Assembly: GCA_017554605.1 (NCBI GenBank)
Contig: JAFZIA010000086.1
Coordinates: 1 to 52,152 of the forward strand
Length of the DNA: 52,152 nt
Reading direction: 5' to 3'
Origin: Bacteroidaceae bacterium
GTDB taxonomy: Bacteria > Bacteroidota > Bacteroidia > Bacteroidales > Bacteroidaceae
Of this stretch, positions 1-52,152 are shown piece after piece. The notes below the pieces were generated by a model. It made no database searches and was not told the origin of the DNA. It saw nothing but the letters and a program-made list of their open reading frames with translations. Made by a program: the position numbers and the translations under genes. Position 1 is the first letter of the stretch; each line of letters begins with the position of its first letter.

Positions 1-110
1 CTACTACCTTGTAACTGGAAGGCACTACCCGCTAATAGCAGGTAATAGCTGCTACTACCAACAATTAGCCGCCACTAACGGGTACTACCTGCTAGTAGCG
101 GCTAATTGCT
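1..110. repeat. Array of 10-bp palindromic repeats
   Basis: From 21 to 110 the sequence divides into nine consecutive 10-base units with the pattern GSTANTASCN. The A in column 4, T in column 6 and C in column 9 are the same in all nine units, and T-A in columns 6-7 is kept in eight. The consensus is its own reverse complement, so the array reads alike on both strands. Bases 1-9 look like one more unit out of phase, and the array may continue beyond the window edge. No gene overlaps it. The function is unknown; a protein-binding array or an intergenic repeat family are both possible. Confidence 0.7.
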
Positions 111-192
111 ATCTATATGTACTTGGTCGGATGCTTACATTTTTTGCTTATTAGATTTTTATCGGACACCAATAATTCTGAAATTACAAAAT

Positions 193-222
193 GAGGCCAA
201 ATCAAGAAAATGATTCGGCCTC
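193..222 (-). terminator. Terminator after the first large glycosidase
   Basis: An 11-bp inverted repeat with one mismatch (GAGGCCAAATC against GATTCGGCCTC) and an 8-base loop lies 25 bases beyond the stop codon of the minus-strand gene. Reading the minus strand, the stem is followed by a T-rich stretch, as expected of an intrinsic terminator. Confidence 0.7.
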
Positions 223-246
223 GTAATATATGGTATTTAATATGCT

Positions 247-3200
247 TTACTTGACAAATGTCTTATTGCCGTTTACAATGTAAATACCGCGTGCGGGTTT
301 CTCTACCTTGCGGCCGGTAAGGTCGAAGATAGCCTCGTCCACAACCACCTCGCTCTCAACCTCGCTGATACCAGTTGTACCGCTGAAGTCGAATGTGTAA
401 CCCACGCTGTTTGCAGGTCCGGTAGTCTCTGTTGTGGGCAGATAAGCCTTGTGGCTGCCGTTGGTAAAGTGGCCGTTAGCCTCGAACTCGCTTGTCTTGT
501 AAAGACCAACCTTGCCGCTGGAAATTCCAAGGATATATGCGTCGTTCGCTACAATGCTCTTGGCAAGTGTACCCTCGAAGAGGTTGTCTTCTATTGCTGT
601 TGCATCGTCAACTATTTCAAAGCAGAAAGGTCTTTTCTCTGTTATGTCTGCTGCATACAGAATAACACCTGTCTTTGCGGGAATTACACCGCCCTCAATT
701 GCAGTCAATGTAACAACGCTGTTCTCGTTGTCAACGCCGTCCTGTGCAATGTAGTATGCTGCAACGCCCTCGGGGATTTTTACTGCAACGGCTGCATAGA
801 ACGATGCGTACTTTGCTGCGCTTATATCAACGATGAGCATATTGGCCTCTACTGCTGTCCACGAGGTGTTTGACATTGTAACTTCGCCATTCTCGCTTCC
901 GATGTATGCTCCGTTGGCTACACCAATCATCACGGTGTTCTCGCCCTCGCCCTTCTTGAAGTGAACTGTGTTACCCTTGTGTCCTGCAGCCTCAAGACCT
1001 GCATTCTTGTTCAGGTACAAGCCCTGTGAGTATGAAAGCAGGCTGTTGTTCTCATCGAGAAGGAAGAGGGTAGATGGGCTGTAGACGAAGACGGTAGATG
1101 AGCTGTTGACGTCGCTTAGCGACAGGCCGTCGCTGCTTGCTCTCAATATCTTTCCTTCTGCATCTACGAAACCGTAGTACTTGTTGTTCTCAATCTCCTT
1201 CACGCTGTTGTCCACTCCGTCGAATACGTATACTGTTGAGCCGGGGAGGGTAATCTCAAGCGGTGTGTCGATGTCAATCTCTGTACCCTCTGCAAGGCCG
1301 CTCAAGTCGGCCTGGTCGTCAAATGCCTTAGAGAGTGTAACAGTTGTATTGATGTATGCAGGAATGTCGAGAGCCTCGCGCAGAGTGATTTTTATTGTCT
1401 GTGCGTCGTTTGCACCGTTGCGCAGTGTAAGTACAGCCTTCTGGCCGTTCCAAGCTGCCCAACCGTAAATCTCGGCCTTTGCACCTGTCCAGGGGTTGCC
1501 GCCTACCCAGTGAATGTCGGGAAGGACATCGGCATTCTCCTTCTGCCAAGCCATACATTTTGCAATCTCGCCCCAGAGAGCACCCTTCTCGCCGGCGGGG
1601 TTCTCGAGCTCGTTGGTCAATTTGTAGTCGTTGTAGAGCTCAACCATACCCGAACCGCAGGCAAATGCGCAACGCAACTCACGTACAACTGCGTGCCAGT
1701 CGCGGCTTGTGCTCTTGGGCTCGCTGAAGTCTGTGAAGATAAATCCGTGGGTCATCAGTGTGTTGATGGGGCAGAGGGGTGAGTTCTGTACATAGTTCTG
1801 ATAAACGAGACGGTCGCGGTAGGTAATCCAGTTCTCGCGGTCGTTGCGGTTGTTGCCAATCTCACCGTAGTCCTTCTCCTGACGCCAGATAGCATCGGTG
1901 AACTGGAACCAGAAGGGGCTTGCCCAAGTACCGACGGTGGTATTGAGGAAGGTGTCCTCCTTAATACCGCGTATGATGCGCTCTGCCGAGATGATAGCCT
2001 CGGCATTCTCGTCGCCGCTCTCGTTGTTGTCGGGTCCTACTGCCGAGAACTGTCCCGATATTCCGTCGAACTTGAAGAAACGGAAGTCGTAGCCATAGTT
2101 GTGGAGCAGGTTGGTTGTTGCTCTGACAAATACCTCATAATACAAGGGGTTAGACAACTGCATACCTCCGGTCTTTGTGCTTGTCCAGTAGTTGCGGCGA
2201 TAGCCTCCGCTGGTTCCGTAACCACCCACAGGTCCTAACCAGGCACCCTGGCCGGCACCCATCTGGCGACCTATCTTATCCATATTGGTGAATCCCTCGG
2301 GGAAACCATCGTGGAACTCCCACTCTCCGTACTTGTCCCAACCGTCGTCCCAGACGAATGCGTAAGGTGCTACTCCGTATTTGTCGAAGAGCTGCTCCTT
2401 CCACGCTTCAAGGATAGGCAGACAGTCGGCTTCGTCCATATTGTTTATATGCTCCTCACCGGGCTTTGCGTTGTTACGGTCGATGTTAATCTCGTACCAA
2501 CTGATGTATGCGGGAACAGCACGCCAGGGTACTGCACGCTCGCGCTCGCTGTAGGCAAGGAATGAACGGCGTGCCTGTCCGGGGGCAATTACACCCACTA
2601 CTGCGCTCACGTTCCACTTTTCATTGGTCTTCAGTGTGGTCTTTCTCTTCCAAAGACCCTGCATAGGAGTAGTAGCAGGAGAAATAAGGTGGAGGGTATA
2701 GTCTACCGTCAGTTTGAGAGAGATGTTTCCGGTAGAGTTGATGCTCTCTGCATTGTTTGCAAAATAACGGATAGTGTATGTTCCGGGAGCAAATACATTG
2801 AGCGTGTATTTGTTGTTCGAGTCGGAGTCGCCTGTCTCGCCCACGTGGTAGTCGTCTACCGATACGTTGCCTGTAGCATCAACAAGGTCTACGCCGGCTA
2901 CTGTGAGTTTGTTGCTTCCGCCTGTGTAGTCGAATATTACGGTCAGTGTTCCCTTTGCTGCAATTGTGATAGTCTGCTCAATTACGCGTGCGTTCTCATC
3001 GCTGCAACCAACCTCGTTTACGCGGTTGGGAACCAGCTCTGCTGCAATTGTCTTCCACGAGGTTGCTGTCCACTGCTGGCTCAGAGTCTCCTCCTCGTCT
3101 ATCGTACCCAGGCTGGGAAGTGTTTCTGTTGTCTCGGGTGCGCTGTAGGTGTGAATGATGTCACCGTTGGTTATACTGCCGTCGCTGTTTCTCTTGTCTA

Positions 3201-5508
3201 CAATGTAACGTACCTTGTATATACCGTCTGCGGGTATTTTTACGTTGTATACAGCAATGGGGCTTGTACCGGTAAAGTCGTTCTTGAAGTGGCTCGATAC
3301 AATATTGCCCTTAATGTCGAACAGTTGTACGCCCAATGTGTAGAGTCCGTGGCTACCGCCTGTGTAGTCGAACTTAATTTCGAGGTTACCGCCCTGCAAC
3401 AGGAATGTCTTGTCCATATACATTGCTGTTCCGTTTTTGGTTACACCTGTGGGGAGCTCGCCTGTCCAATTGCTGAATCCTGCCCAGTTCTGTGTCCAGT
3501 GCAATGTGGCATTGTTATTCTCGGCGTTGATTGCATCTATTGCAGTGAGGCTTGCAACAATCTGTCCTGCACCGTCGATACCGTTGTTCAGACGGTCTAT
3601 GATGTAGCGTACCTTGTAAGTACCTTCAGCCTGAACATATACCTTATATATATTGTTCCGGTCTGTGCCGCCTGTAAATCCAACGTGGTAGTCGTGTGAC
3701 AGTACATTGCCAGCAAGGTCGATGACCTCTACACCAAGAATGTTGAGTCCGTGGCTACCGCTTTGCCAGTCGAAATTGACGCTAAGCTCACCCGCTGCAA
3801 TAGAGTAGTACTTCTCCATAATCACAGCCTTAGGACCTGTTACGGTAACGCCCTCGGGCAATGTGCCTGTGAAGTCCTTGAACTCGGGCAACTGCCTCGA
3901 CCAAGTGCTTGTCTGGCTCTGCTCGGTTGTAATAGCATCTGCTGTACCGTATGCGTATGTGATGTTACCGCGCGATTGGATAGCCTCGGTCTTCTTTTCT
4001 GCAAAGTAACGTACCTTGTATGTTCCGGCAGGTGCGTAGATGGTGAATTTGTTGTTCGACTGTGCGTTGCCCGAGTATCCTGTGTGGTAGTCGTACGAAA
4101 TGACATTGCCTCTTGCGTCTACAAGGTCGGCACCGGCAAGGTTCAATCTTGTGTTTCCGCCACCGTCGGCACCCTGGTATGCGAATGTTATTTCAACCTT
4201 ACCCGATTGCTTGATGTCTACAACCAGTTCTTTGGTGCGTATCTGCTCCTTGGTGAAATTGAGTGAGAGGATACCCTGGGGTACGTCGCTTGTCTCCACC
4301 CAGTCTGCTGCTCTCCAGCTATCGGTCAGTCCCTCGGCATTCAATGTGGCTGTTGCAACAAGAATGGGCTCTACCTCGGGGGTGTAGTAGGGAGTCTCGG
4401 ACGATGCAAGATCGTACACGAGTGTGGGCTTTGACACCTTCTTTGAGTAGGCAATTGTTCCCTCGCTGCTCAATCCCTCGCCGTTGCCCTTTGACGATAC
4501 GAAGTAACGTACCATATATGCACCTACCGAGGGTATATTGATAGTGTAGGTGTTGTTGCTGTCACTTGTTCCTGTTGAACCGTAGTGATAGTCGTGCGCA
4601 ATTACCTCGCCGCTCATCGACAGGAGGTCTACTCCCAATATCTGCAGTTTGTTGTTACCTTTTGTGTAGTCGAAGGTTATTGTGTATGCGCCCGTCTCAC
4701 GGAATACAAGGTATCCGCGCGAAGCGTGTACTGTACCAGATGCGTAGTTGTTGCTGTTCTTGATGTCGGCAGGTATATCCTTATTCTCGTCGAGAATCCA
4801 GCCCCAAGACGATGCACCGTCCCAAGCCTTGTACACAAAGCTCTCCAGGTCGGTCGACTCGCCTGCTGTGTTTATACCTGTGGGTGTCTCGAGTCCTGCA
4901 AAAATCTTGTCGTTTGCAATAACCGCACCGCGTGTGTTGCCTACTACTGTGGGTGCCTTCTCGCCGTCAACATTGTCTACAGTATATATCATAGGGATAA
5001 TACTGTACATTTCAATGTCAGTGGTTGTCGTAATGTCAACCTCGGTACGCAGGTAGTGGCTGCCGTCGCGCAGCACTGCACGCCACTCTATGCATAGGCC
5101 GCTGTCGTGTGTGAACTGGGCTACCAACTGCTTGCCGTTGAATCTTCTCGATGCCTTTACTGCATCGGGGTTGCCTGTGAGTGTCTCGGTTTTTACCTCG
5201 CCAACAAGGGTGAACTCCGATGCAGGAATTACTGTTCCGTTGGCCAACTGAACGGTAAATAACTCCGTACCTGCCTGAAGGCCAAGCTCGCTACAACCGC
5301 CGAACATAAGTGTGCCGTTCTCCTTTACAAAGTTGGCAGCGAACAAACTGTTCGACAAAGTGTACACATTCTCTGTGTTGCTTACTGCTGCAACACCTGG
5401 CTGCTGCTCTTGTGGAAATATCACACTCTGCGCCATAGTGCAAAGGGGAGTACCCGACAACAACAGTGAAAAAGCAAGTGTTGCTACTGTCCTTAATTTG
5501 ATTTTCAT
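247..5508 (-). CDS. Giant secreted GH27/GH36-like glycosidase with five internal repeat modules
   Basis: This 1753-residue protein has a signal peptide (about residues 1-26, ending CTMA). An N-terminal beta-sandwich (to ~220) follows, then five tandem ~120-residue modules (~229-935), a catalytic barrel (~950-1340), a beta domain, an extra C-terminal region (~1440-1715), and a tail LTGRKVEKPARGIYIVNG typical of secreted Bacteroidales proteins. The barrel carries DDGWD (1054-1058), KFDGISGQ with candidate nucleophile D1148, and WRQEKDYG with candidate acid/base D1213. These are placed as in clan GH-D alpha-galactosidases, so an alpha-galactosidase-like activity is inferred, not shown. Four of the five modules carry DYHxGxxG; in the fourth this is replaced by SHFKNDFTG. 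The upstream gene is a paralogue (5603-10243) with a single module. I see no strong promoter in the 94-base gap, so the two may be cotranscribed. Confidence 0.8.
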   Translation of the reverse strand: MKIKLRTVATLAFSLLLSGTPLCTMAQSVIFPQEQQPGVAAVSNTENVYTLSNSLFAANFVKENGTLMFGGCSELGLQAGTELFTVQLANGTVIPASEFTLVGEVKTETLTGNPDAVKASRRFNGKQLVAQFTHDSGLCIEWRAVLRDGSHYLRTEVDITTTTDIEMYSIIPMIYTVDNVDGEKAPTVVGNTRGAVIANDKIFAGLETPTGINTAGESTDLESFVYKAWDGASSWGWILDENKDIPADIKNSNNYASGTVHASRGYLVFRETGAYTITFDYTKGNNKLQILGVDLLSMSGEVIAHDYHYGSTGTSDSNNTYTINIPSVGAYMVRYFVSSKGNGEGLSSEGTIAYSKKVSKPTLVYDLASSETPYYTPEVEPILVATATLNAEGLTDSWRAADWVETSDVPQGILSLNFTKEQIRTKELVVDIKQSGKVEITFAYQGADGGGNTRLNLAGADLVDARGNVISYDYHTGYSGNAQSNNKFTIYAPAGTYKVRYFAEKKTEAIQSRGNITYAYGTADAITTEQSQTSTWSRQLPEFKDFTGTLPEGVTVTGPKAVIMEKYYSIAAGELSVNFDWQSGSHGLNILGVEVIDLAGNVLSHDYHVGFTGGTDRNNIYKVYVQAEGTYKVRYIIDRLNNGIDGAGQIVASLTAIDAINAENNNATLHWTQNWAGFSNWTGELPTGVTKNGTAMYMDKTFLLQGGNLEIKFDYTGGSHGLYTLGVQLFDIKGNIVSSHFKNDFTGTSPIAVYNVKIPADGIYKVRYIVDKRNSDGSITNGDIIHTYSAPETTETLPSLGTIDEEETLSQQWTATSWKTIAAELVPNRVNEVGCSDENARVIEQTITIAAKGTLTVIFDYTGGSNKLTVAGVDLVDATGNVSVDDYHVGETGDSDSNNKYTLNVFAPGTYTIRYFANNAESINSTGNISLKLTVDYTLHLISPATTPMQGLWKRKTTLKTNEKWNVSAVVGVIAPGQARRSFLAYSERERAVPWRAVPAYISWYEINIDRNNAKPGEEHINNMDEADCLPILEAWKEQLFDKYGVAPYAFVWDDGWDKYGEWEFHDGFPEGFTNMDKIGRQMGAGQGAWLGPVGGYGTSGGYRRNYWTSTKTGGMQLSNPLYYEVFVRATTNLLHNYGYDFRFFKFDGISGQFSAVGPDNNESGDENAEAIISAERIIRGIKEDTFLNTTVGTWASPFWFQFTDAIWRQEKDYGEIGNNRNDRENWITYRDRLVYQNYVQNSPLCPINTLMTHGFIFTDFSEPKSTSRDWHAVVRELRCAFACGSGMVELYNDYKLTNELENPAGEKGALWGEIAKCMAWQKENADVLPDIHWVGGNPWTGAKAEIYGWAAWNGQKAVLTLRNGANDAQTIKITLREALDIPAYINTTVTLSKAFDDQADLSGLAEGTEIDIDTPLEITLPGSTVYVFDGVDNSVKEIENNKYYGFVDAEGKILRASSDGLSLSDVNSSSTVFVYSPSTLFLLDENNSLLSYSQGLYLNKNAGLEAAGHKGNTVHFKKGEGENTVMIGVANGAYIGSENGEVTMSNTSWTAVEANMLIVDISAAKYASFYAAVAVKIPEGVAAYYIAQDGVDNENSVVTLTAIEGGVIPAKTGVILYAADITEKRPFCFEIVDDATAIEDNLFEGTLAKSIVANDAYILGISSGKVGLYKTSEFEANGHFTNGSHKAYLPTTETTGPANSVGYTFDFSGTTGISEVESEVVVDEAIFDLTGRKVEKPARGIYIVNGNKTFVK
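2704..4824 (-). repeat. Five tandem ~120-residue modules inside the glycosidase
   Basis: Approximate module positions in the protein are 229-357, 397-520, 535-655, 668-790 and 811-935. Each has a Trp-containing lead-in, then a core such as FDYTGGSHGL, a segment like GVDLVDATGNV, the DYHxGxxG signature followed by NN, and an end like GTYKVRYF. The copies differ clearly at both protein and DNA level, so the duplication is not recent. The module is inserted between the N-terminal beta-sandwich and the catalytic barrel. I do not recognise it as a named family; a beta-sandwich carbohydrate-binding role is a guess. Confidence 0.75.
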
Positions 5509-5541
5509 AATGTTTATTTTGTGATAATGATATTACTCAAT

Positions 5542-5582
5542 TTAAGACTAATAAGACCGCGGTGCAGCCTTATTAGTCTTAA
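5542..5582 (-). terminator. Inverted repeat between the two glycosidase genes
   Basis: A perfect 14-bp inverted repeat (TTAAGACTAATAAG and its complement) with a 13-base loop lies just after the stop codon of the 5603-10243 gene and before the start of the next gene. It is probably a terminator or attenuator that separates expression of the two paralogues. The T tract on the minus strand is weak. Confidence 0.6.
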
Positions 5583-5602
5583 TATGGGGTTATGTATAGG
5601 GG

Positions 5603-8600
5603 TTACTTGATGTAAACTTTCTTGCCGTTCACAATATAGATACCCTTATCGGTAATTCTTTCAATCTTGCGACCTGTGAGGTCGTAGATTGTTGTCTCGT
5701 TACTTGCATTTACGTTTACAATACCGTCGCTCACTGCTACCTCAAGGATTACGTCGATAATCTGACCACCGTTAGCCTTGAAGTCGCCGAACTTGCCGTC
5801 GGCATCGCCCATAGGATCGATGTTGCACCAGTCCTGCTTTACGCGCATACGGTATGTGCCGGCATCTTCGGGAACGGTGAATGCGGGGATAGCGGGCTTG
5901 TTGCGGTTGTTGCCTGTAACTACTGTACCTGCGCTGTTCCAGCCGCTCTCGTCGCTGCTGCTGTTGTTGTTGTAGAAGCTGTATGCTACAAGGTCGCCTG
6001 TAGGAGCAAAGTCGCTTCCTTCCTCGATACCAGCAGTAAAGCCGTCTGCTGCATAGTCGATGTAAACATAGAAGTGTACCCAAGAGCCCGATGCGTCAAC
6101 GCTCATTGTAACCTCCTCGCCGGGAGCAGCCTTGAGCACTGCAACGGCAGTAGCGTCGGTGTAGTCGAGGCTCTGCTCGTCCGAGGTAAGTGTGTACGAC
6201 GATGCACCGTATGTACCGCTTGTGAGCTCAAAGCTTCTCACTGTACGGTCGTTACGTGTCTTTGAACCGTTGTTGTAGGGAGTGTAGTCTACGGGAACTT
6301 CGCCTACCTCGAATGTGAACTCACCCGAGAATGAATCGCCGTTGCTTGCACGTGTGATGAGTCCCTCGGGAATAACAAGTGTATATACACCCTCCTCAAC
6401 AATTGTGTTGGCAAGTGTAATGGTAAGCACCTTGTCGTTTGCCACGTAGTTGCTTATGCCGCTTGCTACACTGTTATCCTTCTTCAGCTTCATAGCTGTC
6501 ATAGAGTAGGGGTCGAACTCGCCTGCCACTGCGCTGTTGAATGTGAGGATAATCTCGCTCAACGACTCAACGATGCTTGCGGGCTCTGTGCTCACTACCT
6601 CAAGAGGGTCGGGGGTTATAACCTTAAAGTTATGTTCGCCTTTGTATGCTGCACCGTCAGACTCGCGTGTGATGAGACCCTCGGGAATAACGAGTGTGTA
6701 CTCGCCGGGGGTATTCACCTTCTGCGAAAGGGTAACCGTGAGTGTAGCACCGTTTGAGGTGTAGTTTGATATGCCACATACAACGCTGTTGCCTTGCTTG
6801 AATTTCATTGCTGTCATTGAGTAGGGGTCGAACTCACCAACAATGGCGCTGTTGAAAGTGATGGTGAGTGTCTCGAGCGCCTCTACACCCTTATTGGGGC
6901 TTACACTCACTACCTCGAAAGGGACTTGTGAGGGGTCGGCGTTGATACCGTCGAACGCAAATACCGAGCTTGCGGGGAGTGTCACTGTCAACTGCTGGTC
7001 AATGTCAATTGCAACACCCTCTGTCAGGCCTGCAAGAGCGTCCTGTACCTTGAACGACTTGTTGAGGATAATGGCGCCCTTGATGTTCGCGGGAATCTCA
7101 AGAGCCTGGCGCAATGTGAATGTGTAGCTCTTCTCTGTGTTGTTTCCGTTACGGATAGCAAGTGTAGCCTTTGCACCGTTCCACGATGCCCAGCCGTAAA
7201 CCTCGTGTGTGCTTCCTGTCCAGGGGTTGCCGCCTACCCAGTGTGCGTCGGGCAATACGTCGGCATTCTTCTTCTGCCAAGCGATGCACTCAGCAAGGTC
7301 TTCCCAAAGTTTACCATTGTTTATGCTGTTCAATAGAGAATAGTCGGCATATAGCTCTACCATACCCGAGCCGCATACGAAAGCGCAACGAAGTTCACGA
7401 AGAACAGCGTTGTAGTCCATTGTCTTCGATACAGCACCAAATTTTGTAAGAATAAATCCGTGAGTCATCAAAGTGTTGATGGGACAGATGGGCGAGTTGC
7501 TTACATAGTTCTGGAAAACGAGGCGGTCGCGGTAGGTAATCCACTTCTCGCGGTCGATAGAGTTGTTGCCGGCTTCGCCGTAGTCACCCTCCTGACGCCA
7601 AGTAGCATCTGATATTTGATACCAGAATGGAGAAGCCCAAGTTCCTACAGTTGTGTTGAAGAAGATATCCTCGCGCATATGCTCACGAACATACTGCTCA
7701 AGACGGATGATACCCTCGGCATTCTCGTTTCCGGTGTCACCTGCGTCGGGGCCTGTAGCCGAGAACTGTGCCGATATACCGTCGAACTTGAAGAAGAGAT
7801 AGTTGTCGGTCTCTGCGTTAAAGCCAGGTACACCGTCTTGTTGGCACACAAGATTGTTTGCAGCAGCAAGGAATGCCTCATAGTATGCGGGGTTGGAGAG
7901 TTGCATACCACCTTTGCCGTTCCAGTATGCACGACGGTAGTTGCCGCTTTGTCCATAACCTCCTACCGGTCCTAACCAAGCACCAATGCCTGCGCCCATC
8001 TCCCTGGCTGCTGCTGCCATATCACGCATCTCGTTGGGGAAGCCTTTATGGAATGTCCAGGGACCATAGTTGTCCCAACCGTCATCGATCACAAAGGCAA
8101 CAATACCCTCGCCATACTTGTCAAAATAGTTCTTCTTCCACTGGTCCATTACGTTGAGCACCTGATTCGCGGTGAAGTTTGTATGCTCCTGACCGGGAGC
8201 CGCGTTATTGCGGTCGATGTTCAACTCGTACCAGCTGTTATAATGTGGGAATACTCTCCAGGGCACTGCACGCTCACGCTCGCTGTAAGCAAGGAACGAA
8301 CGGCGCTTCTGTGTATCGCGGATATTTGTCTCGGCCTGCTTGCCGTCCTGTGCAATAAGGCCTACAACAGCACTAACCTTCCAGGTGTCGCCTGCTGCAA
8401 GAGTGGTGTTGCGGCTCCAACGGCCCTGGATACCTACGATTGCGGTGTTTACTACAACACCCTCCTTAGCTTCGTAGATGTTCACTGTCACGTTGCTTGT
8501 CGCGTCAATCGACTCGCTCAGGTCCTCGACAAAGATACGGAGTGTGAATGTATCGTCGTAGGGAGCGGTGAATGTGAATGTGTTGTCTGAGTGCTGGCCG

Positions 8601-10243
8601 CCTGTATAGCCGCTGTGGTAGTCGTTTGCTGCCACGCCGCCTGTTGTATCGGTGATGTCGGCACCGCCAAGGTTGAGACGGTGGCTGCCACCTGTGTATT
8701 TCACCTCAATCTGAACTTTTTGGTTCTTTTTGAGTGTGATGTTCTTCATCTCGTATGCAAGTACGTTGGGGAAGCTTGCGCCTGTAGCCTCGGTTACACG
8801 ACCGGGAACACTGCCGTCGGCAACTTGCTTCCAAGAACTTGCTGTGAGTGACTCTTTCTTTGTGTCGATGAGTTCCCAGGGGTCAGCCTCGCCCGATGCC
8901 TCGCCTACTGTGTTGTATGCTGTGGGAGTCTCAAGACCTGCGAAAATCTTGTTGCTCACCAATGTAGCACCGCGTGTGTTGCCCACTACCTTGGGTGTAG
9001 AGCCGGCAGCTTCGGTATCTACGTTGTAAATCATAGGAATTACGTTGTACATATCTACGTTGTCGATACCTGTGAGCTCCATCTCGGTGCGGATATAGTG
9101 GCTGCCGTCGCGCAACACTGCACGCCATACAATCTCTACCTTAGTACCTTTGTATGTGTACTCGTAGTTTGCGACAATCTGTACACCTGCAAAGTGCTCA
9201 GCGCCACCGACAGCGTGGGGGTTGGCCGAGAGAACCTCGGTGTCAACGCTCTTGAGTGTCATTGCCGATGCGGGTACATTGTCGCCCGAGCCGAATGCTA
9301 CAGTGAAAGGCTCTGTACCGGCAACAAGATTCATTGCCTTTGAACCTGCGAAGTAAAGTGCGCTGCCCACCTTTATCCAGCTTGCTGCAAGCACGTTGTT
9401 CTTTATTGTGTAAACGTTGTTGTCTGCGTCTATTGATGCTGCGCCTACGTTGTCCTGCTGCTTGGGATATACCCACGCATTCTCGTAGGGCTGGCTGTCG
9501 GGCTGTGCGGGGAGCATTGCCACATTCACGGTGATTGTGTTGTTCACGTCGTCAACCGATACTACGGCAAACATTCCGTCGGGAACGGTTACTGCAATGG
9601 TGCTCTTGTCGATAGAACCCTCTACAGTGATTGTTGAGCCGTCGGTGTATACAATGCCGCCGATTGTGAGTGTGACACCCTCGGGTACGTGGATTGTGTA
9701 AGTGCGCTCGGCAATCACGTGCTCTGCGAATGTGTAGCGGCTGCCGCCGTCCTTTGAACCGTTGTCGGTCCAGAGGCCGAGTGAAATGCCTGAACAGGCA
9801 CTGACGCCACCAAAATAGTTCAGATAGATAGCCTGTGCGCTGCCTGCTGTCGTGTAGGGCGAAATCTGATAGTTGTCATCGGCATAGTTGTCTACCTTGA
9901 AGTAGGTTCCGTCAACCTTGCTGTCGCTGAGTTTTACAAAGCCGGCACCAGTAGGGTAGCTCGACTTCTTGTCGTAGGTAAGCCACTTCTTGGCGTTGTG
10001 GCTGTAGATGTAATAAGCGCCGTTAACGCCGTCTACCGCATAGAATGCGAAGAGGCCATTCTCGGCATCACCCTCAACCGGAGTAGTAGTGGGGCTTACG
10101 TATGCACCATTACCGCTCACCATTGTGTAGACGTGCTCCGGCTTGCCTTTGTCGGGCGTTGTCGACGAAGCAGTCACCTTGTCGGCGTATGCCTGTGTCG
10201 AGAGACACAATGCTGCCAACAGTAAGGAGAAAATTTTCTTCAT
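5603..10243 (-). CDS. Giant secreted GH27/GH36-like glycosidase, single-module paralogue
   Basis: This 1546-residue protein begins with a signal peptide (~1-20, ending AYA). An extra N-terminal region (~21-240) is absent from its neighbour. It then has the shared beta-sandwich (~255-450), one copy of the DYH module (~460-595, DYHSGYTG), and a catalytic barrel with DDGWD (720-724), KFDGIS (D821, likely nucleophile) and WRQEGDYG (D888, likely acid/base). Two Ig-like repeats (~1108-1208 and 1213-1313) and a GEVED-like domain (~1340-1505, with YIDYAADGF and RMRVKQDW) follow, then the tail LTGRKIERITDKGIYIVNG. The barrel motifs match clan GH-D alpha-galactosidases. Exact substrate and linkage cannot be read from the sequence. 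The long conserved stretch YSERERAVPWR is shared with the downstream paralogue. Confidence 0.8.
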   Translation of the reverse strand: MKKIFSLLLAALCLSTQAYADKVTASSTTPDKGKPEHVYTMVSGNGAYVSPTTTPVEGDAENGLFAFYAVDGVNGAYYIYSHNAKKWLTYDKKSSYPTGAGFVKLSDSKVDGTYFKVDNYADDNYQISPYTTAGSAQAIYLNYFGGVSACSGISLGLWTDNGSKDGGSRYTFAEHVIAERTYTIHVPEGVTLTIGGIVYTDGSTITVEGSIDKSTIAVTVPDGMFAVVSVDDVNNTITVNVAMLPAQPDSQPYENAWVYPKQQDNVGAASIDADNNVYTIKNNVLAASWIKVGSALYFAGSKAMNLVAGTEPFTVAFGSGDNVPASAMTLKSVDTEVLSANPHAVGGAEHFAGVQIVANYEYTYKGTKVEIVWRAVLRDGSHYIRTEMELTGIDNVDMYNVIPMIYNVDTEAAGSTPKVVGNTRGATLVSNKIFAGLETPTAYNTVGEASGEADPWELIDTKKESLTASSWKQVADGSVPGRVTEATGASFPNVLAYEMKNITLKKNQKVQIEVKYTGGSHRLNLGGADITDTTGGVAANDYHSGYTGGQHSDNTFTFTAPYDDTFTLRIFVEDLSESIDATSNVTVNIYEAKEGVVVNTAIVGIQGRWSRNTTLAAGDTWKVSAVVGLIAQDGKQAETNIRDTQKRRSFLAYSERERAVPWRVFPHYNSWYELNIDRNNAAPGQEHTNFTANQVLNVMDQWKKNYFDKYGEGIVAFVIDDGWDNYGPWTFHKGFPNEMRDMAAAAREMGAGIGAWLGPVGGYGQSGNYRRAYWNGKGGMQLSNPAYYEAFLAAANNLVCQQDGVPGFNAETDNYLFFKFDGISAQFSATGPDAGDTGNENAEGIIRLEQYVREHMREDIFFNTTVGTWASPFWYQISDATWRQEGDYGEAGNNSIDREKWITYRDRLVFQNYVSNSPICPINTLMTHGFILTKFGAVSKTMDYNAVLRELRCAFVCGSGMVELYADYSLLNSINNGKLWEDLAECIAWQKKNADVLPDAHWVGGNPWTGSTHEVYGWASWNGAKATLAIRNGNNTEKSYTFTLRQALEIPANIKGAIILNKSFKVQDALAGLTEGVAIDIDQQLTVTLPASSVFAFDGINADPSQVPFEVVSVSPNKGVEALETLTITFNSAIVGEFDPYSMTAMKFKQGNSVVCGISNYTSNGATLTVTLSQKVNTPGEYTLVIPEGLITRESDGAAYKGEHNFKVITPDPLEVVSTEPASIVESLSEIILTFNSAVAGEFDPYSMTAMKLKKDNSVASGISNYVANDKVLTITLANTIVEEGVYTLVIPEGLITRASNGDSFSGEFTFEVGEVPVDYTPYNNGSKTRNDRTVRSFELTSGTYGASSYTLTSDEQSLDYTDATAVAVLKAAPGEEVTMSVDASGSWVHFYVYIDYAADGFTAGIEEGSDFAPTGDLVAYSFYNNNSSSDESGWNSAGTVVTGNNRNKPAIPAFTVPEDAGTYRMRVKQDWCNIDPMGDADGKFGDFKANGGQIIDVILEVAVSDGIVNVNASNETTIYDLTGRKIERITDKGIYIVNGKKVYIK
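6305..6922 (-). repeat. Two near-identical Ig-like domain repeats
   Basis: Two adjacent ~100-residue segments share GEFDPYSMTAMK, TFNSA and YTLVIPEGLITR. They resemble bacterial Ig-like (Big_5/CopC-like) domains. The DNA is also closely similar, for example the shared 17-mer gagtaggggtcgaactc near 6506 and 6820, suggesting a fairly recent duplication or conversion. Confidence 0.7.
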
Positions 10244-10326
10244 AAGTTAATAATTTTGGTTAGTATTGAAATTATAAATTTTTCAGTTCTATAATATACT
10301 ATAAAAGTATATTAACCATAATTATG

Positions 10327-10334
10327 CAAATTTA
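10327..10334 (-). promoter_or_regulatory. -7 box for the 5603-10243 glycosidase
   Basis: On the minus strand this reads TAAATTTG, a perfect TAnnTTTG box, 84 bases upstream of the start codon. No clear -33 element is seen at the usual distance; a run of seven C lies just upstream. Confidence 0.5.
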
Positions 10335-10445
10335 CTATAAAGAAAATTACCCCCCCATATTTTTTGTTAAAAATAGTAAAAAAGTGTTAAGCGGTGGGCG
10401 TGGTTTTGCTTTTTTGGTGAAATATTATTGCTTTTTGCTCCAGAG

Positions 10446-10859
10446 TTACCACTTTCTTAGTGTGTAGGTCCGCTCTTCGCTCTGCATTATTAGCGTCTTC
10501 TCGTTCAGCGTGACAATGGTGAATGCAGTGCTGTCGCTGTATAGATGAAACTCTTTCAGCATCTGTAATGTGGCGGGATATTCTTCCAGCGGAAAGCGGT
10601 GGAAATTGCTCATTGAAAGTCTGTTGCCGTTGTAGTCGAGTTCGCCCAAAAAGCGTACGGGCTGCTCTTCGTCGTAGTATTTTCCCACTTGTGACAGGTG
10701 GCGTTGGAACGAGTAGAATACCTGCTTAGGAAAGGCGGTGCTGTCGGGGTACTGCACGCTCACGAGCCTCCACATTCCGTCGAGGTCGCCGTTGATATAT
10801 ACTTTGTCGCAGGCTGCAAGTGCGAGTGTTAGAAGCAGCGGGAATATCGTTCTTTTCAT
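10446..10859 (-). CDS. Small lipoprotein, lipocalin-like
   Basis: The product is a 137-residue predicted lipoprotein with a type II signal peptide (lipobox LALAAC, lipidated Cys17). The remainder is a compact beta-rich domain starting DLDGMWRLVSVQ and ending in short strands (LIMQSEERTYTLRKW), resembling the lipocalin-like domains of many small Bacteroidales lipoproteins. That family match is by pattern only. The gene starts 6 bases after the Wzi-like gene ends, so the two almost certainly form an operon and may act together at the outer membrane. No ligand or enzymatic function can be read from the sequence. Confidence 0.75.
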   Translation of the reverse strand: MKRTIFPLLLTLALAACDKVYINGDLDGMWRLVSVQYPDSTAFPKQVFYSFQRHLSQVGKYYDEEQPVRFLGELDYNGNRLSMSNFHRFPLEEYPATLQMLKEFHLYSDSTAFTIVTLNEKTLIMQSEERTYTLRKW

Positions 10860-10865
10860 TTTTTT

Positions 10866-12476
10866 CTATTTTATTGTGATTGCACGCGTCAGGCTGAGCA
10901 TTGCACCAGTGTTCTCTCCAATTAGTGTACTCTTGTCGTAACCGATTGACAATGAGGCTGCCCAGAGGCTTCTTGCCGGTGCATAGACAAACTCGGCAAG
11001 CAGCGATGTGCTGTATGCTTTCTTTGTAAGTGGGTTGGCGTATGTACCCCAGTTCTCGCTGTATGTGTACTGCAGTCTGTAGGCTATGGGCAACCTTTCC
11101 CCGAGTGTGCCGTTCACTCCAATGTTGTGTGCCTTGAGGCGGTTGCTCTTGAAGTGCATTGCACCGCTCTTGTTGTAGACGGGCGATATTACGAGGGGGT
11201 TGCCCATTCCCATTCCCCAGTGGTGCCAGCCCGGATAGATGCCGTGGTTGTAGTAGTTGTCCACTCCGTCCATCTGTTCGTCGAAATTGACGCTGGGGTC
11301 GTGGTAGAGTGCGCCGCTTTGGTCGTAGGTGCTCAGATATTCGTATTGCACGGCTCTTATGAACGTGGCAAAATTGCTTTTGTTCTTTATTCTTATGCCC
11401 AGCATAATATCTTTCCACGGATAGTAGATGACGCGCTTCTCGCCGTAGCGGTTGCTCTGATACTCAAGGAAAAAGAGCTGCGAGAAATCCTCGAACAGAT
11501 GCTCGCCGTAGAGCGTCACCTCCACGGGTCTTGTGTGCAGGGTGAGCGCTGCGTGCCAGCTTCCTGTCTGGTTGCCCGATATGTTGGTCTGTTCGTCGAG
11601 CGGGGTGTCGTCGCCTCCGCTCAGCGGGATAAAGGCTTTCAGATAGTCCTTGGGCTTGCGGGGCATAGATACCACGTGGCCGCTGCCGTGGGTGTAGATG
11701 TCGCCGCCGAACTGTGAGTACAGCTCCAGTCCACCCTCGAATGTGAGCGGAAAGCGCTCCTCTTTACCTATCTTTACAAATCCCGCTTTGCTGTGGTACA
11801 GTATGTTCTTGCCGTAGCGTGCAATGGGGTTGCCTCGCGTGTGTTTCTCTTGAAAACTGTCGTCGACGAAACGTCCGTAGGCAATGTGTGCGCGTACGTG
11901 CAGCCATTTGTTGGTGCCGGGGAAAGGAATATACTCGGGAATCTCTATGCGCACCTGTGGAACGGGACGGCTGTTGCCGCTGTATGTGAGTCCGCCGCTG
12001 CCAAGCTCTGCTGTATGTAGGCTGTAGAGATTGGGGTAGAGGAGGTTGACTATGTTGTCGGCAAAATGGCAGCCGTCGAATATGCCGGTGTCGGCCTTGC
12101 CCTCGCCAAAGCGCTCCTTGCTGCCTATGCTCAGCGTGAGCCAGCGCCAGCTAAGCTCGGCAAATGCCTGTTGCACATACAGTACTCTTGCGTGGTTGTT
12201 GTTTATTGTAAAGTCGGCTGTCACGTTGTAGCCCCAGTTCTCCTTGTTGCCGAGCTTACCTTTGTATGTGCCTCCCACACGCAGATATTCGCTGCTTGTC
12301 TCTGTCGACACAGTTCCCTGCCGCAGTGCGGTGAGCCAGTATGGGGCATATTCTCCGTCGGCTGTAACGTCGCTTGTTTGTATAAACAAGCTCAGCGAAC
12401 TGTTCTCCTGTGCATTTGCCGCATTTGTAGAATATATTGCAAGTAATATAAATAAAAATCCTTTCAGTAGTTTCAT
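10866..12476 (-). CDS. Wzi-like capsule assembly outer-membrane protein
   Basis: This 536-residue protein has a signal peptide (~1-22, ending ANA) and a body of alternating amphipathic strands typical of an outer-membrane beta-barrel. The opening SLFIQTSDVTADGEYAPYW and the later Trp/Tyr-rich strands fit the Bacteroidetes 'capsule assembly Wzi family'. In Escherichia coli, Wzi anchors capsular polysaccharide at the surface; in Bacteroidales the role is inferred. No capsule biosynthesis genes are nearby. It leads a two-gene unit with the small lipoprotein, and a good promoter sits just upstream. Confidence 0.75.
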   Translation of the reverse strand: MKLLKGFLFILLAIYSTNAANAQENSSLSLFIQTSDVTADGEYAPYWLTALRQGTVSTETSSEYLRVGGTYKGKLGNKENWGYNVTADFTINNNHARVLYVQQAFAELSWRWLTLSIGSKERFGEGKADTGIFDGCHFADNIVNLLYPNLYSLHTAELGSGGLTYSGNSRPVPQVRIEIPEYIPFPGTNKWLHVRAHIAYGRFVDDSFQEKHTRGNPIARYGKNILYHSKAGFVKIGKEERFPLTFEGGLELYSQFGGDIYTHGSGHVVSMPRKPKDYLKAFIPLSGGDDTPLDEQTNISGNQTGSWHAALTLHTRPVEVTLYGEHLFEDFSQLFFLEYQSNRYGEKRVIYYPWKDIMLGIRIKNKSNFATFIRAVQYEYLSTYDQSGALYHDPSVNFDEQMDGVDNYYNHGIYPGWHHWGMGMGNPLVISPVYNKSGAMHFKSNRLKAHNIGVNGTLGERLPIAYRLQYTYSENWGTYANPLTKKAYSTSLLAEFVYAPARSLWAASLSIGYDKSTLIGENTGAMLSLTRAITIK

Positions 12477-12498
12477 TCCGTATGCCTTTTGTCGGGTG

Positions 12499-12530
12499 CT
12501 AAATTACTGCTTTTTTTATCTGCCTGCAAA
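12499..12530 (-). promoter_or_regulatory. Promoter of the Wzi-like gene
   Basis: On the minus strand a TTTG -33 element (12527-12530) is followed after 20 bases by TAATTTAG (12499-12506), one base off the TAnnTTTG consensus. The start codon is 23 bases further on. The same 20-base spacing recurs in several promoters of this window. Confidence 0.55.
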
Positions 12531-12584
12531 TATTATGCTCTTCTTTACGGTTAATTGCACTCTTGTGTCTCTCATAAAAAACGT

Positions 12585-12612
12585 GGGGCGGTGCTACGAA
12601 AAGCATTGCCCC
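12585..12612 (-). terminator. Terminator after the thioesterase gene
   Basis: An 11-bp hairpin (GGGGCGGTGCT paired with AGCATTGCCCC, two G-T wobbles, 6-base loop) is followed on the minus strand by CGTTTTTTATG. It lies 18 bases past the thioesterase stop codon and separates that gene from the Wzi-like operon. Confidence 0.75.
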
Positions 12613-12630
12613 TTCTGTATGTATTGATGG

Positions 12631-13107
12631 TTAATCCTCGAGTTCGCAGCCTGTGAAATAAAAATCCTTCTCGGCAACCTCCTTGCTGAAGCAATAGAAA
12701 GTGAGCTCACCTGTAGAACATATTGTCCCCTCGTGCGATATTGTAGCTTCTATGAATACAAAATTGCGCTTCACCTCCTTTACGCGTGCACGTACCTCTA
12801 TCTTGAAGTCCTTTCCCGTAGGTACGGGCTTTTTGTATTTTACATTGAGGTTGGTCGTCATTCCCGATGTCTGGAACTTGCGCGATATGAGCCAACCCGC
12901 GCTCTCGTCCATTATGGTTGCCTGTATTCCGCCGTGCAGGGTGTTCATCCAACCCTGGAAATTGTCGTCGGGTGTCCAGAATGATACAATGTCGTCGCCA
13001 TCTTCGTAAAACTCCATTTTAAGTCCGCAGGGGTTTGTGGGCGAGCAGGCAAAGCAGTTGTAACCTTTGTCGGTGAGGGGTATCCAGGGGTTTTTTATTT
13101 TCTTCAT
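12631..13107 (-). CDS. PaaI-type hotdog thioesterase
   Basis: This 158-residue single-domain protein is of the usual size for the PaaI/YigI acyl-CoA thioesterase group. The hotdog signature HGGIQATIMDESAGW (58-72) supplies the backbone and the acidic residues D67/E68 used in this fold, and is followed by TTNLNVKYKKPVPTG. Three N-terminal cysteines (C18, C21, C27 in NCFACSPTNPCG) resemble a small metal-binding or structural element seen in some relatives. The acyl substrate is unknown. The gene lies 73 bases after the DUF1963 gene on the same strand, with a strong terminator behind it, so it may be the last gene of the long minus-strand run. Confidence 0.8.
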   Translation of the reverse strand: MKKIKNPWIPLTDKGYNCFACSPTNPCGLKMEFYEDGDDIVSFWTPDDNFQGWMNTLHGGIQATIMDESAGWLISRKFQTSGMTTNLNVKYKKPVPTGKDFKIEVRARVKEVKRNFVFIEATISHEGTICSTGELTFYCFSKEVAEKDFYFTGCELED

Positions 13108-13180
13108 TTTACTATGGTTTTAGAAGCTGTTTAAATTATATAGCTGTCCGATAAAATTCATATTGCAGTCTGCAATAAAA

Positions 13181-13930
13181 TCAATAAAAGTCGGTGTACA
13201 CAAAGGCATTCTCGAAATTGCGCTTCTCAAGGTCGGCGGGAGTAATGAACACGTGCATTATGCCGCAGTCGTAGAAGTTTATTCCCTCCTCACTGTCAAT
13301 CTGAAGCAGTTGGAAAAATTTTTTGCGACGCGGGTCATACTGTGTAAAATCGCAATATCCTCCTATGCGGCTGCCAAATTCTACTGAGACTGTCGTTGCA
13401 TATTCCTCTGCTATTTGTGGCGAATATTCTTCGCTTATTTTGCTCAGTTCGCGGGCATAATCATTGTCGTCGGCTGCCGAGTAGGATAGGCTTTTCTCGA
13501 ATTTCATTGTATGGACGTGCTGTGTGGGCATATAGTAGTCGGCGTCCTCGAGCCAGCCGCGAAGCACTTCGTCGTACACGTCTATCGACTCTTCTTTCAG
13601 TTGCTCTTCGTCGAAGAATAGTATCCTCTCGTTCTCGTCGTTCCAGTCGAAAGGGTTCAAATATACCTGCAAAAGTCCGCTTGTGGGGAGTCCATCTATA
13701 TGTGGGACTTCGGCAAAGTTTATCTGTACGAACATTACCAGTGGTATGCCTGCTTCAGTCCGTGGATACTCGTCTGCCATACTCTCGGGAAAGAATGGGT
13801 CGCCCAGCACCTTGCTTTGTGTGAGCTCTGTCTCGTCGGTGTCTATCGTGTAGTCTGTTGCAGTGAGGGCTATCTTACAGCACTCCCTGCCTATACGCTT
13901 TTTGAGTTCCTCAAGTAGTTTCTCGTCCAT
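13181..13930 (-). CDS. DUF1963 (YwqG-like) protein
   Basis: This cytoplasmic protein has 249 residues and no signal peptide or membrane segment. The layout, with TEAGIPLVMFVQINFAEVP, a central acidic section, SRIGGYCDFTQYDPR and LLQIDSEEGINFYDCGIMHV followed by FITPADL, matches the YwqG-like DUF1963 family. Members have a known fold but no settled biochemical role. The gene begins 21 bases after the aldo/keto reductase, so it is probably cotranscribed. I cannot infer a substrate. Confidence 0.75.
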   Translation of the reverse strand: MDEKLLEELKKRIGRECCKIALTATDYTIDTDETELTQSKVLGDPFFPESMADEYPRTEAGIPLVMFVQINFAEVPHIDGLPTSGLLQVYLNPFDWNDENERILFFDEEQLKEESIDVYDEVLRGWLEDADYYMPTQHVHTMKFEKSLSYSAADDNDYARELSKISEEYSPQIAEEYATTVSVEFGSRIGGYCDFTQYDPRRKKFFQLLQIDSEEGINFYDCGIMHVFITPADLEKRNFENAFVYTDFY

Positions 13931-13951
13931 ATTCCTTGTTTTTTAGGCTGT

Positions 13952-14938
13952 TTATCCAAGTATCCTTATCTCCTCTGCGCTCAGTGGTTTCGACTTTATG
14001 CACTGCATATTGCGCATAAGCTGCTGGCTGGAGCTTGCTCCTACAAGTGTCGATGTAACTCCCTCTTGTGAGAGTATCCACGCGAGCGCGGTCTGTGCCA
14101 TATTCTCGTTGCGGCTGTCGGCAACGGCCTTCAGCTTGTGCAGGTAGCCTTGCAGCTCGGGGGTGAGGCGCTCGGGAGTGAGGCTCTTGCCGCGCGACAT
14201 ACGCGAGTCGCCGGGTATGCCGTCGAGGTAGCGCTCGGTCAAAAGTCCCTGGGCAAGGGGCGAGAATGAGATGAAACCAATACCGTTATCTTTGCAAAAG
14301 TCGAGTATCCCCTCTTGTTGTGGTTCGCGGTCGATGAGGTTCAGTCGTCCCTGGTATATGAGCAGTGGCACGTCGCGCTCCTGAAGGTACTTGTGGGCAA
14401 ATTTCAGTGCTTCCAGCGGCCAGCGCGATATTCCTGCGTAGAGCGCCTTTCCCGAGCGCACTATGTCGACGATTGCCTGCAACGTCTCCTCTAATGGGGT
14501 CTCGGGGTCGTAGCGATGGCTGTAAAAGAGGTCTACATACTCGAGCTTCATTCTCTTGAGGCTTTGGTCGAGACTTGCCATAAGGTACTTGCGCGAGCCC
14601 CAGTTTCCGTAAGGGCCTTGCCACATATCGTAGCCTGCCTTTGTGCAGATGAACATCTCGTCGCGGTAGGGACGAAAATCACTCTCCATCAGCTTGCCGA
14701 ATGTCTCCTCGCCCGTGCCGTAAGGAGGGCCGTAGTTGTTTGCAAGGTCAAAGTGCGTTATCCCGTTGTCGAATGCGCAACGCATAATGTCGCGGCTGCG
14801 CTCGAGCGGGGCTACAGCTCCAAAATTCTGCCAGAATCCCAAACTCACTTTTGGCAGCAGAATGCCGCTGCGTCCGCAACGGCGGTAGAGAATGTCACTC
14901 TCGTCGTACCGCTTTTCCGATGCTTTATACTGTTCCAT
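13952..14938 (-). CDS. Aldo/keto reductase, YghZ-like
   Basis: This 328-residue NAD(P)H-dependent oxidoreductase has an (alpha/beta)8 barrel. The AKR tetrad is visible: D64 and Y69 (HFDLANNYG), K100 (ICTKAGYD) and H141 (YSHRYDP). The GYDMWQGPYGNWGSRKYL segment is characteristic of the YghZ/AKR14 group (L-glyceraldehyde 3-phosphate reductase and methylglyoxal detoxification in E. coli). The true substrate here is inferred only. Six bases separate it from the upstream BrkB-type gene, and the DUF1963 gene follows 21 bases later. Confidence 0.85.
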   Translation of the reverse strand: MEQYKASEKRYDESDILYRRCGRSGILLPKVSLGFWQNFGAVAPLERSRDIMRCAFDNGITHFDLANNYGPPYGTGEETFGKLMESDFRPYRDEMFICTKAGYDMWQGPYGNWGSRKYLMASLDQSLKRMKLEYVDLFYSHRYDPETPLEETLQAIVDIVRSGKALYAGISRWPLEALKFAHKYLQERDVPLLIYQGRLNLIDREPQQEGILDFCKDNGIGFISFSPLAQGLLTERYLDGIPGDSRMSRGKSLTPERLTPELQGYLHKLKAVADSRNENMAQTALAWILSQEGVTSTLVGASSSQQLMRNMQCIKSKPLSAEEIRILG

Positions 14939-14944
14939 AATATT

Positions 14945-16249
14945 TTACTCCTGTTTTGTTTCCAAAATTTCCTTTACCTGTAAATCCAATAGGTTATCTG
15001 TCTCCTCGGTTTCACCGTTTGTCACTTTCCACAGTTTGTCGAGTGTGGTGTTGCCGTGGACATCTTTCAGCCTCTCAATGACATTGCTGTTCCTGCCTGC
15101 ATAGTCGAGGTCGTGCATAAGCTCGCGCACTGTGAGTCCGCTGTAACGCTTGCTTAGCCTCAATGTGTCGTTTCCTCCTGTAAAGAGCACCTTCTTGTTG
15201 CGCAGATACTTTATTATTGACTGTGTGAGGTGTGTGGGCAGTCCGTACTCCTTTTCGGCATTCATTGCAAGCTGCTCGGTGTCAAAATGTCCGGTGAACG
15301 GGTGAATGGACTCTATACGCTCGATAATGAGCATACAAAGGAAGTTCATATAGCGGTGGTTGATGCTCTTGTATTCGTTCTCGTGTTCCTGCTCGTCGGC
15401 TTTCTGCAAAAAGTAGTTCCACTTTGAACCGGCAAGGCATATTGTCCACGAGAAGTATATGAGAAGCACAAAAATCATAAGGCTTGCCATATCCCCGTAT
15501 ATGTTGCGGTAGTTGAACGACGATATGATTGCGTAGCTGAAATACTGCATCGCCGCAAATATTAGTCCGCATACGACAGCTGAAATTGCAGCATACTTTG
15601 TCTTTACGATAGTGTTGGGAATGAGCTTGTATGCAGCCAGCAGCAGCAGTATGTATGTTGCGACAGAAATGAAGAGCACATTTATTTCCTTAATGATAGT
15701 GTCGTTTATTATGGACGATACGCTCCACCACAATGCGAGTGCCATTATTACGGCAAACGGCAGTACGAGCACGAATGCGAATGTCTTCAGTCTTTTCTGT
15801 ACGTTGCGCGGTTTCTCGTTCCACAGCATATTGAATGTTGTGTCAATGGTGCTGAATATTGAGAATACCGAGTAGAGCAGCAGCACCAGGCCGATACCAA
15901 TTCCCAGCCACATTGTCACCTTTGTGTTGTTAAGATAGCTGTCGGCATAGAGCAGCAGTCCGTCCGATATTGCCTCTTGTCCCTGCAGGAAATTCCTCAC
16001 CGACTGTATGAATATCTCGCCGTATCCCAATCCCTTTGCAATGGCTGTCATAAGTGCCATCACAGGCACTATTGCAAACAGAGTGTGGTAGGTGAGTGCC
16101 GCCGATGCCAGTTGCAGGCTGCCGAAGCTGTCGGCAAGCTTTATGAGCGACCACGAAACGCGGTGTTTGCTCATCTGCCTGTAATACATTACAAAGCAGC
16201 GTTTTATGATGCGGCGGACAATATTTGCAGTTTTACTTATTATTTGCAT
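14945..16249 (-). CDS. YihY/BrkB-family membrane protein
   Basis: The product is a multi-pass inner-membrane protein of the YihY/virulence factor BrkB family, whose molecular function is unsettled. I place the start at the ATG at 16249 (MQIISKTANIV), giving 434 residues. A purine-rich stretch (AAGAAAG) precedes this ATG, while the longer reading back to 16369 adds 40 unconvincing residues and overlaps the TolC-like gene. The N-terminal half holds about six hydrophobic segments, including YHTLFAIVPVMALMTAIAKG, a family signature. The soluble C-terminal third resembles a winged-helix-like regulatory tail (LTQSIIKYLRNKKVLF). It is probably in the same transcript as the efflux operon upstream. 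Confidence 0.8.
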   Translation of the reverse strand: MQIISKTANIVRRIIKRCFVMYYRQMSKHRVSWSLIKLADSFGSLQLASAALTYHTLFAIVPVMALMTAIAKGLGYGEIFIQSVRNFLQGQEAISDGLLLYADSYLNNTKVTMWLGIGIGLVLLLYSVFSIFSTIDTTFNMLWNEKPRNVQKRLKTFAFVLVLPFAVIMALALWWSVSSIINDTIIKEINVLFISVATYILLLLAAYKLIPNTIVKTKYAAISAVVCGLIFAAMQYFSYAIISSFNYRNIYGDMASLMIFVLLIYFSWTICLAGSKWNYFLQKADEQEHENEYKSINHRYMNFLCMLIIERIESIHPFTGHFDTEQLAMNAEKEYGLPTHLTQSIIKYLRNKKVLFTGGNDTLRLSKRYSGLTVRELMHDLDYAGRNSNVIERLKDVHGNTTLDKLWKVTNGETEETDNLLDLQVKEILETKQE

Positions 16250-16283
16250 CTTTCTTGTTCTTTTTTCTGTTACCGACTGTCCG

Positions 16284-16314
16284 GTGCCCTGTGAGCGGGT
16301 GGGGCACAGGGTGC
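16284..16314 (-). other. Hairpin between the TolC-like and BrkB-type genes
   Basis: A 10-bp stem with two wobble pairs (core CCCTGTG and CACAGGG) directly follows the TolC-like stop codon. There is no T tract after it, so it is more likely a processing or stability element than a full terminator. Confidence 0.35.
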
Positions 16315-17640
16315 TTACTCCAGATACGCACCTATGTTTCCGCTTATCTGCAGCAGTGATATTTCGCAAAGTTTAGTGTTGTATTCGGCAACAAGGATTC
16401 GGTCTTCGGCGTCGAGCAGGCTCATTTGTGCCTCGCGCATCTCTATTCCCGAGAGGTTACCGAGCAGGTAGCGCTCGTAGGCAATGTCGTAATTCTCGCG
16501 CGCTGCAACCACGTTCTGCCGTTCGAGTGCCAGCAGGCGCTTGTTGTTCTGATAGGATTGCCACAGTGTGTTGAGGTCGGCATAGAGGCTGAGTTCTATC
16601 TCCTGCTGCTCATATTCGGCATTGACCACTGCCAGCTTGGCGTTCTTGCGCTGGCGGCTGCGCTTGCCGTCGAAAAGGTTGAAGCCCACGGATATTCCAA
16701 AGTCGGCTCCCCAATCGCTGCGGTTGAGAGTGGTGTTCACGTCGTAACGCGTGTATGTGTATCCGTATCCCGCGTTAAGGCGCAGGTAGGGGTAGTCGCG
16801 CGACTGTATGCTCTTGAGGTCGAGGGCTGCAAGGGTCTTGTTCTGTGCTGCCAAAATTATTTCGGCGTTGTTGGCAAGGGTGGCCTGCCACAGTGTGTCA
16901 AAATCGAGCTGGTTGTCGACGTAAATTGCAGTGTCTGCCACAACGAAGCGCTCGTCCATATTGCGTTCGGCCATTAGCTCGCGCAGGTGTATGCGCGATG
17001 TGAGCAGCAGCTCATATTGCTTCACGCTCTGTGCGCTGTCGGCATTGAAGTCAACCTGTGCCTGCAAAAGGTCGAGGCGCGAGTTGTTTCCTATTATATA
17101 ACGGTCCTGCACAATGCGCAGGCGTTCACGCGACAGCTTCACTGCGTAGCTCAGGTTCCGCAGTCTCAGGCGCTGGAGTATGAAATTGTAGTACTCGGCT
17201 GTGAAATTGGCAATGTAATTCTCTACGGCTATGCGTGTCTGTGTCTGGCTTTGCAGATGGAGCTCCTTGAGGCGCCGGTAGCTTGCCTGCATCTTGAAAC
17301 CGTCGAATATGAGCCACTGAAGGTCGACTCCCGCACGCAGGGTGTGGTCGGTTACGTTGCGTTGGCTCACTGTCGATGCTCCGCTCTCGCGCGGCTCTAT
17401 GTCACTGTTGTCGAGTGTGCCGCTGTACGATGCCGTTGCTGTTGCGGTGGGCAGCATTCCTGCGTTTGCCCAGCCGGTGTTGTTCTCGGCTGTCTTTTCG
17501 CGGTTGCGTACGATGCGCAGCGAGTAGTTGTTCTCAAGTCCTGTCTCGAGGCACTCGCTCAGTGTGCGGCTCTCCTCCTGTGCTGCTGCCGAGAGTGTCA
17601 GCAGCAGCGCCGATACTGTTATTATCTCTCTTATCTTCAT
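16315..17640 (-). CDS. TolC-family outer-membrane efflux channel
   Basis: This 441-residue protein has a signal peptide (~1-20, ending SAAA) and the two repeated halves of the outer membrane efflux protein family, beginning LSECLETGLENNYSLRIVRN. Long alpha-helical stretches rich in Gln, Leu and Arg would form the periplasmic tunnel, and short strand regions the barrel. It lacks the lipobox of the OprM branch. Its start overlaps the end of the pump gene by 4 bases, so it is translationally coupled. With the pump and adaptor it forms a tripartite exporter whose substrate is unknown. Confidence 0.9.
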   Translation of the reverse strand: MKIREIITVSALLLTLSAAAQEESRTLSECLETGLENNYSLRIVRNREKTAENNTGWANAGMLPTATATASYSGTLDNSDIEPRESGASTVSQRNVTDHTLRAGVDLQWLIFDGFKMQASYRRLKELHLQSQTQTRIAVENYIANFTAEYYNFILQRLRLRNLSYAVKLSRERLRIVQDRYIIGNNSRLDLLQAQVDFNADSAQSVKQYELLLTSRIHLRELMAERNMDERFVVADTAIYVDNQLDFDTLWQATLANNAEIILAAQNKTLAALDLKSIQSRDYPYLRLNAGYGYTYTRYDVNTTLNRSDWGADFGISVGFNLFDGKRSRQRKNAKLAVVNAEYEQQEIELSLYADLNTLWQSYQNNKRLLALERQNVVAARENYDIAYERYLLGNLSGIEMREAQMSLLDAEDRILVAEYNTKLCEISLLQISGNIGAYLE

Positions 17641-20600
17641 TTGTCCTTTTCCTCCTTCTTTGTTATATCCGTAGATACGTATGAGTAAATTGCGGGTACA
17701 ATGTACATTGTTAGAATGGTCGATATAATCATACCTCCAACGACGGCTGTGCCCATCGCTATTCGGCCGTTGCAGCCTTCGCCCGTTGCGAACATCAGCG
17801 GCATAAGTCCCAGCACCGTCGATGCGCTTGTCATAAGGATAGGGCGCAGACGCTGCACCGATGCACCGCGTATTGCCTCGTCCTTCTCAATGCCGCTCTT
17901 CTGGCGCTGGTTGGCAAACTCCACAATGAGGATACCGTTCTTTGCAACCAGTCCCACAAGCATAATTATACCAATCTGGCTGAAGATGTTCATCGTCTGT
18001 CCGCCAATGAGCATAAAGATGAGCGCTCCGCATACAGCGAGCGGCACGGTGAGCATAATGACGAACGGATCCTTAAAGCTCTCGAACTGTGCAGCCAGGA
18101 TAAGGTAAATGAGCAGCAAGGCAAGGGCAAAGGCAAAGAAGAGGCTCGACGAGCTCTCTCGGAACTCTCTTGAGTCGCCCGTGAGTGCCGTGCGGAATGT
18201 GTCGTCGAGTGTGCTCTCGGCAATCTTGTCCATCTCGGCAAGTCCGTCACCAATGGTCTTTCCCTCGGCAAGTCCGGCCGATACTGTAGCCGACACGAAG
18301 CGGTTGTAGCGATAGAGCTTGGGAGGAGCTATGCTCTCAATGAGGTCGACAAGATTCTCCATCTGTATCATCTCGCCCTTGTCGCTGCGTACATATATTG
18401 CCTTTAGGTTCGAGGGGGCGTTGCGCTGCTGGCGGTTAATCTCGCCCACAATCTCGTACTGCTTGCCGTTGAGATAGAGGTAGCCCATTCTTTGACCGCT
18501 TAGTCCATATTGCAGTGTCTGTGCAATGTCCTTGGTGTTCACTCCCATAATGTTGGCTTTCTCGCGGTTTATTGCCACCTGAATCTCGGGCTTGCTGAAC
18601 TTGAGGTCGACGTCGGCCATCTGGAATGTGGGATTGTCGTAGACCTTGTTCAGGAACACAGGCAATATTTCCTGCAGCTTCTCGATGTTTGTAGTCTGCA
18701 GCACATATTGCACGGGCATTCCTCCGCGGCGGCTGCCGAATGTCGACTGCTGCTGCACAAAGGCGCGTGCATCGGTCTTGCTGCGCACGCTTCTCGACAG
18801 CTTCTCGGCAACGTCCATCTGCGAGTAGTCGCGTTCTTTCAGGTCTTTCAGGGTAATCTGTATGTTGCCCGAGCCGCTCGATACGCGTGCTGTTATGAAC
18901 GCCGCGTCGGGTACAATGGAGTCGGCCATACGGCTAATCTCCTCGGTGTAGTCGCGCATATACTCGTATGTCACACCCTCGGCACCCATAGTACGTATGG
19001 TGATGCTCGAACGGTCCTCCATAGGTGCCATTTCGGCAGGTACGCTCGTCCACATCCACACGCAGCCCACAAACGATGCTATCATAAGTATTATCGACAG
19101 GTAGCGGTGGCGCAGGAAAAAGTCGAGGCTCGCGCTGTAGCAGTTGTTGAGGCCTGTAAAGAAGGGCTCGGTCTTGCGGTAGAACCAGCTCTGTTCCTTG
19201 CGGCGCTTGAGGATTTTTGTCGCGAGCATAGGGGTTATTGTGAGTGCCGCGAACGACGATATTACAACCGAGCCTGCCACCACAAAGCTGAACTCGCGGA
19301 AGAGGCGGCCCGTTGTTCCCTCCATAAACACAATTGGCAGGAACACTGCCAGCAGGGTGATGGTGGTTGATATTACGGCAAAGAAAATCTCCTTTGCTCC
19401 CTCAATTCCGGCCGCACGCGGACGCATTCCGCGCTCTATGCGTATGTAGATGTTCTCGGTCATCACAATAGCATCGTCCACCACAAGTCCCACGGAGAGC
19501 ACAATCGCAAGCATCGATAGTACGTTGATTGAGAATCCCAACACATACATTATGAAGAATGCGCCTATGAGCGACACGGGAATCACAATGCAGGGCACAA
19601 GCGTAACGCGCCAGTCGCGCAGGAAGAGGAAAATAATTATGATTACGAGTATGAACGCCTCGTAAACGGTTGTCTTAACCTCGTTTATCGATGCGCGGAT
19701 GAACTTTGTATTGTCGAATCCGTAGCTGTATGTGACGTCCTCGGGGAGGTCTTTCTTCATCTTTTCCATACGGTCGTATACGGCCTCGGCAATGTTTATG
19801 TGGTTGGCTCCCGGCTGCGGAATGACAACTACTCCCACCATAGGCACGCCGTTCATCTTCATATAGCTCTTGAGGTCGCGTGCACTTAGTTCGGCACGCC
19901 CAATGTCGCTGAAGCGCACGATGCGTCCGTTGTTCTCCTTTATTATAAGGTTGTTGAACTCTTCTGTGGTTGACATAAGTCCCAGGGTACGTATGGCGAG
20001 CTCCACGTTGTCGCCCTCGATGCTTCCCGACGGCAGCTCCACATTCTCGGCGTCGAGCGCAAGCTTCACGTCCATAGGCGTAACGCCGTATCCCGACATC
20101 TTTATCGGGTCGAGCCACAGGCGCATACAGTAGCGCTTCTCGCCCCATATTGATACGCTGCTCACCTCGGGGATTGTCTGTAGCTGCTCTTTTACCGTGA
20201 GGTCGGCAATCTCGCTCAGCTCCAGCAGCGAGCGCTTCTCGCTCTGTATCGCCACCATAAGTATGGGCGTTGCGTCGGCGTCGGCTTTTGACACTGTGGG
20301 AGGGTCGCAATCGCGCGGCAGAAAGCGCTGTGCACGCGACACCTTGTCGCGCACGTCGTTGGCGGCAGTCTCAAGGTCCACCGACAGCTCGAACTCCACG
20401 GTGATGCGGCTGCTTCCCTGTTGGCTCACACTGGTGAGCGAGCGTATGCCCGGTATTCCGTTTATGTTCTGCTCCAGCGGCTCTGTAATCTGGTTCTCGA
20501 TTACATCGGCGTTAGCTCCTGCGTAGGAACAGGATACCGATATTATGGGGTTGTCCACCGACGGATACTCGCGCACTCCCAAGCTCATATAGCCCACTGC

Positions 20601-20675
20601 TCCAAAGAGGAGTATGATGAGGGTGAGCACGGTTGCAAGTACCGGACGGCGTATGCTTAATTCTGATATATTCAT
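17637..20675 (-). CDS. RND multidrug efflux pump (HAE1/AcrB type)
   Basis: This 1012-residue inner-membrane proton/drug antiporter is of normal length for the family. It opens with MNISELSIRRPVLATVLTL, has two large periplasmic loops between hydrophobic segments, and shows the proton-relay pair D400/D401 in the helix VGLVVDDAIVMTEN. The matching Lys sits in the C-terminal half in MLVGLVAKNGILIVEFANQ. The pattern fits hydrophobic/amphiphilic drug exporters rather than the heavy-metal branch. It lies between the adaptor (33 bases upstream) and the outer-membrane channel (4-base overlap). Substrates cannot be predicted. Confidence 0.92.
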   Translation of the reverse strand: MNISELSIRRPVLATVLTLIILLFGAVGYMSLGVREYPSVDNPIISVSCSYAGANADVIENQITEPLEQNINGIPGIRSLTSVSQQGSSRITVEFELSVDLETAANDVRDKVSRAQRFLPRDCDPPTVSKADADATPILMVAIQSEKRSLLELSEIADLTVKEQLQTIPEVSSVSIWGEKRYCMRLWLDPIKMSGYGVTPMDVKLALDAENVELPSGSIEGDNVELAIRTLGLMSTTEEFNNLIIKENNGRIVRFSDIGRAELSARDLKSYMKMNGVPMVGVVVIPQPGANHINIAEAVYDRMEKMKKDLPEDVTYSYGFDNTKFIRASINEVKTTVYEAFILVIIIIFLFLRDWRVTLVPCIVIPVSLIGAFFIMYVLGFSINVLSMLAIVLSVGLVVDDAIVMTENIYIRIERGMRPRAAGIEGAKEIFFAVISTTITLLAVFLPIVFMEGTTGRLFREFSFVVAGSVVISSFAALTITPMLATKILKRRKEQSWFYRKTEPFFTGLNNCYSASLDFFLRHRYLSIILMIASFVGCVWMWTSVPAEMAPMEDRSSITIRTMGAEGVTYEYMRDYTEEISRMADSIVPDAAFITARVSSGSGNIQITLKDLKERDYSQMDVAEKLSRSVRSKTDARAFVQQQSTFGSRRGGMPVQYVLQTTNIEKLQEILPVFLNKVYDNPTFQMADVDLKFSKPEIQVAINREKANIMGVNTKDIAQTLQYGLSGQRMGYLYLNGKQYEIVGEINRQQRNAPSNLKAIYVRSDKGEMIQMENLVDLIESIAPPKLYRYNRFVSATVSAGLAEGKTIGDGLAEMDKIAESTLDDTFRTALTGDSREFRESSSSLFFAFALALLLIYLILAAQFESFKDPFVIMLTVPLAVCGALIFMLIGGQTMNIFSQIGIIMLVGLVAKNGILIVEFANQRQKSGIEKDEAIRGASVQRLRPILMTSASTVLGLMPLMFATGEGCNGRIAMGTAVVGGMIISTILTMYIVPAIYSYVSTDITKKEEKDK

Positions 20676-20708
20676 AACGCTGTGTGTCGATTGTGTGTTT
20701 GTTGCCTG

Positions 20709-21791
20709 TTATTTTACTTCGTCGAGTGTTACCTTCTGTCCCGTGCGGAGCTGCATTGTTCCCGAGGTGATTACCGTATCGCCCACTGACAGTCCGCGCA
20801 CCACTTGTACGTGCGACTCGTTGCGCAGTCCTTTCGTTATCTCCACGGGCTGTGCCTTGCCGTCGCGGTAGAGGAATACCTTGTCCACTCCCATCTCCGA
20901 TACTATAGACTGACTGGGCACAGATATTGCATTCCTGAATGTCTGTGCGGTGAGTGTGATGTTGGCGTAGCGTCCGGGGTGCAGTTTGCCGTCGCCGTTG
21001 TTGTATATTGCGCGTACGGTGAATGAACGTGTATCGGCATCGGCGTCGGAGTCTATCGCATATATTCTTGCAGTGCGCTCCTCAAGGTCGCCGTCCACAA
21101 GAAAGCGTACGGTGGTGCCTGTCTCCAGTATTCCAGCGTAGCGCTCGGGAATGGCAAACTCCAGTTTCAGCATATTGGTCTTTGTGAGGCGGGCAATGGT
21201 TGTTGTCGACGATGCGTAGCTTCCCACACTCATCTGGCGCAAGCCTATTATGCCGTCGAACGGTGCACGCAGCTCGGTTTGTGCTATACGTGCCTTCACT
21301 CCGTCAATCTCGGCACGCAGAATGGCAAGGCTTGTCTGTGCCTCCTGAAAGGCCTCCTGGCTCACAGCCTCCTTCTCGAGCAGTACATTCTGTCGGTGCA
21401 TACGGTCGGTGTACAGCTTTAGCTGCGACTCAAGTTTCCTCAGTTCGGCTTGTAGCGGTGCATCGTTGGTCTTTGCCAGGAGCTCTCCCTTCTTGACGTA
21501 TGAGCCCTCCACAAAAAAGATGTCGGTTATCTTGCCCGATGTCTCGAACGACAGGTCCACCTGCTCGTCGGGTATCAGCGTGCCGCTTACAAAAAACTCG
21601 TCCGACAAGGAGGTCTCGCGCAATATTACGGCTTTTACGTTCAGAGCCCTTGCCTGCTTGCCTGTGCCGGCCTTTACGGGTGCAGCCTCTAATTCTTCAT
21701 TTACTTGTGGAATGAATGTATTGATGCCCAAATATATAGCTCCTCCAGCTATTATTGTGCCTACAATTCCCCATTTGAGATATTTGTTCAT
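20709..21791 (-). CDS. RND efflux periplasmic adaptor (membrane fusion protein)
   Basis: This 360-residue protein has an N-terminal membrane anchor or signal (YLKWGIVGTIIAGGAIYLGI). A lipoyl half-motif (SGKITDIFFVEGSYVKKGELL), a coiled-coil hairpin (~120-165), the second lipoyl half (APFDGIIGLRQMSVGSYAS), and beta-barrel and membrane-proximal domains (DKVFLYRDGKAQPV) follow. This is the standard HlyD/AcrA order. There is no lipobox cysteine, so anchoring would be by the N-terminal helix. It is the first gene of the adaptor-pump-channel operon and is divergent from groES across a 303-base gap. Confidence 0.9.
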   Translation of the reverse strand: MNKYLKWGIVGTIIAGGAIYLGINTFIPQVNEELEAAPVKAGTGKQARALNVKAVILRETSLSDEFFVSGTLIPDEQVDLSFETSGKITDIFFVEGSYVKKGELLAKTNDAPLQAELRKLESQLKLYTDRMHRQNVLLEKEAVSQEAFQEAQTSLAILRAEIDGVKARIAQTELRAPFDGIIGLRQMSVGSYASSTTTIARLTKTNMLKLEFAIPERYAGILETGTTVRFLVDGDLEERTARIYAIDSDADADTRSFTVRAIYNNGDGKLHPGRYANITLTAQTFRNAISVPSQSIVSEMGVDKVFLYRDGKAQPVEITKGLRNESHVQVVRGLSVGDTVITSGTMQLRTGQKVTLDEVK

Positions 21792-22094
21792 AAGTATGTT
21801 TGTTTTTTATGGTTTTCAATATTTTTGCGAAAATACAATTTTTTTATAAAAGATAGGCGTTTATATGTACAAAAATTTTACCTCTTGTATGATTTTTGTG
21901 TCAGCGTTCTGTCAGTCTTTCCTTTTTGCGTGTGTCAAAATGTCACACTTTGCAGTGGCTCTTCATTGTTTTGCCATTTCTTTGTCACAAAAAACTATTT
22001 GGCTCGTTTTTTGTTGTATGATTAATGTACCGCCTTGCAATGCGGTGCGGTATTTGATTAAATGAACATCAATAAAAATAAAAACTACACAATT
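21792..22094. other. Divergent control region between efflux operon and groES
   Basis: This gene-free stretch holds a possible minus-strand -7 box, five TGTCA elements at 21899, 21910, 21933, 21941 and 21983, and a small hairpin in the groES leader at 22028-22052 (TACCGC paired with GCGGTA). No CIRCE element is present. Confidence 0.5.
21828..21835 (-). promoter_or_regulatory. Possible -7 box of the efflux operon
   Basis: The minus strand reads TATTTTCG, one base off TAnnTTTG, 37 bases before the adaptor start codon. No -33 match was found, so support is weak. Confidence 0.35.
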
Positions 22095-22367
22095 ATGAAC
22101 ATTAAACCATTGGCCGACAGAGTTCTCATTTTGCCTCAGCCGGCAGAAGAAAAGACTATCGGCGGTATCATTATCCCCGATACAGCAAAGGAGAAGCCCC
22201 TTCAGGGCGAGGTTGTTGCAGTGGGCAACGGAACAAAGGACGAGAAGATGGAGATTGCAGTTGGCGACCACGTGCTTTACGGCAAATACTCGGGTACCGA
22301 GGTTGAGTTTGAGGGCGTAAAGTATCTTATTATGCGTCAGAGCGACGTGCTTGCAATCCTTGGATAA
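22095..22367 (+). CDS. Co-chaperonin GroES
   Basis: This is the 90-residue cochaperonin that caps GroEL in ATP-dependent folding. The start at 22095 gives the canonical N-terminus [12 protein letters not shown]; an upstream in-frame ATG at 22062 would add 11 Asn/Lys-rich residues with no family counterpart. The mobile loop ([18 protein letters not shown]-like region, ~16-34) and the [11 protein letters not shown] segment are present. groEL follows 39 bases later. Repeated TGTCA elements upstream may mediate heat-shock control. Confidence 0.95.
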
Positions 22368-22400
22368 GATAATCAGGAGTTGAACCTTATTAAAAGATAA

Positions 22401-24044
<1,644 letters not shown>

Positions 24045-24064
24045 AAAAATACCCAATAGTAAAT

Positions 24065-24108
24065 AACAAACGACGAGCGGTCACATTCTTGGCCGCTCGT
24101 CGTTTGTT
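24065..24108 (+). terminator. groESL terminator
   Basis: A perfect 16-bp GC-rich stem (AACAAACGACGAGCGG and its complement) with a 12-base loop is followed by TTTTGT. It begins 21 bases after the groEL stop codon. Confidence 0.9.
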
Positions 24109-24573
24109 TTGTAAGGTTTTGTATAGGCTTATTCCTTTTTCACCATATCTGCCAACTGAACAAGATAGTCGTACATAGTTAGAAGCTGTTTAAGTTTTCT
24201 AAAAAAGTTTTTACTATATTGGAAGCCGTTATTTCGTTGTTTTTTATGCTCAAATATTTACTGTTTATGCCTTTGCCTAATGAAAATCAATGGCAAATGA
24301 TATTCAACAATAATTCTGTCTATTAAGAAATAAAACTTTGCTTTATATAAAAAAAGAAAAAACAGTGTTTGCCATTTTTATTTCCCAAAAGCAAGAAAAG
24401 TTATATTTGATAAGCCTAATATTGTAAATGACGACAAAAGTCAACTGATGATAATGAAATAATAGTAAATCTGTAAGTTTCTGGAATCTTATGGATATCA
24501 AAGGGATAAAAAATAAATCATATACAATCCTCCGCAATCCCTGTATTTTTTGTACCTTTGCACCGCAAAACAA
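24109..24573. other. Long AT-rich intergenic region
   Basis: No convincing gene is seen between the groESL terminator and ansA. A 15-residue open stretch on the minus strand (24129-24176, reading MYDYLVQLADMVKKE) could be the remnant C-terminus of a lost gene. Immediately beside it, at 24179-24193, is the 15-mer ttagaagctgtttaa, which also occurs at 13120-13134. The rest is AT-rich without clear structure until the ansA promoter. Confidence 0.4.
24553..24560 (+). promoter_or_regulatory. -7 box of ansA
   Basis: TACCTTTG is a perfect TAnnTTTG box, followed directly by CACCGC. Transcription would begin around 24566, only 7-15 bases before the possible start codons. No -33 match is seen. Confidence 0.65.
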
Positions 24574-24579
24574 ATGCTT

Positions 24580-25620
24580 ATGAGCGAGAAAAGGTCGTCA
24601 ATCCTAATTATATATACCGGTGGTACTATAGGTATGATACGCAACGCAGTGACAGGAGCGTTGGAGTCTTTCAACTTCGACCATCTGCTGCGTCACGTGC
24701 CCGAGCTACGACAGTTCAACCTGAATATCTCGTCGCGTGCCTTCAATCCGCCAATTGACTCTTCGGATATGAACCCAGCGCTGTGGAGGCGCATAGTGGA
24801 GATTATCCACACCAACTACGACAAGTTCGACGGCTTTGTCATTCTGCACGGAACAGATACTATGGCCTTTACAGCGTCGGCACTAAGCTTTATGCTCGAG
24901 GGGTTGATGAAGCCCGTGATACTTACAGGAAGCCAGTTGCCCATTGGTGTGCTGCGCACCGACGGCAAGGAGAATCTTCTGACGGCAATAGAGATAGCAG
25001 CGGCAAAGAACAGCGACGGTACTCCGCTCGTACCCGAGGTGTGTATATATTTCCACCAGAAGCTTATGCGTGGCAACCGTAGTACAAAAACAAGTGCCGA
25101 CAGCTTCAATGCGTTCACCTCGAACAATTACCCCAACCTTGCTGTATCGGGAATGGAAATACAGTACAATTCGCATTTCATACGTCCGTACAATGCCGAG
25201 GCAAAGCTTACCCCGCACTATAAGATGTCGAGCGACATTATCATTTTCTCGCTTTTTCCAGGGATACAGCAGAGCGTTGTCGAGAAGATACTCAGTTCGG
25301 GCGAGATAAAGGGTATTATATTCCGTACTTTTGGTTCGGGAAATGCACCGAAGGCGCAGTGGCTGGTAGATGCTCTAAGCGCTGCAACGCGTCAAGGAAA
25401 AGTAATTGTGAATGTGACACAGTGCAATACGGGCAGTGTAAAGATGAGTCTCTACGAAACAGGATTGCAACTGCTCGATGCAGGAATTATCAGCGGACGC
25501 GATATGACCGTTGAGGCTGCCCTTACAAAGATGATGTTCCTTTTGGGTGAGGAACTCCCCATTGAGGAGGTGCGCCAGAGAATGAAAAGCAATATTGCGG
25601 GCGAAATATCGGCTTCTTAA
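24580..25620 (+). CDS. Type I (cytoplasmic) L-asparaginase
   Basis: This enzyme hydrolyses L-asparagine to aspartate and ammonia. From the ATG at 24580 it has 346 residues, the normal length for the AnsA group. The nucleophilic Thr is T16 in YTGGTIGM, and the second catalytic segment HGTDTMAFTAS supplies T92/D93. There is no signal peptide, so it is the cytoplasmic form. ATGs at 24574 and 24550 are also in frame; 24550 lies upstream of the -7 box and is unlikely. The promoter sits so close that the mRNA leader would be nearly absent. The gene stands alone and faces a minus-strand gene across a shared terminator. Confidence 0.92.
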   Translation: MSEKRSSILIIYTGGTIGMIRNAVTGALESFNFDHLLRHVPELRQFNLNISSRAFNPPIDSSDMNPALWRRIVEIIHTNYDKFDGFVILHGTDTMAFTASALSFMLEGLMKPVILTGSQLPIGVLRTDGKENLLTAIEIAAAKNSDGTPLVPEVCIYFHQKLMRGNRSTKTSADSFNAFTSNNYPNLAVSGMEIQYNSHFIRPYNAEAKLTPHYKMSSDIIIFSLFPGIQQSVVEKILSSGEIKGIIFRTFGSGNAPKAQWLVDALSAATRQGKVIVNVTQCNTGSVKMSLYETGLQLLDAGIISGRDMTVEAALTKMMFLLGEELPIEEVRQRMKSNIAGEISAS

Positions 25621-25671
25621 TAAAGCTTACCGATAACAGATAGCCTGTGTCTAATGTAAGAGCTATACTCC

Positions 25672-25723
25672 TATAATGTAAGAATGTGAAGCAACAACTG
25701 CTGCTTCACATTCTTACATTATA
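25672..25723. terminator. Bidirectional terminator between ansA and the HAD gene
   Basis: A perfect 22-bp inverted repeat beginning TATAATGTAAGAATG, with an 8-base loop, lies between two convergent genes, 7 bases from the HAD stop codon. It would fold in transcripts from either side. Confidence 0.75.
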
Positions 25724-25729
25724 TGGTCG

Positions 25730-26137
25730 TTACCAAAATAACCATTTCTTTTTCTTCTTTGGAGTAGAATCGTCGGAATATAAATCGTCCCAACTTTTTT
25801 GGTTCATAACCATATCGTATATTTTCCCCCAATCAGGTATTCCGCCCAAATTGCGGTCGTCGATGAATAGTTCGGCATCAATCTTGCAATAACCACTCTC
25901 GTTGTCGACCTTCTCCTCGGGGTAGTTCTTATTTACGGCATAGAACTCCACACCGCGCTGGCGACACCATTCAACGGCGTCGTCGAGCTCTTTTCCTTTG
26001 CGTACTGTCCAAAGGATAAGACGATGCCTCTCTTTTGCGAGCATCTTGAGTGTAGTGGTTGCAAAGGGTATTTCTTGACCAATATCAGGGTAATTGTGTT
26101 CTACGATGGTACCATCAAAATCTACTGCTATAATCAT
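25730..26137 (-). CDS. Small HAD-superfamily hydrolase (BT0820-like)
   Basis: This 135-residue minimal HAD phosphatase without a cap domain shows motif I DFDGT (D6, D8), motif II T44 (LILWTVRKG), motif III K85 and motif IV IDDRN (D93, D94), all in order. It resembles the small Bacteroides hydrolase BT0820 by pattern. The substrate is unknown. The C-terminus ends in a basic and aromatic tail (TPKKKKKWLFW), an odd feature that could bind nucleic acid or membrane. It appears to be a single-gene unit. Confidence 0.8.
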   Translation of the reverse strand: MIIAVDFDGTIVEHNYPDIGQEIPFATTTLKMLAKERHRLILWTVRKGKELDDAVEWCRQRGVEFYAVNKNYPEEKVDNESGYCKIDAELFIDDRNLGGIPDWGKIYDMVMNQKSWDDLYSDDSTPKKKKKWLFW

Positions 26138-26179
26138 ATCGAAGGGGTTGTTGTGTTATTTTTAAAATCTCTTCGGAGA

Positions 26180-26187
26180 CGAAGATA
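26180..26187 (-). promoter_or_regulatory. Possible -7 box of the HAD gene
   Basis: The minus strand reads TATCTTCG, one base off the TAnnTTTG consensus, 43 bases before the start codon. No -33 match was found. Confidence 0.4.
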
Positions 26188-26237
26188 ATAATAAATTTTA
26201 ATATTTGAGGTAAATAATCTTTCTTTTGTGTTATAGA

Positions 26238-26263
26238 CTCTGTAAAATTGCTCTGTAAAATTG
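26238..26263. repeat. 13-bp perfect tandem repeat
   Basis: The 13-mer CTCTGTAAAATTG occurs twice in direct succession in the gap between the sialidase stop codon and the HAD gene. It looks like a simple slippage duplication. Confidence 0.6.
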
Positions 26264-26299
26264 CTTTTGTATAAAAGTGTGCTTACTGAGTGAGGTGGG

Positions 26300-27640
26300 T
26301 TACTTTTTCAGACTCTTGAGGTATTTCTTGCGGTTAACCTTGCTGTTGTAGCTGTATTTGCCGTTTGTTATCTCATCGATACTGAAGTTCTTGTACGCAA
26401 TTGTGTATCCGCCACCGTTTGTGCCGTATGTGTCCTCCTCGTAGACAAAAGCAATTGTTCCGTCCTGCTGTTGTATCATTGTGGAGTAGGCCGATGCCTT
26501 GTATGTAACCTGGAAACGTCCGTCCCAGTCGCGTGCCAAATTCTCGGGGGTGTCAAAGTCTTCTGCCGCAGCAAGTTCCTTGTAATATATACCCACATTG
26601 GTACGGCCTTTTCCAAAGGGCAGCGACTGTAACAGTATGTACATATCCTTTTTGTCGCTGTTGCGCTTCACCGGTAGCACAAGCACCTCGCCGTTGCACG
26701 AGTTGGAGAGTGCTGTCACTCCGTTGTTCGCCTCGCCCGAGAATGCGTGCTTGCCCCACGTGCCCTGTGCCAGTGCCGCGTTGCTGAACTCGAATATATT
26801 GTAGAGCCTGCCACCACCGCAGCGTGAACTCAGGAGCAATGAGCCGTCGGGAAGCTCCTCGGTCTTCGGCTCGTCGCCACCGGCAGGGACAGGAGCGGTG
26901 TTTGTGTCGCCAAGGATATTCCAGTTCTTTCCAAAGTCATCGGAGTAGACTACGAAATTGCAAAAATTGTTGTCCTTGTCCCTTGCCAGCATACAGGCAT
27001 AGAGGCGGTAGTAGTCGCCCACTTTCGTGTAGCGGCTCTGGTGTATCCTTCCCGAACCGATGAACATCGATTTTATAGGGCCTACAGCCGAATTGTCCAA
27101 CGGGGCATAGAACTGCTCTGTAATCACTTCGGGGGCACTCCAGGTGCGTCCGCCGTCCTCGCTGTAGAGTCGTGCCACCTGATTGGGGTACTCGCGCGAT
27201 GCACCGAAATATGTCTGGTAGCCACATACGCATATAAGAAGCACCCTGTTGCTCTCGCTGTCGGCAACTATGCAGGGGTCGCCGTATCCCGCGTTGAGCG
27301 ACAGGTTGGGGTTGTTGTCTATTTTCTTTCCGTCGCCCTCGACAATGGTAAACACCTCGCCCCACGATTTTCCGTTGTCTTCGCTTATGCGGCAGTGCAG
27401 GTCGATATGTCCGTAGCCAATGTCGGCGCGGCAAAAGCGGTAATCGGCAACGGCTACAAGCGAGCCGTCTATGGTCTTTGCTATTGCGGGAATGCGGTAG
27501 GGTATTGCCTCGGAGGTGTATGTCCTGAAGAGGTCGAACGGCTTCTTCGATACACCGTCCTTGTAAATGTCACTCGCCACAAGCATAATGGCTGCAATCA
27601 ACAACAGTGGAACTGCAAGTATTGTCTGTCTTATCTTCAT
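26300..27640 (-). CDS. GH33 exo-alpha-sialidase
   Basis: This 446-residue secreted or anchored enzyme removes terminal sialic acids. An N-terminal hydrophobic segment (~5-22) has no lipobox. The arginine triad fits R49 in YRIPA, R273 in SSRCGGG and R346 in GRTNVG. D73 in RADIGYG is the likely acid/base and Y385 in ASAYSTM the likely nucleophile. Three Asp-boxes are visible: SEDNGKSW (86), SEDGGRTW (160) and SDDFGKNW (233). It lacks the N-terminal carbohydrate-binding domain of longer Bacteroides sialidases. It lies 42 bases after the carbonic anhydrase gene. Other sialic acid catabolism genes (lyase, epimerase) are not in the window. Confidence 0.9.
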   Translation of the reverse strand: MKIRQTILAVPLLLIAAIMLVASDIYKDGVSKKPFDLFRTYTSEAIPYRIPAIAKTIDGSLVAVADYRFCRADIGYGHIDLHCRISEDNGKSWGEVFTIVEGDGKKIDNNPNLSLNAGYGDPCIVADSESNRVLLICVCGYQTYFGASREYPNQVARLYSEDGGRTWSAPEVITEQFYAPLDNSAVGPIKSMFIGSGRIHQSRYTKVGDYYRLYACMLARDKDNNFCNFVVYSDDFGKNWNILGDTNTAPVPAGGDEPKTEELPDGSLLLSSRCGGGRLYNIFEFSNAALAQGTWGKHAFSGEANNGVTALSNSCNGEVLVLPVKRNSDKKDMYILLQSLPFGKGRTNVGIYYKELAAAEDFDTPENLARDWDGRFQVTYKASAYSTMIQQQDGTIAFVYEEDTYGTNGGGYTIAYKNFSIDEITNGKYSYNSKVNRKKYLKSLKK

Positions 27641-27682
27641 AGTTGGTAGTGTGTTTATGTGTTCTTTATTTCAATCTCATTC

Positions 27683-28198
27683 TCATTCCTTGTACCACGA
27701 TGCGTACATCACATAATCGTCGGCAATGCGCTCTACAATATCCCGTTGCTGTTCGGGGCTCACCTGCTTTATCTTCTTGGCAGGAACGCCTGCGTATATG
27801 CAGCCGCTCTCCACGCGCATACCCGATGTCACAAGGGCGTTTGCCGCAACAATTGCGCCGCTCTCTACAACTGCACCGTCGAGCACAGTGGCGCCCATTC
27901 CTATCAGGCAATTGTCCTCTATTGTAGCGCCGTGTATTGTGGCATTGTGTCCAATGGATACATTGTTGCCTATCGTAGTTACCGAGCGCTTGTAGAGCGT
28001 GTGTATTACTGCCCCGTCCTGTATGTTCACTTTATTGCCGATGGTAATTGTATTCACGTCACCGCGCAGCACTGTACCGTACCATATTGAGCAGTCGTTG
28101 CCCATTGTTACGTCGCCAATGACGGCTGCTGTCTCTGCAAGAAAACAGTTCTCGCCCATTTTGGGCGTGAAACCGCGTAGTTCCTTAATGATTGCCAT
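27683..28198 (-). CDS. Gamma-class carbonic anhydrase family protein
   Basis: This 171-residue left-handed beta-helix trimer protein is of the PaaY/YrdA/CaiE group. Hexapeptide repeats run through most of the chain (IGDVTMGNDCSIWYGTVLRG and onward). The three metal-binding His candidates lie in VIHTLYK and IGHNATIHG. Many family members show weak or no carbonic anhydrase activity, so the reaction is not certain. It has its own promoter, divergent from the LOG-family gene, and the sialidase follows on the same strand. Confidence 0.87.
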   Translation of the reverse strand: MAIIKELRGFTPKMGENCFLAETAAVIGDVTMGNDCSIWYGTVLRGDVNTITIGNKVNIQDGAVIHTLYKRSVTTIGNNVSIGHNATIHGATIEDNCLIGMGATVLDGAVVESGAIVAANALVTSGMRVESGCIYAGVPAKKIKQVSPEQQRDIVERIADDYVMYASWYKE

Positions 28199-28222
28199 AA
28201 GTGTATTGAATTTGTTTCTGGG

Positions 28223-28254
28223 CTAAGATAGCTATATTTTCTAATTACTTCCAA
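28223..28254 (-). promoter_or_regulatory. Promoter of the gamma-carbonic anhydrase gene
   Basis: The minus strand has TTGG (28251-28254), a 20-base spacer, and TATCTTAG (28223-28230), the same -7 variant found at thrS. The start codon is 25 bases downstream. Confidence 0.5.
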
Positions 28255-28270
28255 TGAATGTTGTATATAG

Positions 28271-28302
28271 TTTGTATTTTTTCTCTTTTTTGTTTAGTTT
28301 CG
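28271..28302 (+). promoter_or_regulatory. Promoter of the LOG-family gene
   Basis: TTTG (28271-28274), a 20-base spacer and TAGTTTCG (28295-28302) fit the Bacteroidetes -33/-7 layout. The start codon at 28326 follows after 23 bases, which supports that start over the longer reading from 28254. Confidence 0.55.
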
Positions 28303-28325
28303 CACAATACAAACACAAACATTCT

Positions 28326-29465
28326 ATGAACCGCTATATCGAAATAGAGAATCCCGATGCGCTTGCGGCGCTTCTTGTACCGGGAACAACCCTCAGGCAT
28401 TATGCTTTTCAGAATCTGGAGTTCGGGCGCGAGGCCGTGCAGTGCCGCTTCGACGACTGTCTGTTTTTCGGTTGCACAATGCCCCGTGTGATGCGCGAGG
28501 AGCTTGGCAGCAATTGCTATCTTTTGCCCAAGCTCAATATGCCTTACAATATGTTCCCCTCGTACCTCTATTCGCCGTCGACGCTCTACGAAGGCTATGA
28601 TTATCTCTCTCCTTCGACATTCGGCGATTGTTACGATACGCGCATATACAGGCATTATACCGAAAAGGGCAAGCAGGCAGTGGATATTGCCGAGACGCTT
28701 GCACGCTCGCTGCACGACCACTCGGTGAGCAATGCCCTGTACGACCTTCTCTCCCGATACGACGACTACAGGGTTGTGGCGGTGATGGGAGGGCACGCGC
28801 TCTTGCGCACCGATGATGTCTACCGCAAGGTGGCGCTCATTTCCAAGCATCTTACCGAGGCCGGCTGCCTTATGGTTACTGGCGGCGGTCCGGGTGCAAT
28901 GGAGGCTGCGCATCTGGGAGCGTGGCTTGCCGGCTACAGCGACAGTGCTGTAGACGATGCAATAGCGGTGCTTGCTGAATATCCGTCGTACAAGGACGAC
29001 GGCTGGCTCTCATCGGCTTTCTCTCTTATGCAGGCAATGCCGCGTGTGGGCGAGTGGTGCAGCGTGGGTATTCCCACGTGGTTCTATGGTCACGAGCCCG
29101 CTACTCCTTTTGCCACTCACATTGCAAAATATTTCGACAACAGCATACGCGAAGATGGACTCCTGGCAATAGCAAAGGGCGGTGTCATATACTCTCCCGG
29201 AAGCGCTGGGACGATGCAGGAGATTTTTCAGGACGCGGCACAGAACCACTATCTCACCTGTGGCTATGCAAGCCCTATGGTGTTTTTAGGTGAGGAGTAT
29301 TGGTGCGATACCTTTCCTGTATATCCTCTTCTGCAAGGATTGCAGGCACGCGGTTGCTACAAGAATCTCATTCTCTCGCTCACCGATTTTCCCGAGGCGG
29401 CCGAACGGGCGGTGCTGGCTTTTGTCGGGCAAAAGGAGAGGGAAAAGCTCTCTGTCGGTAAATAG
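28326..29465 (+). CDS. LOG-family Rossmann nucleotide-binding protein with N-terminal extension
   Basis: The start at 28326 (MNRYIEIENPD) gives 379 residues; the promoter lies inside any longer reading. The C-terminal two thirds are a LOG/lysine decarboxylase-like Rossmann domain with VTGGGPGAMEAAHLG and SPGSAGTMQEIFQDA. The family's PGGxGTxxE motif is altered to PGSAGTMQE, close to what PpnN-type nucleotide 5'-monophosphate nucleosidases need. An N-terminal region of ~130 residues (FGREAVQCRFDDCLFFGC) resembles no domain I recognise. A nucleotide nucleosidase activity is the best guess. The gene is alone and convergent with the ATPase gene. Confidence 0.78.
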   Translation: MNRYIEIENPDALAALLVPGTTLRHYAFQNLEFGREAVQCRFDDCLFFGCTMPRVMREELGSNCYLLPKLNMPYNMFPSYLYSPSTLYEGYDYLSPSTFGDCYDTRIYRHYTEKGKQAVDIAETLARSLHDHSVSNALYDLLSRYDDYRVVAVMGGHALLRTDDVYRKVALISKHLTEAGCLMVTGGGPGAMEAAHLGAWLAGYSDSAVDDAIAVLAEYPSYKDDGWLSSAFSLMQAMPRVGEWCSVGIPTWFYGHEPATPFATHIAKYFDNSIREDGLLAIAKGGVIYSPGSAGTMQEIFQDAAQNHYLTCGYASPMVFLGEEYWCDTFPVYPLLQGLQARGCYKNLILSLTDFPEAAERAVLAFVGQKEREKLSVGK

Positions 29466-29502
29466 TCTCTATTTTGTCGCTTTGCTGGATAATCTTTATC
29501 CC

Positions 29503-30423
29503 TTAGGAATTTCTAAACAGGTGTTCATTCTCCTTGAACAGCTCGTAATAGTTGCGTACATTCTCGAGGTTGTACCACCGCTCGGTTTTAATTGGGTACG
29601 AGTCGAGGTCGTATATCCTTGCTCCAGGAATGGAGAGGACGAACGGCGAGTGTGTGGCAATAATGAACTGGCAGCGGAAGGCCCGTACAGCGCCTGTGAT
29701 GAATTTCACCAGCTCCATCTGCCATTTTGCCGAGAGGCTGTTCTCGGGTTCGTCGAGCAGTACAAGCGAGTCGTTGTTTATGGATTCCACAAAAAAGTCG
29801 AATGCGGTCTCTCCGTTCGACTGCTCTTTTGTGTTTCTTTGCAGATTGGCTTTCAAAAACTTCGAGCAGCTCTTTCGCGATGCCTCGTATATTCGTTTGT
29901 ACTCCTTGTACACTTCGGGGTCGCCGAGGTTGTGGCGCGGAAGTTCGGGCATATTGAAATACTCCTCTACAAGCTCCTCGCGGCGTTGGTCGATGCGCTC
30001 GTTTTCTTCACGCTTTTTCAGAATGGCGTCGAACACATCGTCGCTCACGAGGATACGTCCGCGCTGTATGCAACGTGCCGAAGCAAGGTCGGCGGTCAAG
30101 TGTTCGCAGATGCTTACATAATCGTCGAAGCAGGTGCTCCGGTTGTACCGTGTGAGACGCTCTAATTGCAGGCGTTGTGCAATTACATTGAGCAGCGTGG
30201 TCTTTCCCGAGCCGTTGCCGCCGTACAGTATGGTAATATCCTCGAATTGGAATTCCCTTAATCCTCTGTTGTATAAAATATCCCACGGATACCAGGTGTT
30301 CAGGTGTGTGTTCTCGCATACCCTCGGCATATTGCGTGGAAGGTCCTTTTCATAGAGCGATGGCGAAAAGTAACAATCGACCCAACTGTCCTTGGGTATC
30401 CTGAATTCTTTGAGATATATCAT
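29503..30423 (-). CDS. Stand-alone AAA/ABC-type ATPase
   Basis: This 306-residue soluble ATPase of the AAA_21/SMC-like class has Walker A GGNGSGKTTLLNVIA and Walker B/signature VLLDEPENSLSAKWQMEL, with a switch His in IIATHSPFVLSI. Such single-domain ATPases occur in defence, repair and stress modules. There is no TOPRIM or other nuclease domain, and the function is unknown. It begins 37 bases after the nuclease-helicase gene on the same strand, which suggests cotranscription and perhaps joint action on DNA. Confidence 0.8.
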   Translation of the reverse strand: MIYLKEFRIPKDSWVDCYFSPSLYEKDLPRNMPRVCENTHLNTWYPWDILYNRGLREFQFEDITILYGGNGSGKTTLLNVIAQRLQLERLTRYNRSTCFDDYVSICEHLTADLASARCIQRGRILVSDDVFDAILKKREENERIDQRREELVEEYFNMPELPRHNLGDPEVYKEYKRIYEASRKSCSKFLKANLQRNTKEQSNGETAFDFFVESINNDSLVLLDEPENSLSAKWQMELVKFITGAVRAFRCQFIIATHSPFVLSIPGARIYDLDSYPIKTERWYNLENVRNYYELFKENEHLFRNS

Positions 30424-30460
30424 ACTGCTGACGTTGTTTTATGTGTTACTTATGAACAAT

Positions 30461-33400
30461 TTACTCAAGTTCGTCAATCAATGCCTTGTAGAGCGGCGAC
30501 AATGACAGTGTCTCCCTGTTGCCGAATATGTACATTCTTCGTCGGGCGCGGGTGAGTGCCACATTCAGCTTGCGGTCTATCACGCAACCCTCGGCGTCGG
30601 TGATGGGCGACGATAGTATCTCCATCTGCTCGGGCTGCCACACTGTAGTGCCGAAGAGTATCATTTCCCTTTGCGAGCCCTGGAAACGCTCAACAGTGTC
30701 AATGACAATGCTGTTGCTGTCGGGAATGTCGAGCTTGGCAATGGCGTGTGCAACCATCGCTATCTGATTGCGGAAGGGTACAATTATTCCAACCTCTTCC
30801 GACGGGTTGCACTCTTTGCCGTTTGCTGTCTCAAGCTCGTAGTATGCCTTTACGAACTGTGCTATCTTGTCGGCTTCGGGGCGGTTGACCTTTGCAATGT
30901 CGTTGCCTTGCGGGGTGTCGGTTGCAATGAATGCTGTGCGTCGCGCAGCAATAATCTGTTGGCAGGGGTCACCGCTGTCTATCACGCTGTATATGTTCTC
31001 CTCGCACTGGTGGGGCAGGGGAATGGGGGTAAGGGCGTTGCCGTAGAAGTGGCGGTTGGCAAATTCTCCCACTATGGGGTGCATACGTCCCTGTTTGTAG
31101 AGCGTGGCGACGAGTCCTTCGGTGGGTTCCTGCTGGTGTCTGTAGTACAGACGCTCAAAGAGCGATGCACTGTACTCCCTTATTCCAATCTCTTGCAACA
31201 GGCTGCTCTTTACTGCACAATCCTTTGAAGGCTGGGCAACGACGGCCGGCAGTTGCTTGGGGTCGCCAATGAGTATGAATTTCTTTATTGCCGCTGTGCC
31301 GTCGGGTGACTGTGCAGCCATAAGTCCCGCCATCTGCGACTCCAGTATCTGTGTGGCCTCGTCTATTATTGCCGTGTGGAATTTCTTTAGCTGGAACAGC
31401 TCCTTGCGTGCCGTGAGCGAGGCTGTTGTGCCCACGAATATCCGTGTCTGCTGCATTGTGGCGCGTATCTGCTCGCGGTTGCGGCAGTCGGCAATCACAT
31501 TCTTCATCAGATACAGGCGATGGGGCTCGGCGCAGGTCTGCTCGCTGCCTATTCGTATGTAGTGCGGCTTTTCGGGCAGCTTCTCGAGCGTGTGGCATAT
31601 CTCGTCTACGGCCCTGTTGGTGTACGATGCAAGCAGTATGTTGCACTCTTTGTCGAGCATAAACTCGCGCACCATACTGCTGAGGGCCTGCGAGGTCTTT
31701 CCTGTTCCCGGCGGTCCTACGAGCAGAAAAAGGTCGTCGGCCTGTTTGGCTTTCAGTACAATGCTGTTTATGTAGTCGTTGCCGTAGTTGCCGGTGAGCG
31801 TGCGTTCCTTGTCGAACCGGGGCTGACGGCGCGAGAGCAGCAGGTCGATGCGTTCCTGCGGGGCGGTGAGAAGGCCGTAGAGGTCGCGCAGCGATGAGCG
31901 GAATGTGCTGTCGAGATGGTCGTGCTCTATTGCGTATCTTTCTTCTGTGGGGAATATTGTGCGGTTGCGCTGTTTGTGGCGCAGATGTATGGTCAGTTGG
32001 CCAGGGGTGATGCTCGTGAGGCTTCCGCGTGTCACCTGACGGTTGACGGCCTTGTCGCCGTCGCTGTTGCGCCGGTACACAAAGACGGTGTCTCCCGCCC
32101 TGAAGTTCGGGAAAAAAACGCAGCCCTGCTGCGGCACTTCGAATATTATGTCGCTTATTCCGTCGGTGTCGGTAGACTCCTTTATGCGCAGGCCTGTGAG
32201 TATGTTGCCGTTCTCAATTTTTGTATCCGTGGGGGCGTTCCACACGTCCGAGAAGCAGCGCCCGCTTTGTGCGGTCTTGCGCTGCACCGTAGCGTCGCTG
32301 CTGCCCACCTTTGCGATGAGCATTTCGCGTGCAACAAAGGCTATGTTGCCAAAGACATATTGCAGCAGTTGCTCGTCGGCTTCCTTTATGGGTAAAAGAA
32401 TCTTTTCTATTCTCGGACGAAGATAGTCGTTCCACAGACGCCCCCTGTCGCCTCGTTCGTTCAAATCCTCGGGCGAGAGGCTCTCAAGGATACTGCGTAA
32501 CCCGTCCTTGCTCATCTGCTGCATAAGCGTTACAATGCGGTTGCGCAGCATTAGTGCGCTGCTTATCTGTGTGGGCGTGCACTCATCGCTGTATGTGCGC
32601 GGGTAGCGTGAGTAAAAAAGATGTGCCTTTATGCTGTCGCGTGCAATGCCCATACAGTGGCACAGCATCTCCTTGTAGAGCGACATCTGCAGCTTGTGCT
32701 CGTCTTTCGACGAGTTGTGGAACTCGTCGGCTTTTCCCGACTTTAGCTCTATGAGCCTGTTGCCCTGCAAAAGGTCTATACGTCCCTGCAGTCCCAGTGC
32801 CTCGCAAAAGAACGACGGCTCGAGCTGGGCATCGTCCTGTGTGTATCCGCCTTCTCCTTCTATTGCCTGTGTGCCCACGGTCTTTTGTATGTTGCAGAAT
32901 TGCTCGCACGCCGCGTCGAAGAATTTGCGGTCAATACCGTCGCACGCCGATAGCTGCAGCGGGTATTCGCGAAAGAATTTCTCCATTGAGCCCTTGTACG
33001 ATGCACGCGAGTCGCTCCGCTCGTTCACGCAATCGTCCAGGAACATATTGGCTGCCTCTCCCAGCAGGCGGGCGGCGCTGTCGGTTGTCGGCTCAATAAG
33101 GTTGAGAATGTAGCCTATTGCCGGGCTGCCGTAGGGTTGCAGGCAACGTGCAAGTGCCGATATGTCGAGCAGATAATCGGGGTCGAGGATTATGTCGCGC
33201 GGGTGGAGCGTCCCGTCCCCGCCGGTGGTTGCATAAAGAAGGTTGAGCTTGCACCCTTTGTACAAAAGTTGCGTGAGGGTGGTGTAGCACAAGGCTTCGG
33301 GCAGGGCAACCGTGACGTTGCTGCCGTTGTCCGTTGTACCGTTTATGGTATCTTTGCTCCACGATACGGCTCTTATCTGTATTCTGCTGCTTGTTGGCAT
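30461..33400 (-). CDS. Dna2-like fusion: Cas4/RecB-type nuclease and SF1 helicase
   Basis: This 979-residue protein has an N-terminal PD-(D/E)XK nuclease with GRIDLL (D209), LIELKSG (E218, K220) and HKLQMSLYKEM (Q238/Y242). A linker and UPF1/Dna2-type SF1 helicase follow: Walker A GPPGTGKT (562-569), DEAT (680-684), GDPKQLP (712-718) and motif VI LNVALTRARRR (945-955). The order matches eukaryotic Dna2 and bacterial relatives that process DNA ends. The iron-sulphur Cys pattern of Dna2 and Cas4 is not evident. A repair or anti-phage role is inferred. The ATPase gene follows 37 bases later. Confidence 0.85.
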   Translation of the reverse strand: MPTSSRIQIRAVSWSKDTINGTTDNGSNVTVALPEALCYTTLTQLLYKGCKLNLLYATTGGDGTLHPRDIILDPDYLLDISALARCLQPYGSPAIGYILNLIEPTTDSAARLLGEAANMFLDDCVNERSDSRASYKGSMEKFFREYPLQLSACDGIDRKFFDAACEQFCNIQKTVGTQAIEGEGGYTQDDAQLEPSFFCEALGLQGRIDLLQGNRLIELKSGKADEFHNSSKDEHKLQMSLYKEMLCHCMGIARDSIKAHLFYSRYPRTYSDECTPTQISSALMLRNRIVTLMQQMSKDGLRSILESLSPEDLNERGDRGRLWNDYLRPRIEKILLPIKEADEQLLQYVFGNIAFVAREMLIAKVGSSDATVQRKTAQSGRCFSDVWNAPTDTKIENGNILTGLRIKESTDTDGISDIIFEVPQQGCVFFPNFRAGDTVFVYRRNSDGDKAVNRQVTRGSLTSITPGQLTIHLRHKQRNRTIFPTEERYAIEHDHLDSTFRSSLRDLYGLLTAPQERIDLLLSRRQPRFDKERTLTGNYGNDYINSIVLKAKQADDLFLLVGPPGTGKTSQALSSMVREFMLDKECNILLASYTNRAVDEICHTLEKLPEKPHYIRIGSEQTCAEPHRLYLMKNVIADCRNREQIRATMQQTRIFVGTTASLTARKELFQLKKFHTAIIDEATQILESQMAGLMAAQSPDGTAAIKKFILIGDPKQLPAVVAQPSKDCAVKSSLLQEIGIREYSASLFERLYYRHQQEPTEGLVATLYKQGRMHPIVGEFANRHFYGNALTPIPLPHQCEENIYSVIDSGDPCQQIIAARRTAFIATDTPQGNDIAKVNRPEADKIAQFVKAYYELETANGKECNPSEEVGIIVPFRNQIAMVAHAIAKLDIPDSNSIVIDTVERFQGSQREMILFGTTVWQPEQMEILSSPITDAEGCVIDRKLNVALTRARRRMYIFGNRETLSLSPLYKALIDELE

Positions 33401-33499
33401 TTTACTGTTGTTGAAGAGTGTTCTTTCATTTCTTTTGTGAGGGTGGACAGTGGCTCAGAGAGTACTGTCGCGGCTCTTTCCCTTGTCCGAGCGGGACTT

Positions 33500-34246
33500 T
33501 CAGTTGTAGCGTACCTCTATTGTGCTGTCGCTGAGTATGAGCGAGTATATCGAATCGTTGTATGCCTCCTGCATATTCTCGTACCGCTGCCACGTGCGCC
33601 GTACCTTTTTTACAAACTGTAGCGTCTGCTTCCAGTCCTTGAACTGCCCGTTCTTGCAGACACTGTCGTTGTAATACTCGGGCTTGCTTTTCAATATGAG
33701 GAAAGTGTCGACGCTGTTCTCCCATTTGTAGCGGTTCTTTCCATATTTTCTTGCCAGGCGCATAGCATCGCTAACTTGTCCCACACCCGCGTTGTACGAT
33801 GCGAGAATGAAGTTGTACCGCTCGTCGCTCTCCTTTATTCGCCGGAATATGCGGTTGTAGTCTTTCAGAAGCATCGCCGCCGCCATAATGTTGGAGCGTG
33901 TATCCAAATGCATCGAGTCGGGTACTCCCATTCCTCTTAGTGTGCGTGGCATTACTTGCATAAGTCCGCTTGCTCCTGCCTCGGAGCGTGCCGTGCTGTC
34001 GAAGCGCGACTCGGTGAAGGCTATTGCCGCCAGCAGCTTCCAGTCGCAGTGGAATATGCTGTCTGCCGCCTGTCTGAAAATGCTGTCGTATGGCGATATG
34101 CTCACGTATGGCGACACATAATGTTTTACTGTCGTTTCCTCGGGTTCATCTGCAACGGGTTCGACGACGAATATCCTGTCACCGCTCAATATTAAAGCGA
34201 TGAACAGTGTCAACAAAAATAATGCTGTGCCGTACCCTTTTTGCAT
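33500..34246 (-). CDS. Lytic transglycosylase (SLT/MltF-like)
   Basis: This 248-residue protein has an N-terminal signal anchor (ALFLLTLFIALIL) and a goose-type lysozyme-like SLT domain. The catalytic Glu is E79 in AIAFTESRF, followed by the family's GASGLMQVMP and a later NAGVGQVSDAMRLARKYG. It would cut peptidoglycan between MurNAc and GlcNAc to form 1,6-anhydro ends. It lacks the solute-binding domain of full MltF. It has its own promoter and a long (~115-base) leader, and is divergent from the sugar kinase. Confidence 0.87.
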   Translation of the reverse strand: MQKGYGTALFLLTLFIALILSGDRIFVVEPVADEPEETTVKHYVSPYVSISPYDSIFRQAADSIFHCDWKLLAAIAFTESRFDSTARSEAGASGLMQVMPRTLRGMGVPDSMHLDTRSNIMAAAMLLKDYNRIFRRIKESDERYNFILASYNAGVGQVSDAMRLARKYGKNRYKWENSVDTFLILKSKPEYYNDSVCKNGQFKDWKQTLQFVKKVRRTWQRYENMQEAYNDSIYSLILSDSTIEVRYN

Positions 34247-34372
34247 TTGTATCCTTGAGTCTGTTTGTGTTTTGTGTAAGCAAGGGGCAACCTTCTGCCT
34301 GTTATTTTATTCCTGTATTGTCCCTTGTCGAAAATTGCCATTGTCGGCAACCCTTCGAATGTGCATTAACTG

Positions 34373-34404
34373 CAAATATACGGCAATTGTATGTAAAATA
34401 CAAA
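34373..34404 (-). promoter_or_regulatory. Promoter of the lytic transglycosylase
   Basis: The minus strand has TTTG (34401-34404), a 20-base spacer and TATATTTG (34373-34380), a full consensus match. The start codon is 126 bases downstream, leaving an unusually long leader. Confidence 0.7.
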
Positions 34405-34518
34405 CAGGTTGCCCTTTTGTCTTGCACGGATATATACGAAAATGGCCTGTCGTCAGAAAAAACGCCGCATATACTCAAACAACTGTTGAATGAGTGTGCA
34501 AAATCAGAAAAAATGAAT

Positions 34519-34526
34519 TATCTTCG
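34519..34526 (+). promoter_or_regulatory. -7 box of the sugar kinase
   Basis: TATCTTCG matches TAnnTTTG with one change and lies 21 bases before the chosen start at 34548. A weak TGTG is found at the -33 position. Confidence 0.5.
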
Positions 34527-34547
34527 CAAAAAATTACAGAAAGCATT

Positions 34548-35387
34548 ATGATACTTATTGCAGATGGTGGTTCTACAAAGACCGATTGGGTATTATACAA
34601 TAAGGAAGAGAACCTTGTGTCGGTTAGGGTAAAGACACAAGGATTTAATCCCACGTTACAAAGTAGCGACGAAATATATACGATACTGCACAGCGAAATT
34701 GCCGACAAGATAGATACCGCCCTGATTGATACGATTTTCTATTATGGTGCCGGGTGTGCATACGCCGAAGCTAATAAACGTATGTTCGAAGCGCTCAAAA
34801 AGGTATTCAAAACCGAGAATATAGAGATAAACAGCGACCTGTTGGCCGCTGCACGTGCATTGTGCGGTCACGAAGAGGGTATTGCCTGCATTCTTGGTAC
34901 AGGTTCCAATTCCTGCCTTTTCGATGGAGAAAAGATTGTTGACAACACTCCTTCGTTGGGATATATACTGGGCGATGAGGGCAGCGGTGCTGCGCTTGGC
35001 AAACGCCTTGTGAGTGACTGTCTCAAAAAGCAGTTGTCGGCAGCGCTGATAAAAAAGTTCCTCGAGAAATACGACCTCAGCCTGTCGCAGATTCTGGAGC
35101 AGGTCTATCACAAGCCTATGCCCAACCGCTATCTGGCACAGTTTGCTCCCTTCCTTGCCGAGAACCGCAAGGAGGCCGAGGTACAGGCCCTGCTCAAGCA
35201 TTGCTTCACACTCTTCTTCCAGCGCAATACAATGGTGTACCGCCGCTCCTGGCTGCCGATACATATTGTAGGAGGTGTTGGAATATCCTTTGCCAACGAG
35301 CTTAAGGAGACAGCCGAGAGCCTTGGACTCTCAATAGGAAATATCGTCGAAAGCCCTATGAACGGACTTATAGACTACCATAAGTAA
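34548..35387 (+). CDS. BadF/BadG-family amino-sugar kinase
   Basis: The chosen start at 34548 gives 279 residues beginning MILIADGGSTKTDW, the phosphate-1 loop of the ASKHA fold; the longer reading to 34494 would include the promoter. CILGTGSNSC and ILGDEGSGAALGKR (phosphate-2/adenosine region) and IVGGVG are present. The BadF/BadG/BcrA/BcrD family includes GlcNAc kinases and MurK, which phosphorylates MurNAc and GlcNAc. An amino-sugar substrate fits the nearby transglycosylase and AmpG-like permease but is inferred. It faces the GH95 gene across a long palindrome. Confidence 0.82.
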   Translation: MILIADGGSTKTDWVLYNKEENLVSVRVKTQGFNPTLQSSDEIYTILHSEIADKIDTALIDTIFYYGAGCAYAEANKRMFEALKKVFKTENIEINSDLLAAARALCGHEEGIACILGTGSNSCLFDGEKIVDNTPSLGYILGDEGSGAALGKRLVSDCLKKQLSAALIKKFLEKYDLSLSQILEQVYHKPMPNRYLAQFAPFLAENRKEAEVQALLKHCFTLFFQRNTMVYRRSWLPIHIVGGVGISFANELKETAESLGLSIGNIVESPMNGLIDYHK

Positions 35388-35421
35388 CTGCTGTTTTTTC
35401 GTTAGATTATAGATTATATAT

Positions 35422-35461
35422 GCAGAACTCCCTAAAAGTCGCGACTTTTAGGGAGTTCTGC
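35422..35461. terminator. 40-bp perfect palindrome between convergent genes
   Basis: The two 20-base halves (left half GCAGAACTCCCTAAAAGTCG) are exact complements with no spacer. It lies between the kinase stop codon and the GH95 stop codon, so it probably terminates transcripts from both sides. The TTATTTTGT after it supplies a T-rich end for the plus strand. Confidence 0.8.
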
Positions 35462-35480
35462 TTATTTTGTAGCTTGGCTT

Positions 35481-37991
35481 TTATTTGCCCCTCTTTGTGC
35501 TTTTTACTTTAAGCTTGCCATTCTTTGTGGTAATCTTGTAGCTTTTGCCTTTTTTTGTTTTTATGGATACTACATTGTTGCCGTAGCGCACATCGCATAC
35601 TCCGCCTTTTTTCGATGTAACCACTGTCTCTGCCATCTTGCCGTCTTTCCAGGTGATGTCAACCTCGAATCCTCCTTTGGCGCAGAGGCCGTAGACAGTA
35701 CCCTCTTCCCAAGCGTCGGGTAGGGCAGGGAGCAGGTGTATAAAGCCCATATGACTCTGCATAAGCATCTCGGCAATGCCTGCTGTACCTCCAAAATTTC
35801 CGTCAATCTGGAAGGGGGCGTGTGTGTCCCACAAATTGTCGAGTGTACCGTTCTTCAATAGGTTGCCGAAGAGGGTGTATGCGTGGTTGCCGTCGTGCAG
35901 GCGCGCCCATTGGTTCAGCTTCCAGCCCATACTCCAGCCTGTAGCGCCGTCGCCACGATGCACAAGCACCACTTTCGATGCCTCGGCAAGCTCGGGGGTT
36001 GTGACGGGCGATATTGTGTGTCCCGGGTGCAGACCGAACAGGTGATTTACGTGGCGGTGCTGGTCCTTGGGGTCGTCAATGTCCTTGCTCCACTCCATTA
36101 GCTGACCGTAGCGTCCAATCTGGTAGGGTGCAAGGTATTTCAGCACGTTTGCCCACTCCTCGCGCAGCTCCTTGTCCTTGCCCATCACCTTGCTGGCCTC
36201 TATTGCATCGAGCAGAATCTCGCGCACTACGCCGTGGACGAATGTCGCTCCCTGGTCGATAGGGCCGTGCTCGGGCGAGGTCGAGGGTGCAGCAGTGTAT
36301 GTGCTGTCGTTCTTCTTCCACAGATAGTCCATTGCAAATATTGCACTGCTGCGTATGATGTCGTATCCCGTCTCCTCAAGGAACTTCTTGTCGCGGGTAT
36401 AGTCGTAGTAGTCCCACACGTGTGTGGCGAGCCACGGTCCGGCCATAGGATTGAAATTCCACGACATATCCTGGCTGCTGAGCGGTGCTGTAAAGCCGAA
36501 GATGTTGCCCGAGATGCTTGCGGTCCAGCCACGTGCACCGAAGTAGTTCTGTGCGGTGACAGCGCCGGGCTTTGTGAGTGTGCGTATAAAGTCTATGAGA
36601 GGGAGCACGCACTCGTCGAGGTTGGTTACGCACGCGGGCCAGTAGTTCATCTGCAGGTTGATGTTGTTGTGGTAGTCCACGCGCCAAGGGCCGTCGACAT
36701 TGTTGTGCCATATTCCCTGCAGGTTGGCGGGAAGGTTGCCGGGACGTGAACTGGAGATGAGCAGGTAACGTCCATACTGGAAATAGAGCTCCTCGAGTCC
36801 GTTGTCGGGCTTTCCCGTGCGGTACGACTTTATGCGCTTGGGAGTGGGCAGGTTGGCAACGCCTGGGAACTCGTATGTGGTGGGCGCATTGGGATTGAGG
36901 TCTATGCGCACACGGTTGAAGAGTGCCGCGTAGTCGGCGTAGTGCTCGGCAAAGAGCGCGTCGTAACCTTTGGCAAGTGCATTCTTGAGCCACTCGTTGG
37001 TTGTGGTGTAGGGGTTTACGCCAACGTATGTCGTGGGGTCGTCAAAATCGGGGTCGAAGTTAATCTTGTAGTCGGTGTCGGCTGTAACGTAGAAGCATAC
37101 CTCGTCGGCTCCCGTCACCTTTATGTCGCCGCGCTCAATCTCCACCTTTCCGCCCTTTGCAACGGCTTTCACGCGTACGGTGTAGTTCATTCCGTTGTTG
37201 TCGAGCTTGCCCTGGAACACAATGCCGTCCTTGCCGTCGTTGCGCATAGTGCCCTCGGATACAGGGTTGTGGGTGTACGACAGCTTTAGGTTCTGCTGTC
37301 CGGGCTTGTCGGCTGTGAATTTCATCACCATTACATTGGCGGGGTACGACACAAAGTATTTGCGCTCGTGCCTGATACCCTGATGCGCATACTCAACAAC
37401 GGCAAGAGCCGAGTCGAGCGATAGGATACGGCGGTAGTTGTCGAGTCCTGCGTGCGAGTGTCCCGTCTCAATGATGAACTCGCCCATTGTGGTGAAGTTG
37501 CCGAAGCGGAAGGGCTTCTCGTTGTAGTATTCGTAGGCAGCGGTGCTGTTGAAGTGCTCGCGTGTGAGACGTGCCGCCTCTGCATCGTTGCCCTCGGAGA
37601 AAGCCTTGCGTATGTCATCGAGCAGATGTGCCGATTTCTTGTTCACGTTCCAATAGTAGTGCGCTCCCGCCTCGGTGTTGGGGCCTCCGCGCCACAGGGT
37701 CTTCTCGTTGAAGGTGATGCGCTCTGCCTCTACCGAACCGAGAATGTTTCCGCCAATGCTGCCGTTACCGATGGGCAACGATTGCGACTCCCACTCCTGG
37801 TCGGGGTTCACGCTTGTGTCGCCGGCCCACTCGGGCTTTTGCATCATATCGCTGCCGTTGTACCATATCTGTCGGCCCTTGAGCGAAGTTGGGGTGTCGA
37901 ACCACACCGATAGGCCGCGTGTGTAGTCGCTCTGCGCTTGCGCTGCAAGAGCCATAAGCAGCGCGGCTGCCATAATTTTAAATCTTTTCAT
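35481..37991 (-). CDS. GH95 alpha-L-fucosidase
   Basis: This 836-residue secreted enzyme with a signal peptide (~1-20, ending AQAQ) cleaves terminal alpha-L-fucose (usually alpha-1,2) by inversion. The N-terminal GH95 hallmark is SLPIGNGSIGG (71-81) with NEKTLWRGGP (95-104). In the (alpha/alpha)6 barrel, the Asn pair lies in HNNINLQMN (N443, N445), the acid is E574 in STSPEHG and D730 is in QIDGNFGG; all match the known catalytic set. Some family members act on alpha-L-galactose. The AmpG-like permease gene lies 21 bases upstream in the same operon. Confidence 0.92.
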   Translation of the reverse strand: MKRFKIMAAALLMALAAQAQSDYTRGLSVWFDTPTSLKGRQIWYNGSDMMQKPEWAGDTSVNPDQEWESQSLPIGNGSIGGNILGSVEAERITFNEKTLWRGGPNTEAGAHYYWNVNKKSAHLLDDIRKAFSEGNDAEAARLTREHFNSTAAYEYYNEKPFRFGNFTTMGEFIIETGHSHAGLDNYRRILSLDSALAVVEYAHQGIRHERKYFVSYPANVMVMKFTADKPGQQNLKLSYTHNPVSEGTMRNDGKDGIVFQGKLDNNGMNYTVRVKAVAKGGKVEIERGDIKVTGADEVCFYVTADTDYKINFDPDFDDPTTYVGVNPYTTTNEWLKNALAKGYDALFAEHYADYAALFNRVRIDLNPNAPTTYEFPGVANLPTPKRIKSYRTGKPDNGLEELYFQYGRYLLISSSRPGNLPANLQGIWHNNVDGPWRVDYHNNINLQMNYWPACVTNLDECVLPLIDFIRTLTKPGAVTAQNYFGARGWTASISGNIFGFTAPLSSQDMSWNFNPMAGPWLATHVWDYYDYTRDKKFLEETGYDIIRSSAIFAMDYLWKKNDSTYTAAPSTSPEHGPIDQGATFVHGVVREILLDAIEASKVMGKDKELREEWANVLKYLAPYQIGRYGQLMEWSKDIDDPKDQHRHVNHLFGLHPGHTISPVTTPELAEASKVVLVHRGDGATGWSMGWKLNQWARLHDGNHAYTLFGNLLKNGTLDNLWDTHAPFQIDGNFGGTAGIAEMLMQSHMGFIHLLPALPDAWEEGTVYGLCAKGGFEVDITWKDGKMAETVVTSKKGGVCDVRYGNNVVSIKTKKGKSYKITTKNGKLKVKSTKRGK

Positions 37992-38012
37992 ATCTGTTTG
38001 TTTTTTATTGTG

Positions 38013-39281
38013 TTATTCTTGTTTCTTACCGAACGAAGGGTCAATCTTGAGCAGTGCTGCAACGGCAAATGTGGCAATGCAGCATATCATCACCCAAATG
38101 AAGAAGTTGCTGTATCCGAACACCTCCTGGATATATCCCGATACCATACCCGGGAGCATCATTCCCAGCGCCATAAAGGCTGTAGAGATTGCATAGTGGG
38201 CAGTGGCATACTCGCCCCTCGAAAAATATATAAGGTATAGCATATATGCCGTGAATCCGAATCCGTAGCCCAACTGCTCTACGAATATGCAACTGTTGAT
38301 TACAATCATATTGTCGGGCTGTGCATAACTGAGGTAGACATACACAAGGTCGGGCAGCGAGATTGCCGTCACCATAGGCCAGAGCCAGTATTTCAGTCCT
38401 TTTTGCGAGATACATATTCCTCCTGCAATGCCGCCTATGATGAGCCCAATCACTCCGATAGTGCCGTATGTGACGCCAATCTGCTCGGTTGACAGCGCAA
38501 GGCCGCCCACCTCCTTCCCGTCGAGCAGGAACGGGTTAATCATCTTTACGAGCTGCGCCTCGGGCAGGCGGAAGAGCAGCATAAACAGCATTGCCGTCCA
38601 GATGCCGGGCTTCTTGAAATATGTAGCTATTATATGCGCAAAATTATGCATCGCCTCCTTCACGTTTGCCACGCTGCGCGAAATGTCCTTTACAGGCCTT
38701 GGCAGTATCCACCAGTGGTAAATGCCAAGCAGGGTGAGCAGCAGGCAAAGAGTGCCGAATGTGATGCTCCACGCCGATGCGACGTTTCCTGTCGCTTTTT
38801 CAAGATACCCCGCAAGAATTACAAGCACTCCCTGTCCGAAGATGGTGGAAATGCGGTAAAAGATACTGCGTATTCCGCTGAAGAACGATTGCTGCTCTTC
38901 GCCCAGCCCGAGCATATAGAAACCGTCGGCAGCAATGTCGTGCGTTGCCGAGCTGAATGCAATGAGCCAGAAGAGGCACAGCGTCCAGCGGAAAAACTCG
39001 CCTACGGGAATGAGCAGCGCCACCGACGCCAGGCTTGCGCCCAGCAGCAGTTGTGTCACAAAAATCCACACGCGCCGTGTCGACAGCATATCCACAATGG
39101 GGCTCCAGAAGGGCTTGATGACCCACGGCAGGTACAGCCAGCTTGTGTAGAGCGCAATGTCGGTGTTGCTTATGCCCATACGCTTGTACAGTATTACCGA
39201 CAGTACGGTAACGGCAAAATAGGGTAGTCCCTCGGCAAAATAGAGTGTGGGAATCCAACTCCACGGGTTATTCTTAGTCAT
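38013..39281 (-). CDS. AmpG-like major facilitator permease
   Basis: This 422-residue membrane protein has about 12 hydrophobic segments. WSWIPTLYFAEGLPYFAV and SSATHDIAADGFYM are hallmark stretches of the AmpG/PAT branch of the MFS. AmpG imports GlcNAc-anhydromuropeptides; Bacteroidetes relatives in glycan loci may import small saccharides. Its operon with the GH95 fucosidase favours sugar import, whereas the nearby transglycosylase and BadF kinase favour muropeptides. I cannot decide between them from sequence. Confidence 0.82.
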   Translation of the reverse strand: MTKNNPWSWIPTLYFAEGLPYFAVTVLSVILYKRMGISNTDIALYTSWLYLPWVIKPFWSPIVDMLSTRRVWIFVTQLLLGASLASVALLIPVGEFFRWTLCLFWLIAFSSATHDIAADGFYMLGLGEEQQSFFSGIRSIFYRISTIFGQGVLVILAGYLEKATGNVASAWSITFGTLCLLLTLLGIYHWWILPRPVKDISRSVANVKEAMHNFAHIIATYFKKPGIWTAMLFMLLFRLPEAQLVKMINPFLLDGKEVGGLALSTEQIGVTYGTIGVIGLIIGGIAGGICISQKGLKYWLWPMVTAISLPDLVYVYLSYAQPDNMIVINSCIFVEQLGYGFGFTAYMLYLIYFSRGEYATAHYAISTAFMALGMMLPGMVSGYIQEVFGYSNFFIWVMICCIATFAVAALLKIDPSFGKKQE

Positions 39282-39395
39282 ATTTGAAATTAGTTTTCAT
39301 AGCGGTTGCTCAATAGCTTCCCTGTTATTATGTCAGCTATTGAAGCGTGTCGGTTGTCTTGTCGTCGTAAAATTGGCTAAAATATATGAAATAAG

Positions 39396-39403
39396 CAAAT
39401 TTA
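39396..39403 (-). promoter_or_regulatory. -7 box of the MFS-GH95 operon
   Basis: The minus strand reads TAAATTTG, a perfect TAnnTTTG match, 115 bases before the MFS start codon. No -33 element is seen. Confidence 0.5.
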
Positions 39404-39518
39404 ATTATCCAAATACCGCTCCTGGGTATGAAAAAAGCCATTTTTTGCCAATATGGTTAAAAAATATTCCTACGACAAAAAAACAGACAAAAAGAGTTAA
39501 GTAATTGGAAAAATTGTG

Positions 39519-39526
39519 TACCTTTG
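39519..39526 (+). promoter_or_regulatory. -7 box of the susC-susD operon
   Basis: TACCTTTG is a perfect consensus box, followed by GCAAAATTG. It implies a leader of about 115 bases before the susC start codon. Confidence 0.6.
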
Positions 39527-39646
39527 GCAAAATTGTATATAAATAGTAACGCGGACAATAGGGCGTGGCAGAGCTCCTTATTCCTGGGATTTTCTTCCTG
39601 CAATTATTGGACGTACCGAACTAACAACCTTTAAATTTTATAACTT

Positions 39647-42600
39647 ATGAAACTAAGAACAGTTGGAATTTCACTGTTGGCGGCAGCCCTCTTCGGTTGT
39701 CCGCTGTGTGGCATTGCCCCTGCGGCGTATGCCAATGCCAATGTGATGCAACAGGACGGTGGAGTAGTTAAAGGTACCGTATTGGATACCAATGGCGAGC
39801 CCGTTTTTGGAGCAATTGTCTTTGTCGTGGGTACAACCAACTCCTGTCAGGTTGACTTCGACGGTAACTACACACTCGACTATGTGAAGAAGGGTGCTAC
39901 CGTACGCGCACAGATGATGGGCTACAACACTGTAGACCTCGTTTGGAATGGTGGTGTGCTTAACTTTACCCTTCAGGAGGAGACATCGCAGCTCGACGAG
40001 CTCGTTGTGACAGCGATGGGTATTATGCGTAAGGAAAAGTCACTTACCTACGCGACACAACAGATCAAGGCTGCCGACCTTCTCCAGGTGCAGGACGTGA
40101 ACCTCGTAAACTCGCTCGAGGGTAAAATCTCGGGTATTACAATTACTCCCAGTGCCGGTGGTGCCGGTGGTGCTTCAAAAATCACCCTCCGCGGTAACAA
40201 GTCAATTATGGGTGAGAATGCTCCCCTCATCGTTGTCGACGGAGTGCCTATGACCAACAGTATCCGCGGCCAGGTGAGCGATGCTGCCAACCTTACATAT
40301 TCGGGCGCAACCGAGGGTAGCGACCCTATGTCAATGATTAACCCCGACGACATTGAGTCGATGAACATCCTTAAGGGTGCCAACGCTGCTGCCCTCTATG
40401 GTTCGCGTGCTGCCAACGGTGTCGTGATGATTACCACAAAGAAGGGTAAGGAGGGTAAGATGGAGGTTACTTTCAACTCGAATACCACATTCGATACACC
40501 TCTTCTCACTCCCGAACTCCAGAATGCATACGGTAGCTACCGTGCCGCTGCGAACACCATCGACTACAATAGCTGGGGCGACCGTTTGGCTGGAAATGGC
40601 AAGCATATCTACGAATCGGCATACAACAAGCAGTATTTCCCCCAGACACTCAACGGCGAGGCAAATATGCTGCAGTCCTATATGCGCAACTATGCCAAGG
40701 ACGACATTGCCGAGTTCTACGGTGTAGGTGTAAATACAAACAACTCAGTTTCGGTTTCGGGCGGTACAGAGAAGATTCAGACGTACGTGTCATATTCGAA
40801 CTCACACTCTGTCGGTATGATTGAGTCGAACACATACAACCGTAACACATTCTCTTTCCGTCAGAACTACAAGCTCTTCGACCGCATAAATATTGGTGTG
40901 AACGTAAGCTACAACCAGGCTAAGACAAAGAACCGCGTGGGTGGCGGTACAGTAGGTAACCCCATCTATCACCTCTATACAACTCCCCGTGACGTGGATA
41001 TGGACTACTACAAGAGCAACTACCGTGCCGACGGCACCTGGTGGTCATCGGGTAACGCCGAGGGTGAGGGTACACAAAAGTACTATGTGGCTCAGGGCAA
41101 TACATACGTTCCCGTTTACGGTCACGAGCTTCTCAACGGTCCTATGCAGCAGTATGCTTTCCAGGCTCCTATGTACAACAACCCCTACTGGCTCAGCAAT
41201 ATGGCCAATGGCGAGACAAACGAGGAGCGTTTCTCGGCAGCATTCAATGCTACTGTAAACATTATGGAGGGTCTTAACTTCCAGGCACGCGTTTCAATCG
41301 ACCACTCGAAATATCAGAACGAGGGCGGTACATACGCTTCTACTTGGGGTCCCGTCGATATGTATCGTTACGGTACATACTACCTCAACAACAGCCGTAC
41401 AAACGAGATTTACACCGACTATATGCTCTCTTACAACAAGCAGTTGAACGACGATTGGTCAATGTCGGCAACAGCGGGTTACGTAGGTCACACAATCAAG
41501 GGCAACGGCAGCAATACATACATTGGCAACGCTACTGTATATATGCAGGAGGACGGCGTAATGTCGGGTATCTCTACAGCTATCAATATGTTCGAGCCTT
41601 CTTACGGTGGCCCTGGTGTTACATCAAAGTCTATCAGCAGCAACTGGGACCAGGCTGCCCTTGTAACAGGTCAGGTAGGTTGGAAGGACAAGATCTTCGT
41701 CGATGCATCTTATCGTCACGACTGGTACCGTCCCTTCAGACAGTATTCTTACCTTGGTGTAGATGAGAGCTACGGTTACTACGGTGTTGGTGCAAACGCA
41801 ATCCTCAGCGACCTTATCGAGCTTCCCAAATGGTTCACATACGCTAAATACCGTATGAGCTACTCCGAGGTGGGTAACTCTATCCCCAACTTTGTTGACG
41901 GTGCAGTAGGTCAGAACCTTGTTCAGGGTAGTGTGAATGTCGACAACCGTAACTCGTTCATTCCCGAACCCGAGACAACAAAATCTTTCGAGACTGGTCT
42001 CGAGATGCAGTTCCTCCGCGATTGCCTGAACGTGGATATTACCTATTATAATACAGCAATGCACAACTCATATCTTGAAATCTCGGGTACAAACGGTAAG
42101 ATTCAGCCTGTGAACAGCGGTATTATCCGTAACCACGGTATCGAGCTTTCAGTAGGTTACGACTGGGCCATCACAAACAACCTGCGTTGGAATACCAATG
42201 TGAACTTCTCGTACAACATCAACAAGATTGAGCAGACTGCAAAGGACAAGTATGGCTACGACAAGGATATGGCCACATCATTTGCAAACGGTAAGATCCA
42301 GCTCCTCTACAGAAAGGGCGGTTCATACGGTGACATCTACATTACCGACTTTACACGCTACTCAACCGACGTTTACAAGTACACAACATACGAGTGGGTG
42401 AAGAACAACGGTAGATACGAGCCCATCGATGTATATTCTACCTCTCCCGTAACAGTAGAGATTACCAACCAGAATGGCGAGACCGAGGTTGTAACTGCTG
42501 CTTTGGCCAACAAGAAGGGTGATGTGTACATTACAAACGGCAAGCCTTCACACGGCGGTTATGCTGCTGTGACCGAGGGCGGTAGCTTGCGTGTACGCGA

Positions 42601-43165
42601 TGCCAACAAAAAGTTCCAGAAGTATGCAGGTAACCTCAACTCCGATTACCAGCTCTCTTGGTCGAACACCATCAGCTATAAGAACTTCTCGCTTTACTTC
42701 CTCATCAACGGACGTATCGGTGGTAAGGTTGTATCGTTGACTGAGGGTTATCTCGACCGTTTCGGTGCATCGAGCCGCTCGGGTGCAGCACGTCTCTATG
42801 CCGAGAAGAAAGGTATCACAACCGAGGACGGACGTCTTGGAATGTACTTGAATGATGGTCGCGACTGTGTAGCTGTTGAGGATTACTACACATACGTTGG
42901 TACAAGCGATGCGGGTAGTTATATCTACGATGCTACAAACTTCCGTCTGCGTGAGCTTTCACTGGGTTACACATTCCGTAACCTCTTCGGCGAGTACAAG
43001 CACTTGAACCTCTCGTTCGTTTGCCGTAACTTGTTCTTCATCTACAAGGATTCTCCCGTTGACCCCGACGTTTCGCTCTCTACAGCCAACGGTCTTGGCG
43101 GTATCGACGTATTCAACTATCCTTCGGCCCGCACATTCGGTTTCAACCTCAAGCTCAACCTCTAA
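39647..43165 (+). CDS. SusC/RagA-family TonB-dependent transporter
   Basis: This 1172-residue outer-membrane glycan importer has a signal peptide (~1-30, ending in the AYANA region). A carboxypeptidase-regulatory-like domain (VVKGTVLDTNGEPVFGAIV, ~40-115), the TonB-box region DELVVTAMG, a plug with SLEGKISGITI and ENAPLIVVDGVPMTN, and a ~22-strand barrel ending in Phe-rich strands follow. The length is at the high end of normal. SusC works with the SusD lipoprotein encoded 48 bases downstream. No glycosidase is in this operon; the divergent MFS-GH95 operon is the closest partner. Confidence 0.95.
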   Translation: MKLRTVGISLLAAALFGCPLCGIAPAAYANANVMQQDGGVVKGTVLDTNGEPVFGAIVFVVGTTNSCQVDFDGNYTLDYVKKGATVRAQMMGYNTVDLVWNGGVLNFTLQEETSQLDELVVTAMGIMRKEKSLTYATQQIKAADLLQVQDVNLVNSLEGKISGITITPSAGGAGGASKITLRGNKSIMGENAPLIVVDGVPMTNSIRGQVSDAANLTYSGATEGSDPMSMINPDDIESMNILKGANAAALYGSRAANGVVMITTKKGKEGKMEVTFNSNTTFDTPLLTPELQNAYGSYRAAANTIDYNSWGDRLAGNGKHIYESAYNKQYFPQTLNGEANMLQSYMRNYAKDDIAEFYGVGVNTNNSVSVSGGTEKIQTYVSYSNSHSVGMIESNTYNRNTFSFRQNYKLFDRINIGVNVSYNQAKTKNRVGGGTVGNPIYHLYTTPRDVDMDYYKSNYRADGTWWSSGNAEGEGTQKYYVAQGNTYVPVYGHELLNGPMQQYAFQAPMYNNPYWLSNMANGETNEERFSAAFNATVNIMEGLNFQARVSIDHSKYQNEGGTYASTWGPVDMYRYGTYYLNNSRTNEIYTDYMLSYNKQLNDDWSMSATAGYVGHTIKGNGSNTYIGNATVYMQEDGVMSGISTAINMFEPSYGGPGVTSKSISSNWDQAALVTGQVGWKDKIFVDASYRHDWYRPFRQYSYLGVDESYGYYGVGANAILSDLIELPKWFTYAKYRMSYSEVGNSIPNFVDGAVGQNLVQGSVNVDNRNSFIPEPETTKSFETGLEMQFLRDCLNVDITYYNTAMHNSYLEISGTNGKIQPVNSGIIRNHGIELSVGYDWAITNNLRWNTNVNFSYNINKIEQTAKDKYGYDKDMATSFANGKIQLLYRKGGSYGDIYITDFTRYSTDVYKYTTYEWVKNNGRYEPIDVYSTSPVTVEITNQNGETEVVTAALANKKGDVYITNGKPSHGGYAAVTEGGSLRVRDANKKFQKYAGNLNSDYQLSWSNTISYKNFSLYFLINGRIGGKVVSLTEGYLDRFGASSRSGAARLYAEKKGITTEDGRLGMYLNDGRDCVAVEDYYTYVGTSDAGSYIYDATNFRLRELSLGYTFRNLFGEYKHLNLSFVCRNLFFIYKDSPVDPDVSLSTANGLGGIDVFNYPSARTFGFNLKLNL

Positions 43166-43213
43166 TATGCAGGCTGCGATAATAGTATAAACAAAAAATA
43201 GAATATATAAGTT

Positions 43214-45025
43214 ATGAAGAAATATTTGATTTTTGCCGGCTCGTTGCTGTTTGCATCTTTTGCATTGCAGTCGTGTCTCGAGTATGACGATCCCGGTTCA
43301 GAGCTTAACAAAGGTACACAACAGCTCGAAAAAGAGAAATATGTAGGAAATGTCGATACAATTCCCTATCTCGACTACGCTCCCACTCCTGAGGGTGTCA
43401 AGATGGCTATCGACTCACTGCGCAAGCTTGGTTATTTGGGTCAGTCCATTACTGGTCAGTATCATATGCGAGGCGGTAAGGACGGTAACCCTCCCGGTTC
43501 ACACGCTTACCAGCGTCAGTACTCTCTCGGTCCCGACCTCTATGCACAGTACTTTACAGTTCCTCACAAGGACTTTATGTACGGTACATTGACATCTACC
43601 TATAATGTCTCTGCCGAGTTCAACAATGGTCCTCTTGGTGCTTACACTATGGCAAAGAATGCTTTTATGCCCTTGTTGCACCATCCCCTTGTAGACTCTA
43701 TCCCCGAGGTTAAGGCTATCAATATGCTCTACTATTGCTTGATGGCTCAGGAGCAGGCCGACCTTTCGGGTCCCTTCACATATCTCGAGGACAAACAGAA
43801 CTCCGAGGAGCCCTACGAGTATAACGATGTAAGGACCATCTACTACGGTATTGTTGAGAATATCGACACTATTGTAAACTGTCTGCTTCACTACGAGACA
43901 AGAGAGGACTGGTATAAGAAACAGATTGAGAACCTGTTGACCTCGTACACCTACACAAGCCGTGCACAGCTTATCGGAGACAACAGCATTTTTATACCTT
44001 CGTTCATTAAGCTTGCCAACTCTTTGAAGTTGCGTATGGCAATGCACATTGTAAAGGTAGAGCCCGAGACTGCTAAAATATGGGCTGAGGCGGCTGTTGA
44101 CCCTGCAAGAGGTGGTGTGATAGAGGATGCAAACGAGCAGCAAGGTCTTTATCCTATGCTTAGCGGATATACTCATCCCCTTGCCGAGATTGCAAACTCT
44201 TGGGGCGACCTTCGTCTTTGCGCTTCGTTCGAGAGCCTTCTTATGAGTCTCGACCACCCCTATTCAAAATATCTCTTCAATCCCAACAGTGGTGATATTC
44301 CCTGTAATGATGGTTCGGTGCTTGCTGCTGGTGAGCGCGTAGTTGGTATCCGTTCGGGTCTGTTGGTAGGTGACGGTCAGACATACGCACAGAACAAGCT
44401 TCAAGGTTATTCTACATTCGACGATTATGTGTTGCTTGGTAGCCTTTGCCCCAACTACTTTATTAAGTGGGCCGAGGTAGACTTCCTGCGTGCCGAGGGT
44501 GCTCTCCGTGGCTGGAATATGGGTGGCGACGCTCAGTTCTTTTACGAGAGAGGTATCCGCAACGGTTACATCGAGGATCCTTGGGCTGCTTATAACTACG
44601 AGACTTACATCGATGCTTATATGGAGATTGAGGAGGCTATTCCCTATGTACAGGTTGATCCTATGATAGGTGAAAGCGATCCTTGGCCCAGCGTAACAAC
44701 AATCGGTGTCAAGTGGAACGAGGGTGACGACAACGAAATTAAGCTCGAGAAGATTATCACTCAGAAGTATATCGCGCTCTTCCCCCTCTCAACCGAGGCT
44801 TGGACCGAGATGCGCCGTACTGGTTATCCCAAGGTGTTCCCCGTGCTCAATACCGACGACGGTGACGGTTCAATCAACAAGGGTGATATGATTCGTCGTA
44901 TTCCTTGGGTTCCCACAGATCCCGTTGCAATGGGTATGGTAGAGGCTTCGGGTATCTCGGCACTCGGCGGTCCCGACGAGCAGGCTACACGTCTGTGGTG
45001 GGACGTTGATGCACCCAACTTCTAA
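43214..45025 (+). CDS. SusD/RagB-family surface glycan-binding lipoprotein
   Basis: This 603-residue lipoprotein has lipobox LQSC (Cys21) followed by LEYDDPG, the acidic signature of surface-exported Bacteroidetes lipoproteins. The alpha-helical TPR-like body ends with WTEMRRTGYPKVFPV and RRIPW, typical of SusD-like proteins. It would sit on the SusC barrel as a lid and bind the glycan. Substrate is not readable from sequence. A terminator follows 55 bases after the stop codon. Confidence 0.93.
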   Translation: MKKYLIFAGSLLFASFALQSCLEYDDPGSELNKGTQQLEKEKYVGNVDTIPYLDYAPTPEGVKMAIDSLRKLGYLGQSITGQYHMRGGKDGNPPGSHAYQRQYSLGPDLYAQYFTVPHKDFMYGTLTSTYNVSAEFNNGPLGAYTMAKNAFMPLLHHPLVDSIPEVKAINMLYYCLMAQEQADLSGPFTYLEDKQNSEEPYEYNDVRTIYYGIVENIDTIVNCLLHYETREDWYKKQIENLLTSYTYTSRAQLIGDNSIFIPSFIKLANSLKLRMAMHIVKVEPETAKIWAEAAVDPARGGVIEDANEQQGLYPMLSGYTHPLAEIANSWGDLRLCASFESLLMSLDHPYSKYLFNPNSGDIPCNDGSVLAAGERVVGIRSGLLVGDGQTYAQNKLQGYSTFDDYVLLGSLCPNYFIKWAEVDFLRAEGALRGWNMGGDAQFFYERGIRNGYIEDPWAAYNYETYIDAYMEIEEAIPYVQVDPMIGESDPWPSVTTIGVKWNEGDDNEIKLEKIITQKYIALFPLSTEAWTEMRRTGYPKVFPVLNTDDGDGSINKGDMIRRIPWVPTDPVAMGMVEASGISALGGPDEQATRLWWDVDAPNF

Positions 45026-45079
45026 GAAGAGGCATTTTGGCAGGATACATTAGAGTATCTTTGCTTGGAATATTTAAGG

Positions 45080-45111
45080 AATGGAGCAGCAAGCGAGTTT
45101 GCTGCTCCATT
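45080..45111 (+). terminator. susC-susD terminator
   Basis: A perfect 13-bp stem (AATGGAGCAGCAA and its complement) with a 6-base loop is followed by the T-rich TTAATTATAT. Confidence 0.8.
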
Positions 45112-45182
45112 TAATTATATATATCTTGACACTTTTTATGCTATTTTTATATGCGTTTCCCAAACATTTCGGGTAAATTATG

Positions 45183-45190
45183 TAACTTTG
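45183..45190 (+). promoter_or_regulatory. -7 box upstream of ruvX
   Basis: TAACTTTG, a perfect match followed by CAAAATG, lies 45 bases before the ruvX start codon. It probably drives ruvX, def and the TPR gene. Confidence 0.6.
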
Positions 45191-45234
45191 CAAAATGTTC
45201 GCTACGAACAGAAGTATTTGATGAAACTATATAT

Positions 45235-45663
45235 ATGGCACGTATATTGGCTATAGACTACGGAAAAAAACGTACCGGGCTTGCCGTGAGCGACGAGCTG
45301 CAGATTATTGCAGGAGGGCTTGCAACGGTTGAGACCAAGGAACTGGAGAAATATCTTCTCGACTATCTTTCGCGTGAAAATGTGGAGCTGATAGTAGTGG
45401 GGCTTCCCAAGCAGATGAATAATCAACCCTCCGAGAATATGGCGCGCATTGAGCCGTTTGTCAACCGTATGCGCAAACTGGTGAATGTCCCCATAGAGTA
45501 TTACGACGAGCGTTTCACCTCGGTGCTGGCACATCAGACTATGTTACAGTCGGGAATGGGGAAAATGGCGCGCCGTAACAAGGAACTTGTCGATGAGATA
45601 AGCGCTGTGATAATATTGCAGTCGTATATGGAGAGTCGCCGAATGAAGGGCGGCAGCCTGTGA
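45235..45663 (+). CDS. ruvX: Putative Holliday junction resolvase RuvX (YqgF)
   Basis: This is a 142-residue RNase H-fold nuclease. The start at 45235 yields the canonical N-terminus MARILAIDYGKKRTGLAVSD (catalytic D8); the longer reading from 45151 would cross the promoter. VVGLPKQMNNQPSEN, YYDERFTS (D91/E92) and KELVDEISA (D120) supply the remaining conserved acids. The family is linked to Holliday junction resolution and to 16S pre-rRNA processing. It is first in a conserved Bacteroidales housekeeping run; def starts 53 bases later. Confidence 0.9.
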   Translation: MARILAIDYGKKRTGLAVSDELQIIAGGLATVETKELEKYLLDYLSRENVELIVVGLPKQMNNQPSENMARIEPFVNRMRKLVNVPIEYYDERFTSVLAHQTMLQSGMGKMARRNKELVDEISAVIILQSYMESRRMKGGSL

Positions 45664-45715
45664 CGGCAGGGCGGGCAATGTGAGAAAAGAACAATAATCA
45701 ATAAAAAACAGATAT

Positions 45716-46273
45716 ATGATACTACCTATTTATTTGTACGGACAGAGTGTACTGAGAAAAGTGACAGAGGATATTACCCCCGACTATCCCGAGCTTGATA
45801 CCCTTATACAGAATATGTGGGAGACTCTTGCACAGGCCGAGGGTGTGGGACTTGCTGCACCGCAGATTGGATTGCCTATTCGCCTTGTGATAATAGACCT
45901 CGACCCTCTTGCCGACGAGTACCCCGAGTACAAGGACTTCAGAAGAGTGTATATCAATGCACACATCATCGAGACATCGGAGGAGACCGACTCAATGGAG
46001 GAGGGCTGCCTGAGTATTCCCGGAGTGCACGAGAAGGTGACACGTCCCACACGCATCAGAGTGCAGTATATGGACGAGAACTTCCAGGAGCACGACGAGT
46101 GGGTGGGCGGATTCCTCGCGCGTGCTATGCAGCACGAGTTCGACCACCTCGAGGGTAAGGTCTTTGTCGACAGGCTTTCGCCCCTGCGTCGCCAGATGAA
46201 CAAGAACCGCTTGATGAACCTTCTGAAAGGAAAGGCGCACTGTACATACAAGACCAAGAGAGTCCTTAAATGA
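45716..46273 (+). CDS. def: Peptide deformylase
   Basis: This 185-residue metal-dependent enzyme removes the formyl group from nascent peptides. The three family motifs are in order: GVGLAAPQIG (43-52), EGCLSIP (96-102, metal ligand C98) and QHEFDHLEG (139-147, H140, E141, H144). The C-terminus is basic, as expected near the ribosome. Its stop codon overlaps the TPR gene start by 4 bases (ATGA), indicating translational coupling. Confidence 0.95.
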   Translation: MILPIYLYGQSVLRKVTEDITPDYPELDTLIQNMWETLAQAEGVGLAAPQIGLPIRLVIIDLDPLADEYPEYKDFRRVYINAHIIETSEETDSMEEGCLSIPGVHEKVTRPTRIRVQYMDENFQEHDEWVGGFLARAMQHEFDHLEGKVFVDRLSPLRRQMNKNRLMNLLKGKAHCTYKTKRVLK

Positions 46274-48261
46274 GAATGTTGAGAGCTATAATCCTTTTTT
46301 GCCTGTTGCTGCCCTGTGCGGCAAATGCTCAGTTGAACACTGAACAGGTGATGATAATAGGGCGCAATGCGCTCTATTTCGAGGATTATGTGCTTTCTAT
46401 CCAATATTTCAACAGGGTAATTGCGGCGCGCCCCTATCTGCACGAGCCGTACTTCTTCCGTGGACTTGCAAAGTATAATCTCGAGGATTATCCGGGAGCC
46501 GAGGAAGACCTTACCCTCTCTATCGAGCGCAACCCGTACGTGGCGCGATACTATCAGTTGCGCGGATTGTGCCGTGCGGGCCTCGATAATTATGCGGGTG
46601 CAGAGTCGGACTTCCGTATGGCATTGCGGTACGACCCGCAGAATGTCAATATATGGCAGAACCTTGCGGTAACGGAGATACGCCGCGAGGACTGGGGTTC
46701 GGCAGCATCGGTCATCGACACTATGCTCATATTCTCTCCTCGCGACGTCGATACCTATCTGCTGCGTGCCCAGGTAGCCTCAAAGATGAACGACAGCCTT
46801 ACGGCGCACAGAATGGTGGACGAGGCGCTGAGGTACGACAAGTATTCGCCCGATGCCTACACGGCACGTGCGATGCTTTATGCCGAAGAAGAACTTTATC
46901 CCGAGGCCGAGGCGGATATGGACCGCGCAATAGACCTGCTGCCCGGACGCAGTGCCAGCTATCTGAACCGTGCGCTCATACGCTACTACCGCGAGAATCT
47001 GCGCGGTGCGATGGACGATTTTGATACAGCGCTGTACATCGACCCCAAGAGCTTCTACGGATACTACAACCGTGGACTCCTCCGTATGCAGGTGGGCGAC
47101 GACAACCGCGCGATAGAGGATTTTGACAAGGTACTCGAGATTGACCCCGACAACACCTTGGCGCGTCTCAACCGTGCATTGCTGCGCGACAATACAGGTG
47201 ACATACAAGGTGCGATAGATGACTACTCCCGCGTGCTGCAGGACTATCCCAATTTTGTAGAGGGCTACCGCTACCGCGCAACGGCGAGGCGAAGGGCCGG
47301 TGATACAAAAGGGGCCGAGGCCGACGAGGTGTGGCTGCTGAAATACTACAACGACAATAATCAGGCGGCAAAGAGTGATACTGCGGCTGTCGCCGGCGAC
47401 AAGGTGCGCAAGCGCTCCGACCGTAACGTGCGCAACTACAACAAGCTGGTTGTTGCCGACGAAGAGCCCCTGCAGCAGTATGAGACAGCCTATAGAGGAA
47501 AAGTACAGAATAAATTCGTCGAGGTACAGATGCTCCCGATGTATGCCCTCACATACTACCAGCAGGAGCGCGACATATCAATGTCGGGAGGCTACTGCAA
47601 GCCCATTGAGGACATTAACGGCGAGCGTCTCTTCCTGCGCAGTGTGCTGCTCACAAACGACGAACGCGCACTGAGCGAGAATGAGGTTAACCGTCACTTC
47701 AAGAGTGTTGATGACAACTCGAAGCTGATAGCCGATTTTCCCGACGTGCTCTCCTACCGACTGTGCAGGGCAATGGACTACTATCTTGTCCAGAACCTCG
47801 ACGCTGCAATATCGGACCTTGAGATAGCCTTCACCCTCGAGGGCGAAATGTGGCCCGTCTATTTTATGCGTGCAATGGTGCGCTACAAACTGCTCGAATC
47901 CTATAATGCCTCGCACAATAAGGAATACGCGCAACAGCCCGCCGGCGCTCTGCCCAACATTGAGTATCGCCTTGTGAAGGACGACCTCGATGCTGTTGTT
48001 GAACTGTTGCCCGACTTTGCGCAGGCCTATTACAACAGGGCTAATGTCTACCTCAGGCTCAGCGACTTCAAGTCGGCAGTGGTTGATTATACAAAAGCCA
48101 TAGAACTCGACGCGAATATGGCAGCCGCCTATTATAACAGAGGCCTGGCAAGGATATATCTCGGCAACAAGAACGAGGGCATTGCCGACCTCAGCAAGGC
48201 TGGCGAGCTGGGAATATATGCGGCATATAATGTGATAAAGCGTTTCTCGGGCAAAGAATAA
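46270..48261 (+). CDS. Periplasmic TPR-repeat protein
   Basis: This 663-residue protein has a signal peptide (~1-20, ending ANAQ) and many tetratricopeptide repeats. Recurrent units such as GYYNRGLLRMQVGDDNRAIE and AYYNRGLARIYLGNKNEGIA show the Gly-Tyr-Ala pattern of TPR helices. The repeats fill residues ~30-370 and ~490-650, with a less regular stretch between. TPR proteins scaffold other proteins; no enzyme domain is seen. It is coupled to def and occupies a position conserved in Bacteroidales between def and thrS. Its partner is unknown. Confidence 0.85.
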   Translation: MRMLRAIILFCLLLPCAANAQLNTEQVMIIGRNALYFEDYVLSIQYFNRVIAARPYLHEPYFFRGLAKYNLEDYPGAEEDLTLSIERNPYVARYYQLRGLCRAGLDNYAGAESDFRMALRYDPQNVNIWQNLAVTEIRREDWGSAASVIDTMLIFSPRDVDTYLLRAQVASKMNDSLTAHRMVDEALRYDKYSPDAYTARAMLYAEEELYPEAEADMDRAIDLLPGRSASYLNRALIRYYRENLRGAMDDFDTALYIDPKSFYGYYNRGLLRMQVGDDNRAIEDFDKVLEIDPDNTLARLNRALLRDNTGDIQGAIDDYSRVLQDYPNFVEGYRYRATARRRAGDTKGAEADEVWLLKYYNDNNQAAKSDTAAVAGDKVRKRSDRNVRNYNKLVVADEEPLQQYETAYRGKVQNKFVEVQMLPMYALTYYQQERDISMSGGYCKPIEDINGERLFLRSVLLTNDERALSENEVNRHFKSVDDNSKLIADFPDVLSYRLCRAMDYYLVQNLDAAISDLEIAFTLEGEMWPVYFMRAMVRYKLLESYNASHNKEYAQQPAGALPNIEYRLVKDDLDAVVELLPDFAQAYYNRANVYLRLSDFKSAVVDYTKAIELDANMAAAYYNRGLARIYLGNKNEGIADLSKAGELGIYAAYNVIKRFSGKE

Positions 48262-48361
48262 GACTCCTTTTTGCACCCGCGGAAACGGGAAAATGGCAAT
48301 TAATTGCAAAAACTTTGATTTTTTACCACTCTTGTAAATCGATGTACGCAGATAATTTATT

Positions 48362-48369
48362 ATCTTAGC
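48362..48369 (+). promoter_or_regulatory. -7 box of thrS
   Basis: TATCTTAG, one base off consensus, is followed by CGCCGC as at infC. The start codon is 33 bases downstream. Confidence 0.5.
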
Positions 48370-48402
48370 GCCGCTTAACAATAAAGAATAAGAAATAGAA
48401 CT

Positions 48403-50370
48403 ATGATAAAATTGATTTTTTCCGATGGCGCCGTTCAGGAGTTCGGTGCCGAGAGTAATGGAAAGTCGTTCATTGAGCTGCTCTCGTCAATCGACCCCAA
48501 GCTTCTCAACAGCTATGTGGCAGCAAAGGTTAACGACACTGTGATTGACCTGCGCGATGTACCCGCCGACGGTACCGAGGCGCATCTTGTATCCATCGAC
48601 AGCAAGGAGGCGTTGCACGTGCTGCGTCACACTGCCACCCACATTATGGCCGAGGCGGTAAAGCACATCTTCCCCGATGCAAAAGTGACCATCGGTCCTG
48701 CAACCGAGACGGGCTTCTTCTACGACTTCGAGTGTCCTCCCTTTACAAAAGAGAACCTCGAGGCGATAGAAAAGGAGATGAAGAAAATCATCAAGTCGAA
48801 CCCCAGGATAGAGCGCAAGGTAATTTCCCGCGAGGAGGCCATCGAGCTTATGAAGCAAAAGGGCGAGCCCTATAAGCTCGAGCTTATCGATGCAATCCCC
48901 GAGGGCGAGCGTATCACAATATATACACAAGACGATTTTGTCGACCTGTGTATGGGTCCCCACTTGCTCAACACACGCCTTATCAAGGGCTTCAAGCTGC
49001 TCTCTACATCAACCGCATATTGGAGAGCCGACAAGAACAACGCTTCGCTTTCGCGTATCTACGGAACGGCGTTCTTCAGCAAAGAGGAACTCGAGGCCTA
49101 TCTCGCGCATCTTGAGCACATAAAGAATATCGACCACAACAAGATTGGCCGTGAGATGGAGTTCTTCACCACAGTTGATGTGATTGGCCAGGGACTTCCC
49201 CTGCTTATGCCCAAGGGTGCAAAGATTGTGCAGACTCTCCAGCGTTGGATTGAGGACATCGAGGATAATGAGTGGGGTTACACTCGTACAAAGACTCCTT
49301 TGATGGCAAAGAGTGACCTCTACAAAATCTCGGGGCACTGGGACCACTACAAGGACGGTATGTTTGTTCTTGGCAACGAGGAGAGCGACAAGGAGGTCTT
49401 TGCGCTCCGTCCTATGACCTGTCCTTTCCAGTATTATGTATATAAGGCGACACACCACTCATACCGCGACCTTCCTTTGCGTTACAGCGAGACATCGACA
49501 CTCTTCCGCAACGAGGATTCGGGCGAGATGCACGGACTTACACGTGTGCGCCAGTTTACCATAAGCGAGGGTCACCTTATCGTGCGCCCCGACCAGATGG
49601 TACAGGAATTCAAGAACTGTCTTGCCCTTGCAAAGCACGTTATGGAGACTCTCGGATTGCAGAATGATGTGACATACGTCCTCGCAAAGTGGGACCCCGA
49701 GAACCGCAAGAAGTATATCGGTGAGCCCGAGGTGTGGGAAGAGACACAGGAGCACATTCGTCAGATGTTGCGCGAGCTCGAGATTCCTTTCGTCGAGGAG
49801 ACCGGCGGTGCAGCTTTCTATGGTCCTAAGGTGGACATCAATGCAAAGAACGTCTACGGAAAAGAGGATACGATGATTACCGTACAGTGGGACGCATTGC
49901 TCGCTGCGCAGTTCGATATGTACTATGTCGACCAGAATGGCGAGAAGGTACGTCCTTATATAATACACCGTACAAGCTTGGGCTGCTACGAGCGTACACT
50001 CGCTTGGCTCATTGAGAAGTACGAGGGCAAGTTCCCCACTTGGCTCTGTCCCGAGCAGGTGCGCATACTCCCCATCTCGGAGAAATATGGCGACTATGCC
50101 TACGAGGTTGCAGCCGAGCTCAAGAAGAGCGGCGTGCTTGTACACGTCGACAACCGCTCGGAGAAGATTGGCTACAAAATTCGCGATGCGCGTAACAGCC
50201 GCGTACCTTATATGCTTGTCCTTGGCCAGCAGGAGGAGGAGAACCGTACAGTAGCAGTGCGCAGCCGCTTCGCAGGCGATGAGGGTGTGAAGCCTATTGC
50301 AGAGTTCGTTTCTGCAATTTGCGAGGAAATACGCACAAAGACTATACGAAAAGTAGAGGTTACAGAGTAA
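48403..50370 (+). CDS. thrS: Threonyl-tRNA synthetase
   Basis: This 655-residue class II synthetase attaches Thr to tRNA-Thr. It has an N-terminal TGS domain (~1-62), an editing domain with HTATHIMAEAVKH and the later YTQDDFVDLCMGPHL, and a catalytic core with motif 2 FRNEDSGEMHGLTRVRQF. A C-terminal anticodon-binding domain contains ILPISEKYGDYA. Length and order are standard. It has its own promoter and a strong terminator, so it is separable from the infC operon. Confidence 0.97.
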   Translation: MIKLIFSDGAVQEFGAESNGKSFIELLSSIDPKLLNSYVAAKVNDTVIDLRDVPADGTEAHLVSIDSKEALHVLRHTATHIMAEAVKHIFPDAKVTIGPATETGFFYDFECPPFTKENLEAIEKEMKKIIKSNPRIERKVISREEAIELMKQKGEPYKLELIDAIPEGERITIYTQDDFVDLCMGPHLLNTRLIKGFKLLSTSTAYWRADKNNASLSRIYGTAFFSKEELEAYLAHLEHIKNIDHNKIGREMEFFTTVDVIGQGLPLLMPKGAKIVQTLQRWIEDIEDNEWGYTRTKTPLMAKSDLYKISGHWDHYKDGMFVLGNEESDKEVFALRPMTCPFQYYVYKATHHSYRDLPLRYSETSTLFRNEDSGEMHGLTRVRQFTISEGHLIVRPDQMVQEFKNCLALAKHVMETLGLQNDVTYVLAKWDPENRKKYIGEPEVWEETQEHIRQMLRELEIPFVEETGGAAFYGPKVDINAKNVYGKEDTMITVQWDALLAAQFDMYYVDQNGEKVRPYIIHRTSLGCYERTLAWLIEKYEGKFPTWLCPEQVRILPISEKYGDYAYEVAAELKKSGVLVHVDNRSEKIGYKIRDARNSRVPYMLVLGQQEEENRTVAVRSRFAGDEGVKPIAEFVSAICEEIRTKTIRKVEVTE

Positions 50371-50414
50371 AAAGAGGCTGTAAATGACAAAAAACAGGCC
50401 TTGAACCAATAAAA

Positions 50415-50449
50415 AAACGGTTGAGAGCAAAAAAAAGTCTCAACCGTTT
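50415..50449 (+). terminator. thrS terminator
   Basis: A perfect 12-bp stem (AAACGGTTGAGA and its complement) with an 11-base A-rich loop lies 44 bases after the stop codon. It sits immediately upstream of the infC promoter. Confidence 0.85.
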
Positions 50450-50470
50450 CTGTTATTGAAAAAAAAATGC

Positions 50471-50478
50471 TAAATTTG
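50471..50478 (+). promoter_or_regulatory. -7 box of the infC-rpmI-rplT operon
   Basis: TAAATTTG, a perfect match followed by CGCCGC, lies 59 bases before the infC start. TTTC sits at the -33 position. Confidence 0.65.
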
Positions 50479-50537
50479 CGCCGCAATAAGCAAACGAATT
50501 TAATAAAATATTAGAAAAAACTTTTTTTGATTCCTTA

Positions 50538-51134
50538 ATGAAGAACGACAATCTTAAGAACCAGTACCGCGTAAACGAGCAGATTCGTGTTAACGAGGTG
50601 CGAATAGTAGGCGATGACATTGAGTCAATGGTGCTTCCTACATCAAAAGCTCTGCGTATGGCAGAGGAAAAGGGGGTAGACCTCGTTGAAATATCGCCGA
50701 CAGCCAACCCTCCCGTATGCCGCCTCATTGAGTATTCAAAGTTTATATATCAGCAAAAGAAACGTCAGAAGGAACAGAAGGCAAAGCAGGTTAAAATTGA
50801 GGTTAAGGAGATACGTTTCGGTCCTCAGACAGATGACCACGACTATAACTTCAAGCTCAAGCACGCGATAAGCTTCTTGCAGGACGGTGACAAAGTTAAG
50901 GCGTACGTCTTCTTCAAGGGACGTTCAATCCTTTTCAAGGAACAAGGAGAGATTCTTTTGTTGCGCTTCGCCAAAGACCTTGAGGAGTACGGCAAGTTGG
51001 ATATGATGCCTGTGCTCGAAGGAAAGAGAATGACGGTGATGGTATCGCCCAAGAAGGCTGCTCCTGTGAAAAAGGAGAAGCCCGCGCAGCCCAAGCCCGA
51101 TGCTCCAAAAGAAACAGAAGAGAAAAGCGAGTAA
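50538..51134 (+). CDS. infC: Translation initiation factor IF-3
   Basis: This 198-residue factor binds the 30S subunit and checks start-codon pairing. The N-domain opens [18 protein letters not shown] and continues with the linker [16 protein letters not shown]. The C-domain has [20 protein letters not shown] and [13 protein letters not shown] Lys/Pro-rich tail ([19 protein letters not shown]) of ~30 residues exceeds the E. coli protein, as in many Bacteroidetes. The start used is an ordinary ATG, unlike the AUU start of E. coli infC that gives autoregulation. rpmI and rplT follow. Confidence 0.96.
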
Positions 51135-51184
51135 TGTTGTATAGTACGTTACCGCAATAAATACTAACATTTAATTTTTATACA

Positions 51185-51382
51185 ATGCCAAAAGTAAAGA
51201 CTAACTCCGGTGCCAAAAAAAGATTCGCTCTTACCGGAACGGGTAAAATTAAGAGAAAGCATGCTTATCACAGTCACATCCTGACTAAGAAGACAAAGAA
51301 GCAGAAGAGAAACCTTGTACACTTTACAACTCTCGATCCTGCTAATGTTAAGAGTGTTAAGGAATTGTTGTCATTGCGTTAA
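51185..51382 (+). CDS. rpmI: Ribosomal protein L35
   Basis: This 65-residue, very basic protein begins [20 protein letters not shown] and contains [10 protein letters not shown], the standard L35 pattern. It lies 50 bases after infC and 103 bases before rplT in the universal infC-rpmI-rplT order. Confidence 0.97.
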
Positions 51383-51485
51383 GTAAAGAATTATTAACCG
51401 AATGTATTAGCAAAAATGGGCGTTCAAGTTGTAAAGCCCAAAAGTCCGTATAACAGCGGCGCTAACATTCAAAAGAATTAAAACT
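51383..51485 (+). promoter_or_regulatory. rpmI-rplT spacer with mini-ORF and hairpin
   Basis: The spacer is longer than usual and holds a 21-codon frame from ATG at 51416 to TAA at 51481 ([21 protein letters not shown]). Its ATG lies in a 5-bp stem (TGGGC at 51417-51421 with GCCCA at 51436-51440). rplT starts 4 bases after the TAA. It could be a leader for L20 autoregulation or a small peptide gene. Confidence 0.4.
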
Positions 51486-51830
51486 ATGCCAAGATCAGTA
51501 AATCACGTTGCTTCAAGAGCAAGAAGAAAGAAAATTTTAGGTCTTACCAGAGGTTACTTTGGTGCAAGAAAGAACGTATGGACCGTTGCCAAGAATACTT
51601 GGGAGAAGGGTTTGACATACGCATTCCGCGACCGTCGTAACAAAAAACGCGAGTTCCGCGCATTGTGGATTCAGCGTATCAATGCTGCTGCTCGCCTCGA
51701 GGGTATGTCATACTCTCAGTTGATGGGTGCGCTTCACAAGGCAGGTATCGAGATTAACCGTAAGGTTCTTGCTGACCTCGCTATGAACAATCCCGCAGCG
51801 TTCAAAGCTATTGTAGATAAGGTGAAGTAA
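51486..51830 (+). CDS. rplT: Ribosomal protein L20
   Basis: This 114-residue protein is an assembly factor for the 50S subunit. It starts [20 protein letters not shown] and contains [20 protein letters not shown] and the C-terminal [15 protein letters not shown], all standard. L20 represses its own operon in E. coli and Bacillus; the spacer upstream may hold such a site here. A terminator follows. Confidence 0.97.
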
Positions 51831-51854
51831 ATAGCTTCTCTTAAATACACAAAG

Positions 51855-51884
51855 AAAGTCACTTGGCAATTGCTGAGTGACTTT
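51855..51884 (+). terminator. infC-rpmI-rplT terminator
   Basis: A 9-bp stem (AAAGTCACT and AGTGACTTT), extendable past a one-base bulge, is followed by TCTTTTTTTT. It begins 25 bases after the rplT stop codon. Confidence 0.85.
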
Positions 51885-52086
51885 TCTTTTTTTTCGTTAG
51901 AGGGTGGGGTGGTGAGGTTTGCTGCTGGTTGATGTCGAGAAGCTTGTGTGAAGAGTTTTTCACGCTGGATTTTTACGGCTCAGTAGAAATTTAATGTGGA
52001 CAATATTTAAGGTCTACATTTATTCAAACATATATTTAGACCTTTATACTTTGTTGCAATTTTCTACCGCCTATTGTTGTTTTTAC

Positions 52087-52112
52087 GTACTTTTCGTGCC
52101 GACGAAAAGTAC
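52087..52112. repeat. 11-bp inverted repeat with GCCG loop
   Basis: GTACTTTTCGT and its exact complement flank a 4-base loop, followed by TCAAAAGGCTCTGCGC. The pattern resembles short intergenic repeats I associate with Bacteroidales genomes, but I cannot confirm this without a search. Confidence 0.5.
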
Positions 52113-52152
52113 TCAAAAGGCTCTGCGCACAGAAAATCTTAACGTAAAATGC

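Follow-up and report, generated by a model that had tools for sequence, protein, structure and literature searches.

A mobile, tandem-expandable module in GH27/36-like enzymes of Bacteroidaceae and its homology to an Akkermansia hexosaminidase C-terminal domain

Among solved structures, the closest relative of the repeated module described here is the C-terminal domain of an Akkermansia muciniphila beta-N-acetylhexosaminidase (PDB 8PXT, 8PXU and 8PXV), an enzyme that we take to be a GH20 member and whose PDB entry title refers to blood-antigen removal. The study presumably behind 8PXT, that of Jensen in 2024, reportedly mentions in its abstract a previously unknown putative carbohydrate-binding module, which may or may not be this domain. 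While the Akkermansia enzyme has one such domain at its C-terminus, up to five copies occur here, in an enzyme of another kind, and lie within its N-terminal sandwich. The C-terminal domains of Bacteroidales GH20 and GH89 (NAGLU) proteins are also homologous to the module by profile and have the motif [D/E]xHxGxxG in common with it, but in the proteins seen they are terminal and single-copy, unlike the array; in three GH20/GH89-type proteins, none of the Pfam matches listed at E <= 0.01 covers the C-terminal module region. Terminal domains of exo-glycosidases with a putative role in carbohydrate binding are already known, and what is new is the nested multi-copy array. Literature searches listed no publication that names the module, a CBM number may already exist in CAZy, and the passages searched in PMC12703440, PMC12834350 and PMC11790493 contain nothing on it. 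For internal modules, the nearest description is that of CBM112 in a Bacteroides GH26 enzyme, which binds mannan and leaves kinetics in vitro unchanged, a warning that catalysis may gain nothing from a module placed internally; why enzymes have internal CBMs is there called poorly understood (PMC13357471). In both cases a glycosidase from gut Bacteroidota has a binding or putative binding module intercalated in one of its domains, although CBM112 is one CBM within the catalytic domain of a GH26 mannanase (PMC13357471). For M60 mucinases, another report describes CBM32 as needed for large mucins and not for short glycopeptides (PMC13003899).

We analysed a 52,152-nucleotide stretch of a Bacteroidaceae genome (contig JAFZIA010000086.1), referred to here as the window, in which neighbouring genes encode proteins A and B with the following features. 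Computation established that the copies exist and are homologous, what their fold is, where they are inserted, how they are distributed and that they have expanded repeatedly.

247..5508, minus strand: protein A, GH27/36-like enzyme with five modules, 1753 aa (open reading frame, enzyme profile, fold of the homologous B core)
4435..4833, minus strand: module 1 of A, aa 226-358, DYHYGSTG; clusters with first copies of other arrays
3931..4323, minus strand: module 2 of A, aa 396-526, DYHTGYSG; copy used for fold prediction
3544..3909, minus strand: module 3 of A, aa 534-655, DYHVGFTG
3142..3507, minus strand: module 4 of A, aa 668-789, HFK in place of DYH; loss of H common to its clade counterparts
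2704..3078, minus strand: module 5 of A, aa 811-935, DYHVGETG; clusters with last copies of clade arrays
2578..2700 (approximate), minus strand: predicted sandwich strands of A resuming after the array (GLWKRKTTL ... WNVSAVVGVI), from alignment with module-less relatives, the B model and the A-B alignment
1219..2571 (approximate), minus strand: predicted barrel and next beta domain of A, with DDGWD and FFKFDG (fold of the homologous B region)
250..342, minus strand: C-terminal tail of A (IFDLTGRKV...GIYIVNG), similar in sequence to signals for type IX secretion
5603..10243, minus strand: protein B, paralogous enzyme with one module, 1546 aa (open reading frame, enzyme profile)
8468..8848, minus strand: sole module of B, aa 466-592, DYHSGYTG

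The original prediction had proposed five diverged tandem copies in A and one in its neighbour B, and two comparisons agreed with it: all 15 pairs among the six copies gave z = 11.8 to 34.4 (300 shuffles per pair), and a six-copy profile searched against the 2.48 Mb genome of origin at E <= 0.01 matched exactly these six places. The earlier coordinates are correct to within a few residues. The copies are old and as diverged as claimed, with 26-51% identity in local alignments and only short repeats at the DNA level (63-86% identical). DYHxGxxG is present in copies 1, 2, 3 and 5 of A and in the copy of B; copy 4, said to have lost DYH, does indeed read SHFKNDFTG at that place. An assembly artefact was ruled out as the source of the array, since a supported clade contains eight proteins, all from separate genomes, in which four or five copies were detected.

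Module 2 was predicted to form a discretely folded beta-sandwich unit of about 120 residues (pLDDT 91.9, pTM 0.86), which supports the original description of it as a module. Profile comparisons establish homology between the module and the 8PXT/8PXU C-terminal domain (E 2.8e-5 forward and 2.1e-5 reverse), and the predicted fold is the same across most of the domain. The description of the module as unrecognised stands insofar as no Pfam or NCBIfam model exceeded its cut-off on the window copies, but not in view of this homology to a solved Akkermansia domain. Likewise, the original prediction was to give way if a profile search placed the copies in a known family, and this happened in part, through 8PXT and through modules that match PPC when scanned by themselves. 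The gathering cut-off of PPC (PF04151; 25.9 bits) was exceeded by 5 of the 10 related B-type modules scanned in this manner, yet the whole proteins L061 and L062, whose modules pass in isolation, scored 21.0 and 20.3 bits, and the whole window proteins gave no PPC match at E <= 1; at that same threshold, 17 of 56 copies matched. The matches to PPC, collagen-binding and GOLD domains would fit protein binding as well and count against a glycan reading, and an alternative is that a domain of PPC or collagen-binding type, serving in adhesion or protein binding, attaches the enzyme to the matrix, to mucin protein or to partners on the cell surface. We regard this as decidedly improbable. The structural match to PPC and the collagenase collagen-binding domain is far weaker than that to 8PXU.

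For the insertion site, our results differ from the original prediction, which placed the array between the N-terminal sandwich and the barrel. Alignment of relatives and the model of B instead put it inside the sandwich, between two strands. In six relatives lacking the module (L079, L088, L092, L098, L118 and L141, including MAGs named Phocaeicola plebeius, the source of L088, and Bacteroides sp.), a short hairpin joins the FAGLETP[T/M]G and G[L/T/W]WSR strands, and the two anchor motifs are 11-15 residues apart, as against 161-178 in 29 rows with a single module; the hairpin pattern matched 35 of the 46 rows of the structure alignment (B of the window and 45 of 49 candidate relatives). The model built from this alignment (residues 252-1092 of B, pLDDT 82.7, pTM 0.73) shows two strands preceding the module, E182-186 and E191-195, and two more once it ends, E351-364 and E369-378, with the barrel only afterwards. 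Because predicted strands flank the module on both sides, the array is best described as nested within the N-terminal sandwich, threaded into one hairpin. A second kind of placement was seen in L061 (5421-9749, minus strand), a B-type enzyme that carries an extra module after its catalytic part (aa 1127-1243) and so has two module places in one protein.

The claim of tandem expansion in a glycosidase-like protein is supported. The predicted fold of the B core shows the arrangement of clan GH-D (GH27/36), a barrel with an N-terminal sandwich as in GH36, and identity to GH36/GH27 alpha-galactosidases of this clan is 9-14% in alpha-galactosidase-type rows. The aspartates of DDGWD and FKFDG, which may be equivalent to the GH36 catalytic residues, are invariant across the 46 rows. 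In the catalytic part of both proteins, no Pfam family exceeded its cut-off, and Melibiase gave no match at E <= 1 to either A or B; in the relative L188, Melibiase reached 17.3 bits against a cut-off of 27. The enzymes would be expected to act on alpha-Gal or alpha-GalNAc ends. Judging by the C-terminal tail, they may be secreted by the type IX system. No Pfam or NCBIfam tail model exceeded its cut-off on A or B; the genome encodes a PorU-type sortase (1096.6 bits, cut-off 420; none of 14 control genomes above the cut-off).

The six-copy profile matched 28 of 61 genomes, all of them among the 37 from the genus of the window, whereas the 24 that represent other families in the order gave no match, and in a sample of the phylum it found only the genome of origin (1 of 395). 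A broader profile, built from 56 of 62 copies, matched 66 of 301 genomes and 9 of 30 genera in the family, or 61 genomes and 7 genera without the five genomes that had weak matches only; in the order sample, it matched 3 of 295 genomes, the genome of origin included. From a scan of named genomes, 80 of 245 enzyme loci were kept, belonging to Bacteroidaceae, Prevotella, Alloprevotella and others. One module-bearing enzyme in another family of the order (L188, G849:C37) matched as strongly as those within the genus (module E 2.6e-42), through either lateral transfer or a binning error. Outside this enzyme, the module was found, among others, in L037 (1065 aa, five copies, and no Pfam match above cut-off), in the M60-peptidase protein L038, and with F5/8 type C domains in L054 and L047. 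In a scan of 21 further module proteins, no Pfam family exceeded its cut-off in 13, and a catalytic Pfam domain (M60) occurs in L038 alone, so that a glycan context is evident for only part of the module proteins, which counts against the glycan reading. In two genomes, a module-like domain with weaker matches follows a Gate (nucleoside recognition) membrane protein, with a short tail coming after the domain (L050:1313-3088, plus strand, residues 413-522; L056:2136-3974, minus strand, residues 436-529); an extracellular glycan role is not obvious there, another point against that reading.

Across proteins, the module occurs at N-terminal, internal and C-terminal places, singly and in tandem, and in Bacteroidaceae it is mobile and tandem-expandable. 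This variety of contexts would be needless for a role specific to one barrel, as is proposed by the view that it buttresses the structure or mediates oligomerisation, packing on the GH20/GH89 barrel and serving as a ligand-free stabiliser or spacer in the array. Such a role would agree with the C-terminal position in the GH20 and GH89 proteins seen and with the many glycines, typical of turns, among the most conserved positions (G55, G63 and G84 in 136 of 136 copies); on balance, we think it unlikely.

Copy number varies widely in the 87 enzyme frames examined, with no upstream copy in 9 (three of which are fragments), one in 46, two in 20, three in 2, four in 5 and five in 5. On a quick tree of 83 enzyme barrels, from which 4 short or incomplete frames were left out, 15 changes in copy number are needed. 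One clade of eight that includes A holds four or five detected copies in each member (support 100), and the other five-copy pair (L084 and L124) is placed elsewhere. For the modules themselves, we built a quick tree of 106 of the 136 copies, in which the 45 single copies were sampled at a rate of one in three. First copies of arrays cluster (support 93, 33 rows), last copies lie on the opposite side together with most single and a few middle copies (support 89, 50 rows), and a separate cluster unites the majority of the middle copies from the A clade (support 97, 18 rows), with module 2 of the window having no supported place; as the alignment has few columns, this grouping by first, middle and last position is only indicative. 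In L037, a near-identical tandem duplication of 396 bp (about 3233-3630 and again 396 bases further), comprising a whole module and linker of 132 residues, shows recent expansion.

The histidine of DYH is retained in 128 of 136 copies. The eight copies without it, one per protein of the A clade and represented in the window by module 4, have [E/Q/H]FK instead and cluster in the module tree (support 97); being present in all eight clade members and grouping together, the change looks like a conserved one and not decay. The retention of [E/Q/H]FK, together with the separation of first from last copies (few columns), suggests constraint, and both speak against the proposal that tandem duplication produced the middle modules as a neutral side effect and that selection acts on them for linker length at most. 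That proposal would accommodate the range of 0 to 5 copies with its 15 changes and the duplication in L037, and it seems to us the least probable of the readings considered.

Our preferred reading, towards which we lean with some reserve, is that the module is a C-terminal domain of GH20/GH89 type whose arrays hold the non-reducing ends of host glycans for the GH27/36-like barrel. As befits a CBM, it has a predicted discrete fold within a carbohydrate-active enzyme and homologues in GH27/36-like, GH20 and GH89 proteins, and a multivalent glycan-binding role with a glycan specificity of its own is what we infer as most likely. In the presumably secreted enzyme, the modules would hold the non-reducing ends of mucin-type O-glycans and blood-group-like structures, many weak contacts would add up to avidity on clustered glycan chains, and the barrel would trim alpha-Gal or alpha-GalNAc ends from the chains so held. 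A more specific version, which we offer tentatively and with some doubt, is that an unnamed binding family of GH20/GH89 C-termini has gone mobile in gut Bacteroidaceae and that its arrays of two to five units, threaded through one hairpin of a GH27/36-like enzyme, form a multivalent gripper of mucin, in which copy 4 has been re-tuned, through the change from DYH to [E/Q/H]FK, to another ligand. The module ties a solved Akkermansia enzyme for blood-antigen removal to Bacteroidales enzymes in a domain poorly covered by Pfam models, for which a profile usable in searches is now given. The nested arrays, whose copy number ranges from 0 to 5 among related enzymes, also provide a natural series on internal modules of an exo-acting glycosidase.

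Elsewhere on the contig of the window, we noted neighbours related to host-glycan use, namely a BNR-repeat (sialidase-like) protein (26300-27640), a GH95 enzyme (35481-37991) and a SusC/SusD-like pair (39647-45025). Upon inspection of the module protein L054 (1055-4036, plus strand), we also found a long, microsatellite-like run of Gly-Thr dipeptides at residues of about 610-670, which reflects either real length variation or an effect of assembly.
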